Source: Liolophura sinensis (lineage: Eukaryota > Mollusca > Polyplacophora > Chitonida > Chitonidae). From it: a DNA stretch of 64,000 nt. Shown here one piece after another: positions 1 through 64,000 of this stretch (position 1 is its first letter; each line of letters begins with the position of its first letter). The notes under the pieces were generated by a model that saw only the letters and a program-made list of their open reading frames with translations, did no database searches and had not been told where the DNA came from. The stretch spans positions 19,255,764 through 19,319,763 of the forward strand of contig NC_088306.1 of assembly GCF_032854445.1 (NCBI RefSeq). The letters run 5' to 3'. The translations under genes and the position numbers were made by a program.

Positions 1-393
1 TTATTATACTGTTACAGTATGTTGTCACGTGTAACGCATTTCTATACTCTAAGTGTACGCTGTTTTACTATACATGACATAAAGGCGAGAATATACATGT
101 AGATAAAGCGTTAAATCCTGTCAAAGTACCGCTTTTACCTGCCAAAAAAAAAAAAAAAAACGTGATTTGTGTGAATATGAAGTGTTTTTGTATCATACTA
201 CAAGTTTGTAACGAGACTGTATCTCTGTCGCAGGTGTCGCCCTGTTTCGCCAATTCACGACGTAAATCAAACGAATCAGAATCTCAGTGGATGTTTTTTT
301 GTGATCCTTGTATCCCTAAAGCTCTTTACGTCTAGAAAAGGCTTTCTCGACGTTCAGAAGAAGTTTTCTATTTTATGTGTGTTTAAGTCTCAC
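1..393. other. Intron sequence of the SLC23-type gene; nothing else seen
   Basis: This stretch lies downstream (minus strand) of the exon ending at 394 and should be intron. It holds a homopolymer run near 143-160 and no exon-like segment that I could support. Confidence 0.5.
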
Positions 394-2948
394 CTCATTT
401 AATCGCCTCTGCCACTCTTCCTCTTCGTCGTCAATTGTCGCCGTGATGACGTCACTCCCGTTTGTGCTGGTGTGGTTGCTTGCTAATGGTTGTTAAAAAA
501 AACAAACAAGAGGTTTTGCGTGGTATATGACAGACGTACAAGCCTGTGAAAAAGAAATGAATGAAAACGATGTGCCATTAATACCGTTTGTCACTATTAC
601 ATGTAGGCCTAGATAGTTATTCATCACATAAATCTGTTGTTTATTTTTTTAATGGAATAAAAATGTTATGGATCTCAGGAAGCGGAGTAGATAAATGTAC
701 ATACTGAAAGTTGTTTGGTTAAAGCTGCACTCAGCATATATTGTTGCATTCAACTGGAGACCAAACTTGTTTGGGTAAAAGCTGCTGTGAGCGTATATTG
801 TTGTACTCAAATGGATGCCAAAGTTGTTTGGGTCAAAGTTGCACTCAGCATATATTGTTGCATTCGAGTGAAAGCAAAAGTTGTTTGGGTAAAAGCTGCA
901 CTCAGCATATACTGTTGCATTCGAGTGAAAGCAAAAGTTGTTTGGATCAAAATTGTTGTGCTCAAATGGGGGCGAAAGCTGTGTAGATAAAAGCTGCACT
1001 CAGCATATGTCGTTGCATTCGAGTGAAAGCAAAAGTTGTTTGGGTAAAAGCTCCACTCATCACATATTGTTGCATTCAAGTGGAGACGAAACTTGTTTGG
1101 GGAAAAGCTGCACTGAGCATATATTGTTGCATTTGAGTGAAAGCAAAAGTTGTTTGGGCCAAAGCTGCACTCAGCATAAGCTGTTGCATTCAAGTGGAGG
1201 CAAAATTTGTTTAGATGAAAAGTGCACTGAGCGTGTATTGTTGTATTCAAGTGGATTGAAAACTGGTCAGAAATTGCAGTCCACTGTACGCATACTAGAA
1301 TAACAGATCAACAGGTGAAGAAATAATAAGAATCAAAATTCATATTTACCCACCATGGTTGACATCAACACACTTCCAGTCTGGCATGTCAGCTCGCGCT
1401 AAAATCGGTACCAGATAATGTATTGTGGGAGCTTGGAACACAGGTAGCCTATAAATGTAAAATGGGACTGCTTTGAGGTATAATTAAGTTATTTTGGTTT
1501 GCTTATCCACTGAAGACTTTTATATCGTGTATTTTCTCTTGCGTGACACCTGCAGACTGTATTTGCGAATAGGGTGTAGAATGTAGTTTGTTTGCTTCGT
1601 GTTTAACGTCACATTCAATTCTTTCACGTCATTTCATGGTGGTGTCTAATGGTCACAGGCCTGGCTCAATGTCAATACAGTTATTGTGCTGACTCTGTCA
1701 CACTTTAAAAGACAAGCAGGCTATTTTTGCGCAGTTATAGTGTAATGTTTCTAGTATTTTACACTGTATAAGTTGAAAATAGGGCAACAGTAATGATTTC
1801 CTTATTATACGTTGATTAGAACGTAGACACAAAAGCTTATAGTAAACTACCCAACCTCATCTGATATATGTTCCTCAGTATAAGGTTTTTCGCAATTTTC
1901 ACTCACCTGACTCCAAATACGGCCTGTAAAAATGTGGTCAAACCCGCCATGAACATACTGGTGCTCATTAATTTGGCAGTCACGTGACTTGTTCCGCAAA
2001 TAGCTTCTGATATCAAAATGGCGTTCGTCACTGCAGATGACACAACTTGTAAACATACCTGTCGATGCCAATGCGCAACAGTTTTAACACAAAATTCATT
2101 TTAACACAGAACACAAACTGTCATCACAGCACAAAACACAAGCTGTCTTTATAACACAGGACACAAATTGTCATTATAACACAGAACACAAATTGTCATT
2201 ATAACACAGAACACAAGCTGTCATTACAACACAGAAAAACAAGCTGTCATTATAGTGAGTGAGTGCTTGGGGTTTAACGTTGCCCTTATCAATTTTTCAG
2301 TCATATGACGACGACTGTCATTATAACACAGAACACAAGCTGTCATTATAAGACAGAACTCAAGCTGTCATTACTTCACAGGGCACAAGCTGTCATTTTA
2401 ACACAGAACACAAGTTGTCATTATAAGACAGAACACAAGCTGTCATTATAACACAAAACACAAGTTGTCATTATAACACAGAACACAAGCTGTCATTATA
2501 ACACAAAACACAAGTTGTCATTATAACACAGAACTCAAGCTATCATTACTGCACAGAGCACAAGCTGTCATTCTAATACAGAACCTGTTCTATAGCAACT
2601 ACCGGTGCTGTTTTGTCAACAGACCCGACCATGCAATATGTATAATCTAGCAACTACCGAAAAATCACGCGAGAGTAGCGCTAGTATGAGAGGTCTCAAA
2701 GTGTACTTTCCTACATGTATGTGAGTTTCCAAACTCCTGAAATGCTTATTTGACTTATTCTAGAGGAACGCAGACGTTACCTGGAAAGCAAATATACAGG
2801 TAGCAGGAAGTGGTGGTACGTCTGACACTTTGTACAAGATAGTACTCAGTGGAACCTTTTCGACTTCCATTTTCTCCTCTCCATCTGTTTCTTTCTTTTC
2901 TAGAGGACATTTCTCCTCCACCTCACTGCATACAGATCTTCTCTCCAT
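394..2948 (-). CDS. SLC23-family nucleobase/ascorbate transporter, N-terminal part (4 exons, runs off left edge)
   Basis: Four minus-strand exons join in phase: 2781-2948 (start ATG at 2948), 1907-2058, 1354-1448 and 394-482, with GT/AG borders at every junction. They give 168 codons ending exactly at a phase-0 donor (GTGAGA at 388-393), so the rest lies left of the window. A charged cytosolic N-terminus of about 30 residues is followed by YKVSDVPP, matching the SLC23 YxxEDVPPW entry motif. Hydrophobic helices follow with AICGTS and TTFLQAVFGVRLPVFQAP, corresponding to the family's TTLLQTxxGxRLPxFQ segment, then MPDWKC and an N-glycosylatable extracellular loop (NHT, NGS) ending EEEWQRRLNE, where relatives have WYPRIREIQG. 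The family moves ascorbate, urate or nucleobases across the plasma membrane; substrate cannot be told here. Introns contain two minisatellites. The start is the first ATG upstream of the charged segment and is less certain than the exons. Confidence 0.8.
700..1255. repeat. 57-bp minisatellite in SLC23 intron
   Basis: About ten diverged head-to-tail units of 57 bp, recognisable by a CTGCACTCAGCATAT core (for example near 727, 841 and 898). Because 57 is a multiple of three the array stays open in several frames on both strands, which explains the apparent repetitive reading frames here. They are not genes. Confidence 0.85.
2095..2585. repeat. 25-bp minisatellite in SLC23 intron 1, split by a SINE fragment
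   Basis: Roughly 16 imperfect units of about 25 bp built around ACACAAGCTGTCATTATA. A 60-bp piece of the SINE family called SINE-B here (about 2253-2312, minus strand, with the TTTCAGTCATATGACGACGA end) interrupts the array, so the array pre-dates that event or was re-amplified around it. Confidence 0.8.
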
Positions 2949-3030
2949 TCCAAACTAATGAATCTGTAACTAAAATCAAGACATGTTATTTGAAGTGTAC
3001 GAACATGAAGCGCATGACAAGTCTCTCCAG

Positions 3031-3129
3031 GGCCCTGTTCTACAAAAGCGTGCGCACAATTGCGCAACTGAGGGGATTTGTTCCCATCACAGTTGCGCCT
3101 GTCCAAAAGTTACGCACGCTTCTAGAACG
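3031..3129. mobile_element. Short inverted-repeat (MITE-like) element
   Basis: The ends carry imperfect inverted repeats with GTTCTA followed by AAGCGTGCG on each strand, about 99 bp apart. No target duplication was clear. It abuts the sulfotransferase-like fragment. Confidence 0.4.
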
Positions 3130-3303
3130 TTTTCGATGTAAGTGGGATTCACGCCAGCTGTTCTCCCAGCACTTTTCATGGTGACTCTCATGTCTCACAA
3201 AAATATCGTAAGTTTGTCTGGAGGACATAATTGTTAAATTTTTCCATTCGCCAGGCACTCCAGATCGACAAAGCTTCCCTTGCCGAATATAGCCAGAAAC
3301 CAC
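3130..3303 (-). pseudogene. Possible sulfotransferase C-terminal fragment
   Basis: Minus-strand open reading of about 58 codons containing RSGVPGEWKN followed by QTYDIF. It resembles the cytosolic sulfotransferase (SULT) C-terminal motif RKGxxGDWKN..F..xQxxxFD, part of the PAPS-binding region. No P-loop exon or other SULT segment was found on either side, and the frame runs into a MITE-like repeat. It could be a last exon of a diverged gene, an old pseudogene piece, or a chance match. Confidence 0.3.
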
Positions 3304-4916
3304 ACCTTGTATAAATTACAAGTGTTCATCAATTATAAACTACAATAGATGTAAAGAAAAAGTGAACTAACTGTTCAATTACTGACCTCTGTTCACAAAG
3401 GCACCGTGGGTCCGTCACCGCTACACGGCCAACCTTCTTACCACCACCTTATCATTACCATTGAACTGTTGACACTTGTGAAAACCTAGGTCAGGGTTGA
3501 TAGCACTATATACTTCAAGAATGTAGATTTTGTATGTATGATGGAAGTGGGACGGAACCCGGAATTGGCATTTGCGAAGAACAACTGATCCTCAAACAAT
3601 GCATTGCAAGTTCAAAGTTTATTCCAATGTCCAAAAATAACCAGGGAAGAGCTCTGCAACATACAAACGAATACAGACAATTAGCTTAAATATGCATGTA
3701 GCCTTGACAGCAATCAAGCATTCGTATAATGTAGCTACAATAAATCCTTCCACATGTATTCAGATATAGTGTGTCGAGAATGGCATCCTTATTCTGATTT
3801 TAACACAATATTGTAACGGCTATTAATACCTCCTGCACTATCTGTAACCATTAGCACTCTTATATCTTAGCCATGTACACATGTAGTGCAATACTAGGAT
3901 TAATGCAGGTCTTTAAAACCACACATAATAATCTATCCTCGCTAGTCAAAATCCCTTAGTCCACTAGAACAACTTTATCTGTTTAATAATTGCTGCTATC
4001 ATGTACTCCATACTTTAACGGTCATGTAACAGGGGCATAGTAAGATAAGCTGCATTGGCCTTCCTCAGGGCAATGACAAAAAAATAGAAAAAATATCAAA
4101 ATTCAAACATGCAGCAACAGCTGTACTTGTCGCAACCGTTAAAAGTATCCAAAATTAAGGAACTACAACTATCCTCCAACTATTGTGTTGCTAAATAATA
4201 TTCTAATGTTACGACGGGTATTGATACATTAATCCTGTACCTTACTTAGTCCAACTTTGAACATGTATCAACAATACAACCTAATGTGCTCTTATACTAC
4301 ACGTATGAATCACCTTGACATTAGCACGCATGTGTTACATGTCTTTACTCTTCTCACAGCATAGAGATAACCGTAAACTCACTAGACTTAACACACAAGT
4401 TTTACATATGCCTCTGATCATAATTACCTTTATATACTCTAAATAACTATCTGCCACACAAAATATATATACTATAGTATGCAATTACACACAACAGTTA
4501 TGAATAGTCTGTTCTCTCTAATGACAATATACAGCAGCCAATGCTAGTTACATCTAACAAGCTCTGGTGGCAACAAGGATCGTCTGTACTATAAGCCTTT
4601 ATATGCACAGTTCATACCAATAAAATGTACAAAACCTGCATTACGGTACACCGAATTGTACTCCATCAGAATTTTCACCACATGTTTCAACTCAGGTGAC
4701 CACATCATGCGTCAGACACACGCAGAATTCAGCTCTCATGCGCTGTATACCGCACATACACAGCCTTAAAATGAACAAATTTCAAACAAGTGTGCTCCCA
4801 ATGATATAACGTGTCAACAGGTCATATTCCATAACCTGCTTTTTTATGCGAGCAATAGAGACAAATTCAAAATTGCTGACACCTTTACGTGTCAACGAAT
4901 GGGATGCTGTTTCACA
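3304..4916. other. AT-rich intergenic sequence, nothing recognised
   Basis: Read on both strands. There is no open frame above about 65 codons, no family motif, no array and no inverted-repeat pair that I could support. Confidence 0.5.
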
Positions 4917-4928
4917 AGGTGGGAAATA

Positions 4929-5283
4929 GTGAGTGAGTGAGTGCTTGGGGTTTAACGCCGTACTCAACAATTTTTCAGTCATATGACGACGAAGGAATCA
5001 TTAGGGTGCATGTGCCTCCTTGTAGCAGGACGGATTTCCACCGCTCTTTTATTTAGTGCTGCTTCACTGAGACGACTTACCGAAGGCAAGTAAGCCGCCC
5101 CGCCCGAGCCATTATACTGATACGGGTCAACCAGTCGTTGCACTATCCCCTTCATGCTGAACGCCAAGCGAGGAAGTTACAACTTCCTTTTTTTAAAGTC
5201 TTAGGTGTGACTCGATCAAGGATTGATCCTGGATCTACCGGTCCCGAAGCGGACGCTCTACCAACTGTGCTATCCGGGCCGGT
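4929..5283 (-). mobile_element. SINE-B, tRNA-derived SINE, near full length, with target duplication
   Basis: Read on the minus strand it starts CCGGCCCGGATAGCACAGTT, a tRNA-like head with A box (AGCACAGTTGG) and B box (GGATCAATCC). It continues through a conserved body and ends in a TCACTCAC simple-repeat tail. The 12-bp duplication AGGTGGGAAATA flanks it at 4917-4928 and 5286-5297, showing retrotransposition. Other copies lie at 23426, 26182, 53386 and 56577. Confidence 0.88.
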
Positions 5284-5297
5284 CCAGGTGGGAAATA

Positions 5298-6845
5298 CCA
5301 TAACAGTATAAGAATCTTGTTTCAACCGTTTGACTCCATTACACTGTTCCATCCTGGTTGTACTTGTACTCATAGAGGACATACTCGAAAAGTACTTCGA
5401 AAATTACAACAAGAACAGGTCTAATGCTTATTTTATCCGAACTTTCAATTATTCTTATCCTCAACATTTCAAAGAATATCCAACAAAAAAATAGAACGCA
5501 CAGCATTATTGGCAACCTAATGATTACAATGTCCATTATAAACCACTGAGCAAAAAAGGCGCGAAATCATGATCACATGACAACATATCGTCAGCAATGT
5601 TTGAGTAACTTTCAGCCATAACTTGAAAAAAATACAAACATCCACCGTCTTAACTGTCCACACTTGTTAATACATATTCGTTGAACTATCATGAATATTC
5701 TTGACACAAAACACTATTTGCATATAAAAATACCAGAAATTGCTGTTACCTGAATCCGCAACTTTCCAGACGTTGTTTGATTCGCCTCAGAGAAAATTAT
5801 CTCCAACGCAAAAGATCACCGAAACTCCGACACAGAACCACGAGAACAGGGGCACCACTTGAGAACGGTAAAGCACATATAGAGAACAAAATGCTATTTG
5901 CATGTACATACAATCATAAAAATATTACCTCACCTGTCACATGTAGATTTCTCCCCAGATAAATGACGAGTAAAGAGTGTTAGCTATTACATACAGTAAT
6001 GCTGACCTACAAACACGCTTTAATTACGAAGAGCTCAGGTTTATTTTAGATGACTTGACCATTTAAGATGAAGTCAGAGCTTGATTAATTCCCGTCTAAA
6101 TAGAATATCTCTTAATTTGCTAAATAATTTAGGAACGACTTCTCAATCATGCCTAATGTAGTGCCGAATTCTCAGCTTATTTTCATGTCGAACGTGCAAG
6201 TTTCTAAATGTACCCATAATAAAGTAGATCATCCCGTTTGACACTCACCCTTAAGTTTATGCAGGACATTTGAACTTGTACACAATAATTATGAACTACT
6301 ACGCCCATTTTGATGAAACTTACCATTCATCTTTCCTACCATCTAAACTTGTGTATGATTAAGTTTAATTACAATCAGGTAATTATTTTCATAATTACCC
6401 CCATTCTAAGTACTTATTGCAATAATGAATTTTAATGTGCACAGATTTTTTCCATGTAACTCATGCTAAAGTATTGCACTAAGTTTCCCTGAAACGTTGT
6501 GTATACGTTTCATATCATCTGAACATCTACGTGCTTAATAATATTGACATTCTGATTATTATTTTTCATTTTTGGAGGTGTTGGGGATGGAAGGGGGAGT
6601 GTTTCAGACTTTCGGATTCCAGTTTTTCTTTAAGTCACCACCTATAAATCAATTTCACAAAAAGGGTGATGTCAAAAATACGTTAAAATGGCACAAATAT
6701 GTTTTTGTGTCTTTCGTGAAGCTGGGTTAAACACAGAACGGCGTCTTATGCCATTAGCACACATAGTACTCGATATTACCGATAACCTTGTGAGACTAAC
6801 CCTAGATTTGCGCAGAAACAAAGATAACAGTCACAGCTGCTTCGG
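5298..6845. other. AT-rich intergenic sequence, nothing recognised
   Basis: Several short open frames exist (around 5340-5536 and 5777-5962), but none has family motifs, good splice contexts on both sides or codon-like bias. Confidence 0.45.
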
Positions 6846-7110
6846 GGCCTCCGTGGCTCAGTAGGGGCCTCCGTGGCTCAGTCGGTTAAAGCGCTAGCGC
6901 AGCGTAATGACCCAGGAGTCTCTCACCAATGCGGTCGCTGTGAATTCAAGTCCAGCTCATGCTGGCGGCCGTACGTGAGAAGGTCTGCCAGCAACCTGCG
7001 GATGGTCGTGGGTTTCCCCCGGGCTCTGCCCGGTTTCCACCCACCATAATGCTGGCTGCCGTCGTATAAGTGAAATATTCTTGAGTACGGCGTAAAACAC
7101 CAATCAAATC
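6846..7110 (+). mobile_element. SINE-A (GGGGCCTCCGTGGCTCAG family), head duplicated
   Basis: tRNA-derived SINE with A box TGGCTCAGTxGGTTA and B box GAATTCAAGTCC, the conserved body GTCTGCCAGCAACCTGCGGA, and the 3' end CGTAAAACACCAATCAAAT. The first 20 or so bases are present twice in tandem at the 5' end (GGGGCCTCCGTGGCTCAGTA then GGGGCCTCCGTGGCTCAGTC). Confidence 0.9.
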
Positions 7111-7539
7111 ACAGCTGCGTCTCCCAGCGAGGTTTGTAATTGAAAAGTGTTGGGAAAAGTGCAAGAAAAATGCACTTGAGATAATGGGAGGTCATCTTAG
7201 CGTCAAAAACTGCCTCCATTTCAAGCAGGGAATTCGCACATGTTTAGCATGGACAGGGGTGGTAGGGCAGTTCATAGAGACGGATGGTGGGAGGTTGATT
7301 GACTTCTCTGATTATAGCAAGGAGCTATAGATATGGGTTGTTTTCATTCCCGTGAAAACCCTTAATTGTCAGGAATCCCTGCTCGTTTGCCGTGATCACC
7401 TTCTCGGGCGTCGCGCAATCCTTTTCGCTCTCCGGCATGGTCGCCAGAGTGTCATCTTTGTGGAATTCTTTGCAGGGCCTTCGTTCGGTGGGGTGGCACA
7501 CCGGTTCAGTGAGCGGGAATGTTTGTGCGGACCCCTTTG

Positions 7540-7654
7540 CCCGAGCTCTGCCCGGTTTCGTCCTACCATAATGCTGGCCACCGTCATATAAGTGAAATAT
7601 CCTTGAGAATGGCGTAAAACACCAATCAAATAAATAAATAACTAAATAAATCAA
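7540..7654 (+). mobile_element. SINE-A, 5'-truncated 3' half
   Basis: Only the 3' part is present, from GAGCTCTGCCCGGTTTC through CGTAAAACACCAATCAAATA and an AAAT tail. Confidence 0.8.
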
Positions 7655-7960
7655 TCAGTGCCGACATATTTATCGTGTTACGTCAGTGTGATGCCATGTG
7701 GCAGACACCAGACACAATGCCGACGTATTTATAATGGTGTCTCACTGTTACGCAATACCGTACACCACTGAAATAACGTAGACATATTTAAAGTCTTGCC
7801 TGACTGGAACATCATGCCGAACACACCAGTTAAATACCCATGTAATCACAGCCTTACCTCAATGGAACGTCATGCCGAAGACATGCAGAAGATAGTGCCG
7901 ATATATTTATCTCTTTAGAACGCCATGCTGACGACATCACGTCCAGAAGACACTTAAGAG
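7655..7960. repeat. Degenerate tandem repeat
   Basis: Loose recurrence of TGCCGACATATTTAT-type and ATGCCGAAGACA-type blocks about every 60 to 85 bp suggests an old, decayed tandem repeat. Confidence 0.35.
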
Positions 7961-8220
7961 ATAAAACTCTCTTTTATTTGCTTTCCATTAATTGTGGCCC
8001 GTCTTTCTCGAACAATGAGCTTTAATCGAGCTGCATTGTGATTAGGAAGAGTTTACGAAGCCCTGTTGCCAACACCAGCGTTAAAATGCAAAGTATGATA
8101 AACACATATAGGATAAAATCACGGTACAGTTTTAACAAATACAGAACTAGAGATATAACGCAGTAACAACAATCAGGGAAACCATTTGGAGTCATGCAGT
8201 ATGGGTGGATATACATCGCA

Positions 8221-8480
8221 TACTCTCAAAAAAATAATCTGTTAAATTTAACGGAAAGTCTGTTGTTTAAGTAATGCTAGAATGAATTCTATTTTTCCAG
8301 TAGATAATCCTGTTAAATACAGCTCACCTATTGTATCAAAGCAACATAGAGATTGTATTAGACCACCAGGATATTATGTTAAATATGCCATATTGTTATG
8401 TCATAATAACAGAATACATCATAGTATCACACAGACAGCAGCCTTTCTGTTAAAATGAAAAGATTATTTTTTTCAGTGTA
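8221..8480. mobile_element. Tc1/mariner-type MITE, copy 1
   Basis: Inverted ends read TACTCTCAAAAAAATAATCT on the left and, reversed, TACACTGAAAAAAATAATCT on the right. The outermost TA on each side fits a TA target. The interior matches the element at 14952-15182 (AGATTGTATTAGAC, GTAGAT block), so this is a family, not a chance palindrome. No transposase. Confidence 0.75.
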
Positions 8481-8639
8481 CCACGTACGGCGCAAAACAC
8501 CAGTCAAATAAAGAAATAAATACAGCATACATCTTCAATAATGGAGGCGTACAAAACACGTTATGAAATACTGAGTTAAATGTCTTGAATAAGGGTTAAC
8601 GCAAAAGTTTTGATTCTTCATTTTAATTCATTACTGCAT

Positions 8640-9795
8640 CCATATGGATCTAAACACGTCAAATGCCTGGCGCTAATATTTACACTGTGCCAACCAGCTG
8701 GACCAAAAACACGTCAAATACCTGGCACTAATATTTACACTGTGCCAACCAGCTGGACCAAAACACATCAAATACCTGGCGCTAACATTTACACTGTGCC
8801 AACCAGCTGAACCAAAAACACGTCAAATACCTGGCGCTAACATTTACACTGTGCCAACCAGCTGGACCAAAACACATCAAATGCCTGGCGCTAACATTTA
8901 CACTGTGCCAACCAGCTGGACCAAAAACACATCAAATACCTGGCGCTAACATTTACACTGTGCCAACCAGCTGGACCAAAACACATCAAATACCTGGTGT
9001 TAACATTTACACTGTGCCAACCAGCTGAACCAAAAACACATCAAATGCCTAGCGCTAACATTTACACTGTGCCAACCAGCTGGACCAAAAACACGTCAAA
9101 TACCTGGCGCTAACATTTACACTGTGCCAACCAGCTGGACCAAAAACACGTCAAATACCTGGCGCTAACATTTACACTGTGTCAACCAGTTGGACCAAAA
9201 ACACATCAAATGCCTGGCACTAATATTTACACTGTGCCAACCAGCTGGACCAAAACACATCAAATACCTGGCGCTAACATTTACACTGTGCCAACCAGCT
9301 GGACCAAAAACACGTCAAATACCTGGTGCTAACATTTACACTGTGCCAACCAGCTGGACCAAAACACATCAAATGCCTAGCGCTAACATTTACACTGTGC
9401 CAACCAGCTGGACCAAAAACACATCAAATACCTGGCGCTAACATTTACACTGTGCCAACCAGCTGGACCAAAACACATCAAATACCTGGTGTTAACATTT
9501 ACACTGTGCCAACCAGCTGAACCAAAAACACGTCAAATACCTGGCACTAATATTTACACTGTGCCAACCAGCTGGACCAAAAACACGTCAAATACCTGGC
9601 GCTAACATTTACACTGTGCCAACCAGCTGGACCAAAACACATCAAATACCTGGTGTTAACATTTACACTGTGCCAACCAGCTGAACCAAAACACGTCAAA
9701 TACCTGGCGCTAACATTTACATTGTGCCAACCAGCTGAACCAAAAACACATCAAATGCCTGGCGCTAACATTTACACTGTGTCAACTAGCTGGTG
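8640..9795. repeat. 55-bp minisatellite, about 21 copies
   Basis: Units run CCAGCTGGACCAAAAACACG through ACATTTACACTGTGCCAA with few changes, mostly CGTC/CATC, GGCGC/GGTGT and an A-run of 4 or 5. High similarity implies recent amplification or homogenisation. It lies just downstream of the transporter gene's stop codon. The repetitive open frames in it are artefacts. Confidence 0.95.
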
Positions 9796-10263
9796 CTTGG
9801 TGCTAATATTTATAAAATACAAATCCCTTGGATTTGGATCTCATTAAATGCCTGGTGTTAACATTTACGCTAAAGAAGTAGTACACATCCACTTCTGCGT
9901 AGTGCAGAGTATTCCGTGCTTGTAAACAGCTTGGAACCGAATTGTGTAGGCGGGAAATTCCGAAAGCTCGCACCCATGCGGTGGGGATCACAGTATATAG
10001 TTCTGCAGTAAAACATTTTGCTTCTGCACAACAGAATAATTACAAAGTGCCAGCTATTTGGATTTAATCAGGGCCAGTACAAAGTGCTACCTCGCTGAAG
10101 TATCGCACCAAAGAACTGTGTACCAATATAACATGTACATGGTATATACACTGTTTAACCCTCTGTTTTTTTTTTGTTTTTTTTTTCAAGTATATTTAGT
10201 TAGTGAAGCTAACTGTTTTGAGTATTTACTTTTCTTTCCCTGACAACCACTAATGCAACAGTA

Positions 10264-13200
10264 TCATCTTTGATCAATATTGCTTTCAACTTTCTTGAAG
10301 TGGCGTAACAAAAGCAGTGGTAATACAGACGCCATTAGTGAGCAGACCAGAAGGATTACCCAGGCCCACCAAAAGCACTCACTCCCGTAACACACGTTAG
10401 ATTCCCCTGTTCTGTTGTCCGAAGTAAACTGGTCGTAAATTATGCCAGTCATTAAGCTAAATACTAAGCCGAATGCTTCAAAACAGGTCATCAGTATGCC
10501 TTGTACCATAGCAATGTGCCTCAAGCCGAAAATATTCGCGCTGAAGTTGAGATAAATTGAAAGGCCTCCTCCATTGGTCAGACTGGTTAGAATGCTCGAG
10601 ATGAAAACAAGGACGATGTTATTCACAGTCATCAGCATGACTGCAAACGAGAAGATATTACACACAGCCACGGCAATGATGAGGTACACCTTACTGCTGG
10701 CAGTTTTAAAAAAATCGTAAAGAACGCCTGAGGCGAGATTAGACACGGCCACGGTTAGCAGCATTGTGACTATCAAGCTGTCTTGGTACTGTCTCAGTCC
10801 AAGTGACTGCAACAACAGGCATATGTCTGTAAAAGCCAACAAGTTAGATGCGAGTATTATAGCCCCTGACCAGAGATAGAGGTGAAATTTTCCCGATAAA
10901 AACATTTCGTACACAGAAATATTCTCAACGCCTAATGACTCTTGTTTTTTCTCCTCCGCCTGCTCCCTCTTTGACAGTAGCCCGCCTTCTGTGGAGGAGG
11001 GACAAAAGGAGTTGCTGTCCGTGGGCGGTCGGCTCCCTTCCTGGTAACATGACCCCAGCTCGAGGAATTGATCTTCACGGAACGTTTGGTTCCCCCCGGT
11101 CAACAGGTGCACCGCCAGATACACGACAGCGCCGACAACGAATACTCCCAAGCACGTGAAGAAAAACGCTGCCGTTTTCGTCGTGTCAGCGAAATGCGAG
11201 TGGTAAAATGGCGCCACAAAGACTTCTCCAAAGAACATCATGGCGGCAGTGCAGCTGACGGCTTTTCCCGAATGGACAGTTGGAGTTGAAGTCATGGCCG
11301 TCAGAAGACACAAGAAGAGGATCCCACACCGTCCAAGAGCTGGTGGGTGGAGAAACAGAAAGGGATCCCATAAAAACCCTTATCTTGATTTGAATATCCC
11401 ATGACCCTTTGCCCATACCGCTGTGTGGACCAGAATAGGCCCCTTGTTTCTAGCTGACATAATCATCGCATGGACTAGAATAGGTCCCTTGTTTCTAGCT
11501 GATATAATCATCGCATGGACCAGAATAGGCCCCTTGTTTCTAGCTGACATAATCATCGCATGGACTAGAATAGGTCCCTTGTTTCTAGCTGATATAATCA
11601 TCGCATGGACCAGAATAGGTCCCTTGTTTCTAGCTGACATAATCATCGCATGGACCAGAATAGGTCCCTTGTTTCTAGCTGACATAATCATCGCATGGAC
11701 CAGAATAGGTCCCTTGTTTTCAACTGACATAATCATCGCAAGTTCCTTGTTTCTAACAGATTTGACCGTGGTATGGACTAGAACAAGTTCCTAGTCTTTT
11801 TTTATCTGCATTGATCTGCATTTATCTGTAGCGTGGACTAGAATATGTTCCCAGTTTCTATCTGATTTGACTGTTGTGTGTAGTTTCAAACGGACTTCAC
11901 TGCGCCATGTATCAGGACAAAGCCCTTGTGTCTTACTGACTGGATTGTGGCATGAACAATAATACGCCCTTTGTTTCTAATGTGACTGTTCCACGGACCA
12001 GAAAAATCCCTTGTTTCTCGCTGCTTTAACCGTGCCAGGGATCAGAATACATCCTAGCCTATGTTTGATCGGTACGTAGACCAGAATAAGTCCACTGGTT
12101 CGAACGGAATTGTACATCGATGGAATGATTTATTTATTTCCCCTTGGCCATTGGTGTTCGTGGGTTCGAATCCAGTTCAGTGTTACAAAAAAGCAAACCA
12201 TGGAGTTTGTGACAACTGCCTTATAAAGCAGATGCCTTGAAGGAAAGGATTTTTCATCAAACGTAAAACCAAAATCATGTTACGACATAAAGAGGAATGA
12301 AAACAAACATGTTAAATAAAAAACCTCCGTTATGATGGTTTCAAATTACAAACCGTCTACTTACAAAACAAGAACATGTATATGTAGAGAAGCACGGGGT
12401 GTCCAAGGTAAGACTCCGGCATCATGGCCGCAAAGGCTATCAACAGGAAACCGGAACATGTAAGGAATGTGCCAAAGAGGAATGCTGGGTAATAACCGTA
12501 TTTCTTGTGGATGATGGAGAAGGGCAAGAACCAGTAAATGCTGATGATGTGTACACCGCTGAGTATTCCAACTGAAATGAAATCACAGGATAATGCATAA
12601 GGAATTTATTTATATATTTATTATTTCAATTTCAAACTTTCTTTCAACGTGCATCCAATTGAAGAAAGCATGTTTAACAAAAATTTATTTTCTGTGAAAT
12701 TATGCTTGTACTATGTTTGAGTTTCTCCATGAAACTCATATTTACATACCTAAAACAACAAAAACCGCTGAGCGTAAGTTTACTGTTTTCCTGACTCAAA
12801 ACCACTGTCGGAACTGCGTGAACTGGATTCGAACCCGTGACCCCATTGGTCAAGTGCCTATCCGCTATAGTGAGAATGTCACCTCAGATGAACGGTGTTT
12901 TCACATAGCCTAGGATGCTTAGTTCGCGGATGTATTTGTGTAAGTAATGAATCATAGCGATTTGTCCATTTACTCGCTATATCGGACACACGCAGCAGCC
13001 AGCAGTCTAAAGATTCTCTACCGGTACCTTTTGTGAGTCGCCAAAACATTAAAATGAGTTTTCAATGATTCAGGTCATACGACTCAATTTTCCGAGTTGA
13101 ATGGGTTGCCAAGGACGGATCCGACCCAAGTTGTGTGCACTATGTGCGCGAAACTTTACTTTCTTGGACACAGAACGTGATGAATGAACGACACAGGCCT

Positions 13201-13921
13201 GGATAAAGGTTCCCCAATAATTGAAAAAGCGGACCTATGCCTTTTTTTTTAGATGTTCAAAAGATTCGTTGATTTATTTATTTATTTATTTATTTGATTG
13301 GTGTTTTACACCATACTCAAGAATATTTTATTTATATGACGGCGGCCAGCATTATAGTGGATATAAACTGGGCAGAGCCCGGGGGAAACCCACGACCATC
13401 CGCAGGTTGCTGCCAGACCTTCCCACGCAAAAGATTCGTCGACGACGGCTTATTATGACCAATGCCATATAAAAGCAGTGAGAGCGAGGAATCTATAAGT
13501 TCCCTGTCCAAGACCGGGTTTGAACTCGCACCACGTATGCTTAGGGCTTTCAGGTGATACTGTAATATTTACACTATTCACAGGTGAGTGTATTTCCTTG
13601 GTGTAACCTTCTAATATAAACTCATGCAGCAAGTAGGAAACGCCGTTTCACACCAACAATATGCTAACGGCATATTAAAACTTACCTTCAGTCTGTGTGA
13701 GATGAAACAAAGCTTTAAGTTCTATGTAGAAGGCAAAGTCAATCCCACCCCAGCACAGAGCCAGCGACATGAAACAGCCTGCCAGGAATTGGCAAAGAGC
13801 TGTTAGAAAAAAACAAAACAAAAAAAAAAAACAAACCAAAAAAAACAGCACACTATTAAAATATAGCTCTGTTCTCCGTTTCCCTGTGATTTCACTCTAC
13901 TTATAAACATGCAGGTGTGGT

Positions 13922-13992
<71 letters not shown>

Positions 13993-15404
13993 GCTTTCTG
14001 TGGCCCGTTGAGCCGACAGACCTGACTATGCGCCATGTCTGCGAACCTATGCGAGATATCTGCGACATAGCAAATAGCGTAAAATCACGCCACTTCATCG
14101 CGTTAGTAACGACAGCCCTCACTCTGTCTCCTTCTCGTTCTGCGACATATTTAAATTAACAACAAGTCAATACAGAAAAATCTAATACACACATGGTCTG
14201 GACCTGTACAACGTTTCTAATACAAGCATGGTCTGAACCTGTACAGCGTTTCTAATACATACATGGTCTGGACCTGTACAACGTTTCTAATACATACATG
14301 GTCTGAACCTGTACAACGTTTCTAATACATACATGGTCTGGACCTGTACAACGTTTCTAATACATACATGATCTGGACCTGTACAACGTTTCTAATACAT
14401 ACATGGCCAGAACCTGTACAGCGTTTCTAATACATACATGGTCTGGACCTGTACAACGTTTCTAATACATACATGGTCTGGACCTGTACAACGTTTCTAA
14501 TACATACATGGTCTGGACTTGTACAACGTTTCTAATACATACATGGCCAGAACCTGTACAACGTTTCTAATACATACATGGCCAGAACCTGTACAACGTT
14601 TCTAATACGTAGGTGGTCTGGACCTGTACAACGTTTCTAATACATACATGGCCAGAACCTGTACAACGTTTCTAATACATACAAGGTCTGGACCTGTCCA
14701 ACGTTTTAAAGCTTCAGGTCTTAAATCTGATTTACACTCTCCCCTTCAACGATGTTCTTCCTGACCTCGTTCATAAGTTATAACCCTTCTTATCATTCCT
14801 TTGGTCAACAGGTTATGGTATTTTTGCTGGCGAGCGGTTTTAATTGTGACCTGATGTTCAGTTTAATTCAATATCTTTTATTTATACCTCTATAATTTCG
14901 CAAATGCCCATGTCACAAAATTACATGGGCCACAAAAAAAAGCAACATATGTACTCTCAATAAAATAATCTGTTAAATTTAACAGAAAGACTGTTGAGTC
15001 TGGGATGCTAGAATGTATTCTCTTAATGCAGTAGATTATTCTGTTAAATAGCACACCTATTCTATTAATTCAACATAAAGATTGTATTAGACTAACTGGA
15101 TGTAATGTTGAATATGACACGTTATGTTATGATACCACAATACATTCTCTCTTCACTCAGACAATAGATTTTTTTAGTGTCTAGTCAAATATCACAGATG
15201 GGGAAACCTTTTCAGCATAGTTTTCTAAATATATGGATATACGCATATTGCTTTGAATTAAAAGCTGATTTTGCTACAAAATGTCGTATGTATTACTAAC
15301 AGATCCTATTTAAATGTTGGCAGATCAAGCGAAAACAACTTACCTTGTTTTGTATTGACTTTGGGGCTCTTAGCTGCCAGCAAATTATCCCCCTCATCCG
15401 CCAT
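10264..15404 (-). CDS. Major facilitator superfamily transporter, 485 aa, four exons, complete
   Basis: Minus-strand exons 15344-15404 (ATG at 15404, MADEGDNLL), 13686-13799, 12365-12571 and 10264-11339 (TGA at 10264) join phase 1-1-1 with GTAAGT donors and give 486 codons including stop. The protein has a short hydrophilic N-terminus, six hydrophobic helices, a charged central loop of about 60 residues (QEGSRPPTDS to SKREQAEEKKQES) and six more helices, including NGGGLSIYLNFSANIFGLRH and VLPLLLL near the end. That is the 12-helix MFS plan with cytosolic central loop. Within the MFS it looks most like the Nodulin-like/MCH1-like or monocarboxylate-type group, but I cannot assign a subfamily or substrate. 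Introns are repeat-rich (45-bp array, SINE, TA run, 35-bp array, MITE). No clear AATAAA follows the stop within 400 bases. Confidence 0.85.
11424..11745. repeat. 45-bp minisatellite, 7 copies, in MFS intron 3
   Basis: Near-identical 45-bp units (GGACCAGAATAGGTCCCTTG, then CTAGCTGACATAATCATCGC) with alternating substitutions that suggest a two-unit (90-bp) higher-order repeat at the left. Decayed relatives continue to about 12120. The array lies 85 bases upstream of the exon 4 acceptor on the coding strand. A unit length divisible by three creates long spurious frames on both strands. Confidence 0.93.
13270..13430 (-). mobile_element. SINE-A, 3' part, minus strand
   Basis: TTTATTTATTTGATTGGTGT start (reverse of the AAAT tail) through GGGGGAAACCCACGACCATC and GGTTGCTGCCAGACCTTCCC. 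The tRNA-like head is missing. Confidence 0.85.
13924..13989. repeat. (TA)n microsatellite, about 33 repeats
   Basis: Uninterrupted TA dinucleotide run in intron 1 of the MFS gene. It is likely polymorphic and can form a cruciform. Confidence 0.95.
14185..14705. repeat. 35-bp minisatellite, about 15 copies, MFS intron 1
   Basis: Units TCTAATACATACATGGTCTG plus GACCTGTACAACGTT. Two unit types alternate (GGTCTGGACC and GGCCAGAACC). Confidence 0.92.
14952..15182. mobile_element. Tc1/mariner-type MITE, copy 2
   Basis: Same family as 8221-8480: starts TACTCTCAATAAAATAATCT and shares the interior block with AGATTGTATTAGACTAACTG. The right end has decayed. Confidence 0.65.
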
Positions 15405-15774
15405 GGTTTATAGTCTTTAATATGTGATTACTCCCGTACCGCGTTTTCTGGGAATTCTAAGCATCTGCTACATATGGTCTTCTATAGGTGTAATGTACAT
15501 CTGCTAGCACTATACAGTTGTAGGTAGGTGGACGCCCGTGTACTAGATGTATCTTACTGTTGTACGTGCAACATCTACACTCTTCTGTGTTGACTAAACT
15601 AATCTTCTCTCTAGTCAGCCATGACATACATGTATATTTTCCTAAAGACGTTTGTTTTAAATACGTGTTAGTCATGCGCAGATGAGCGAATGCGCATTGA
15701 ACTTATCTAATGGAGGGAAAACAGACGTCCACCGGATTGAAGTAGGAGTGAAGTTAGACTGCGGTTCGCAGTTA

Positions 15775-16538
15775 GGAACCGTCCCCAATTATCGTTCGTT
15801 TTTTTATACGTTTTAAACGCATGAAAACGACTTAAAAACACGAGTTAAAAACGACTTGGTTATCTCTCATTCGTTTAAAACGACTGAAAAATGTAATAAA
15901 AACACCTGTGTTGAGAAAAACAACTTTGTGTGCTGTTTTATGCTTTGAGAAAATAGAACGACAGGTGACGACAGAATCAAAGTTCGTTTTCCATTGTAAG
16001 GTATGCAGAAGCCTAGGATAAAACTGCTGTGTATTTTGTCCTGTTTTCTCTAACAATTCATGATCTGGGAAACTGTTGTATATACTGGTTATGTTCCCAA
16101 TATTGTTTGCTCTGTTTCCGCCTTAAAACTTCACTTATGTAGATGATTTTCTATATATATCAGCTTAATCCATGCATTCATCTGGCTAATCTATATCTTT
16201 CAACCTTGTGTCATCCGTAGGATATACCTGTCGCATAGCATGTTGTTGCTGTATCAAGCATTTTGAAAAACAAAACAATGGCTGCAGGCACTATTTGCCG
16301 ATTTCGGCGGTAGGAGACCTTATAGTTATGTCTCTCTTACACATCACAATACACTCTTGGTGTATTAATATGCAAACGATTTCGTGTTCTGTTCGTGTTT
16401 CCAGGCAGGTGTAACATGTGTGATGAAGCGTGCAACTCGAGCGAAAAGCGCAACAAAAAAAGAATTGGTTAAACCACATACGGTTTAAGTAATTCGTGTT
16501 TAACGAGTAGATACAAAACGATAATTAGGGACGGTTCC
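15775..16538. mobile_element. Nested 764-bp Harbinger-like MITE with TTA target duplication
   Basis: Ends are inverted repeats GGAACCGTCCC(C/T)AATTATCG, matching 21 of 22. TTA flanks it at 15772-15774 and 16539-16541. The uninterrupted right arm of the host element shows the empty site (GCAG-TTA-GCAGTT), confirming the boundaries. A 3-bp TTA duplication with ends starting GG is typical of PIF/Harbinger elements. No coding capacity. Confidence 0.85.
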
Positions 16539-16649
16539 TTAGCAGTTAGCTATTCAACGGGGACAAGTCCTTATTTCCATAAATTATATATTCGGCTATA
16601 ACTCCACAAAATACTGCAAATACCTACCTATTTGCAATATAAATGCGGG

Positions 16650-17890
16650 CTATCGCGTAATGCCAATGATCCCTGATTGCGACACCAGGGGGCGCTTCTG
16701 TGAATAGCCGTCTGAATAGCGGTTTGGCCCATATCTCCATAGAGACTGCACCTACAGACATCATACTTGGTACATTAATGACAATGAATGCAAGCACAAT
16801 GCATCACATCATGCCAAAAATTCCCAATTCTGACACCAAGGGGCGCTTCTGTGAACAGCAGCCTGAATAGCCGTCTGTGCCATATCTCCATAAATCCTGC
16901 ACCCACAGACATTATATTTGGTTCGATAATGACACTTCAGCCGGGCTATCACGTGATGCCAATGATTTCCAATTCTGACAACAGGGGGCGCTTCTGTGAA
17001 CAGCAGCCTGAATAGCAGTCTGGCCCATATCTGCATAAACACTGCACCTACAGACATTATATTTGGTACGATAATGACGCTTCAGACGGGCTATCACGTC
17101 ATGCCAATGATTCCCGATTCTGACTCCAGGGGGCGCTTCTGTGAATAGCAGTCTGAATAGCAGTCTGACCCATATCTCCATAAATACTACACCTAAAGAC
17201 ATCATATTTGGTACGATAATGACGCTTCATGTGGGCTATCACGTCTCTTCGATTCTGTCACCAGGGGGCGCTTCTGTGAGTAGCCGTCTAAATAGCAGTC
17301 TGGCCTATATATCCATGAATACTGCACCTATAGATATCATATTTGGTACGATAATGACACTTAATGCGGACTATCACGCCATGCCAATGATTCCCAATTC
17401 TGACTCCAGGAGCAATTCTGTGAATAGCAGTCTGAATAGCAGTCGCCACGATATGGCTGAAATATTGCCGATGTGGCGTTAAGCCATAATCATTCATTCA
17501 TTCTGAATAGCAGTCTGACCCATATCTCCATAAATACTGCACCTACAGACATCATATTTGGTACGATAATGACGCTTCATGCGGGCTATCACGTCTTGTC
17601 GATTCTGTCACCAGGGGGGCGCTTCTGTGAATAGCAGTCTGAATAGCAGTCTGGCCCATATCTCCATAAATACTGCACCCACAGACGTCATACTTGGTAC
17701 AATAATGTCACTTAAAGCAGGCTATAACGTCATGCCAGTGATTCCCGAATCTGACACCAGAGGGGGCATATGTGGTTAGTAGCAACTTTTTATTTCCATT
17801 AATACTGCACCTACTGCACCAACAAATCAATGGGGCTATCACGTGATGCCAAAAAATCGTGATTCTGACACCAGGGGGCGCTTCTGTAAA
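16650..17890 (+). repeat. 145-bp tandem array, most units with a CTCF-like core
   Basis: Nine diverged units spaced 135 to 151 bp, apart from one enlarged by a SINE-tail insertion. Units read GATTCTGACACCAGGGGGCG, CTTCTGTGAATAGCAGTCTG, CCATATCTCCATAAATACTG and TTTGGTACGATAATGACGCT. The block CACCAGGGGGCGCT is exact at 16683, 17259 and 17869, and one base or one G off at 16834, 17124 and 17609. The copy at 16979 reads CAACAGGGGGCGCT. Confidence 0.9.
17449..17502 (+). mobile_element. SINE-D 3' tail inserted in the 145-bp array
   Basis: CGATATGGCTGAAATATTGC through CGTTAAGCCATAATCATTCATTC, the 3' end of a further SINE-type family. The reverse orientation recurs at 21255-21318. Confidence 0.65.
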
Positions 17891-17899
17891 TAGCAGTTA

Positions 17900-19830
17900 G
17901 TGGTTTGTCCCTTTTGAATTGGTTGAAAGTCTGAAAGCAGTAAACAATTTTGTTAAAAAGTTAACAATTTAGTATAATTTTAAACGGCATTAAACGTTTG
18001 ACAACGTTTTGTTGGGCTGGAAAAGAGGTGTTTGTGTATTAAGTATGATATCTCTACATTTATTGATCTAGGTGATAACTCCGGTTAAGAGATAAATTAA
18101 TACTTGTGTAAGCTATTCAGCGTAATGTCACCTTACGACATACTGGTAAAGGCGTTGGAACCATTTAAAACTCAGTAAATGTTTGGATTAAAACCTCAGT
18201 TTGACGTCATCTGCCGTCGGGGCAAAGGCCATTGATAGCGTTCTGCACGACTTTTGAAGTGCGCTGTAATCACCAAATACAATCTATGTGTATCTGTGAT
18301 ATTATCTTTATAAGAAATTATTATTTTTTTTCGTAGAAAATAAATGATTTGTAGGGTTTGTGAAGTGATGTTTGTCTATGAAGTCTGAGATCTGTATGCC
18401 TATTGTTTCAGGAGCCAATGTCGGTTTACAGATGAGTTAACAGTTGGGCTACTAGTAACTGCTGATTTTGACGCCACCTGCTGTCGGATGTCAAGATTCT
18501 TGTCGCCAATTTTTAACATTTGGAAAGTTGTGTCTAATTATTAAGTATGAATAGTGTGTATCTGTAACACTTTATATGAGAGATTCCCATTTTCCATATG
18601 CAAAGTATAGCTGGTTAAGTCTTTAAAACCATTAAATAGCTCCGTTAACAGTCTAGTTAAAAAAGCAAGTCTGACGTTAGCAGGCATTCGACGTCAAAGT
18701 ATTTCACGCCCTTTTGTACGGTTTTTTAATATCAAGCTTCTGTATTGGTAACATTTTAATTTATATAAATTTATGTTTTCCAGACAAAGTAGTGGTTTTC
18801 TCTTTTGAACTGCTTGAGAATCTGAATCCAGTGAACAATTTTATTAACAATTTAAATTCGGTTAACAATTTAGTGTGATTTTAGATGACATAGGACGTTA
18901 GCATAGCACTGTTTTGTAGGGCTGGAAAAGAGGTGTTTATGTATTAAGGAGATTTCTACGTTTATTGGCCAAGGTGATAACTCCTATCTTTTTTCTTTTT
19001 GTTTTTTTTTTCTTGCAGGAAATAAATGACTTGTAGGCCTTGTTGAGTGATGTTTGTGTATGAAGTCTGAGATCGGTATGTATATTGCTTAAGGTGTTCA
19101 TGCCATTTTACAGATCAGTTAACAGTGTTAACTGCTTATTTTGACTCGGGCTTTTGACCCCACAAGGTGTCGGATGTCAAGACTCTTGGCGCCACTTTGT
19201 AGCATTTGAAAAGTTGTGTTTAATTACCAAGTATAAACAGTGTGAGTCTGTATTAAACGTTTTCCTTAAAGCCTTTAAAAACCAGTAAATAGTTCTGTTA
19301 ACAGCCTAGTTAACAACTCACGTGAGCAGTCATTTGACGTCAAAGCATTTCACGCCATTTTGTATTGGTTAAGACGTAAAGGCCGGTTAAAAAGATCCAT
19401 TAACAGTTCTGTGAATACTTTAGTGGGACATCATCCTAAAGCTTATTTGTGAAGGCTTTAAAGCCAGTTAACAGTAGAGTTTAGAGTTGATATCCTGTTG
19501 GTCTTCACTGACGTCGGAAGTTGAGAATACTGACGCCTAACCAGATATATACTATTTTATCTGAACACTGTTCATAATAAAAAAATATTTTCTATAAGAC
19601 AATAATGACTTGTAGGGCTTTTCAAGTTGTGTTCGTGTGTTGAGAATTTGGTAAACATTTCAGTGTGACCTCACATTAGGGTATATTAGTTCAGGCGTCA
19701 TAACCAGTCATCAGCTGAGTTTACTCCTTGGTCAACAATTTAGTGTTTAATTCACCTTGCGTCGGATGTTAAAGATTTCTCAAGCAATTTTTTTAGATTG
19801 GTAAAGTAGTGTTGAAGAACCATATTATGT
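17900..19830. repeat. Diverged direct duplications inside the inverted-repeat element
   Basis: Blocks recur in order: GGGCTGGAAAAGAGGTGTTT at about 18014 and 18919; AAATAAATGA(T/C)TTGTAGG at about 18340 and 19020; GTCGGATGTCAAGA at about 18483 and 19170, with a third decayed copy near 19755. There is no open frame. It is old amplification within the element. Confidence 0.6.
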
Positions 19831-20002
19831 AAGAATCGGCGATCATTAGCATTACGTGATAGCCTGCATTAGGTGTCATTAATGCACCAAGATGTCTGTA
19901 GGTGCAGTATTTAAGGAGTTATAGCCGAATATATAATTTATAGAAATAGGACTTGTCCCCGTTGTCCAACTGCTAACTGCAAACTGATATCTAACTTCAC
20001 TC

Positions 20003-20936
20003 ACGTACACGATCGTAATACATGTAGGTTTCCAGTCACTAGAGTTACAATTTTCCGCATGAGACATATATATGTGCCTTCGTGCGTGGGTCGCTCATTG
20101 ATGTTTGAGATATTACCATGCATGTATATATTTAAAGGTAGGGAAAACATAAAAATTACACCAAGTTCAGAGTTGAAATGCTAGTTATATATATGACCTT
20201 CAGTATATTTTTCAATTTTTCTTTAATGAGAAAAAGACAGTTGAAAATAATTTGTACGGTGAGTATTTGGGACCGCCTTTTTGATATATATTGTCTTTGC
20301 GTCCATAATGTTATAAATGAGGATGTAACATGTCTTTGATAAATACATTTGTATTGGAATTTGGTCTTTTCTGCAAAAAAATGTGTTCGGCTTGAATTTT
20401 AATTCTATTTGTATTTTTAATATATTCATAAATATGATCAAAATTCTGATTAAATGCAGGTGTTTAGATATAAACAAGTTTACATTGAAATAGATTTATT
20501 AGACATGCATCACATCCTTATCTAGAACATTATTATTCAAGGTCTGTATATGCAAAGAGGAGGCCCCAGATACCAGACAAAAATATTTTCAAATACCCTT
20601 TTCTCCTGAAAGAAAAAGGCGAAAAGTAGTAAAGGCCACGATTGCAAAAAAACTTTTCACGCTCTTTCATCTGATTTTAGCATCATTTTTACGTTTTCTT
20701 CTCCTTTAAAGCCTATATTTCTGTGATGTATAAGAGATAAACATTATTGTAAGTCAATTACAGGATATGTTCAAAAAATACGTAAGAATAACATCAGGTC
20801 TGAGAGCTTGAACCGGATGGAATAACTGCTGACTACAAAAGATCTCAAATCAACTTGACGATATTTAATAATCTGTGAACTGTACGAATAATACATTTGA
20901 ACAGTTTCAGTCATTAACAGTTGACGGACAATTTGG
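20003..20936. other. AT-rich sequence, nothing recognised
   Basis: Contains only short frames of biased composition. No repeat partner elsewhere in the window was noticed. Confidence 0.45.
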
Positions 20937-20949
20937 AATATCTTTAAAC

Positions 20950-21180
20950 CTAACCTAGGGACCTTGGAGCAACTGGGTTAATGATAGCAAGCATCTCGGG
21001 GCCACCGGAAGCAATTGGGGCATACGATCGGAAGCTGGTTTTAGTCGATCTACGTGGGGCTATGTCCCGACAACGGCTCAGTTTTCTGGCACTCAGAGCA
21101 TTCAATACTCTTCTGTTGCATCGATCTACGAGTGCCTTCGCACGGCTGAGGACAGTTTGCTCACACTTGTACATTGTCAT
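20950..21180 (-). CDS. Hypothetical small ORF, 76 aa
   Basis: An open frame from ATG at 21180 (MTMYKCEQTVLSRAKALVDR) with a basic Arg/Lys-rich middle and proline-containing tail, and base composition more codon-like than its surroundings. No family is recognised, no splice context was found, and there are no flanking exons. A SINE-type tail lies 75 bases upstream. It may be part of an old mobile element or a chance frame. Confidence 0.2.
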   Translation of the reverse strand: MTMYKCEQTVLSRAKALVDRCNRRVLNALSARKLSRCRDIAPRRSTKTSFRSYAPIASGGPEMLAIINPVAPRSLG

Positions 21181-21254
21181 GGTTGCGTAACAATCACATT
21201 GGTACGCTAGAGCTAACAGTTGTGGACTTTTTATGCATAGATACACTGTGATGA

Positions 21255-21318
21255 GCTGGAATGAATGAATGAATGACTATGGCTTACGCCACATCAACAA
21301 TATTTCAGCCATATTGTG
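21255..21318 (-). mobile_element. SINE-D 3' tail, minus strand
   Basis: GAATGAATGAATGA tail then TGGCTTACGCCACATCAACA and ATATTTCAGCCATATTG, the reverse complement of the 17449 fragment. Confidence 0.65.
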
Positions 21319-21429
21319 TTGAGGACAAGGTGAAAACACGAGGCGGTTGAGGTTTTTCGTTATGATAGTGAGAACATCAAAATGAAACAAAAAATTTCAG
21401 ACATGTTTAAAATCAGATAAAGAAACACA

Positions 21430-22060
21430 AGAGTTAAAACTCTTAGAACAGCGAGTCCCTTCTCTTCGTCCTTCCACCTTCATCTTCTGTCTTTTCTGCC
21501 GATGCCAGGGCCATACTCCTGGCTTTATCATATGTTTCCTCTGAACACGCCCATAGGGCAGTGATACACAATGACTCGCTGTCTTGCCTGTTGGCAATTG
21601 AAAATAATAAATTTAAGAATCCACTAATTCTTGAGATATTAACCAAACACAGAAAACTAATTAAAAGAGGTAAAGATATTATATTCTGTTGGATACCAAG
21701 TCATATTTGTATCCATTGAAACACAGTCGTGGACAGGGAAGCGAAAGCTGTCTTATATAAACCTGTATCTCATGTTTAAGTCCCTTATACTGACATTAAG
21801 TCCAATATTCTTAAATATATTGCGTCGACTTTGGGCAATAGGATTTAATGATTGGACTACCTGTGCTATTTCAATAAAATTTACCTTAAGACCTCGACAG
21901 TTCCTTTGTATAATTTTGTCATTTATAGACATTATGGAGGGAGACGTATCGGAGATTTCTCTTATATTTGGACCGGGAACGACCCTTCTGAGATTATTTC
22001 CAGACTTAGTTTCTGGCAGTTTTGTTTTTTGGTTTGATCATATTCGATTTATTGGTTTGT
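21430..22060 (+). pseudogene. Decayed LINE 3' end: RNase H domain
   Basis: Plus-strand reading around 21570-21750 gives NDSLSCLLAIEN, then IIFCWIPSHICIH, a stop, then TVVDREAKAV. This is the signature of the RNase H domain of Jockey/I/CR1-type non-LTR retrotransposons (DSLSxLxAI...WIPSHxGIxGNxxADxxAK). The stop falls just after IPSHICIH, and further frameshifts follow. Downstream readings to 22060 fit the C-terminal tail only loosely. It is a dead copy. Confidence 0.7.
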
Positions 22061-22384
22061 AGTGTAATATTCACTGGTTTTATTTGCTGTACTGTAGTGG
22101 TCTGGTTGAGGAGGAATAACGAGCAGGTTGAGCAGCAGGTTGTAAAGATATAGAACTAGGTTTGTCGTTTCCAATGGGCCAAGTCAAGGGAAGTTTGAGT
22201 AGCAACAGATGTTGTACAGTTTGCTGGACCACATTGGCAAACGAAGTCTTGCGGAGAAGTGGGTAGAGTGTAAAACTAATTTGCGGGCTTCCTGATACGA
22301 TATATTGTTTTTAGTTTTAATATATGCAAATTAACCAATACGGGCCAATGTAGATATACGATGGTAGAGAGGTACCACTGAAGG

Positions 22385-22860
22385 TCAAATACTGAAGGTA
22401 TTTAATTTGAAGATGTTACCAGCTTTTTTGTTGTTAAACGCTTCACCCTGGCAACACCTTGTGGTTTTAATTCTGTACATATTCATTACAGACAAGTCAC
22501 TGATATCATCATCCCTATCACGTATTATTCCCTGACAGCTGTTCAGGGAATTGTGATGGGATGTATAAACAGATATATCAGAGATTTTATTTAGAGATAA
22601 TAAAACTTTAGAATGTTGTTTCCGGAAACATTTGATGAGAATGTCTCCCGATCGTAGTTTTTCAATGTTTTTTAAAGTGCTTGCTGCCCCTTCTAAAGCC
22701 CTTTTTAACAACAAAAGGATGGATTTTAGTGGCTGGCTTTTGTTCACTCCTAATGGAAAGAGAACGATAAAAGCGGGCCAGTTGTCCTGTCTATTATCAA
22801 GCGGGTCAGACAAAACTTCTAACTTCCTCTTTTTATCAGCACCTGAAGTTGGCTGAGAGG
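22385..22860 (-). pseudogene. LINE ORF1-like (RRM-type nucleic-acid-binding) fragment
   Basis: A 142-codon open frame on the minus strand containing WPAFIVLFPLG, IEKLRSGDILIKC, HSKVLLSLNKISDISVYTSH and HNSLNSCQGIIRDRDD. It follows the pattern of the gag-like ORF1 of Jockey-type LINEs (LRxGDLLIEV...VxxHRSLNxxKGVI). The cysteine-knuckle part is absent. It lies in opposite orientation to the neighbouring RNase H relic, so they are two separate insertions or a rearranged element. Confidence 0.6.
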
Positions 22861-22869
22861 AAGATCGGA

Positions 22870-23425
22870 TAGATTAGAGACGTTCGACGAAAGGTTTAGG
22901 GTAGACATAATAGATATTAAATAGGAATTCACCCCACGTGTTCCCCACCCACCACGGAGTGCCGACAAGGGCGATGCTTGAAGCCGTTGATCGGACCGGG
23001 CCCATCCGACCTCCCGTCTCACTCCATGTAAGGGCCAAAGTGGCGTGTTGGACGTGGGGATCTCGCAAGGCCAACACGCCCTCAGCCACTATGATCCCGT
23101 CCTCGGAGATTACGGGTCGTCAACCATTTGGGGGGGTGTTGAGCTGGACCATACATTCCTGAAACCGTTTAGATCAGCGCATGCATGTCATATTTTATTG
23201 GCAAAGGAATTTGTCCATTCTCCAAACGTCACTCTGCATGGAACATTGGTGACACGCGTATTCTCCTCGTGGCACGTGTGAAAGTTCGTCAGTAATTTGT
23301 TTTAGTTCCGTGGTTTTCCATGGGGTACTGCTGCCATAAAACTGACCGCTATCGTATAAGTGAAAAATGCTTCAGTAAACAATAATTAAATAATCTTTTT
23401 AGATGACGGATATCTAAGTGAATAG
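22870..23425. other. Unassigned sequence between the ORF1 relic and a SINE
   Basis: GC-richer than its surroundings, with overlapping short frames on both strands and no motif recognised. It could be the 5' part of the ORF1-bearing LINE. Confidence 0.3.
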
Positions 23426-23760
23426 ACCGGCCCGGATAGGACAGTTGGTAGAGTGTCCGCTTCGAGAGCGGTAGATCCAGGGTCAATCCTGGGTCGAGTC
23501 ACACCTAAGACTTTAAGAGAAACTTGCAACTTCCTAGCTTGGTCATCAGCATGACGGGGATAGTGCAACGGCTTGTTGATCCGTACCAGCAACTTACTTG
23601 CCTTTGGTAAGTTGTCTCATTGAAGCAGCACTAGATAAAAGAGCGGTGGAAATACGTCCTGCAATAAGGAGGCACATTACATACACCATAAGGATTCCTT
23701 CGTCATCATATGACTGAAAAATTGTTGAGTACAACGTTAAAACCCCAAACACTCACTTAC
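23426..23760 (+). mobile_element. SINE-B, plus strand, with 13-bp target duplication
   Basis: Starts ACCGGCCCGGATAGGACAGT, carries the B-box-like GGGTCAATCC and body TCACACCTAAGACTTTAAGA, and ends in CACTCACTTAC. Flanked by TCTAAGTGAATAG on both sides. Confidence 0.88.
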
Positions 23761-23762
23761 TC

Positions 23763-24099
23763 TAAGTGAATAGTTTTGCGAGTAAATTTACAGAGCCATG
23801 GAGTGTTCACAAAAATAAGAAATTTACATGCTGTTTCTCACATTGAAAGGATGATGCCTTCAAAACAAAATGGTTTGCGACCGTTTAGGTATTTTTCCAC
23901 CCCTTGTTCGAAATAACCAAAGTTGTATTATTTTCTGTTTATTCTTTTAAAGGAGAAACATTGGCGCTCTGCCCCACAGGTGTAACTTTCAAAAATCCAG
24001 TGAAACAACTTTGAACTTCTTTCCAACATTTCAGTACAAGTACAAAGGTATACAATTTGTGAAACTTCTCACGTCACATCTTCAATCAAGTACGTATGT
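23763..24099. other. Intergenic, nothing recognised
   Basis: No frame, array or repeat of note. Confidence 0.4.
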
Positions 24100-24245
24100 G
24101 GGAAGGCCCGTCAGCTACCTGCGGATGGTCGAATATTTCACTTTTACGACGGTCAGCAATATGGTGGGAGGGAACAGGGTAGAGACCGGGGGAAACCCAC
24201 GAGCATCCGCAGGTTGCTACCAGGTCTTCCCACGTACGGCCGAAT
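24100..24245. mobile_element. Rearranged SINE-A pieces (both orientations)
   Basis: Plus-strand GGGAAGGCCCGTCAGCTACC then minus-strand body (GGGGGAAACCCACGAGCATC through CTTCCCACGTACGGCCG), suggesting two nested copies or a fold-back. Confidence 0.6.
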
Positions 24246-24436
24246 CAAGTATGACATACTCTATGTATGTATACGTAAAAGTACATGACACAACATGTGT
24301 TGACAAACGTGCATTTACCAACTGGAGAATAAAACCAGACAGGTGCACGTAAACTGCAAAAACAGAAACATGTATAGCTAAAAACTAAATGCGTTTCCGA
24401 CAATATAAGTGCAAAATTGTACAAAATCTATGCGAC

Positions 24437-24590
24437 AAAGTGTGTCAGCAACCTACGGGTAGTCGTGGGTTTCCCCCGGGCTCGGTCCGGTTTTCTCCCA
24501 CCGTAATGTTGGTCGCCGTCATATAAGTGAAATATACTTGAACTCAGCGTAAAGCACCAAGCAAATAAATAAATAAATAAATAAATACAG
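24437..24590 (+). mobile_element. SINE-A, 3' half
   Basis: GTCAGCAACCTACGGGTAGT through AAAGCACCAAGCAAATAAAT with an AAAT tail. Confidence 0.8.
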
Positions 24591-24773
24591 AACAAATCTA
24601 AAGCGTAACCACGCTTATTTATAGACGTATTATGTAAAATGACTCATGGGTGTCAATTCCGGACAGGCCTTATAACCCAGATAGGGGCCGTATAATAATG
24701 TATCTATGAACAGTTGCAATCAAAGCACAGCTCAGATAGGCTGCATATTTTGATTATAACATATGAACTATAT

Positions 24774-25110
24774 TAGGGGCCTCCATGGCCAGTTCTTCAA
24801 AAGTGTATTAGCAGTTAAGTCGTGTATTAACTTTATTCGGGCTATTTGGGCAGTAGATTTTTGAACTAGAACAAGGCTGGTATTAAGGTTTAAGCTTGTC
24901 TTAAGTTTACGATACATTTCTGAAGAACTGACCTCCGGCACAATGACCCACGGGCCAATGTGGTTCCTGTGAATTCCTGTGAAAGCCCAGGTCAGGCTGG
25001 TACCCTCCCCGGTTTGCCGGCAAACCCCGGTGACTTCCCAGCATAATGCTGCATGGCCACCGTCATAAAAGTGAAATATTCTTGCAGCGTTAAACACCAA
25101 TCAAATAACA
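24774..25110 (+). mobile_element. SINE-A interrupted by a MITE
   Basis: GGGGCCTCCATGG head, then foreign DNA to 24932, then the SINE resumes at CAATGACCCACGGGCCAATG and runs to AACACCAATCAAATAA. Confidence 0.8.
24788..24932. mobile_element. 145-bp MITE inside the SINE
   Basis: Inverted ends GG(C/T)CAGTTCTTCA(A/G)AA, with TGTAT shared further in. Target duplication is not clear. Confidence 0.65.
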
Positions 25111-26014
25111 TAAAAGTATACATATGCACTATATCTTGATGCGCGATTTGGATACCGATTTCATCAAATCGCCTATAACATTCCTTTCTTCTTGAAAACT
25201 GTTGACTGCATGAATCCGTCTTTCGTAGTTTCTATGCATTCTGTGTTCAGTTTGTTTTACGGCTGGTATACGAATGTCTGTTTTATCGCCTAGATTTACA
25301 CGACCCTGACATGAACCAGAACCACATGGTGAAACTATATTGGCGCTTATTCACTTTTTGTGGGTTGAATTACCGCCTTTGCATGTCGCTAGAATTAAAT
25401 ATTAATGTTATCTTGTGCTGTACGCTTATAATTTTTTGCTACGGTTTGATCTCGCTGTTATTCAGCCATTTGAAAGCCATTTACCTAGTTCCCGGAGGGC
25501 GTATTGTTTTATTATTTAGCAAAAGCAAACGCTTAATTGTGTTTGCCGAAGCGTTACTTGAATTTTCTAGAAAACGAGTCTGCATGTTTCCACTGGCAAG
25601 CTATTTGTTGCACTTCCACAATCTCAATTAGATTTCCGAATCACGTCCCTTGCAATAAACCTCCCTATAACGACATGCATGGTGGCCATTCGGGGAGCCT
25701 CCCTCAGAAATTTAACCCTATCTAGGCCTATAGGCAAAGGGGAACTGCGCGCAGAATTTCTGGATTCCTGTCTCCCATAGCATCCATGCACCAAGAATTG
25801 CCAACACAAACCGTGTAGTCAGCGTGTACAAAATGGCTCTACCAGTTACTCAGATTCTAACAATTGGCTAACCATGCATACTATACCATACTGTGCTGGA
25901 CGTACACGCCATATAGACCTGTTCTCGTGAATTCTTTAATTTATGTAGGCCTACATACATGTGGAGGAAATCTGCGTTTCTTGTCAGACCTATACGGGCC
26001 TGTGTGGAACAGCT
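25111..26014. other. Intergenic, nothing firm
   Basis: A 106-codon hydrophobic plus-strand frame at 25311-25631 has no recognisable motif and no flanking exons. I do not call it. Confidence 0.35.
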
Positions 26015-26140
26015 CTGAGATCGGTTGGTCATGTTCTCAGCTTAGCTTCCACTATCTGCTCTGAACCGTTACATTCACTAAACTGGAATTCGATCCTGTC
26101 GCCTGCGGTGTCCTCAAAAGTTCCAACGTTGTACGCCACA
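26015..26140 (-). repeat. Dispersed repeat shared with 43681-43803
   Basis: Reversed, it reads GTGGAAGCTAAGCTGAGAAC and the flanking GACAGGAxCxAxTTCCAGxx TAGTGAA blocks that also occur near 43715-43800. A third diverged relative, in the opposite orientation to the 43681-43803 copy, sits near 43150-43215. Confidence 0.55.
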
Positions 26141-26181
26141 AAAGAGGTGTCCCGTGATCTTAAAAGTAATTCTGAATTCCG

Positions 26182-26346
26182 TTTGGTCTTATGACGACGA
26201 AGGAATCCTTAGAGTGCATGTGATGTGCCTACTTGTCGCAGGACTGATTGCAACCGCTCTTTTATCTAGTGCTGCTTCACCGAGACGTCTTACCGATGGC
26301 AAGTAATTCACCCCGCCCAAACTATTATACTGATGCGGGTCAACCA
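26182..26346 (-). mobile_element. SINE-B, truncated, minus strand
   Basis: TATGACGACGAAGGAATCCT through ATACTGATGCGGGTCAACCA; the tRNA-like head is missing. Confidence 0.8.
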
Positions 26347-26370
26347 GTTCTTGGAAAATAATAAAGAACA

Positions 26371-27369
26371 TCACAAATGTGACTGATGCAACCACTCGGA
26401 CATCAGAACTTCGTCAACCACTATTTTCGAATCACTGAACTTCATTGTTGTGGTGGACTCGACCGCTCTTCCCAACTCAAGATCGTCTCCTTTCTTCCCA
26501 ACAGCTGACTATAGTTTCCTTTTGTATATTATTTACACACAAATTAAAATACTACCGTACATAGGTAAGGTAATTTGTCAATCGCCCTTTAGATGATGTA
26601 CAATATCCTTATTTTCAATCTAATCATTTCACGACCCACTCGAATTGAAAACGAGGGTTAGGAAGTTTAGCTTGCTGCCGATGTAACAGGTACATTTGTG
26701 GTAATTGTGACTTTATGCTCTTTATTATTCACGAATAACTGGGTGATATGAAGCAAGAATTACTCAAGGACTACAGGAAACGTTTTTGTGGCGTACAGCT
26801 TCGACTAGTTGTGCTCCTGTTTAGTAAATGGAAGAGTAGGGCTACAGAAAGCTAAACTGAATGAACTTTACAGCCACGATATTCTCACTCAAATCTCAGC
26901 TGGCTGCTCTACGCAATCTTATATACATGTACATGTAGCACGTCTGCGTCCAGTTAAAACATGCATTCTACGTTGTGCATATTGCACATTTCGTGCATTT
27001 TATCTTGGGACACCCGGAACTTCCCTTATGCACAGGTCGAAAACTTTGTCAGTCGTGTTTTACATTTGTTTCTCCGAGCTGAATTTCAGGCTGCCGTCAG
27101 TCTAGAATGTTTACAACACAAGGGAAGGATGGCTACATGCGCTTCTGATTGTGCCACGTAGCCTACTACCCTTTCTATGCCTTAAACAGTTTATATCGAT
27201 ACCTCACTTCACTGTATTAGTGGGTTGTAGGCTCATTTCAAAAATTCTTCCGGTCTCTGAACCAACTGACTGATCTACTTTTGAATGTTAATAACGATCA
27301 TGCAAGATATAGATTTTGTTAGGCCAATGTAGCTCTCTCACCGAGAAAGTATATTTCGTCACCAGCCAT
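26371..27369 (-). CDS. Putative two-exon microprotein gene, 53 aa
   Basis: Exon 27342-27369 starts with ATG in good context (ACCATGGC) and reads MAGDEIYFL up to a GTGAGA donor (phase 1). Exon 26371-26504 begins after CTATAGTCAG, continues in phase (VGKKGDDLELGRAVESTTTM, then KFSDSKIVVDEVLMSEWLHQ) and stops at 26371. Composition and phase match look coding, but no family is recognised and 53 residues could equally be the start of a larger gene with unseen exons. Not supported by homology. Confidence 0.25.
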
Positions 27370-28046
27370 GGTCAAGCTAACACAATAACTAAGTCAGGGC
27401 CTACAACTGAATGCGTTTTATTAATTTCTGGATATTTTAATTTGGAATCCACTCCACCTGTTGTCTAGTGCAAGATCTTTTTGTACGAACAAGCCAGTCA
27501 TGTTTTGGCTCTTTGGTGCTGTTGATTTGCATTCGAGACTGCCAAATTGTATTTATATTTCACGCATTTTTTTTTGACACTCCTGTTTAGTTAGAGGCAT
27601 GGAACGTGGTGTATCAAACCTACAAACCATTAAGGAAATCGACAATCTGCAGGATTCCTGTCCTAGAGACCCCAACAGCCACACTTCACCAAGGCTTAAT
27701 CGTTTTCTTTTGTTATGGATTGTTTGTCAAATGAAATTTACATAAATCTTTGGGAGAGAATAAGTTACCGGAAGTCGAGCTTCACGATGGGGTACAGGTC
27801 ACCAGGTAATGCAAACATCTTTTCAACCTTTAGTTTTCTCGAACTGATTGGACCGCCGCGTATTTGTAGGGCTGATACGTGGACAAGATCTATAACATAC
27901 ATATCAGGACTTACGGTCAGATATCGCCTTACGATTTCAAGCCCCATTACGGACACGAGTTTACCTACATGCATCCATATTGTGATGTGGAATGCTTGAG
28001 AAAATTATACCTTGCTCTCGTCGCCTAGTCACGTGTCAAGGTTTCC
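27370..28046. other. Intergenic, nothing firm
   Basis: A 69-codon minus-strand frame at 27765-27974 (ending LPGDLYPIVKLDFR) looks mildly protein-like but has no motif. Confidence 0.3.
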
Positions 28047-28424
28047 GTGAATGAAGCGGTATACACACACTCAATATCACTGAATCAAGTCTGCTACAAC
28101 ACCTACCATGGACAGAACGATCGGTTTAGCCCTTGCCACAGCATTTTGGAGTCTAAAAGGGCTGAAAAAGCTTGGAAAATGGACGAAACGATGTACCTCC
28201 AGTGTGACAAATTTAACCACACCAGTCTACTTCGAGAAGTTCTACAAAACGAGCCAGGAGATAAAGATAAAGTAAAAACTACTTTTGCCTGCATTACTGC
28301 AGTCTTCCGATTTGATCATTCATATATAATAGGTACGGTATCTCAAGGCATGGTTCAATCACCAAGAGAAGGAAAGCTCTTTCTTCGGGCAATGCACGTT
28401 GCTTTCACATCGACGTCCACGTGA
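28047..28424 (+). pseudogene. Possible NADAR-like fragment
   Basis: A 125-codon frame. Residues around 45-75 (KAWKMDETMYLQCDKFNHTS, then LLREVLQNEPGDKDKV) vaguely match the NADAR/YbiA C-terminal pattern W..R.DVM...L..KF.Q...LR..LL.TGD, a family acting on ADP-ribose or riboflavin-pathway intermediates. The diagnostic N-terminal SNxY/FxxAE region and the following WG motif are absent. Treat as a weak match to a decayed fragment. Confidence 0.15.
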
Positions 28425-29055
28425 AAATTGAAACATTGCACAATACTACTGAAGACATCTATACACACATTCAACAATATGGAGGGCTCAATAATACTGA
28501 CGAGAATAGTGATTGTGTGAGGGGTGCCTTTGGAAGCCGATTGTTTCCTAATATGTCTTCTGCCTTTCTTATCTCAGTTCGCCCGCTTCCAGTTTTTCCT
28601 TGAACCTCCTGGATGAATCAAACGACTATGACTCAAGCCCGATGGCAATACTCCAGCCACCTCGTGCATGGCCACCAAGCCTTCTACAGTTAAGCTCGAA
28701 GAGCTGTAAGGTGTTTCCGAAGACTGCCTTCTCATTAATCTAACATTTTACAACGCCAACTTGTAAACCATACCTATTTGCAAGGTAAATTTCGCTAGTG
28801 CAAGCCTCCGGACTACTTCGGCATCAGTTTTGGCCACGCTCTTTCGCAACAGAGGTAAACTTTTTGCCCATATTTTAGTATGTAGGTCCCAATGTACAAA
28901 AAAGAATACATCTTATGTGCATCTTTTAACACAAACTGAACGGTTCCTTCGCTATGTGGTAATTGTTGCTGCTAACCCAATCGTAAACATTTGAGGCACC
29001 TTTCCACACTCCCTGTAGGGTTTTGGCGAAGGGAGCGACTACCCATCGGCTAAAC

Positions 29056-29057
<2 letters not shown>

Positions 29058-29102
<45 letters not shown>
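29058..29102 (+). repeat. Poly(A) run of about 44
   Basis: An uninterrupted A tract. It could be the tail of a retroposed sequence to its left, but no polyadenylation signal precedes it, and no target duplication was found. Confidence 0.8.
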
Positions 29103-29104
<2 letters not shown>

Positions 29105-32100
29105 ACCAATGGAAATATCAAGTGTCACAGCTTACCAAACTGAAAATTTTCGCCTTTATTAAATTCTCCATTATCGGTAGCAGAGTTTAGGTTTGTGGGG
29201 TCACACCAGTAGATGTGTTGTGCCAGAAGTTAGATGTCAAATCCCGCTTTACGGATCATATTCTAAAATTAGCTTAGAGGTGTGGCCGGTCGACCGGTTT
29301 CGTCTAAAAGCTACTAACCAGTCGCTCTACAGTCTTCGCTTTACTATACCGCCGTTTAGCTAGTTGCATTTATTTTAATGTTTACTTCTTGAGTATATGA
29401 TTGGGGTCACAAAAACTAAGATACACCTCGAGTGGCTACTATCTTTTCCTTGGTGAAGGTGTAGTCCAGTTCGAAAGTAATAAATTGTTTAAACTATGCA
29501 AACGAATTGAATTATACAAAACGGACACACCTCTATAATTAAGTCTTACGATGTTCACCTGTATAGCACCGCTTAATGGTTAGAATCATGCAGACGTAAA
29601 CCGCGAGGTCAGGCTGACTTTGATTCACCTTTTATTTATTCCAGTATTCTTGGAGAGGGATGGAATGGAGTGTGCGTGGTGGGGGGGTAGGGGGTGGGGG
29701 TTACATCGCGTAAAGTGCTTGTTGGAATTTATTTAGTATACACAAATGTGCAGTGGTTGACAAATCCGGCAAAATTTTACTGGTTTGTTTCGTCGTTTAA
29801 TTACTACTGTATCTAAACCATCAAGCGATGTTACAGTCCGAAACATTTACATTAAACGGAATTTAGTTTGCAAGATTTTGTGATGGAAATGCTGAAAATG
29901 TTTTAAATCACTTGCGCTTTTTAGTTCCGATCTCCAACTGATTGGAGAGGAGTTCATAAAACTGAATTTAGGTGGACAGATTTCGTGAATGAAATGCCGA
30001 AAATATTACAATCTTCCGTCTGTTCAGCATAGATCTCCATATGATCCGAACTGCAACGTTGCAACCGTCCTTGTCCACGTCTAGCCTAGACTGCCTGGGT
30101 CAATGCAGTCAACTGGGGTTGGTGAGGTCTACATCTTTCGCCTTGCTAACACCGCCTCAGTCACCATACGTTAATGTGCCACCGCCAAAACGGCACCAGC
30201 CATCTCGGTGCACTGGCTGACCCAGACTTCTCGCCACCAAACGATCCCTTGTTGGGCATATATTTAAGGGACCACCTCTTAGTCACAATATTCAACCTCA
30301 TCTATCAGAATTGAGAAGCAAAGGCTGGTACTCGACCTTCACACCTCTGACACACTGTAAAGTTAAAAAGTAGTTCGAAATTTATACACCATTCACAAAA
30401 GTTCATTTACATCGGCAAATGAAACCTTCCACCTATACCATCAGGGGTTGAAAGAACATACACTCATATTTCATCTAAAAAATGTTACTATAACCTGAAG
30501 AGGAAGAATCAAGGCTATACCGGGTTTTGCACAATTTATGCAATGCACAGAAGCCAATCTGCATCCATCCTATACTCACAAATTTTGAAAAAGTGGGTAG
30601 CCTACTGACCCAAAAAACAAGGATGCGAGATACTGGGATGAAAAAGAGGAAACTATACATCACACTCATAATTTTGTCATTTACAGCATTTCTGAATTAA
30701 AATTCTGAACATTTTTCTGATGCATTTTTTTAAATAAATAAAGAGGAATTCCTCCAAAAAGAGGAAAAATCTCAGGCTTGAAAGCAGCATTCTAATTCTC
30801 AAATGGTATAAGACAATTTAGGTAAGCTTTTACACGCAGGTTCCTAAAATTGGTTGCTTTATCTTGCATACATCCATGGTCTACTTATAAATATAAATTC
30901 TTTATAACTTTCCTTAAAAATCAACTCTTATGCCATTTATACCTAGCACTTGCTTCATGGAAAAATCACAAAAATGAATCTATGAAGAATTGTGAATGTG
31001 GCTCCTGGTCTTAAAATTTGCTTATGGTTTATGATAAGAACTAAACAAATCAATTTCATTTACATTTGATTACAATTTTAGCATAATTAAAAATATTAAT
31101 TGAAAAACTGCTATAAATTAAGGTTTGCAAATCCCAACTTGACACACACAAAAAAAAAAAACAGCCATTTAAGAGTGGGATACCTTTGATGACCAGCACC
31201 TCTCAGGCTTAACTCTCGGCACTCATTAGGTAGCAGAACAGGTAACCCAGCAATCGAGATCTCCTTGCTGAGAAGTGAACATTTTTGTAGGGGAGAATGG
31301 GAGGCCAGAGAATTTCAATGCCACATAGACATCTTCACACAGCCACTCAAGTTGCGAGACCACACCCATGGGATGAATCAAGGCTCAGACCCAGACAACT
31401 ATTTCAACTTCAGACAGAACGCCTACACCTCTGGGGGCGTGAGCACGAATGAGGGGGGAGGGACCTCTCCATACCCTTACCAACCCAGTGTCACGCTGAC
31501 TGTAAATCGAAAGAGAATGAATTAAAGCAACTGTTTTGAGCTTGGTGCCTTTGTTTTCTTCCATGGGCTGCAGCTCTTGTAGGACCTCTGAGTATACATG
31601 TAAATCTCTTCTTTCATTCACGACAAACATTTCATTCAGGCAAGAACAAACCCTTGTTAGTACAGATAACCTGAAGGTTTACATCTCCTTCACACTGTCA
31701 GATTCTGACACATGACATTTGTGTGTATCAGGCATATACATTGTAGTCCGCTCATATGCTCTAAGATGGTAATCAAAGGCTATTTTCACTAAACAGAGCA
31801 TGAAAGATTTTAAAGATTTGAGTAACACATGCCATTAATAAGAAATAAAACCGTTGCGTGCTGTATAAGGGTTTACTCTTGCCTTCAAAGATGAAATACA
31901 CTGAAGTGTTAGATTTTGTGCCTGAAAATCTCTATTGATTTCTTAGGGAGTTGCACAGTTTAGCAGTCCACTCACAGCTACTCTGTATTGAAAATGATCA
32001 CGTGGTAGAGGATAGTACATCAGCTCACTAAGAACCTGTGTTTCACAATAAACATCTGAGAAATGGTCGACCATGGGATCATCATAAATCCTCATGGGCT

Positions 32101-32748
32101 ACCAGATTTCACTCATATGAATTTGTTTCAGATATCTAACAAATATCAGGTACTAGTACCTTATTGGAATTTGGCAGACTGGCAAGTCTAATACTGAAAC
32201 AAAACATTTATAAAATTCGTCTGAAATTAATTCTGTATATAGTTGGTGAACTTGACCTTAAAGTGCTCACGCTCATTTCTATAATGTGCCTGAACAAGTT
32301 AGCTGTGCTGAATTCCTTTACAAAATTGGGTCAACTTTGCAATACCTTGGAGAGTTTAACTTCCAAGGAGACATCCGCCCAATTCTTTTTTTTCTACCCT
32401 TACGGAGGACCATGGGAGACGGCACTCTGTTGTAGAGACACGATATGGGAGACCCAAAATGGGACAGCCAGACCTCATCGGGGACATTCGCTACACCCTC
32501 ATCTAAGTGACTTGTTTTCGAGATCTCATTAAGGACTTCTCAACCTCTCAAGCCATAATTGAGCGAGTTCATCTGCCCAGACCTTCTAGTCCTCTCCAGA
32601 AGCAAGAGGTATGACCCCAAACTCAATGGAAGCCTCAGCATGTAATATACCCATTTCTCTTACACTGTAACATGAAAATAAAACAATGTTATAATACAAG
32701 GCAGTTACACATGCTGCAATGCAAAGATGTTAAGATATTAAAAACATG
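29103..32748. other. Long intergenic stretch, nothing recognised
   Basis: AT-rich with only short frames. A TATA-like GCATATATTTAAGG occurs at about 30257, but nothing recognisable follows it. The right half may include 3' flank of the SR gene. A plus-strand AATAAA near 32690 has no gene attached. Confidence 0.4.
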
Positions 32749-32754
32749 TTTATT
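32749..32754 (-). terminator. Probable polyadenylation signal (AATAAA) of the SR gene
   Basis: TTTATT on the plus strand, 275 bases after the SR stop codon. It is the nearest canonical signal on the coding strand. Confidence 0.5.
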
Positions 32755-33028
32755 ACCTAAATACTACATACCAAACACTAATATAATGACAAAGCTGACG
32801 CTGAAACAAATGGCATTCTAAATATGGAGTTCCATTCCAGTTCTTAGAACACAAATTAATGTCAATGAAATGAAAGTGTATCATGATCTGTATTATGACA
32901 TCGTTACTGGATGATTCTGAACCTTCGAATTGAACACTGAATATATTTAGCTGAATTGAAACCACAAAGGAAATTGCAGTCAGCCTGTTTTTCTCTTTTG
33001 AGGCACTGTATTGTTCACATTAGTCTCC

Positions 33029-33910
33029 TCAGTCTTGCTCTTCCTGTTTAACGTCCTCATGTCTTTCTGGGGAACCGTTCTTCTCTGGGGTTGCAGACTT
33101 GGAACGAGATCTCGACTTGGACTTGGATCGACTTCGGCTTCTTGATTTACTCCTGGATTTGGATTTGGATTTCGACACAGAACGGCTGCCCTTTCGGTCA
33201 TGATCTCGATCTCGGCCTCGACTTGGGCTACGGCTCGCACTTCTACTCCGGCTTCGACTCTTGCTGCGGCTTCTGCTTCTGCTACGTCTGGACCTGGACC
33301 TGGACCGACTTCGGCTGCGCGATCTGCTGCGGCTGTCACTGCTCCTGCGTTTTCTAGATGGTTTGTCCTCGACCAGACGAATTCGTCTACCATTTAATTC
33401 AGTATCATCAAGTTTGTCAATTGCATTTTTCATATCCTTGTAAGTAGCAAATTCAACAATACCTTCGTTACGACGCTGTTTGTGAGCGTCAGCGTACGTG
33501 ACTTCTCCCCCCTGGCGTACATAGTCCTTGAGATTCTGCCAACTCACGCCAGATGACAAATTTTCAACAATCACTCGGAAATCTGTTCTGCTCGGTGGAC
33601 CATACTTGTCCCTGCCTCGACCACCTCGTCGACGAGGTGGGAAGCCCCAATCTCTCTCTCGTCGATATTCGTCGCCCCTGGACATCCCTCGTCCCCTGGC
33701 ATGCTCCACTACAACCCTCTCGCCACAAAGCTCTTTCCCATTGAGCTCATAAACCGCGTCGTCGGCGTCTCTGTAATCGTCAAACTCAACAAATCCATAA
33801 CCGTTTTTCAACATCAAATCACGGATTTTACCATAGTTCCTGAAAAACCTTTCGACATCCTTCTCCCTGGTATGGTACGACAATCGCCCGATGTACACCC
33901 TCGTGCCCAT
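33029..33910 (-). CDS. SR splicing factor, SRSF4/5/6 (B52) type, 293 aa, intronless
   Basis: A single open frame from ATG at 33910. Residues 1-75 are a canonical RRM: RNP2 VYIGRL near the start and RNP1 NGYGFVEF in the middle. A glycine/arginine linker ([12 protein letters not shown]) leads to a second, pseudo-RRM at about 105-175 carrying [11 protein letters not shown], the family's SWQDLKD signature with N for D. From about 185 to 265 there is an RS domain of nearly continuous Arg-Ser/Lys-Ser repeats, and the tail is acidic (EDVKQEEQD). It would bind exonic enhancers and act in constitutive and alternative splicing in the nucleus. The start was chosen because RRM1 begins directly after MGTR; upstream in-frame codons look like leader. 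Relatives usually have several coding introns, so the uninterrupted frame is notable. Confidence 0.92.
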
Positions 33911-34204
33911 TTTGATTGCACTCGTTCTCTCTGAAAGGTCGGATCTAAATGGCACAAAATGGCGATGTGGCGATCGAGGAAGGCGCGCATGAAAAACATT
34001 AACTTGGTTTGACGAAATCCTTACACCATCTTTTCTGTATTTAAGCAATATTATTACATTCAATCATAAATATTAAAACACCACATTTTTTAGCCAATCA
34101 CTCACATGTCTTTGAAATTTAAGCTTGTTACATAATGTTGTAAAATAGTAATGATTTATTTTAAGTTTGAGTTTCGTTTCTATACTAAGTTTTATTTTTC
34201 AGAG
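33911..34204. promoter_or_regulatory. Likely bidirectional promoter between the SR gene and the large plus-strand gene
   Basis: The SR start codon points left and the first plausible exon of the large gene begins about 300 bases to the right, so both must start from this interval. It is GC-richer near 33930-33990 and has no TATA box on either strand that I would trust. Inference from gene order only. Confidence 0.35.
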
Positions 34205-34984
34205 AATCTGACACGCTTCGACTTGCACAGGTGCCCGGATGATCACATGCCTTCGAAGGGAGGTAATGTAGACGGCGCTTTTTGTGTAGCTGTTGACAGT
34301 TCTAATTTTGAGTATTTGGAAGCAGATATAACGCTCATTAAACTGACATCCAAACTGAAAAGTTAACAACAGTAAATATTTCTTAGAGAACGATATACTT
34401 AGAGTTAATTTTCCAAACAACAGAATGTCTACAAGTGTAAATCGGCAAATTTCATAAAGTGGTGCAACAACATTTTCACGTCACATGTTGAGCAGGCAAC
34501 TTCAGTTCACTTTGAGTTCCCATGCATGCTCTTCCTAGCTTGGCTTCAACCTGTCAGTGCCAATGTAAAGGACTTGTGATACAATTCTGTCAGTGACTCT
34601 AAAGATCTGTTGCTGCATTGTTGACTAACGTAAGTCGTATTGCACATATGCAAAGTGAATTAATTGGAGATCATATTTATTTTAAACATATAGACCTGTA
34701 ATACAGGCCTAGGCCTACATCTTAATTTTTTTTTTACTTTATTTTGTTTATTAATATTTATTTATTTTTAACAGTTTTTACATTTATAATAATTGTTTTT
34801 TGTTTCCTTTTCGTTTGAAAAAAAGAAACTTGAATTTAGTGTCAGTGGAAACATCTGTGAAAACTTTATCTGAACATACCTTTGTGATACTTGTTATTTT
34901 AATTTTTGTTTTTTTTTTCCAGTTTTCACACAGTGACAGAATTTAGTTCAGTCAGTGTCGTTGGAAGCAGTCCGGCACAAAGAG
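34205..34984 (+). other. Putative 5' untranslated exons of the large gene
   Basis: Two exon-like blocks, about 34205-34260 ending at GTAATG and 34923-34984 between TTTTTTTTTCCAG and GTAAAA, lead to coding exon 1 (acceptor at 36541-36543). Reading from any ATG in them meets a stop before the coding frame, so they can only be leader. The transcription start is not visible. Confidence 0.35.
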
Positions 34985-36040
34985 GTAAAAAAAAAAAAAA
35001 ATGTTAAAGAAAAAAATATTAAATCAAAAGTAAAGTTAAACCAATTTAATGGCGACCAACAAAATGAAGGCCTGTGCATGCACACACATGTGCACTGTAA
35101 ACTGTTAAGCACATAACATTACTATGGATCTATGCGAAGAATAAAAAACCCATAAAAATATTTCAGGTCATCTCCAGACATTTAGCATCCCAAAGCTAGC
35201 TAGGCGATCCCTGTGTCCTTGCCTTTTGTGCTGGGATAGATGACCAGTGGCTGCACCACCACTTTCAAATTGCTTCGGATGTGCCTAGCAGTCAAATTGT
35301 TTTTTTGTTGTAGGGTGGAACCATAATAATACTTTGTAACCGTGTCAGTGACCCGTCAGTGATCAGTGACCCTAATTAAAACACATATAAAGTTAAATTT
35401 TCTTATACCAGTTCAAATAGGGCCTACATGCAGTCAGTGTTTCTAATGGTCTATTATAGAGTTTAGCTGAATATATTGATTTATCGTTAAAATTATCAAT
35501 TTTCATATTAATCAGCTTGATGGCCATAAATATCAGCAAGTCAAATTTTCACCACTTTATCTCTGAACGTGTTAAAAGGAAATTCATTTGAGTTTTGCAG
35601 AAAATCATTGTGACTGTACAAATAGATTTGACGTTTTCAAATCTATATTGAGACCCTCATTAATTTGCACATTCATCCACCTAATTTTTGTAATTGTTTA
35701 ACTTGTAACCGTCATTGTGTGAATCAATCCATTGGATTCTTCCACTTTGGCCGAGATATGGTCGTCTAAAGAAACATGGAATATTTATTTGATTGGTGTT
35801 TTACGTATGCATGGAGTAGGTAGGGTAAGGATTGCTGCAGTTCTAGCTCTGGATGTGGCTTATAGTCACTTTCATTTTCTATGCCTATATTTTTGAAGTT
35901 TGTCAATAACAAGTAAGTTCAGTTAAGTTCAGCTTTCACTGGTTTAGCCATAGCTTTATGTCATGGAAACATCAGTTATCTGATGAGCTACAGTGCTGTA
36001 CTCTGTGCACTTCAGTTTGCTGCATCCGTAAAAATTGGAC
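34985..36040. other. Leader intron, nothing else recognised
   Basis: AT-rich, with a 25-base scrap of SINE-A (minus) at about 35782-35806. Confidence 0.4.
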
Positions 36041-36421
36041 AGCCTTGTTGGCTTAATGGTTAGAGCGTCCGCCTCGAAGTTGGGAGACCTAGGGATCAAA
36101 CACAGGTTGGGTCATACCAAAGACTTTGAAAGTAGTGCTTGTTACCGCCTGGCTTGGTGCTCAGCACTGAGAAATTAGAGCAAAGAAATGTGGTTGGCCT
36201 GTATAGTCAGTATAATGTGGGACTGAGTAGGGTGTCATGTTTGGTGTCTTCAGCATGATACTTTTGTGGCTGCAGCACTTTGGCGACATGGACATACCTT
36301 GCTGTAAGAAGACACAATATACAATACATGTAAGTGATGAATAAGTGATGAATGATATAGTAACTCCTTGTCATCATTAGACTGAAAAATCGTTAAGTAT
36401 GACATTAAACCCCAAGCATAA
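36041..36421 (+). mobile_element. SINE-C, tRNA-derived
   Basis: tRNA-like head GCCTTGTTGGCTTAATGGTT (A box) with B box GGGATCAAAC and a body including GTCAGTATAATGTGGGACTG. The tail CTGAAAAATCGTTAAGTATG, ATTAAACCCCAAGCA is shared with SINE-B, so the two families share a 3' domain. A second copy lies at 56100-56292. Confidence 0.75.
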
Positions 36422-36582
36422 ATACATAAAAATTCTTCAGTGAGAACTGTGACTGAACACCAAATAAACTCAGAGAAGATATATTCTTAAAGGGTAGTAT
36501 TAATGATTTCCATGTATGACACGTATTAATGTTACCGTTTCAGTTGCAAACCTTACATCAAGTTCTCAAAGCTGCATCAGTG

Positions 36583-39500
36583 ATGGCATCCAGGCAGGAA
36601 GACGATGCCAGGTTACAAGATCTGGCTGCTCTGAGACTCTGTCGGCCAGCATTTGCCCGAATGGTGTCTTGGGAATTTGGGAGGGAAGATTATAACAAGC
36701 CTGCATCGAGGAAACCAGGAAACAAGTCTCGTATCACTGGTAAAGAGATTGGTGCTCTCCTGGTAGATTCAGTCATATGAAGACGACTCCTGGTTGATGA
36801 TAACCATATGCAGTTTCAGACCTACTTGTGTAACATGTAATATATAGGATTTATTTATTTATTTATTTATTTGATTGGTATGTGTTTTACGCTGATTGGT
36901 GTTTTACGCTGATTGGTGTTTTACGCTGTGTTCATGAATATAATGGCAAAGATTATGGTGGGAGCAAAACCAGGCAGACCCTGGTCGAAACCCACGACCA
37001 ACTGCAGGTTGCTCTCAGACCTTCCCACATACGGCCAGAGAGAAAGTCAGCCTGAGCTGGACTTCAACTCACAGCGACCGCGTTGGTGAGAGGCTCCAGG
37101 GTCATTGTGCCACACTGGCATGCTCACCACCTTGGCCATGGAGGCCCCTAAGGATAAATGAGCGGGCATCCCAGTATACATATTGATGTGCTACCACATC
37201 CAGTTTTTTTCTTGCTCTCCAAAAAAAAAAAAAAGAGTTGCAATTCATTTCATTTTAATTCATAAAGCCTGCTGGGGGCCTCCGTAGCTCAGTTGGTTAG
37301 CGCGCCAGCCTCTCCCCAATGCAATCGCTATGAGTTCAAGTCCAGCTCATGCAAGCTTCCTCTCTGGCCGTACCTGGACAGGTCTGCCAGCAACCTGCGG
37401 ATGGTCTTGGGTTTCCCCCGGGCTCTGGCCAGTTTCCTCCCACCATATTGCCGGCCGCCGTCGTATAAATGAAATATTCTTGAGTATGGCGTAAAACACC
37501 AATCAAATAAATTTATTAAATAAATAAAACCTGCTCATACATCCACAGTAACTTAAATTGCAGGGCAAAATTCAGATTTTATGTAAAGTATTAAGAATTG
37601 CGTAGTTTAGGTATTGCTAAAATAAATGATGAATGATTGAGGTGTAATAAGATCAGATTGGCAATATTTCATCTGATTTTATGTAAAGTATTAAGAATTG
37701 CATAGTTTAGGTATTGCTAAAATAAATGATGAATGATTGAGGTGTAATAAGATCAGATTGGCAATATTTCATCTGTATCATGATGAAGCTAAGGCTAGAT
37801 CCCTGCATTGTGTGTCTCCTTGAACAGGTTGTCATGGTTCTACAGGGAATGGCAGTTGTAAGACAGAAGCTGAGGGGCTGGCCACGGGTGTGTCAGGATT
37901 TGATGACGTTACTGCTGCAGATGACATTGATGATAATGATGATGCCGGAGATGATGATTCTTATTCCAGTGACAGTTCAATGTATTTCAGTGCTGAGGAA
38001 TACACATATGATGATAACAATGAACTTGATGATAAAACAGAGTATCCGTCTGAAAATGCGGTGGAGATGGATTCTAAATCATCATGTTCTTCGACCTCTG
38101 TTCCCATAAGGGAACAGGAAAGAAAGCGCAGGCCCAGCAAAAAGCAAAGGAAAAAGCGTGTCAGAAATTTCAAAATGCACTACCTCAGTCTAGCTGTTCC
38201 ATTTCAAAATGTAGAAAGTCTCGGAGTAGAGCTGCCCTATGACAGCGTCCATGATTCTGTTGTGAGTTTATCTAAAGAAGTGCCGAGCCTTGTGGAGCTG
38301 TGCATGCGTTGTAAAGGAAACAAAATGTATGAGAATCAAGTAAGGGGAGATAACCCTGAAAGAACAGCTTTACAAGTACCGTATGGCTTGTATCACATGA
38401 CCTCAAAATATCGCCATGATGGAGCCATGGCGGCTTTACAGTTGTCATGGTTACACAGGACTCTCTCTCTCCACAACAAGTTGCTCTCTGGCTCGGATAA
38501 GGAACACTTCGTTTTATCAGAAACTTCTGGAAACAAGGAGTTAAAATTTGTTTGCCGTCCTCTGAGAAATATGTGGGCTTTGTATGAATGTAAAGTTGAT
38601 CGAAGCCGACTGTCACAGCAATCTGCAGCTAAACTGATCAACAGTCTACCTGTTACTATTACCCTTTTGCCCACCCATGGAATTGAATGTGAAAAAGGCA
38701 GCAAACATCTGATGTGGTCTCGTAAGTAACATTTCAGCTGAAATTACAAAAGCCACTTCCTTAATCATGTTTTCCCTGTGATGTGCTTGGTTTCTTCCCA
38801 CCATAATGCTAAAATGTATAAATGAAATATTCTTAGGAAAGCATAAAACACCAATCAAATAAGCACATAAATTCAATTTTTTTGTACAAATCTTGATACC
38901 GCCAGATTCCATCATTCAAAATGCATGTACATAGAGACCTATGAAAGCTTTCACCGAATGGACATTTAAACAAGCCATTGCAAGCAAAAACATATGGAAA
39001 ATCATTTGATATAATTGATACCCTCTGGGCGCCAACAGCCCGCCATAGAATTCGACATTTGTGAAGGCATTTTACATGTTCGGTTGGAAAATTCTAAAAC
39101 CATAAGTCAAACTATTTTTTCTGAACAGTGTTTAATGGCATTTCATGTGGTATATACATGTGCTCTAATTCCTCAACATTTTCGCACATGAAAAGAGCAA
39201 CGTATTTTCAGTAGTTTTTTAAATTTGATTTGAGACAAAACTACATCGGATGAGTTGGCTGATTTCAAGTCTTCACAAAAAGTGTAATTTTATCACTTTA
39301 AAATAGTGATAATGCTTTCAGAATATGGTTGAATAAACAACTTGCAAACATGCGAAAATGTTGAAGGATTACAGCACTTCATTTTATTAATGGTTTCTTT
39401 GCCTTTCAAAAGTGTTTTTGAATCAGATTTGCTCCACTCACACAATAAAACGTACCAGACCAAAATAAAACAGTTAAATCAATCAGTCGATCATAAATCA

Positions 39501-42500
39501 GTCTTATGTTTTCCTCATCAGATCTGGCCCATTGTATTGACCTCATGTTACCTGCGACACTCCCCTCCCATTCTGGCGGCAAGAGACAGGGGCAGACAAC
39601 TGAGGAATGGGTGGATAAGGCCACAATGACCTGCATTGTAAGAGTAAAGCGGGCTTTGGCCTTAAGGTGAGTATTCAACATATTATATGTAACAGGGTGT
39701 TATATATAAACGCTATCTACCTCTGGGATAGAGGGAATTTCCCTTTAACCTAGTAGTAGAAGCGTGGACTCCAAATCCCCAGCTAGTAAGCCTCGTCACA
39801 TTTGGCGCTGCGAGCAGGGTTGCTGGGGTGGCCGAAAAAGTAGGCCTTGATGCTTTAGCGGACCCTGTGTAAGTTGAACTCCCCTTTCCTGGGTGGGCAT
39901 GACTAGGAAAGCTGGCTCTGAATGTACCTTGGTGATATATAAGCACTAGCTCACTTTGGGCTGGAGGGAATTTCTTTTTGGCCAAGTGGTAAATCACTAG
40001 TTCAAATCCCCAGCTGGTAAGCCTCATCACATATAGTATACTATATATTTGACCTAAAATTTTGCATTTTTACAAATGACTGATTTTGCTTTACATTTAT
40101 GCATCCACCTTATATTGCCACTTAAGAGTTTTTGGTGAAGTTGATTAATTTCTTATCAGAAAAAAACTTTAATATTAATTGACATCAAAAATATCATTTT
40201 AAGGTGCTTTTATGCTTCTGGAAGTGCATTCCTAAAGCTTGCCACTATCACACAAGTGCAAAATTCTTCAGTGTGTCATTAAATAACAATCAGTCAGTTA
40301 GTTTGCCTATCCTCTGAGCAGTGATAATATCATACAAATTGTCTCAATTATGCTTTTTTCAGGTACCCGTGTCTCATTGAGGTGTTGTTTGAGGCTGCGT
40401 TACCCTATGCTCTCTGGGCAAGGGGCCAAGTGAAGAGAGCAGCTGAACTCTTCTTACACCTGTCAGAACAGCAGACAGGTAAGTACTTTTCTTACCTTTC
40501 TCTCTCTGGGCACAAGGTCAGGTGAAGAGAGCAGCTGAACTCTTCTTAAAACTGTCAGAACAGTAGACAGGTAAGTACTTTTCTTACCTTTCTCTCTCTG
40601 GGCACAAGGTCAGGTGAAAAGAGCAGATGAACCGTTCATACACCTGTCAGAACAGCAGACAGGTAAGTACTTTTACCATTCTCTCTCTGGGTATAAGGTC
40701 AAGTGAAGAGAACAGCTAAACCGTTCTTATGCCTGTCAGAACAGTAGACAGGTAAGTACCTTTCTTACCATTCTCTCTCTGAATACAAGGTCAGGTAAAG
40801 AGAGCAACTGAACTCTTCTTACACCTGTCAGAACAGCAGACAGGTAAGTACCTTTCTTACCATTCTCTCTCTGGACACAAGGTCAGGTGAAGAAAGCAGC
40901 TGAACTCTTCTTACACCTGTCAGAGCAGCAGACAGGTAAGTACGTTTCATACCATTCTTTCTCTGGGTGTAAGGTCATGTGAAGAGAGCAGCTAAACTCT
41001 TTTTACACCTGTCCGATCAGCAGATAGGTAAGTGCTTTTCCTTCTTAAATGTTTGCTATGACGTCACGCTGTTTGTCTGAGCAGTTGATTATTTTTCAAG
41101 AATGCATGCTTTGGAGTTAGTAGTTTGAGTGGTGAAGGGTGGCAACTTGTACCACCTGAGTGTGCGTCCATTTGATGTACGGTAGAGTGGGACTCAAGCC
41201 AATGCTCACAATGCTTTAAAACTTTCCAATATCCCCCTGAGCTATCAGGGAAGACCACACAGCCTTCTCCTTGTAATCGACTTAAAATGTTTGTTGTAAT
41301 CCTTTGTCTAACACCAGACTACATAATGCACTAGTCTTTGGAAGGGACTCATGATAATGTCATCAGGCGTCGCCTACAATGCAAACTCACACGGAACCTG
41401 TATGTAACAACAAAGTGATAACAAAAACAGTTATGAATCCATGGCAGGCACATATGGCAGGTGGTTTTCAATTAGCTCAATACGGTTTAAATATACGGCA
41501 CTTCTGCACTGATTTTGGCACACCTGTAATTTTCGTGTCCAGTGGCATTTTGTTTTGCATTTTCTCAAGCACAGCTGGCTTTGACAGATCAGCTTGCAAC
41601 ATACAAAATCCATGATTTTCAAAAAATTCTAGAAAACTAAAAAATTGTAGGTTCTGTAGCCCAGTTTATCAGAAACTCGCTTCTCTTTTATTTGTAATTG
41701 TTTTCAAGATGAATATATGCTATAACCTGAAAAAAGATTGGAAAAAATGTGAGCATTTTGGCTTAATTGTAGCAGTTAGTGGCAATACCTTCTAAGCGGT
41801 CAACTGCCAATGAAATTTGATTACAAAACATAGGTATGGTAAAATTAATTAGGCTTGATTGCATGTCCTATATTTCTTAAAAAATTCATGCCTTTTCTGT
41901 CTTACTGCCACTGTCAAGCCCTTGACCTTGACCCTTGACCTTGACCCTTGTTTTTAGTCTTTTAAGCCAGATTAATTAATTTCAGGTACTCTGGCTTCTT
42001 CCACCCATAAACCTGACTGTTGTCATCTGTTAAAGTCAACATTTCTTCATTAGAGCGTCAAACAGTGAAATCAAATGAACAAAATGAAGAAGTTGGAGAT
42101 TTTCCTGGACTTTTTATAACAGATCCATGCGGTTCATGTCATTGTTGCTCTAATCGGTTTGACTTGTGCTTGTTCTGTTCAGCCTGTAACCCTGGCTACA
42201 GAGCCACCCATCTTAACGAAGCAGGCAGGCTGTACGCCCAATTTGGTGAGCTGGCTATGGCAAGAAAGATGTACCTGAGAGCTGCCGAGCTGTGTTGCCC
42301 AGGAACATCAGACGATGTACGTCAAGCTCTCATTGGTCAAGCCATGATGTTGGTAGCCAATCAAGAGGACACTGGGTAAGTCATGTAAATGTAGGGCTAT
42401 ATGGATGAATTGGGCGTCCATGGGATGATGGTAGTACCAGTGGAGAATTTGGCCAGTCCATTGAAGCTAAATTTTTGTGGCCAGGCCAAGGAGAATCTGG

Positions 42501-45500
42501 GTTGTATGTTCAGTGACATTAAGCAACCATGCAGTCAGGCCAGGCGGATTGTGAGTGGCGGTGACGAGAATAGTTGATCGCTTGGCACTGGTAAAAGTAA
42601 TAATCGAGCTGATGTTAAATGAAAACAAAAAAAACAAAAAAACTAAAGCCTGAATCTTATTGAATGGAAAAAGCGATTGGTGACCTTCACCGGCTTGTAG
42701 TGGTGTCTCACTCCGTCCTGTAGGTGAGGTACATGTCAACTGGGCTGGCAGGTGATCAGCGGACCCGTACCCTCTTGGCCGTTTTAGGGCAAAGGCTAGC
42801 GGTTCCCTACAGTTAGTGTCACAGCTTGATGTTTCTCAAACTAGCAAGTAACAACTGCAGCATTCCGGGAGTGGAAACCTGGATCATCTTCTCCTTTTTG
42901 TTTGGGTTTATTGTGGTATAAGCCCAGGCATCCGCTTGTAGCCCTAGCCTACCTGGTTGGCTGACCAAAGCCTTGTAAGACTGTAACTGAAGGGTGTTTT
43001 TTAATAGATTGGGTCAATATTTTCTCAATCTGTGGCTTTAGGTCAGGTGTGTAATTTTACAGCATCCTGTATTGTGTGAAATAATGTGATCACAAGCTGA
43101 AATTACTGGTGGAACTATTGTCTTCCAGGGTCTGTGTTGTACACATAGAAGCTCCTAGATCTGAGATCTGTTTCATTCTTCCCAGCTTAGCTTTTAGAAA
43201 TACAGACCTGTACTAACTAACTAACCTAGAACTCGAGCCTTCCGCATGTTAATAACAAACAGAAATGATCTATAATCAATTATATTGTGAAAAAAAAAAT
43301 GGTCTTAATTTGGGGAAAAGCAAACGAGTCACATGATGTGAAAATGTCGGTTTGCCAAGTTCTGATGCTGTCTGAGTGGATGCGTCGTTAAATTTGGTGT
43401 TATTTCTGATGTAATGGACCTTGTTATTCCCACATAATGAGGTGATATGAATTCGTTACATTTGGTGTTATTTCTGATGTAATGGACATTGTTATTCCCA
43501 CATAATGAGGTGATATGAATTCGTTACATTTGGTGTTATTTGTGATGTAATGGATGTTGTTATTCCCACATAATGAGGTGATATGAATTCGTTACATTTG
43601 GTGTTATTTCTGATGTAATGGACATTGTTATTCCCACATAATGAGGTGATATGAATTCAGAATTGCTTTAAGATCACCGTGTACAGCGTTGGCACTTTGG
43701 AGACAGCGCACGTGACAGGACCAAGTTCCAGGCTAGTGAACGTAACTGTTCCGAGCGGTTAATGTGGAAGCTAAGCTGGGAACATGACTAACTCATCTCA
43801 GAGTTTAGAGGCCCCAATATGTGTTCAGGGTATGCTTGCTACAGTGTCACAAGGTCAAAGGTCACTCTGTCGCAGTGAAGTAGGTGTTCTGATCCCCACA
43901 TTTTACTGTTTTTCTTCCGTTTCTGACAATTTAAATGACTGTAATCCATTTGGAGAACATTAAAGCTATCTATCTGCATTTTGGCGGGTCCAGCACGGGA
44001 TCTAAGTTAAACCCTTGCCATTCACCCTTTAGTGCATGCCCTGTAGATTTCTGAGATAATACTCGCAGATAGGTATATTTAACCCTGTTGTGATGTAAAA
44101 TGAGAATGTTATGTGATCCACAGGGATATCTCAGTGTTGTTCGGACTTGCAAAAAATGAGTACTACATTTTACTACTAATTTCAAACTGTATCAGTCATT
44201 GCCAGAAGTGTTCATATTCCATTCACCTTTATTTCCCTGACAGAGTTTTTTCCCCTGAGAAGGCCAGAGGAGCTGCCAGGGCCTGGGATGCAGTACTTAA
44301 TATGTATTCTATCCCGGAGTTTGCAGAAGATGCTGCCTTTTTGTCACTGTTTTGTTACCATGCCGGACAGTATGAAGGTACTGTTGACTGAACCTTTGAC
44401 CATCAGACATCTTCTGCCTTGAAATTATTCTCTGAAAATCAAATGTTATTGACAATTCTAAATGTAAGATGATTCTGTGATTGAAGTAATGTTAAAATTG
44501 TTTAATTTCTTAGTTCTTTTTTTTGTTTCTTTTTTTGTTTCTTTTTATTTCTTTTTTTAAAAACTTTAATGGTGTAGTTTCAAAATAACATTTGCAAAAT
44601 AATATCTTTAAATTTAACAACTTATTCTTTTTTATGACAAGATACACAGTGTAAATATTTTCTTTCATAAAACATTATGTATATGTAACTGAATTAAGGA
44701 ATATCTCATGAAGATGATACATTTTCAGCAATAAAATTCATATCTGGAGACAGATAAATTTTATAATATATGACATTTTGGTGCTGAAACTTACATTAAT
44801 TTCACATTGGGGGGGGGGGGGGGGCCTCTGTAGCTCAGTTGGTTAGCGCACTAGCGCAGTGTAATGACTCAGGAGCCTCGATCCAATGCGGTCGCTGTGA
44901 GTTCAAGTCCTGCTCATGCTGGCTTCCTCTCAAGCTGTACGTGGGAAGGTCTGCCAGCAACCTGTGGATGGTCGAGGGTTTCCCCTAGGCTCTGCCCAGT
45001 TTCCACACACCATAATGCTGGCCACAGTCGTATAAGTGAAATACTCTTGAGTGCAACGTGAAACACCAATCAAATAAATAAATAAATAAATTTCACATTA
45101 GGATATCGTTTAACCTTCCAAATAAACCTTAAAACCTCTTTCTCAGATAATTATTCCTCTCAGAATCAGCCAAAATGAGCAAGTAATTTAAGCCATGGAC
45201 AGAATCAACTCATTAATTCGTACCACGTACATTTGTAAGTTAAATTATGTATAATGATTTTTAAAATGTTGAATGTGATATTTTGATTAAAGTGAGTCTG
45301 TTTTCATGGTTATCCCAGATTGTACTAACTGATATTTTTACATTCCCCAGGTATTAGCTGGCTTAACGAGGCCCAGACAAGGCTACAGGTGTGGGTGGAG
45401 AGGGCACCCCACCTGTATCTCTATCTCTCCATGATACATGCTCTTAAAGGCGACTCACAGCTGTCAGAAGCAACCTTCAAACAGTTTGCTAGGAAGTAAG

Positions 45501-48500
45501 TACCTGGGGCCGATTTCACAAAGCCATTTCTGACTTACGTCAAAATTGGAAATACGATCGTCCACTTGACAAATGTGTCCAAAATTCAACTTCCATTACC
45601 AAAATGTGCCCATTTTGAAGAGGTTTTAAATTTTCACTTAAGTTAGGACACAACAAGACTGTGATCCTTTGTCCATTCCTGTGGAAGTTCAGAATACACA
45701 AAGATCTTTTATTTACATCTTTATTAATATTCATCTGTCTGTTAATTGTGTGATGTCCACATTACTCTTGCGTTCTTTACCAAGTTTCAAGAGAAGTGGG
45801 CTGTATGACTGGGTCATTATTAAGGTACATATCTTTTAATTTCTAAACACACACGAGATGCGAGTTCAATCCTTGGACAAAAAATTTGTAGCTTCTAGCT
45901 CCTGTTGGGGCCTCCATGGCTCATTTAGTTAGCGGGCTTGCGCAGTGTAATGACCCAGCAGCCTCTCCCCAATTCGGTCGCTGTGAGTTCAAGTCCAGCT
46001 CATGCTGGCTTCCTCTTCGGCCGTACGTAGGAAGGTCTGCCAGCAACCTGTGGATGGTCGCTGGCCGCTGTCGTATGAGTGAAATATTCTTGAGTATGAC
46101 ATAAAACACCAATCAAATGAATAAATAAATCTAGTTTCTGTCTTTGGGTACTGATGGGTGACAATAAATAGTTGATGACACTTGTTGCACATCATGACAT
46201 TTGTTGAAAACCACATAACTAACTTGCCAAAGGTTGGTGGTTGATACTCAGGACAATCCTGTTTCCTCTACCCATAAAACCAACCGCCATCATATAAGTA
46301 AGACATTCCTGAGCATTATGCTAAAACTACGATCAGATCAAATCAAGTTACATGTATCTTTGGAGCTATATATGACCAAATTTTACCAAATGTATTGAGA
46401 AGCTGGTAGTTATTTATTTATTTATTTATATGATTGGTGTTTTACGCCGTACTCAAGAATATTTCACTTATATGACGGCAGCCAGCATTATGGTGGGTGG
46501 AAACCGGGCACAGCCCGGGGGAAACCCACGACCATCCGCAGGTTGCTGACAGATCTTCCCACTTATGGCCGTAGAGGAAGCCAGCATGAACTGGAACTTA
46601 AGCGGCCTCATTGGTGAGAGACTCCTGGGTTGCTGGTAGTTATATCAACTGCCTGAAGACATGCCTAAAAATGGCATATCCTCATCTATTCATCCATCTT
46701 TGATTACATTTTTGAATTAACCCTGACTGTTGCTTTATAGATTGTCTATTAATTCACAGTCATTGGTATCCACATGTCAGGTGGGGCAAGATCGTGAAGA
46801 TAAAAGGGTTTTCATCAATGTGGTAAATAACCTGACATTGCATTTAGAATGAAGTTTTATTGAGCTAATTAAAAAAGGTGATTTAAAGTTTGTCTGATAT
46901 TCTACCAGGAAAGTTAAATGTTTCAACACCAGTTTTATTTTATGACATTTATTTGCCTCTAAAATGCTGCTTTGTTTTGCATAGTTTTAGATCCTTTATA
47001 ATAGTATCTGTTAAGTCTGGATTGTTCATCAAGATGTAAACATTTGTGTTGATGCATTTTATTTGTTTTTTGTAATTTTTTTCTGTTTAACTACATGTAT
47101 ATGTATATGTGAACACTCTATGTATGCATGATATGCAAAATACAATCCAGGTGTAAAAACTACTGTAGTTTTGATATTATTTCCATCTCTAGTCTTAATC
47201 TTTTATAGTTTCGTGTGATTCACAACCAAAACCATCTTTACAGTTTATTCAAAGTAATCCTTGGTTGTAACTTGTTATATGCTCTCTTGCTTCATGAGTT
47301 TGCTATACACCTGATTGCAGGCTGGTATTGATATACTTCTGATTGCAGGCTGATATTGATATACATCTGATTGCTGGATGATATTGATATACATTTGATT
47401 GCTGGATGATATTGATGTACTTTCTGATTGCTGGATGATATTGATGTACTTCTGATTGCTGGATGATATTGATGTACTTCTGATTGCAGGCTGGTATTGA
47501 TATACTTCTGATTGCAGGCTGGTATTGGTATACATCTGATTGCTGGATGATATTGATGTATTTGTAATTTCTGGATGACATTGATATACTTCTGATTGCT
47601 GGATGATATTGATGTACTTCTGATTGCAGGCTGGTATTGATATACTTGTGATTGCTGGATGATATTGACATACTTCCAATTGCGGGATGATATTGATGTA
47701 AATCTGATTGCAGGCTGATATTGAATGTTTTTCAGGACTCGTTTACATGACTTGGACTTCCTACCTGGCCAGCCTGCACATCCACAACGAAATTACACCC
47801 CTTGGAAACCAATGGTTGACATGGTGAAGAAACATGGCCAACTTCCTGTGATAAAGTTGCAGTGGAGGACTCAGTTGTGTCACCCCATTTTCAATCATGA
47901 AAGCAAAGGGTAAGAAGGTTTTCTGGATTTGAGATTACTTGGTTTTATATCTTATGTAACATAGCAGTATGATTCTCAACATGGCATATCACAAGGAATT
48001 TAATACGCTTAGCAAAATGGTTGTGAAGGTACAGTGGGAAATAACAAACCCTAGTTCTTGTTACATTGGCAACATCGCACACAGAGTTGATGCTGTCTTC
48101 CACTCAGGCACCTCGTTAAATGTCCTGTGTTAAAATATAAAATGTCAAAAATGTGACAGTCCCACAACTGACTGACAGAGAGAGAGAGAGAGAGAGAGTT
48201 AAAGATCTGCTTGTCTGAGCAAGGCTAGAAAGGTACATTTATGTAAATTTTTCTTTATAGTGACCTGTATCAGATGTGGCAGTGGTTTTGTATTTTACAG
48301 CTGTTTGTGACCTGTCAATGGTTTTGTATTATAAGGGGGCCGTTTGTGAGTTGGCAATGGTTTTGTATTATAAGGGGCTGTTTGTGAGTTGGCAGTGGTT
48401 TTGTTATGTAGAGGGCTGTCTGTGACATGGCAGTAATTTTATATTATAGGGGGCTGTTTGTGAGGTGGCAGTGGTTTTGTATTATAGGGAGCTGTTTGTG

Positions 48501-51500
48501 AGGTGGCAGTGGTTTTGTTTTGTAGGGGGGCTGTTTGTGAGGTGGCAGTGGTTTTGTTTTATAGGGGGCTGTTTGTGACCTGACAGTGGTTTTGTATTGT
48601 AGAGGACTGTTTGTGACCTGGCAGTGGTTTTGTATTGTAGGGGGCTGTTTGTGAGGTGGCAGTGGTTTTGAATTATAGGGGGCTGTTTGTGAGTTGGCAG
48701 TGATTTTGTAATGTAGAGGGCTGTTTGTGACATGGCAGTAATTTTATATTATAGGGGGCTGTTTGTGAGGTGGCAGTGGTTTTGTATTGTAGGGGACTGT
48801 TTGTGAGGTGGCAGTGGTTTTGTATTAGAGAGGGCTGTTTGTGAGGTGGCAGTGGTTTTGTATTGTATGGGGATGTTTGTGAGGTAGCAGTGGTTTTGTA
48901 TTATAGGGGGCTGTTTGTGAGGTGGCAGTGGTTTTGTATTGTATGGGGCTGTTTGTGAGGTAGCAGTGGTTTTGTATTGTATGGGACTGTCTGTGAGGTA
49001 GCAGTGGTTTTGTATTATAGGAGGCTGTTTGTGAGGTGGCAGTGGTTTTGTATTGTAGGGGGCTGTTTGTGAGGTAGCAGTGGTTTTGTATTGTATGGGG
49101 CTGTTTGTGAGGTAGCAGTGGTTTTGTATTATAGGATTCTGTTTGTGAGGTGGCAGTGGTTTTGTATTATAGGATTCTGTTTGTGAGGTGGCAGTGGTTT
49201 TGTATTGTAGGGGGCTGTTTGTGAGGTAGCAGTGGTTTTGTATTGTAGGGGACTGTTTGTGAGTTGGCAGTGATTTTGTAATGTAGAGGGCTGTTTGTGA
49301 CATGGCAGTAATTTTATATTATAGGGGGCTGTTTGTGAGGTGGCAGTGGTTTTGTATTGTAGGGGACTGTTTGTGAGGTGGCAGTGGTTTTGTATTAGAG
49401 AGGGCTGTTTGTGAGGTGGCAGTGGTTTTGTATTGTATGGGGCTGTTTGTGAGGTAGCAGTGGTTTTGTATTATAGGAGGCTGTTTGTGAGGTGGCAGTG
49501 GTTTTGTATTGTAGGGGGCTGTTTGTGAGGTAGCAGTGGTTTTGTATTGTAGGGGACTGTTTGTGAGGTGGCAGTGGTTTTGTATTAGAGAGGGCTGTTT
49601 GTGAGGTGGCAGTGGTTTTGTATTGTATGGGGCTGTTTGTGAGGTAGCAGTGGTTTTGTATTATAGGAGGCTGTTTGTGAGGTGGCAGTGGTTTTGTATT
49701 ATAGGGGGCTGTTTGTGAGGTGGCAGTGGTTTTGTATTGTAGGGTGCTGTTTGTGAGGTGGTAGTGGTTTTGTATTATAGGAGACTGTTTGTGAGGTGGC
49801 AGTGGTTTTGTATTATAGGGGGCTGTTTGTGAGATGGCAGTGGTTTTGTATTGTAGGGTGCTGTTTGTGAGGTGGTAGTGGTTTTGTATTGTAGGGGGCT
49901 GTTTGTGAGGTGGCAGTGGTTTTGTATTGTAGGGGGCTGTTTGTGAGGTGGCAGTGGTTTTGTATTATAGGGGGCTGTTTGTGAGTTGGCAGTGATTTTG
50001 TAATGTAGAGGGCTGTTTGTGACATGGCAGTAATTTTATATTATAGGGGGCTGTTTGTGAGGTGGCAGTGGTTTTGTATTGTAGGGGACTGTTTGTGAGG
50101 TGGCAGTGGTTTTGTATTAGAGAGGGCTGTTTGTGAGGTGGCAGTGGTTTTGTATTGTATGGGGCTGTTTGTGAGGTAGCAGTGGTTTTGTATTATAGGG
50201 GGCTGTTTGTGAGGTGGCAGTGGTTTTGTATTGTATGGGGCTGTTTGTGAGGTAGCAGTGGTTTTGTATTGTATGGGACTGTTTGTGAGGTAGCAGTGGT
50301 TTTGTATTATAGGAGGCTGTTTGTGAGGTGGCAGTGGTTTTGTATTGTAGGGGGCTGTTTGTGAGGTAGCAGTGGTTTTGTATTGTATGGGGCTGTTTGT
50401 GAGGTAGCAGTGGTTTTGTATTATAGGATTCTGTTTGTGAGGTGGCAGTGGTTTTGTATTATAGGATTCTGTTTGTGAGGTGGCAGTGGTTTTGTATTGT
50501 AGGGGGCTGTTTGTGAGGTAGCAGTGGTTTTGTATTGTAGGGGACTGTTTGTGAGTTGGCAGTGATTTTGTAATGTAGAGGGCTGTTTGTGACATGGCAG
50601 TAATTTTATATTATAGGGGGCTGTTTGTGAGGTGGCAGTGGTTTTGTATTGTAGGGGACTGTTTGTGAGGTGGCAGTGGTTTTGTATTAGAGAGGGCTGT
50701 TTGTGAGGTGGCAGTGGTTTTGTATTGTATGGGGCTGTTTGTGAGGTAGCAGTGGTTTTGTATTATAGGAGGCTGTTTGTGAGGTGGCAGTGGTTTTGTA
50801 TTGTAGGGGGCTGTTTGTGAGGTAGCAGTGGTTTTGTATTGTAGGGGACTGTTTGTGAGGTGGCAGTGGTTTTGTATTATAGGGGGCTGTTTGTGAGGTG
50901 GCAGTGGTTTTGTATTGTATGGGGCTGTTTGTGAGGTAGCAGTGATTTTGTATTGTAGAGGGCTGTTTGTGACATGGCAGTAATTTTATATTATAGGGGG
51001 CTGTTTGTGAGGTGGCAGTGGTTTTGTATTGTAGGGGACTGTTTGTGAGGTGGCAGTGGTTTTGTATTAGAGAGGGCTGTTTGTGAGGTGGCAGTGGTTT
51101 TGTATTGTATGGGGCTGTTTGTGAGGTAGCAGTGGTTTTGTGTCATAGGGGCTATCTGTGACCTGGCAGTGGTTTTGTAATGTAGAGGGCTGTTTGAGAC
51201 CTGGCAGTGGTTTTGTATTGTAGTGGGCTGTCTTTGACATAGCAGTGGTTTTGTTCTGTAGGGTACTGTTTGTGAGGTGGCAGTGGTTTTGTTTTAAAGG
51301 GGGTGTGTGTGTGACCTGACAGTGGTTTAGTATCATAGGGGGCACTCTGTGACTGGGCAGTGGTTTTGTAATGTAGAGGGCTGTTTGTGACCTGGCAGTG
51401 GTTATGTATTGTAGTGGACTGTTTGTGAGGTGGCAGTGGTTTTGTATTGTAGGGGGCTGTTTTTGACCTAGCAGTGGTTTTGTTCTGTAGGGTACTGTTT

Positions 51501-54500
51501 GTGAGTTGGCTGTGGTTTTGTTTTAAAGGGGGTGTGTGTGTGACCTGGCAGTGGTTTAGTATCATAGGGGGCTGTTTGTGACCTGACAGTAGTTTTGTAT
51601 TGTAGAGGGCTGTTTGTGACCTGACAGTGGTTTTGTATTGTAGGGGGCTGTTTGTGACTGACATCTCCTGCTCTGATCTCTCTCTGCACCTTGATGCTGA
51701 CGGGAACCTGACAGGAAACCTCCAGATGCTGCTTCCACCAATGAGGACGATCCGTTTGGACCCATTCACAGGGTAGGTATTTAGGTAAAGTTGGGAGTTA
51801 GCCAGAAATGTGAAACAAGCTTGTCCAGTCAGCAGTTTTTGACGCCATCTGAAGCAGGTTGTCTAGGTTTCCTTTTCTCTGATTTCTTGTTCCCATGTGA
51901 AAATAAGGAATCTAAAATCCAAGATTTATGTTGTGTTTTACTGATGAAGACATTAATGAAGAATCCAAAAGTGGAATAAATATAAAAATTAATTTTTTTT
52001 TTTTCATGGCTGTTCGATCATAAATATATCTTCAACAAGTAAAATGCTGGGAGACTCCATATTTTCCTCAGATATTTAAGTTTTATTTTTATACCCACTT
52101 GAAAAAGATTTGTTCTGCCCGTAAAACAACAACTTAAATCAGTGTGGCCTAACCCTACATACTCTATGAGTTAATGAAGAAGAAATCAAAAAACATGAAG
52201 GAAACGTCATCCAAAGGACCATGGAAAAATCTATTTAAAAAAAACATTATGTTTGTAATGATTTTTAAAGGTAATTACATTTTTTTTACTGACAAAAGTG
52301 CAGTATGTGAACTGATCAGATCGTATGGTGGAGGATATTGTGTCACTTTTTTCTTTTTTTTTTTTGTCCTTTGCATAATGTTATAATCTACAATATATAT
52401 ACCTCATTATAAAGAAAGCTGTACATGTTTTTGCAACGGTACATATACATTTAATATAACATGGAAACAGTTAATTGATGTATATATTTCACCAAAATGT
52501 AATGTGTGAAGAATTTGGGGCGAAAAAAATGCTTTCGCTTCATTGTACCAAAATATTGCTCAAAGTCCACCTTTTCAGTCTGACTAACATATAATGGCAC
52601 TTTCCTCATTAATAAAAATCTTAAAAATTAGTACATGTATTTCCTCATGATCCTTCTGATGACTGTTAGCTCACTTTTCTCCTCCTTTAAGTTACTGCAC
52701 AGTACTGGTGAGGTGCCCCTAATATTTATTCATTTATTTATTTGATTGGTGTTTTACGCTGTACTCAAGAATATTTCACTTATATGACAGTGGTCAGCAT
52801 TATGGTGGGAGGAAACCAGGTGGAGCCCAGAGAAAGTCCACAAGCATTCTCGGGTTGCTGGCAGAACTTCCCACTTACAGAGAGGAAGCCAGCATGAGCT
52901 GGACTTGAACTCACAGTGACCATATTGGTGAGAGGCTCCTGGGTCATTACCCAATGCTAACCAGCTGAGCCACAAAGGCCCCTAGGTGCCCCTAATAGGT
53001 CAGTTATCTTAAGTGCTGTCCTCAGGTCTGAATTGTTAAAAAAACTAGTGTATTATCTTATACTAGTATAAAGTCATATTATATATTTACGTTTTTTTAG
53101 CAAGACCCAGCAGCCAATGCAGGTGTATAGAGACCAAATGGAAAAGCAGCAATCATGTAGTTCATATTTACAATATACCGATACACCATTATTTTTGGGC
53201 CAGATGCAAAACTGATTACTTGGCTTGCAGTTGATATATGTAACTAGATCTTCTATTCTTACAATAATCCATTCGCAGGTCTCTTGCTTTCCCGTCTGTG
53301 CCACTGCACAGTGAAGTTTGGCGGCCTGGAGTATCAGCTGACCAATCAGAACATTCTACTGGTAAGATCTCTTTCAATATTCAGAGACCGGCCCCGCTAG
53401 CATAGTTGGTAGAGCGTCCACTTCGGGAGCGGTAGGTCCAGGGTCAATCCTGGGACGAGTCACGCCTAAGACTTTAAAAGAGGAAGTTGCAGCATGAAGG
53501 GGATATTGCAACTACTGTTTGACCCGTATCAGTATAATGGCTTGGGTAAGGCCATTACTTGGCTTCGGTAAGGTGTCTCATTGAAGCAGCACTAGATAAA
53601 AGAGCGGTGGAAATCTCTCCTGTGCTCTAAGGTTTCCTTTGTCGCCATATGACTGAAAAAAAATTGTTAAGTGCAACGTTAAACCCCAAGCACTCACTCA
53701 CTCACTTACAACAAACATGTGACTTGGTCAAGGGCCGATTCCACAAAGCCATTTCTGACTTGAGCCAAAATGTAGAACATCTTCACAAAGATTTAATAGT
53801 ATTTGGAACCTGAAGTTGAAATTTTGACACGTTTATCTTAAGACAACATTTAAGCAGGGGTTAAACTTTTACATACTATGTCCTATACATAAGCTCTAAA
53901 ATTGCATTTCAAATTTTAACATAAGTCAGAAATGGCTTTGTGGAATTGATCCTTGTTTCAGGAGTGGGGACGTTTGTTAGACACTGGTGAAGGACTACAG
54001 TATTTTATGAATTCTTTCACCCACAAATTGACTGCCTTCTTATAGGTGAATTACCTGTATTCTGTGGTGTTTTAAGGGTTTTTTTTTAATGTATCTTTCA
54101 GTGTCTTCTCCGATGACAGTGTTGTTGTTGACTGAAAGAAGCACACCACCTTTAAATAATGTACACATCATCTGAAGGGCCATATCTAGATGATTCCAAA
54201 TATGGTTTTCATAATTTTCCATACATTTTTTTCTGTATAAAATTATAAATAAAAAATATAAAAAACAAAATAACATTGAGGTCATCTATATATCACGCAT
54301 GGGATAGTTTCCTCCACCCATAAAACTGGCCGCCATCATGTAAAGTGAAAAATTCATAGCTTTAGTGTTGAACAACAGTCAGGTGAAGTCGTAAATGCAT
54401 GAAACAGACCAAATACGTTTGTTGCAGATTACCTCCTCTTGCCTCAGCAGAGAGAAGTGTTCAGAGACTCCTGTGGTAGGACAGTTTACCTGTTGCTGAC

Positions 54501-57500
54501 CAGCAAGCTAAGGTATGATAAACGTGAGTGGAGCAGCGATGGTACTCAGACTGCAGTCCTAACCTGGCATTGTCCACTCTCTGGTCAGTGGGTCAAGCTG
54601 GATCTCCGGAAAACTCTGCGTCAGCACATTAAACAGGTAAAGAATTTCAAGTTTTTGTACATCAGCTCCACCAGAGGTTGCTTCATCTGGATGTACCTGT
54701 TTAATCACAGCTATGATGTGTTGATACATTTATTTATATATTTGGTTGATATTTAATTTGGTAATTTTTCACTATATGAACATGGTGGGGGCATCCGTGG
54801 CTGAGGTGATTAGCACATCAGCATGGTTCAATGACCCAGGAGCCTCACATCACCAGAATTAACTCAGGAAAATATATTTCTGTTTTCCCAATTTTCTGTG
54901 AATTCTTTGTTGCGAGATTGAATTTCGCCAATGATGCTTTGCCTGAACATTTGTCTCATGCAAGAGGCATTTAAATGCTTTCCTTCATTGTATTTATTTG
55001 ACATCATGCTGAAAATTTTTTCACTTTGTGCGCAATGATGTTCAGGCTTACATGTGGGACAATTGAAACGGAGGTTACACATCTGCTCCTGGGCCCATTT
55101 GTGAAAAGCAGGGCAAACTTCCTGACGTGAAGCTGCAGCCAAACCAGGGAGAGCTGAAAGAATTTCCATCAGAATCTATCTATAAATAAACTATGACAAC
55201 TATGTCATATTCAAAACTATGGATGTTTGCGATTATCAGATAACCATCATTGACAGAAATATGATTAGGATTGGTCAACACTGGTGTTTCCACAAAATCA
55301 TAAGCTGACTAGGTGAGGAGCTTAGCTATGCCGTAACGCTTTGACAAAAACATTATAAAGGGAGGCTACTCATTTGTTCCTACTGTAGACATGTTTAGAA
55401 CTGGGACAATTTTCTTTTGTTTATTTAAATATTTTATTTTATAGGTGCTTTACTCAAGATAATTTCACTTATAGAATTGCGGCCTGTATTATGGTGGGTG
55501 GAAATTAACCCATATTCTTTTGTTTATTTAAATATTTTATTTTATAGGTGCTTTACTCAAGATAATTTCACTTATAGAATTGCGGCCTGTATTATGGTGG
55601 GTGGAAATTAACCCATATTCTTTTGCTTCATGCTCTGTTCTGTTGTTCTGTTGTAGAAAATAGCCGATACCATACGAAAGGAAGAGACGGACATTACAGA
55701 AATGAGTCAGCAGCTTGAAGCTTTGGAGCTGTTTCACAGCTCGGGATGGGCAGTCACGTCGAGGGTAAAATTGGATATATTTATTTATAAAGTCCAGGGT
55801 TGGTGTTACATTAAAGTCATATTCCACAGACTCTTAACTTCGTGATTTTTAAGATCTTTCTTTTCAAAGTCATCAGGATATTGTCCTTATGTAATCAAAT
55901 ACTTCTGCATTCTTATAAAAAAAACAAAATTTATGTAGCTACAGACATGTACGAATTCAGAATAATCTCTTAAAAGTGATCAGTTTGGTGTCCCACAAGG
56001 TATAATACTTTTTTTAGTCCAGGGGCCTGATTTACAAAGCAGTCTGCTGCTACCTCCCAAGGGATTCAGTACTGAGTTGCTAGAGCAAGGAAACAGGACT
56101 GGTTGGCCTGGTTAGCATGGTGTCAGTATACTGTGACTGGGAGGGGTTTCATGTCTGGTGTCTTTGGCTTGATACTTCAGTGGCGGCGGCACTTTGGCAG
56201 CATCGACTCGTCCTGCCACAAGAAGACACAATATATGACTCCTCCTGGTCCGTATGACTGAAAAATGTACAACATTAAACCCCAAGCATATGTGCAAACC
56301 TATATGCAAAGCAGTCGCAAATTGCGACTAACGTAACTTCCATGGTGTCCCCAGGGTAATTGCACCTGGGACAGAGTTGGTACACTTTTTTAAATGTGCT
56401 CCAGATGGTATTGAATTATTGTCAGGCATGTCTCAGGAAAATGGAAATGAAACTGAGTTTTGTAATCTAGTACTTATAAAATCATAGTTACATTTAAGCA
56501 TAGGGTACCCAAAGCCGCTTAATACAAGACATATAAATGTACAAGTCACGCCGTAGAAATGGTCTTATGTAGCAGGTGAGTGAGTGAGTGAGTGAGTGCT
56601 TGGGGTTTAACGTCGTACTCAACAATTTTTCAGTCATATGACGACGAAGGAATCATTAGGGTGCATGCACGTGTAATGTGCCTCCTTGTTGCAGGACGGA
56701 TTTCCACCGCTCTTTTATTTAGTGCTGCATCACTGAGACGACTTACCGAAGGCAAGTAAGCCGCCCCGCCCGAGCCATTATACTGATACGGGTCAACCAG
56801 TCGTTGCACTATCCCCCTTATGCTGAACGCCAAGCGAGGAAGTTACAACTTCCTCTTTTAAAGTCTTAGGTGTGACTTGACCAAGGATTGATCCTGGATC
56901 TACCGGTCCCGAAGCGGATGCTCTACCAACTGTGCTATCCGGGCCGGTATATGTAGCACGTAGAGCCTCTGTGAAAGCTACGTTGCTTAATGCAATATTG
57001 TGACTTGTAACGAACGGAAATGTTTTCAAATTATCTACATCACAGTACAATGTACAAAAATCATCATTTACTATCCTTCTTTGAAGTCATAAATGTAGTT
57101 GTTTGCAAGGTTTTAGGTGGTTTTATTTTTTTATCTTGCAGGCAATTCGACAATATGTTTCTCATCAGTGGCAAATGGTAAATGAGATGGCGAAACTGGA
57201 AAGGAAGGGATTTACAAAAAGAGCCAAGAAAACAGGTGACAGATGTCGCAAGAAGATCTACAGTGAATCAGCATCTGGGAACGTATTCAGGTTAAAGGTG
57301 TCCCATCACACCCAGGTGGGGCAGATGCTTGTGCTACAGATGAGTTCCATGACCGTCAACACAAACAACAAGGACAACATTTGTGTGGTGAGTGCAAATC
57401 TAAAGCTCAGTTTGTCTGTTGGTTGGTTTGTTCAGGTCAGGTTTAATGCTGCTTTCAAATGAATATTGGTCTCTTCACAACACTTTCTTTCATTTTATTG

Positions 57501-60500
57501 CTCTGTATCACCGGGTAACCATACAAAAACACATCAGACGTGACACCCCACAAAGTTACAGTGTACTGAGACCAGGCTGACTGGACACCAGGCATACTGG
57601 ACATGAGACATGACACCGCACCAAGTCATCGTGTACTGATACTGTGCAGACTAGATGCCAGACAATTGATGACTTGTCCAGTCACAGTGTTCTGATAAAA
57701 GGCAGTCTAGACACCAGATATGACACCTCACCTAGTCAACATGTACTAATACCAGACAGACTAGACATGGCACCCCACCCAGCCCCATTGTATTGACACC
57801 AGACAGTCTGGACACCAGACATGACTTGTCCAGTCACAGTGTACTTGCACCAGACTGACTAGACGCCAGACATGGCACCCCACCCAGCCCCAGTGTATGG
57901 ACACCAGACATGACTTGTCCAGTCACAGTGTACTGGCACCAAATAGAATAGACACCAGACATGATGACTTGTCCAGTCACAGTGTACTGGCATCAGACAG
58001 ACTGGACACCAGACATGGCACCCCACCCAGCCCCAGTGTATGGACACCGGGCAGTCTAGACACCAGACATGACTTGTCCAGTCACAGTGTACTGGCATCA
58101 GTCAGACTAGACACCAGACATGGCACCCCACCCAGCCCCAGTGTATTGACACCCGACATGACTTGTCCAGTCACAGTGTACTGGCACCAGAGAGACTATA
58201 CACCAGAAATAATGACGTGTCCAGTCACAGTGTACTGGCACCAGACAGACTGGACACCATACATGACACCCCACCTAGTCAACTTGTAATGATACCAGAC
58301 AGACTAGACACCAGACATGGCACCCCACCCAGCCCCATTGTATTGACACCGGGCAGTCTAGACAAAAGACATGACTTGGCCAGTCACAGTGTACTTGCAC
58401 CAGACTGACTAGACACCAGACATGGCACCCCACCCAGCCACTCAAGCTTTGGAAAGACACATCAGGGGTTGAACCAGCAAACATATAGAATCTGCTGCCT
58501 GCAAAAATATACATGTTAATAAAGCGTTCATGTATAACTTAAAGAGAGGCCAGGTGGAAATATCAAACTGATATGAAGGATACCGCCATGGAAAATAACT
58601 AGCACCACTGTTCAAACAAATTTATGCTGAATAATGCTATTTAAACTCAGTAAGTGAAGAGTCCTGACAAACAAAATCCTCGGCAATTTCCGTAAAATTT
58701 TCCTGATGTGACGTAATAGTATTCCATATTTGACGATGAATCAGGCTGATATGACGTCGAGTAAGGCAGTTATGCTGGAATGATGTCATGCGCGTTTGAT
58801 TTGATTTGTAGCTATACGTCAGTGATGGGGGACGTCAAGTGTTCTTGCATGACGTCACACCAGGCAAAATAGGAAACCGCAGAAAACTTTTGTTTCCGTA
58901 TTATCCTCCTGAACCAACAACAACAGCTTTAATACAATGAATTTTTTCTACAGTTTTAAAAAGCACGTCTGACTATCTCAATCCTTATCATTTAACCTTG
59001 CCTTTAGGACATACAGGTCTTAACACTAAAGTAACTCTTTAAAATGTGGGAGGGTTGCTGGATAAGAAGTCAGGTTTTGGGCTGTCCACCTGGGGCACTG
59101 ACAAACACTGATGTTCCTCCATATTACTGTCACCATTGACATTGTTTTTCGGCCTATCATATAAGTATGATCATTATACAACTCCTTCCATTGGTTTCTG
59201 TATTTGTTTGACACGTTGGGTGGCCTTTCTATCCTCACCAGTCGAGCTTGAACTAGCGTGGGTTTGAGATCTGTAAGATGACCTTGGTATTTTCTTCACA
59301 CCATTCCATGTTTTTGGTAAACACTTGTCTAAAATAGAAATTACTACTCATAGGACACACACTTGAACTGTCAGTGTCTAGAATGGAGTAAATGGTAATG
59401 TTGAGTGCTGGATAAAGTATATACATGTAATAGGCCACAATACTGTATTTGTAGAATTACGGTTAGGATCCGGCTTTACTATATCTACCATTGTCCTAGA
59501 AGCTCAATACAAATGAATGCTAAAGACAAAAAAGTCACGCCTTTTTTTACGATACATGTACATTGCTTGTTCGAGTCTATACTACGTCTACATCATTATA
59601 AACCCAGAAGCTTATTGAAACTGCATCCCTATGGGCATATCTTGAGTTTCTGAAATGTTGTTGTTCTTGCAGTTGATAAACTGTGAGACAGCTGAAAGCT
59701 TCCTGAACCCAACCATCGTCTGTGAACCTGATACAGATCCTTTTGGGAATGTGTTCCACATCAGCTTGAGAATTCCCTCTGCTGATAGCATCCACCATGG
59801 CTGTAAAGGGGAGATAATTGGGGTCACCAGAGAACTGATCATGAAGCCTTTAGGTAGAAGAGAAACTGAAGATCAAAGAAGGTAACGTCAGTTCTTTGAT
59901 CTTTACAAGACACTCTTTCGCTAATATTGCGGAAAAACCTGTTTAACAAGTAAATAAGACACCTTTTACATAAGTGAAACGTGGCTCAGTTGGTTAGCGC
60001 ACTAGCGCAGCATAATGACCCAGGAGCCTCTCACCAATGCGGTCGCTGTGAGTTAAAGTCCAGCTCATGCTGGCTTCCTCTCAGGCCGTAAGTAGGAAGG
60101 TCTGTCAGCAACCTGCGGGTGGTCGTGGGTTTTCCCTGGGCTCTGCCCGGTTTCCTCCCGTCATAATGCTGGTCGCTGTCCTATAAGGGAAATATTCTTG
60201 AGTATGGCATAAAACACCAATCAAATAAATAAATAAATAAATAAGTGAAACATTACAATAAATAAATTCATAAATAAATAAATCAATAAATAAATAAGGG
60301 TAAATAATAATAAATCATGCAGAAATCATCACATAATAAGCCTATTTTCCCTCCTGATCATGAGGAAGCACTAAAAGCTCTAGCTGCAATTGTGATTTTG
60401 AACACTCACACCTCTCTGGCTGTGGAAGGGACGAACACAGCAAATTATGTGTTTTAATCTTGTGATATATTCAGTAGCTATATCAGAATTTGGCTGTAAA

Positions 60501-62469
60501 TAATAAAGATGGTGTGCTTGTTGGATGGAATTCAAATTAATTTGAAATGGAATTTCAGTATTTAAAAAATCTCACTGTGTAGACTGTAGCTTTAAGCCAG
60601 GACGTTTGTCCTGTACGGCTGGAGAGGAAGCCTGCATGAGCTGATCTTGAACTCACAGCGACTGCATTAGTGAGAGGCTCCTGGGTCATTGCACCGTGCT
60701 GGTGTGCTAACCCCTCGGCCACAGAGGCCCCTAAAATATATTAAACATTAGCATCTAATCAGAATGATTTTATTACAGAAGTTACAGCTGATCCTGTCTT
60801 CATATTTGAGAACCCGAACATCCAGGCATTTGTCATTTTACTCGCTCACATGCTGCAGTGAAAAGATTGTCTAAATAACATACGGGTTAATACAAAACCT
60901 TGCTTTACGGCCTCATAAATCCAAAACCAGGCTTTGTAGACATTCACAATTTATTTATGTTGTGCACATTGTTCTGTTGTCTTAAACATACTATAATTTC
61001 TGGTTATTATCAGCCATACTTCTCTAATATCGCTAATTTTGTTCATTTCCCTATACCTCCCCATGTTATCTTTCACGTCGTAGTCTGCCGAACAGTATCA
61101 AATAAGTGTGAAAAGGATGACTATTTATAGCATAATTATAATGAATTTTGGGTACATTCGACTGACAATTTTCTGTCCCTTTTCTTAGGATATACTTCTA
61201 CAACACAAAGGCAGAACTTCTCTGTGAAATAGAAGCTGAAGGTTTTATTGCTCCAGGGACAGTGGTAGCTGTCACTGAAAAGGCTGTCCTAGACACCAAA
61301 CTTGTACTGGGGCCCAGACTGTACAGTGTTCACCCTAACTGTACCAGGTATGTGATCATGCAGTGGGTGGGACAGAAGGCCTGTACAGAGAGTGTTTACC
61401 CTGGTAAATGACCCACCTTTAGCTCTAATCTGTGTGGGCCCAGTACACAGTTGAAATAGGTCACTCTCATTCATATTTGATAATAATAATAATAATATAC
61501 TTGACGCTGCCATAGCCTCTCCTTCCCAGCATGTATTCCATGTTTTGACAATACTGTTGGCAATGCTATATTATATACTAACTGTATTAAGTGTGGTTTT
61601 TGAAAAATCTTTTTTTTTTTTTTATTGACCTTTGGTCCATATTTTGGATGTTGTCATTATTATGTTGACAGCCAAATTGACTTCCAGGTTGAACCATGTT
61701 CCCCATGATATCGTCTAATTGTTACCAGCATTGCATTCAATCATAAGCCGTAGGTAACTTTGACCGAAGCTAGTCTGATCATTATCCCTGTCTTTGTGAT
61801 GAAGATTTCTGAGAAAACTGATAGAATAGAACATTGGTTAATCTGTGTTTGGCTGAGTTTCCATTGCTTAGGAACAGGGGCTCTTATTATCCTGTGTGTT
61901 ACAGATTGGTTTGTAATGACCTGAACCAGTCCACTCTCAGTCCTATCCATTACCCACTCATCCAGGGTCTACAGATCATTGGGGACCATCTGCTAGTGAC
62001 CACCCAGTCAGGAGTGAGTCTGGCCCGACATACAACCTTACAACCTCTCCACATACACATCAAGACAAGGGGGTGAGTACGGAAAGTGGAAATTCTTCAT
62101 AGAGATAGTGCACTTTAATATACTATTTTATATTGCATCTCGCAGTCGTCATCATTCATATTGCGCACCTGCAAAAATCCCAATTTGCATTTCAGGAGTC
62201 TCAGATGCTTATGCAGATATTGGCGAGACAGGTGGGGGCTCTTGCAAACTACTACAGTTGAAAGACATGATTTTATGCTACTTGCTGACGGCTCTGTCGA
62301 GTCGACAGGCAGATGTGTATTCAGTCTAGCAGCTAGCAAGTCTATGTTAGTTACTGAAAGCCGTAACCTGTCTCGCCGATGTCTGTGTGACCTTGCGAAA
62401 CTCCTGAAACGCTTATCGGACTTATTGCAAGATGACGATCCTTTGACCTCATCTATTTTTCCGTGCTGA
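36583..62469 (+). CDS. Large conserved-looking protein of unknown family, 17 coding exons, 1180 aa
   Basis: Exons: 36583-36739, 37828-38721, 39522-39666, 40363-40478, 42183-42375, 44244-44377, 45351-45495, 47736-47909, 51644-51772, 53279-53361, 54428-54636, 55657-55764, 57142-57387, 59673-59881, 61189-61347, 61905-62072, 62196-62469. All have AG/GT borders, phases agree at all 16 junctions, and the total of 3543 nt is divisible by three. ATG at 36583 is the only start in frame after upstream stops. Residues 78-125 are Asp/Glu/Ser-rich, and 151-168 are a basic nuclear-localisation-like cluster (ERKRRPSKKQRKKR). Residues 351-594 are amphipathic helix pairs resembling TPR-type repeats (RLYAQFGELAMARKMYLRAA). 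Residues 794-870 are charged helix, and 880-1150 are beta-rich with propeller-like strands. I do not recognise the family. Exon 17 has a second in-frame acceptor 21 nt inside. Confidence 0.8.
36848..37147 (-). mobile_element. SINE-A, full length, minus strand
   Basis: T-rich tail start, a short TTTTACGCTGATTGGTG stutter repeated three times, the body, and the tRNA-like head ending TTGGCCATGGAGGCCCC. Confidence 0.88.
37273..37528 (+). mobile_element. SINE-A, full length, plus strand
   Basis: GGGGGCCTCCGTAGCTCAGT through AACACCAATCAAATAAATTT. An A(G/A)CCTGCT duplication flanks it. Confidence 0.9.
37576..37775. repeat. Two-copy 100-bp tandem duplication, nearly identical
   Basis: ATTTTATGTAAAGTATTAAG to CAATATTTCATCTG is present twice with one or two differences. 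It ends about 50 bases before the acceptor of coding exon 2, so it duplicates the branch-point region of intron 1. Confidence 0.9.
38777..38870 (+). mobile_element. SINE-A 3' fragment
   Basis: TTTCTTCCCACCATAATGCT through AAAACACCAATCAAATAA. Confidence 0.7.
39170..39390. repeat. Dispersed repeat shared with 63195-63420
   Basis: Both copies carry, in order, GACAAAACTAC(A/G)T, TCAGAATATG and GTTGAAGGATTACAGCA-type blocks at similar spacing. Family unknown. Confidence 0.5.
39688..40031 (+). mobile_element. Miniature LTR (TRIM-like) element, 344 bp
   Basis: Two similar direct repeats, 39688-39800 and 39923-40031, each starting TGTA and ending TCACA, enclose 122 bp. Both share GATATATAA-type and CAAATCCCCAGCT(A/G)GTAAGCC blocks. 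Directly after the first repeat comes TTGGCGCTGCGAGCAGGG, in the position and style of a tRNA primer-binding site. TATA flanks both sides. No coding capacity. It lies in intron 3 of the large gene, 21 bases after the donor. Confidence 0.7.
40411..41045 (+). repeat. 92-bp tandem array copied from the exon 4 3' end and its splice donor
   Basis: The last part of exon 4 with its GTAAGTAC donor and the first intron bases are repeated six more times (donors at 40479, 40571, 40663, 40752, 40844, 40936 and 41028; spacing 92 except one of 89). In each intronic copy a pyrimidine tract and AAG precede a 54-nt block (40517, 40609, 40698, 40790, 40882, 40974) encoding a variant of GQVKRAAELFLHLSEQQT in the phase left by exon 4. 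Blocks 1 and 3 have TAG in place of one CAG codon; the other four are open. Confidence 0.95.
41046..42182. other. Rest of intron 4, nothing recognised
   Basis: A short CCTTGACCTTGACC triplication occurs near 41920-41950. An open frame immediately upstream of exon 5 (from 42020) contains no acceptor-free reason to be coding and is taken as intron. Confidence 0.4.
42376..43129. other. Intron 5, left part, nothing recognised
   Basis: No array or SINE body that I could identify. Confidence 0.4.
43130..43803. mobile_element. Possible inverted-repeat element with an internal 68-bp array
   Basis: About 43150-43230 and, reversed, about 43715-43803 share TCTGAGAT, CCCAGCTTAGCTT and ACTAxCCTxGAACT blocks, giving inverted ends some 80 bp long. 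Between them four near-identical 68-bp units occupy 43386-43658 (GGTGATATGAATTCGTTACA core). A single arm occurs at 26015-26140. Confidence 0.5.
43386..43658. repeat. 68-bp tandem repeat, 4 copies
   Basis: GAATTC recurs at 43449, 43517, 43585 and 43653 with almost unchanged sequence between. Confidence 0.93.
44809..45088 (+). mobile_element. SINE-A, full length, with a 16-G run at its 5' end and 11-bp target duplication
   Basis: The G run 44809-44824 merges into GGGGCCTCTGTAGCTCAGTT. The AAAT tail ends at AATTTCACATT, which also precedes the G run (44798-44808 and 45089-45099). Confidence 0.92.
45506..45675. mobile_element. One-ended relative of the 53732 MITE
   Basis: GGGGCCGATTTCACAAAGCC, ATTTCTGACTTACGT matches the arm of the 53732-53952 element. 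The opposite arm is missing. It starts 11 bases after the exon 7 donor. Confidence 0.5.
45907..46130 (+). mobile_element. SINE-A with an internal deletion
   Basis: Head and tail are present; the central GGGTTTCCCCCGGGCTCTGC segment is deleted. A TCTAG(C/T)T(C/T)CTGT duplication flanks it. Confidence 0.88.
46414..46631 (-). mobile_element. SINE-A, 5'-truncated, minus strand, 12-bp target duplication
   Basis: GCTGGTAGTTAT at 46402-46413 and 46632-46643. Truncation within the tRNA-like head. Confidence 0.92.
47318..47722. repeat. 28-bp minisatellite running up to the exon 8 acceptor
   Basis: About 14 units of TCTGATTGC(TGG/AGG)ATGATATTGAT. About half carry GATTGCAG, an acceptor-like string. 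The last unit ends 14 bases before exon 8. Confidence 0.92.
48177..48199. repeat. (GA)n microsatellite
   Basis: About eleven GA dinucleotides in intron 8. Confidence 0.9.
48290..51643 (+). repeat. 38-bp minisatellite, about 88 copies, copied from the exon 9 3' splice site
   Basis: Units read GGTGGCAGTGGTTTTGTATT, GTAG, GGGGCTGTTTGTGA. The final unit runs straight into exon 9, whose first bases (GGGGCTGTTTGTGA) and acceptor (TTTTGTATTGTAG at 51631-51643) are the repeat itself. The marker variant CATGGCAGTAATTTTA occurs at 48731, 49301, 50023, 50593 and 50973. Spacings of 570, 722, 570 and 380 are multiples of 38 and show a 1292-bp (34-unit) higher-order duplication. Long minus-strand frames here (each 184 codons) are artefacts. 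Confidence 0.95.
51773..52721. other. Intron 9, left part, nothing recognised
   Basis: AT-rich, no repeat body identified. Confidence 0.4.
52722..52983 (-). mobile_element. SINE-A, minus strand, with AGGTGCCCCTAATA target duplication
   Basis: T-rich tail, full body and the head ending GCCACAAAGGCCCCT. The 14-bp duplication is present on both sides. Confidence 0.92.
53386..53702 (+). mobile_element. SINE-B, plus strand
   Basis: ACCGGCCCCGCTAGCATAGT head, GGTCAATCCT B box, CACTCACTCACTCAC tail. Confidence 0.88.
53732..53952. mobile_element. 221-bp MITE with about 30-bp inverted ends
   Basis: GGGCCGATTCCACAAAGCCA, TTTCTGACTT on the left and the reverse complement with few changes on the right (AAGTCAGAAATGGCTTTGTG). 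One arm recurs at 45506. Confidence 0.8.
54786..54856 (+). mobile_element. SINE-A head only
   Basis: GGGGGCATCCGTGGCTGAGG through GACCCAGGAGCCTCAC. The 3' part is missing, which is unusual for a reverse-transcribed element and implies a later deletion. Confidence 0.6.
55412..55625 (-). repeat. 103-bp tandem duplication of a SINE-A 3' fragment
   Basis: TTCTTTTG at 55412, 55515 and 55618 bounds two essentially identical units containing GGTGCTTTACTCAAGATAAT, the reversed SINE-A end. It lies directly before the exon 12 acceptor. Confidence 0.88.
56100..56292 (+). mobile_element. SINE-C, 3' part
   Basis: GGTTGGCCTGGTTAGCATGG through TTAAACCCCAAGCA, matching 36041-36421. Confidence 0.7.
56577..56946 (-). 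mobile_element. SINE-B, full length, minus strand, TATGTAGCA target duplication
   Basis: GTGAGTGAGTGAGTGCTTGG tail start through GTGCTATCCGGGCCGG head. Very close to the 4929 copy, so recently active. Confidence 0.92.
57560..58440. repeat. Composite minisatellite in intron 13
   Basis: Two unit types, GACATGACTTGTCCAGTCAC-AGTGTACTGGCACCAGAC and CATGGCACCCCACCCAGCCC, alternate irregularly. Frames on both strands are artefacts. Confidence 0.88.
58441..59672. other. Rest of intron 13, nothing recognised
   Basis: Several TGACGTCA-like and GACGTCA strings occur around 58750-58860 without other context. Confidence 0.35.
59980..60244 (+). mobile_element. SINE-A, head slightly truncated, ATAAGTGAAAC target duplication
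   Basis: Starts GTGGCTCAGTTGGTTAGCGC; the AAAT tail ends at the second ATAAGTGAAAC. An AAAT-rich stretch continues to about 60310. Confidence 0.9.
60597..60733 (-). mobile_element. SINE-A, tRNA-like half, minus strand
   Basis: GGAGAGGAAGCCTGCATGAG through CCTCGGCCACAGAGGCCCCT. The 3' half is missing. Confidence 0.8.
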
Positions 62470-62559
62470 AATGCAAAAATGGAACTAATCCACCTGAACC
62501 GGTATTCATTCAGTACTCTATTTAATATTATACACCAACCCCTGCATGCCATGATACAT

Positions 62560-62885
62560 GCATCTTAGCACACACGATACACGATACATGCATCTTAGCA
62601 CACACGATACACGATACATGCATCTTAGCACACACGATACATGCATCTTAGCACACACGATACATGCATCTTAGCACACACGATACATGATACATGCATC
62701 TTAGCACACACAATACACGATACATGCATCTTAGCACACACGATACACGATACATGCATCTTAGCACACACGATACACGATACATGCATCTTAGCACACA
62801 CAATACATCCATCTTAGCACACATGATACACAATACATGCATCTTAGCACACACGATACATGATACATGCATCTTAGCACACGCT
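62560..62885. repeat. Minisatellite with 23-bp and 32-bp units
   Basis: GATACATGCATCTTAGCACA units, with or without an extra CACGATACA. It lies about 90 bases after the stop of the large gene, so it may be in its 3' untranslated region. Confidence 0.9.
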
Positions 62886-62945
62886 GATGCTTTTTTCTCA
62901 GCACACTATGGTACCTCTCAGTACTGTATGATACATTCGTCTTAG

Positions 62946-63137
62946 CACACAGTTCAATTCCAGCTCATGCTGGTTTCCTCTCCAGCCATACGTGGGAAGG
63001 TCTGGCAACAACCTGCAGATCGGTGTGGTTTCTCCCTGAACTCTGCCAGGTTTCCTCCTACCATAATGCTGGCTGTTATCGTATGTGAAATATTCTTGGG
63101 TGCGGCGTAGAGTACGAATCAAATAAATAAATAAAAT
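62946..63137 (+). mobile_element. SINE-A, 5'-truncated, inserted in the minisatellite
   Basis: CAGTTCAATTCCAGCTCATG through TACGAATCAAATAAATAAAT. TCTTAGCACACA occurs on both sides, as a target duplication or simply two array units. Confidence 0.85.
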
Positions 63138-63194
63138 CTTAGCACACACTGATGCTTTTTTCTCAGCACACTCCGATACATATGTCTCAACACT

Positions 63195-63420
63195 TTATAG
63201 TCCTCAACCTTTTCGCTATGAAATGATCAACTATGAGTGTAATTTATGCACAAATTTTAAATAGACTTTTTAGACGAAACTACGTTAGATGGAGTGGTCA
63301 GTTTGAGGGCTTGGTAAGAAATATTATATCAGTGAACTCAGAATAATGCCTTCAGAATATGCTTGGATAAACACTTTCCAAATATGGGAAAAGTTTGAAG
63401 AGTTACAGCATTATGGTTAC
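63195..63420. repeat. Dispersed repeat, partner of 39170-39390
   Basis: See the partner copy; same block order and direction. Confidence 0.5.
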
Positions 63421-63641
63421 CATCTCCACACACCATGATACATACGTGTACATCTGAGTACACTGGGATACATCTTAACGAACTAGGGATAAATATGTCT
63501 CTGCACACACCGTAATCCATACATTTTGGTATATTTTGATACAAATGTCTCCGCTCACAATGGTATGTGTATCTCAGCACACTGTCATTCATACATGTCA
63601 GTACACTATAGTGTACACGCACAGTGTATTCTAGCTGAGCA

Positions 63642-64000
63642 TGATTTATTTAGTTATTTATTTGATTGGTGTTTTACACCGTACTCAAGAATATTTCACT
63701 TAAACGGCAATGGCCAGCATTATGGTGGGAGGAAACTGGGAAACCCACAACCACCCGCAGGTTGCTGACAGACTTTCCCACATACGGCCAAAGAGGGAGC
63801 CAGCATGAGCTGGACTTGAAGTCACCTTGAGGAGAGGATCCTTGGTCATTGTGCCGTGCTGGCGTGCTAAACCCCTCTGCCGGGGAGGCTCCTGGGTCAT
63901 TGTGCCGTGCTGGCATGCTAACCCCCTCTGCCGGGGAGGCTTCTGGGTCATTGTGCCGTGCTGGCGTGCTAACTCCCTCTGCTGGGGAGGCTCCTGGCTC
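63642..64000 (-). mobile_element. SINE-A, minus strand, with its head tandemly repeated to the window edge
   Basis: Tail and body are normal to about 63830. The tRNA-like head region (GGTCATTGTGCCGTGCTGGC, TGCTAACCCC, CTGCCGGGGAGGCTC) then repeats about every 57 bp at least three times and continues past the edge. Confidence 0.88.

Follow-up and report, generated by a model that had tools for sequence, protein, structure and literature searches.

In the chiton Liolophura sinensis, the tandem array that begins at the end of exon 4 of a 16-exon gene is very probably a minisatellite that arose across the junction of an exon with its intron, i.e. a structure of the kind called a "mirage", and not a set of working extra exons. 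Since its exon-like copies have been changing like neutral repeats, a boundary-duplicating minisatellite is the most likely explanation, and a second, larger array is found in the same gene at exon 9. In both arrays the repeated unit lies across an exon-intron boundary, as these boundaries are placed by our gene model. All positions given here are those of the window, by which we mean the whole 64,000-bp stretch of DNA that was analysed.

The model of the host gene consists of 16 exons, chosen by eye from splice signals, which extend from 36583 to 62072 and join as one open frame of 1089 residues; as no stop ends this frame in the last exon, the model does not reach the 3' end of the gene. The 15 introns measure 557-3734 nt, and exon 4 (40363-40478, + strand) is joined to exon 5 (42183-42375, + strand) across the junction 40478-42183. 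When the product was searched against Pfam, only TPR matches below threshold were obtained, among them one to TPR_12 over residues 415-474, around the exon 4-5 junction (E 0.26, under its cut-off). This lends slight backing to a claim of the sequence-only reading of this locus, namely that the repeated segment is itself a helix of a repeat region. A PDB search with the first 696 residues gave no match up to E 0.1, and no paralogues were found by a genome search with a 338-residue part of the product, all nine matches falling at the locus itself and three of them being copies in the array. Upstream of the gene, and in the opposite orientation, there is an open frame (33029-33910, minus strand) that resembles a splicing factor of the SR type; RRM is matched twice in it, and SR proteins are among its best PDB matches. 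Elsewhere in the genome, a region of molluscan haemocyanin was recognised, with eight matches to the mollusc beta-sandwich family. The species name attached to the assembly has been amended from L. japonica to L. sinensis (PMC12441733).

Tandem Repeats Finder (TRF) describes the exon 4 array as a 92-bp unit present in 6.9 copies (40410-41040, + strand, score 905). The unit corresponds to 68 nt at the 3' end of exon 4 (40411-40478), which are the source of the exon-like part of the array, followed by approximately 24 nt of intron 4; exon 4 itself is placed by the 16-exon open frame and by alignment. There are seven AGGTAAGT donors, at 40479 (copy 0, the true GTAAGT donor of exon 4, 40479-40484), 40571, 40663, 40752, 40844, 40936 and 41028, and AG/GTAAGT is intact at every one of them. 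The sequence-only reading had described six repeats of the exon 4 end and its GTAAGT at 92-bp spacing, and this is what we observed, apart from a single interval of 89 (92, 92, 89, 92, 92, 92). Its description of the copies also agrees with ours: in each of the six, AAG stands immediately 5' of a 54-nt block that is followed by a donor, and alignment of the blocks places their entry and exit in phase 1, the phase in which exon 4 ends, so that each block preserves it. Translation of the blocks gives variants of GQVKRAAELFLHLSEQQT and confirms that four are open and two carry an in-frame TAG. The open ones, all on the + strand, are block 2 (40609-40662, donor 40663), block 4 (40790-40843, donor 40844), block 5 (40882-40935, donor 40936) and block 6 (40974-41027, donor 41028), the last of which has the highest-scoring acceptor among the six; the TAG is found in block 1 (40517-40570, donor 40571) and block 3 (40698-40751, donor 40752), on the same strand. 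Neighbouring copies leave 38 nt between a donor and the next block, as had been claimed, and the same distance separates the true donor from the first block, the exception being the 35 nt before block 40698. Pairwise identity among the six copies is 80-90% over 82 columns, and their identity to the parent is 83-90%; with such values the array is neither a chance resemblance nor an exact repetition. Its DNA had a single match in the genome, in a search of one assembled haplotype that scored the best candidates and skipped very common words.

The second array of this gene sits at the acceptor end of an intron instead of the donor end. According to TRF it comprises about 89 units of 38 bp (48276-51657, + strand) and runs into exon 9 (51644-51772, + strand, as placed by the 16-exon open frame), the last copy holding TTTTGTATTGTAG and then GGGGCTGTTTGTGA, i.e. 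the acceptor and the first 14 nt of the exon. Its sequence is unrelated to that of the exon 4 array, although the anatomy is the same. We examined the nine bases before each of 90 anchors in this array, one of which is probably spurious (spacing 17/21), and found YAG at 72, another AG at 5 and none at 13. Between 48270 and 51646 there are 183 YAGs, and 182 of them lead to a premature stop, so that only the one at 51644 keeps the frame open. Neither this larger array nor the lancelet precedent discussed below was mentioned in the sequence-only reading of the exon 4 array.

In the exon 4 array, splice-like signals (AGGTAAGT in 7 of 7 units) were found together with change of a non-coding kind. 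Among the six blocks we counted 22 distinct events, of which 7 are synonymous against 6.4 expected, and one stop event against 1.4 expected. The corresponding dN/dS is about 0.89; a value of 0.3 or less is rejected (P 0.012), whereas 0.5 is not rejected (P 0.14). Coding constraint on the 54-nt blocks was therefore not detected by synonymous counts or by dN/dS among the six copies, and these values do not bear out purifying selection on the block peptide. Variable columns are about as frequent inside the blocks (19/54) as outside them (9/28, P 0.81). The conservation of phase is unremarkable, since a block simply copies the exon tail, in which phase is kept wherever the distance from an AG to the donor is divisible by three; a copied exon tail would retain the frame by chance in about one out of three cases.

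The boundary-duplicating minisatellite may have formed as follows. A 92-bp segment covering the 3' part of exon 4 together with the donor would have been duplicated in tandem toward the intron, which would give the seven units of the present anatomy, and slippage or unequal exchange would have made the array grow. Of these units, the first would have stayed the coding end of the exon, the six others being intronic and, as the substitution pattern suggests, drifting. Judging from the open frame, in the usual transcript the acceptor at 40363 would be paired with the first of the seven donors (40479) to define exon 4, and the entire array would be removed along with intron 4. Leaky use of a later donor has a defined outcome: with each of donors 2-7 the frame meets a stop at residue 453, and such transcripts would probably be subject to nonsense-mediated decay. 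With this stop and the probable decay, leaky use can be expected to cost output rather than to make a new protein.

One may also consider that the array acts on splicing, i.e. that there is competition for U1 from the six additional strong donors, or that these form a cluster of decoy exons, so that productive splicing of intron 4 is lowered according to copy number. Such donor competition is possible, although we give it a small chance, and it is the more serious of the two ideas put forward in the sequence-only reading, because the true donor is equalled by five of its six copies. We scored splice sites with a small weight matrix derived from 14 splice sites of the gene itself. Six of the seven array donors, the true donor included, are CAGGTAAGT, at 11.8 bits, and the seventh, which is the last, scores 9.4; the best donor elsewhere in the gene also reaches 9.4 bits, so that the five identical copies lie above any donor of the gene outside the array. 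Rarely spliced decoy exons that bind splicing factors have been described in human OGT and other genes (PMC12017769). The intact AG/GTAAGT sites are a hint of donor retention: their invariance at all seven donors has P 0.029 if these eight columns are specified in advance, and P 0.66 if a run of eight invariant columns anywhere in the array is allowed. Against the idea, no class of columns in the array is unusually conserved outside the donor, and arrays of this sort in lancelets are reported to go with normal mRNA (PMC3087553, PMC3902484). An extension of this idea, to which we give a smaller chance still, is that the seven exon 4 donors and the acceptor array of about 89 units at exon 9 together form a copy-number-tuned brake on the gene, with array length varying between individuals; since every wrong site examined leads to an early stop, the length of the arrays would then set the yield of productive mRNA.

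That the blocks are working cassette exons, at least one of them being spliced in to add 18-residue copies of a TPR-like helix, is decidedly unlikely. Frame and phase do fit, and inclusion of any one of the open blocks (40609, 40790, 40882 or 40974) keeps the frame and gives 1107 residues; four spaced pairs of open blocks give 1125 residues each, and the triple inclusion of 40609, 40790 and 40974 gives 1143. Single or spaced inclusion would leave introns of at least 127 nt, but none of the gene's 15 introns is shorter than 557 nt, and four or more open blocks out of six are expected under drift alone (P 0.885). All six block acceptors are AAG, whereas the 15 real acceptors comprise 12 CAG and 3 TAG, and five of the six score under every real acceptor of the gene. 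Relative to 950 intronic AGs, the block acceptors fall at percentiles 48.9, 48.9, 58.5, 38.2, 21.8 and 82.9, as opposed to 82-100 for the real ones, whose scores run from 1.4 to 12.8. In four of the blocks there is, moreover, a CAG five bases downstream, the use of which would shift the frame. The exception is the acceptor of block 40974, which at 1.6 lies just inside the lower limit for real sites, level with the weakest real acceptors; this score and the failure to reject a dN/dS of 0.5 are among the points that speak against a mirage. Copy by copy, a donor is present in 6/6, an open frame in 4/6, and an acceptor within the real range, according to the 14-site matrix, in 1/6. Thus, the isoforms with extra helices proposed by the sequence-only reading stand as far as the frame of the four open blocks is concerned, but "ready-made cassette exons" is an overstatement, since the AAG acceptors are mostly below the real range and the blocks show no detectable constraint.

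Recursive or dual-specific splicing, in which each CAG/GTAAGT would double as an acceptor and the units would be removed stepwise (leaving the final mRNA unchanged, since the same donor is rebuilt at each step), is exceedingly unlikely: AGGT is indeed present at 7/7 junctions, and tandem AGGT sites are reported to act both ways in UBC (PMC10809524), but when the seven array AGGT sites are scored as acceptors with the 14-site weight matrix, they reach -7.4 to -8.9, where real acceptors have 1.4 to 12.8, and by this measure they do not appear competent in the manner of UBC; the pyrimidine fraction before them is 0.38-0.56 against 0.56-0.94. An assembly artefact is scarcely credible, since, although tandem arrays are prone to misassembly and coverage is given as 14x, the PacBio HiFi reads used are reported to average 8,347 bp, far more than the 0.63-kb array (PMC11068029), and the copies are 80-90% identical instead of exact.

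Two boundary arrays in one gene might suggest something more than chance. The window is rich in minisatellites, with 18 merged arrays (period of at least 15) covering 10,246 of its 64,000 bp, and when the gene's eight arrays were placed at random, with at most 70 exonic nt permitted, the probability that at least two of them would intrude on an exon by 10-70 nt was 0.26. For comparison we sampled 60 loci elsewhere in the assembly and in the window, 30 with RRM matches (the best 30 of 146) and 30 with PDZ matches (the best 30 of 70); these represent 57 distinct regions, as L004, L006 and L016 overlap, as do L018 and L031, and one of them, L029, is the SR-type gene within the window. An array across an exon edge was found in none of the 60 loci, exon edges having been mapped by eye, and for L033, L048, L060 and L061 only. 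Two loci had an array overlapping the open frame of the match: in L057 it is a Lys/Glu-rich repeat within the frame, and in L061 it was read as intronic. Arrays lay within 150 nt of the match in L033, L048 and L061, and these, as well as that of L060, were judged intronic by eye. Nine of the RRM loci (L009, L010, L013, L014, L017, L021, L023, L024 and L030) share a two-copy tandem duplication of 240-242 bp, mostly some 260 nt from the edge of the match, as if they all derived from a single mobile element, which makes the RRM half of the sample weak. The sample thus indicates that edge-crossing arrays are uncommon, within its small size, and that two in one gene may exceed chance. Nevertheless, taking this result with the P of 0.26, the birth of minisatellites near boundaries, filtered by selection against exon damage, appears to be enough; a special tendency of this gene to acquire boundary arrays is neither shown nor excluded.

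The closest match to the chiton arrays is found in the mirages of lancelets (amphioxus), minisatellites that duplicate intron-exon boundaries and that have been reported in Adh3 and in the globin genes BflGb6 and BflGb9 (PMC3087553), and in the troponin C and PGBD5 genes (PMC3902484). As in the chiton, the unit of these tandem arrays straddles the junction of an exon with an intron, which may be at the 5' or the 3' side, and splice signals are repeated with it; the chiton case differs in its host, in the gene concerned, and in having an additional array of about 89 units. For the Adh, globin and troponin C mirages the mRNA is reported to be undisturbed, with cryptic use being possible (PMC3087553, PMC3902484), and for the PGBD5 array normal mRNA is the inference of its authors (PMC3902484). 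Length variation, too, is reported for some lancelet arrays, whereas the chiton arrays are described here from one assembled haplotype. Human UBC resembles the chiton array in the tandem repetition of AGGT sites, but its units are described as coding, 228 nt long and frame-neutral (PMC10809524), whereas the chiton unit is 92 nt (2 mod 3) and intronic, and its AGGT sites are poor acceptors. The decoy exons of retained introns in OGT and other genes also present exon-like splice signals within an intron; they are reported to bind splicing factors and to be seldom included, and their effects on intron retention were tested in that work (PMC12017769), so that they may be regarded as a functional analogue for the donor-competition idea. 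In the Rogers model, introns are gained by tandem duplication of AGGT (PMC3087553), and here too a segment with splice signals has been duplicated, except that in the chiton the intron was already present and no new intron is seen. Among molluscs, a 27-bp minisatellite has been reported in an abalone gene, located inside an intron and not on a boundary (PMC6905558), and no earlier molluscan case of a boundary minisatellite was found among the matches listed in our literature search, as judged by titles and abstract openings.

With the chiton gene, the known range of boundary-duplicating minisatellites would extend beyond lancelets to include a mollusc. It holds both a 5' array, with seven donors, and a 3' array, with YAG at 72 of 90 anchors, and because the six wrong donors and the 182 wrong YAGs are all truncating, the two arrays offer a natural test of choice among near-identical splice sites. 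They also bear on the possible origin of new exons or introns from minisatellites, and they represent a hazard for annotation, where copies in a boundary array may be taken for exons.

The remaining arrays of the 16-exon gene do not overlap any of its 16 exons. One of them, with 15 copies of a 28-bp unit (47300-47724, + strand), ends 11 nt 5' of exon 8 (47736) without entering it, and its units bear CTGAT-like and TTGCAG-like motifs that, by eye, resemble a branch point and an acceptor. Another, at 55412-55625, lies 31 nt 5' of exon 12 and consists of 2.1 copies of a 103-bp unit at 100% identity, which looks like a recent duplication. In the sampled locus L060, the array at 2001-2862 has a unit that on the minus strand resembles TTTACAG/GTAATGAG, i.e. 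a repeated acceptor-donor-like motif away from an exon. Finally, the minus strand of the window carries a transporter-like gene (10200-15400) with arrays at 11426-11740 and 14181-14706, which, with exons placed by eye, seem to be intronic.
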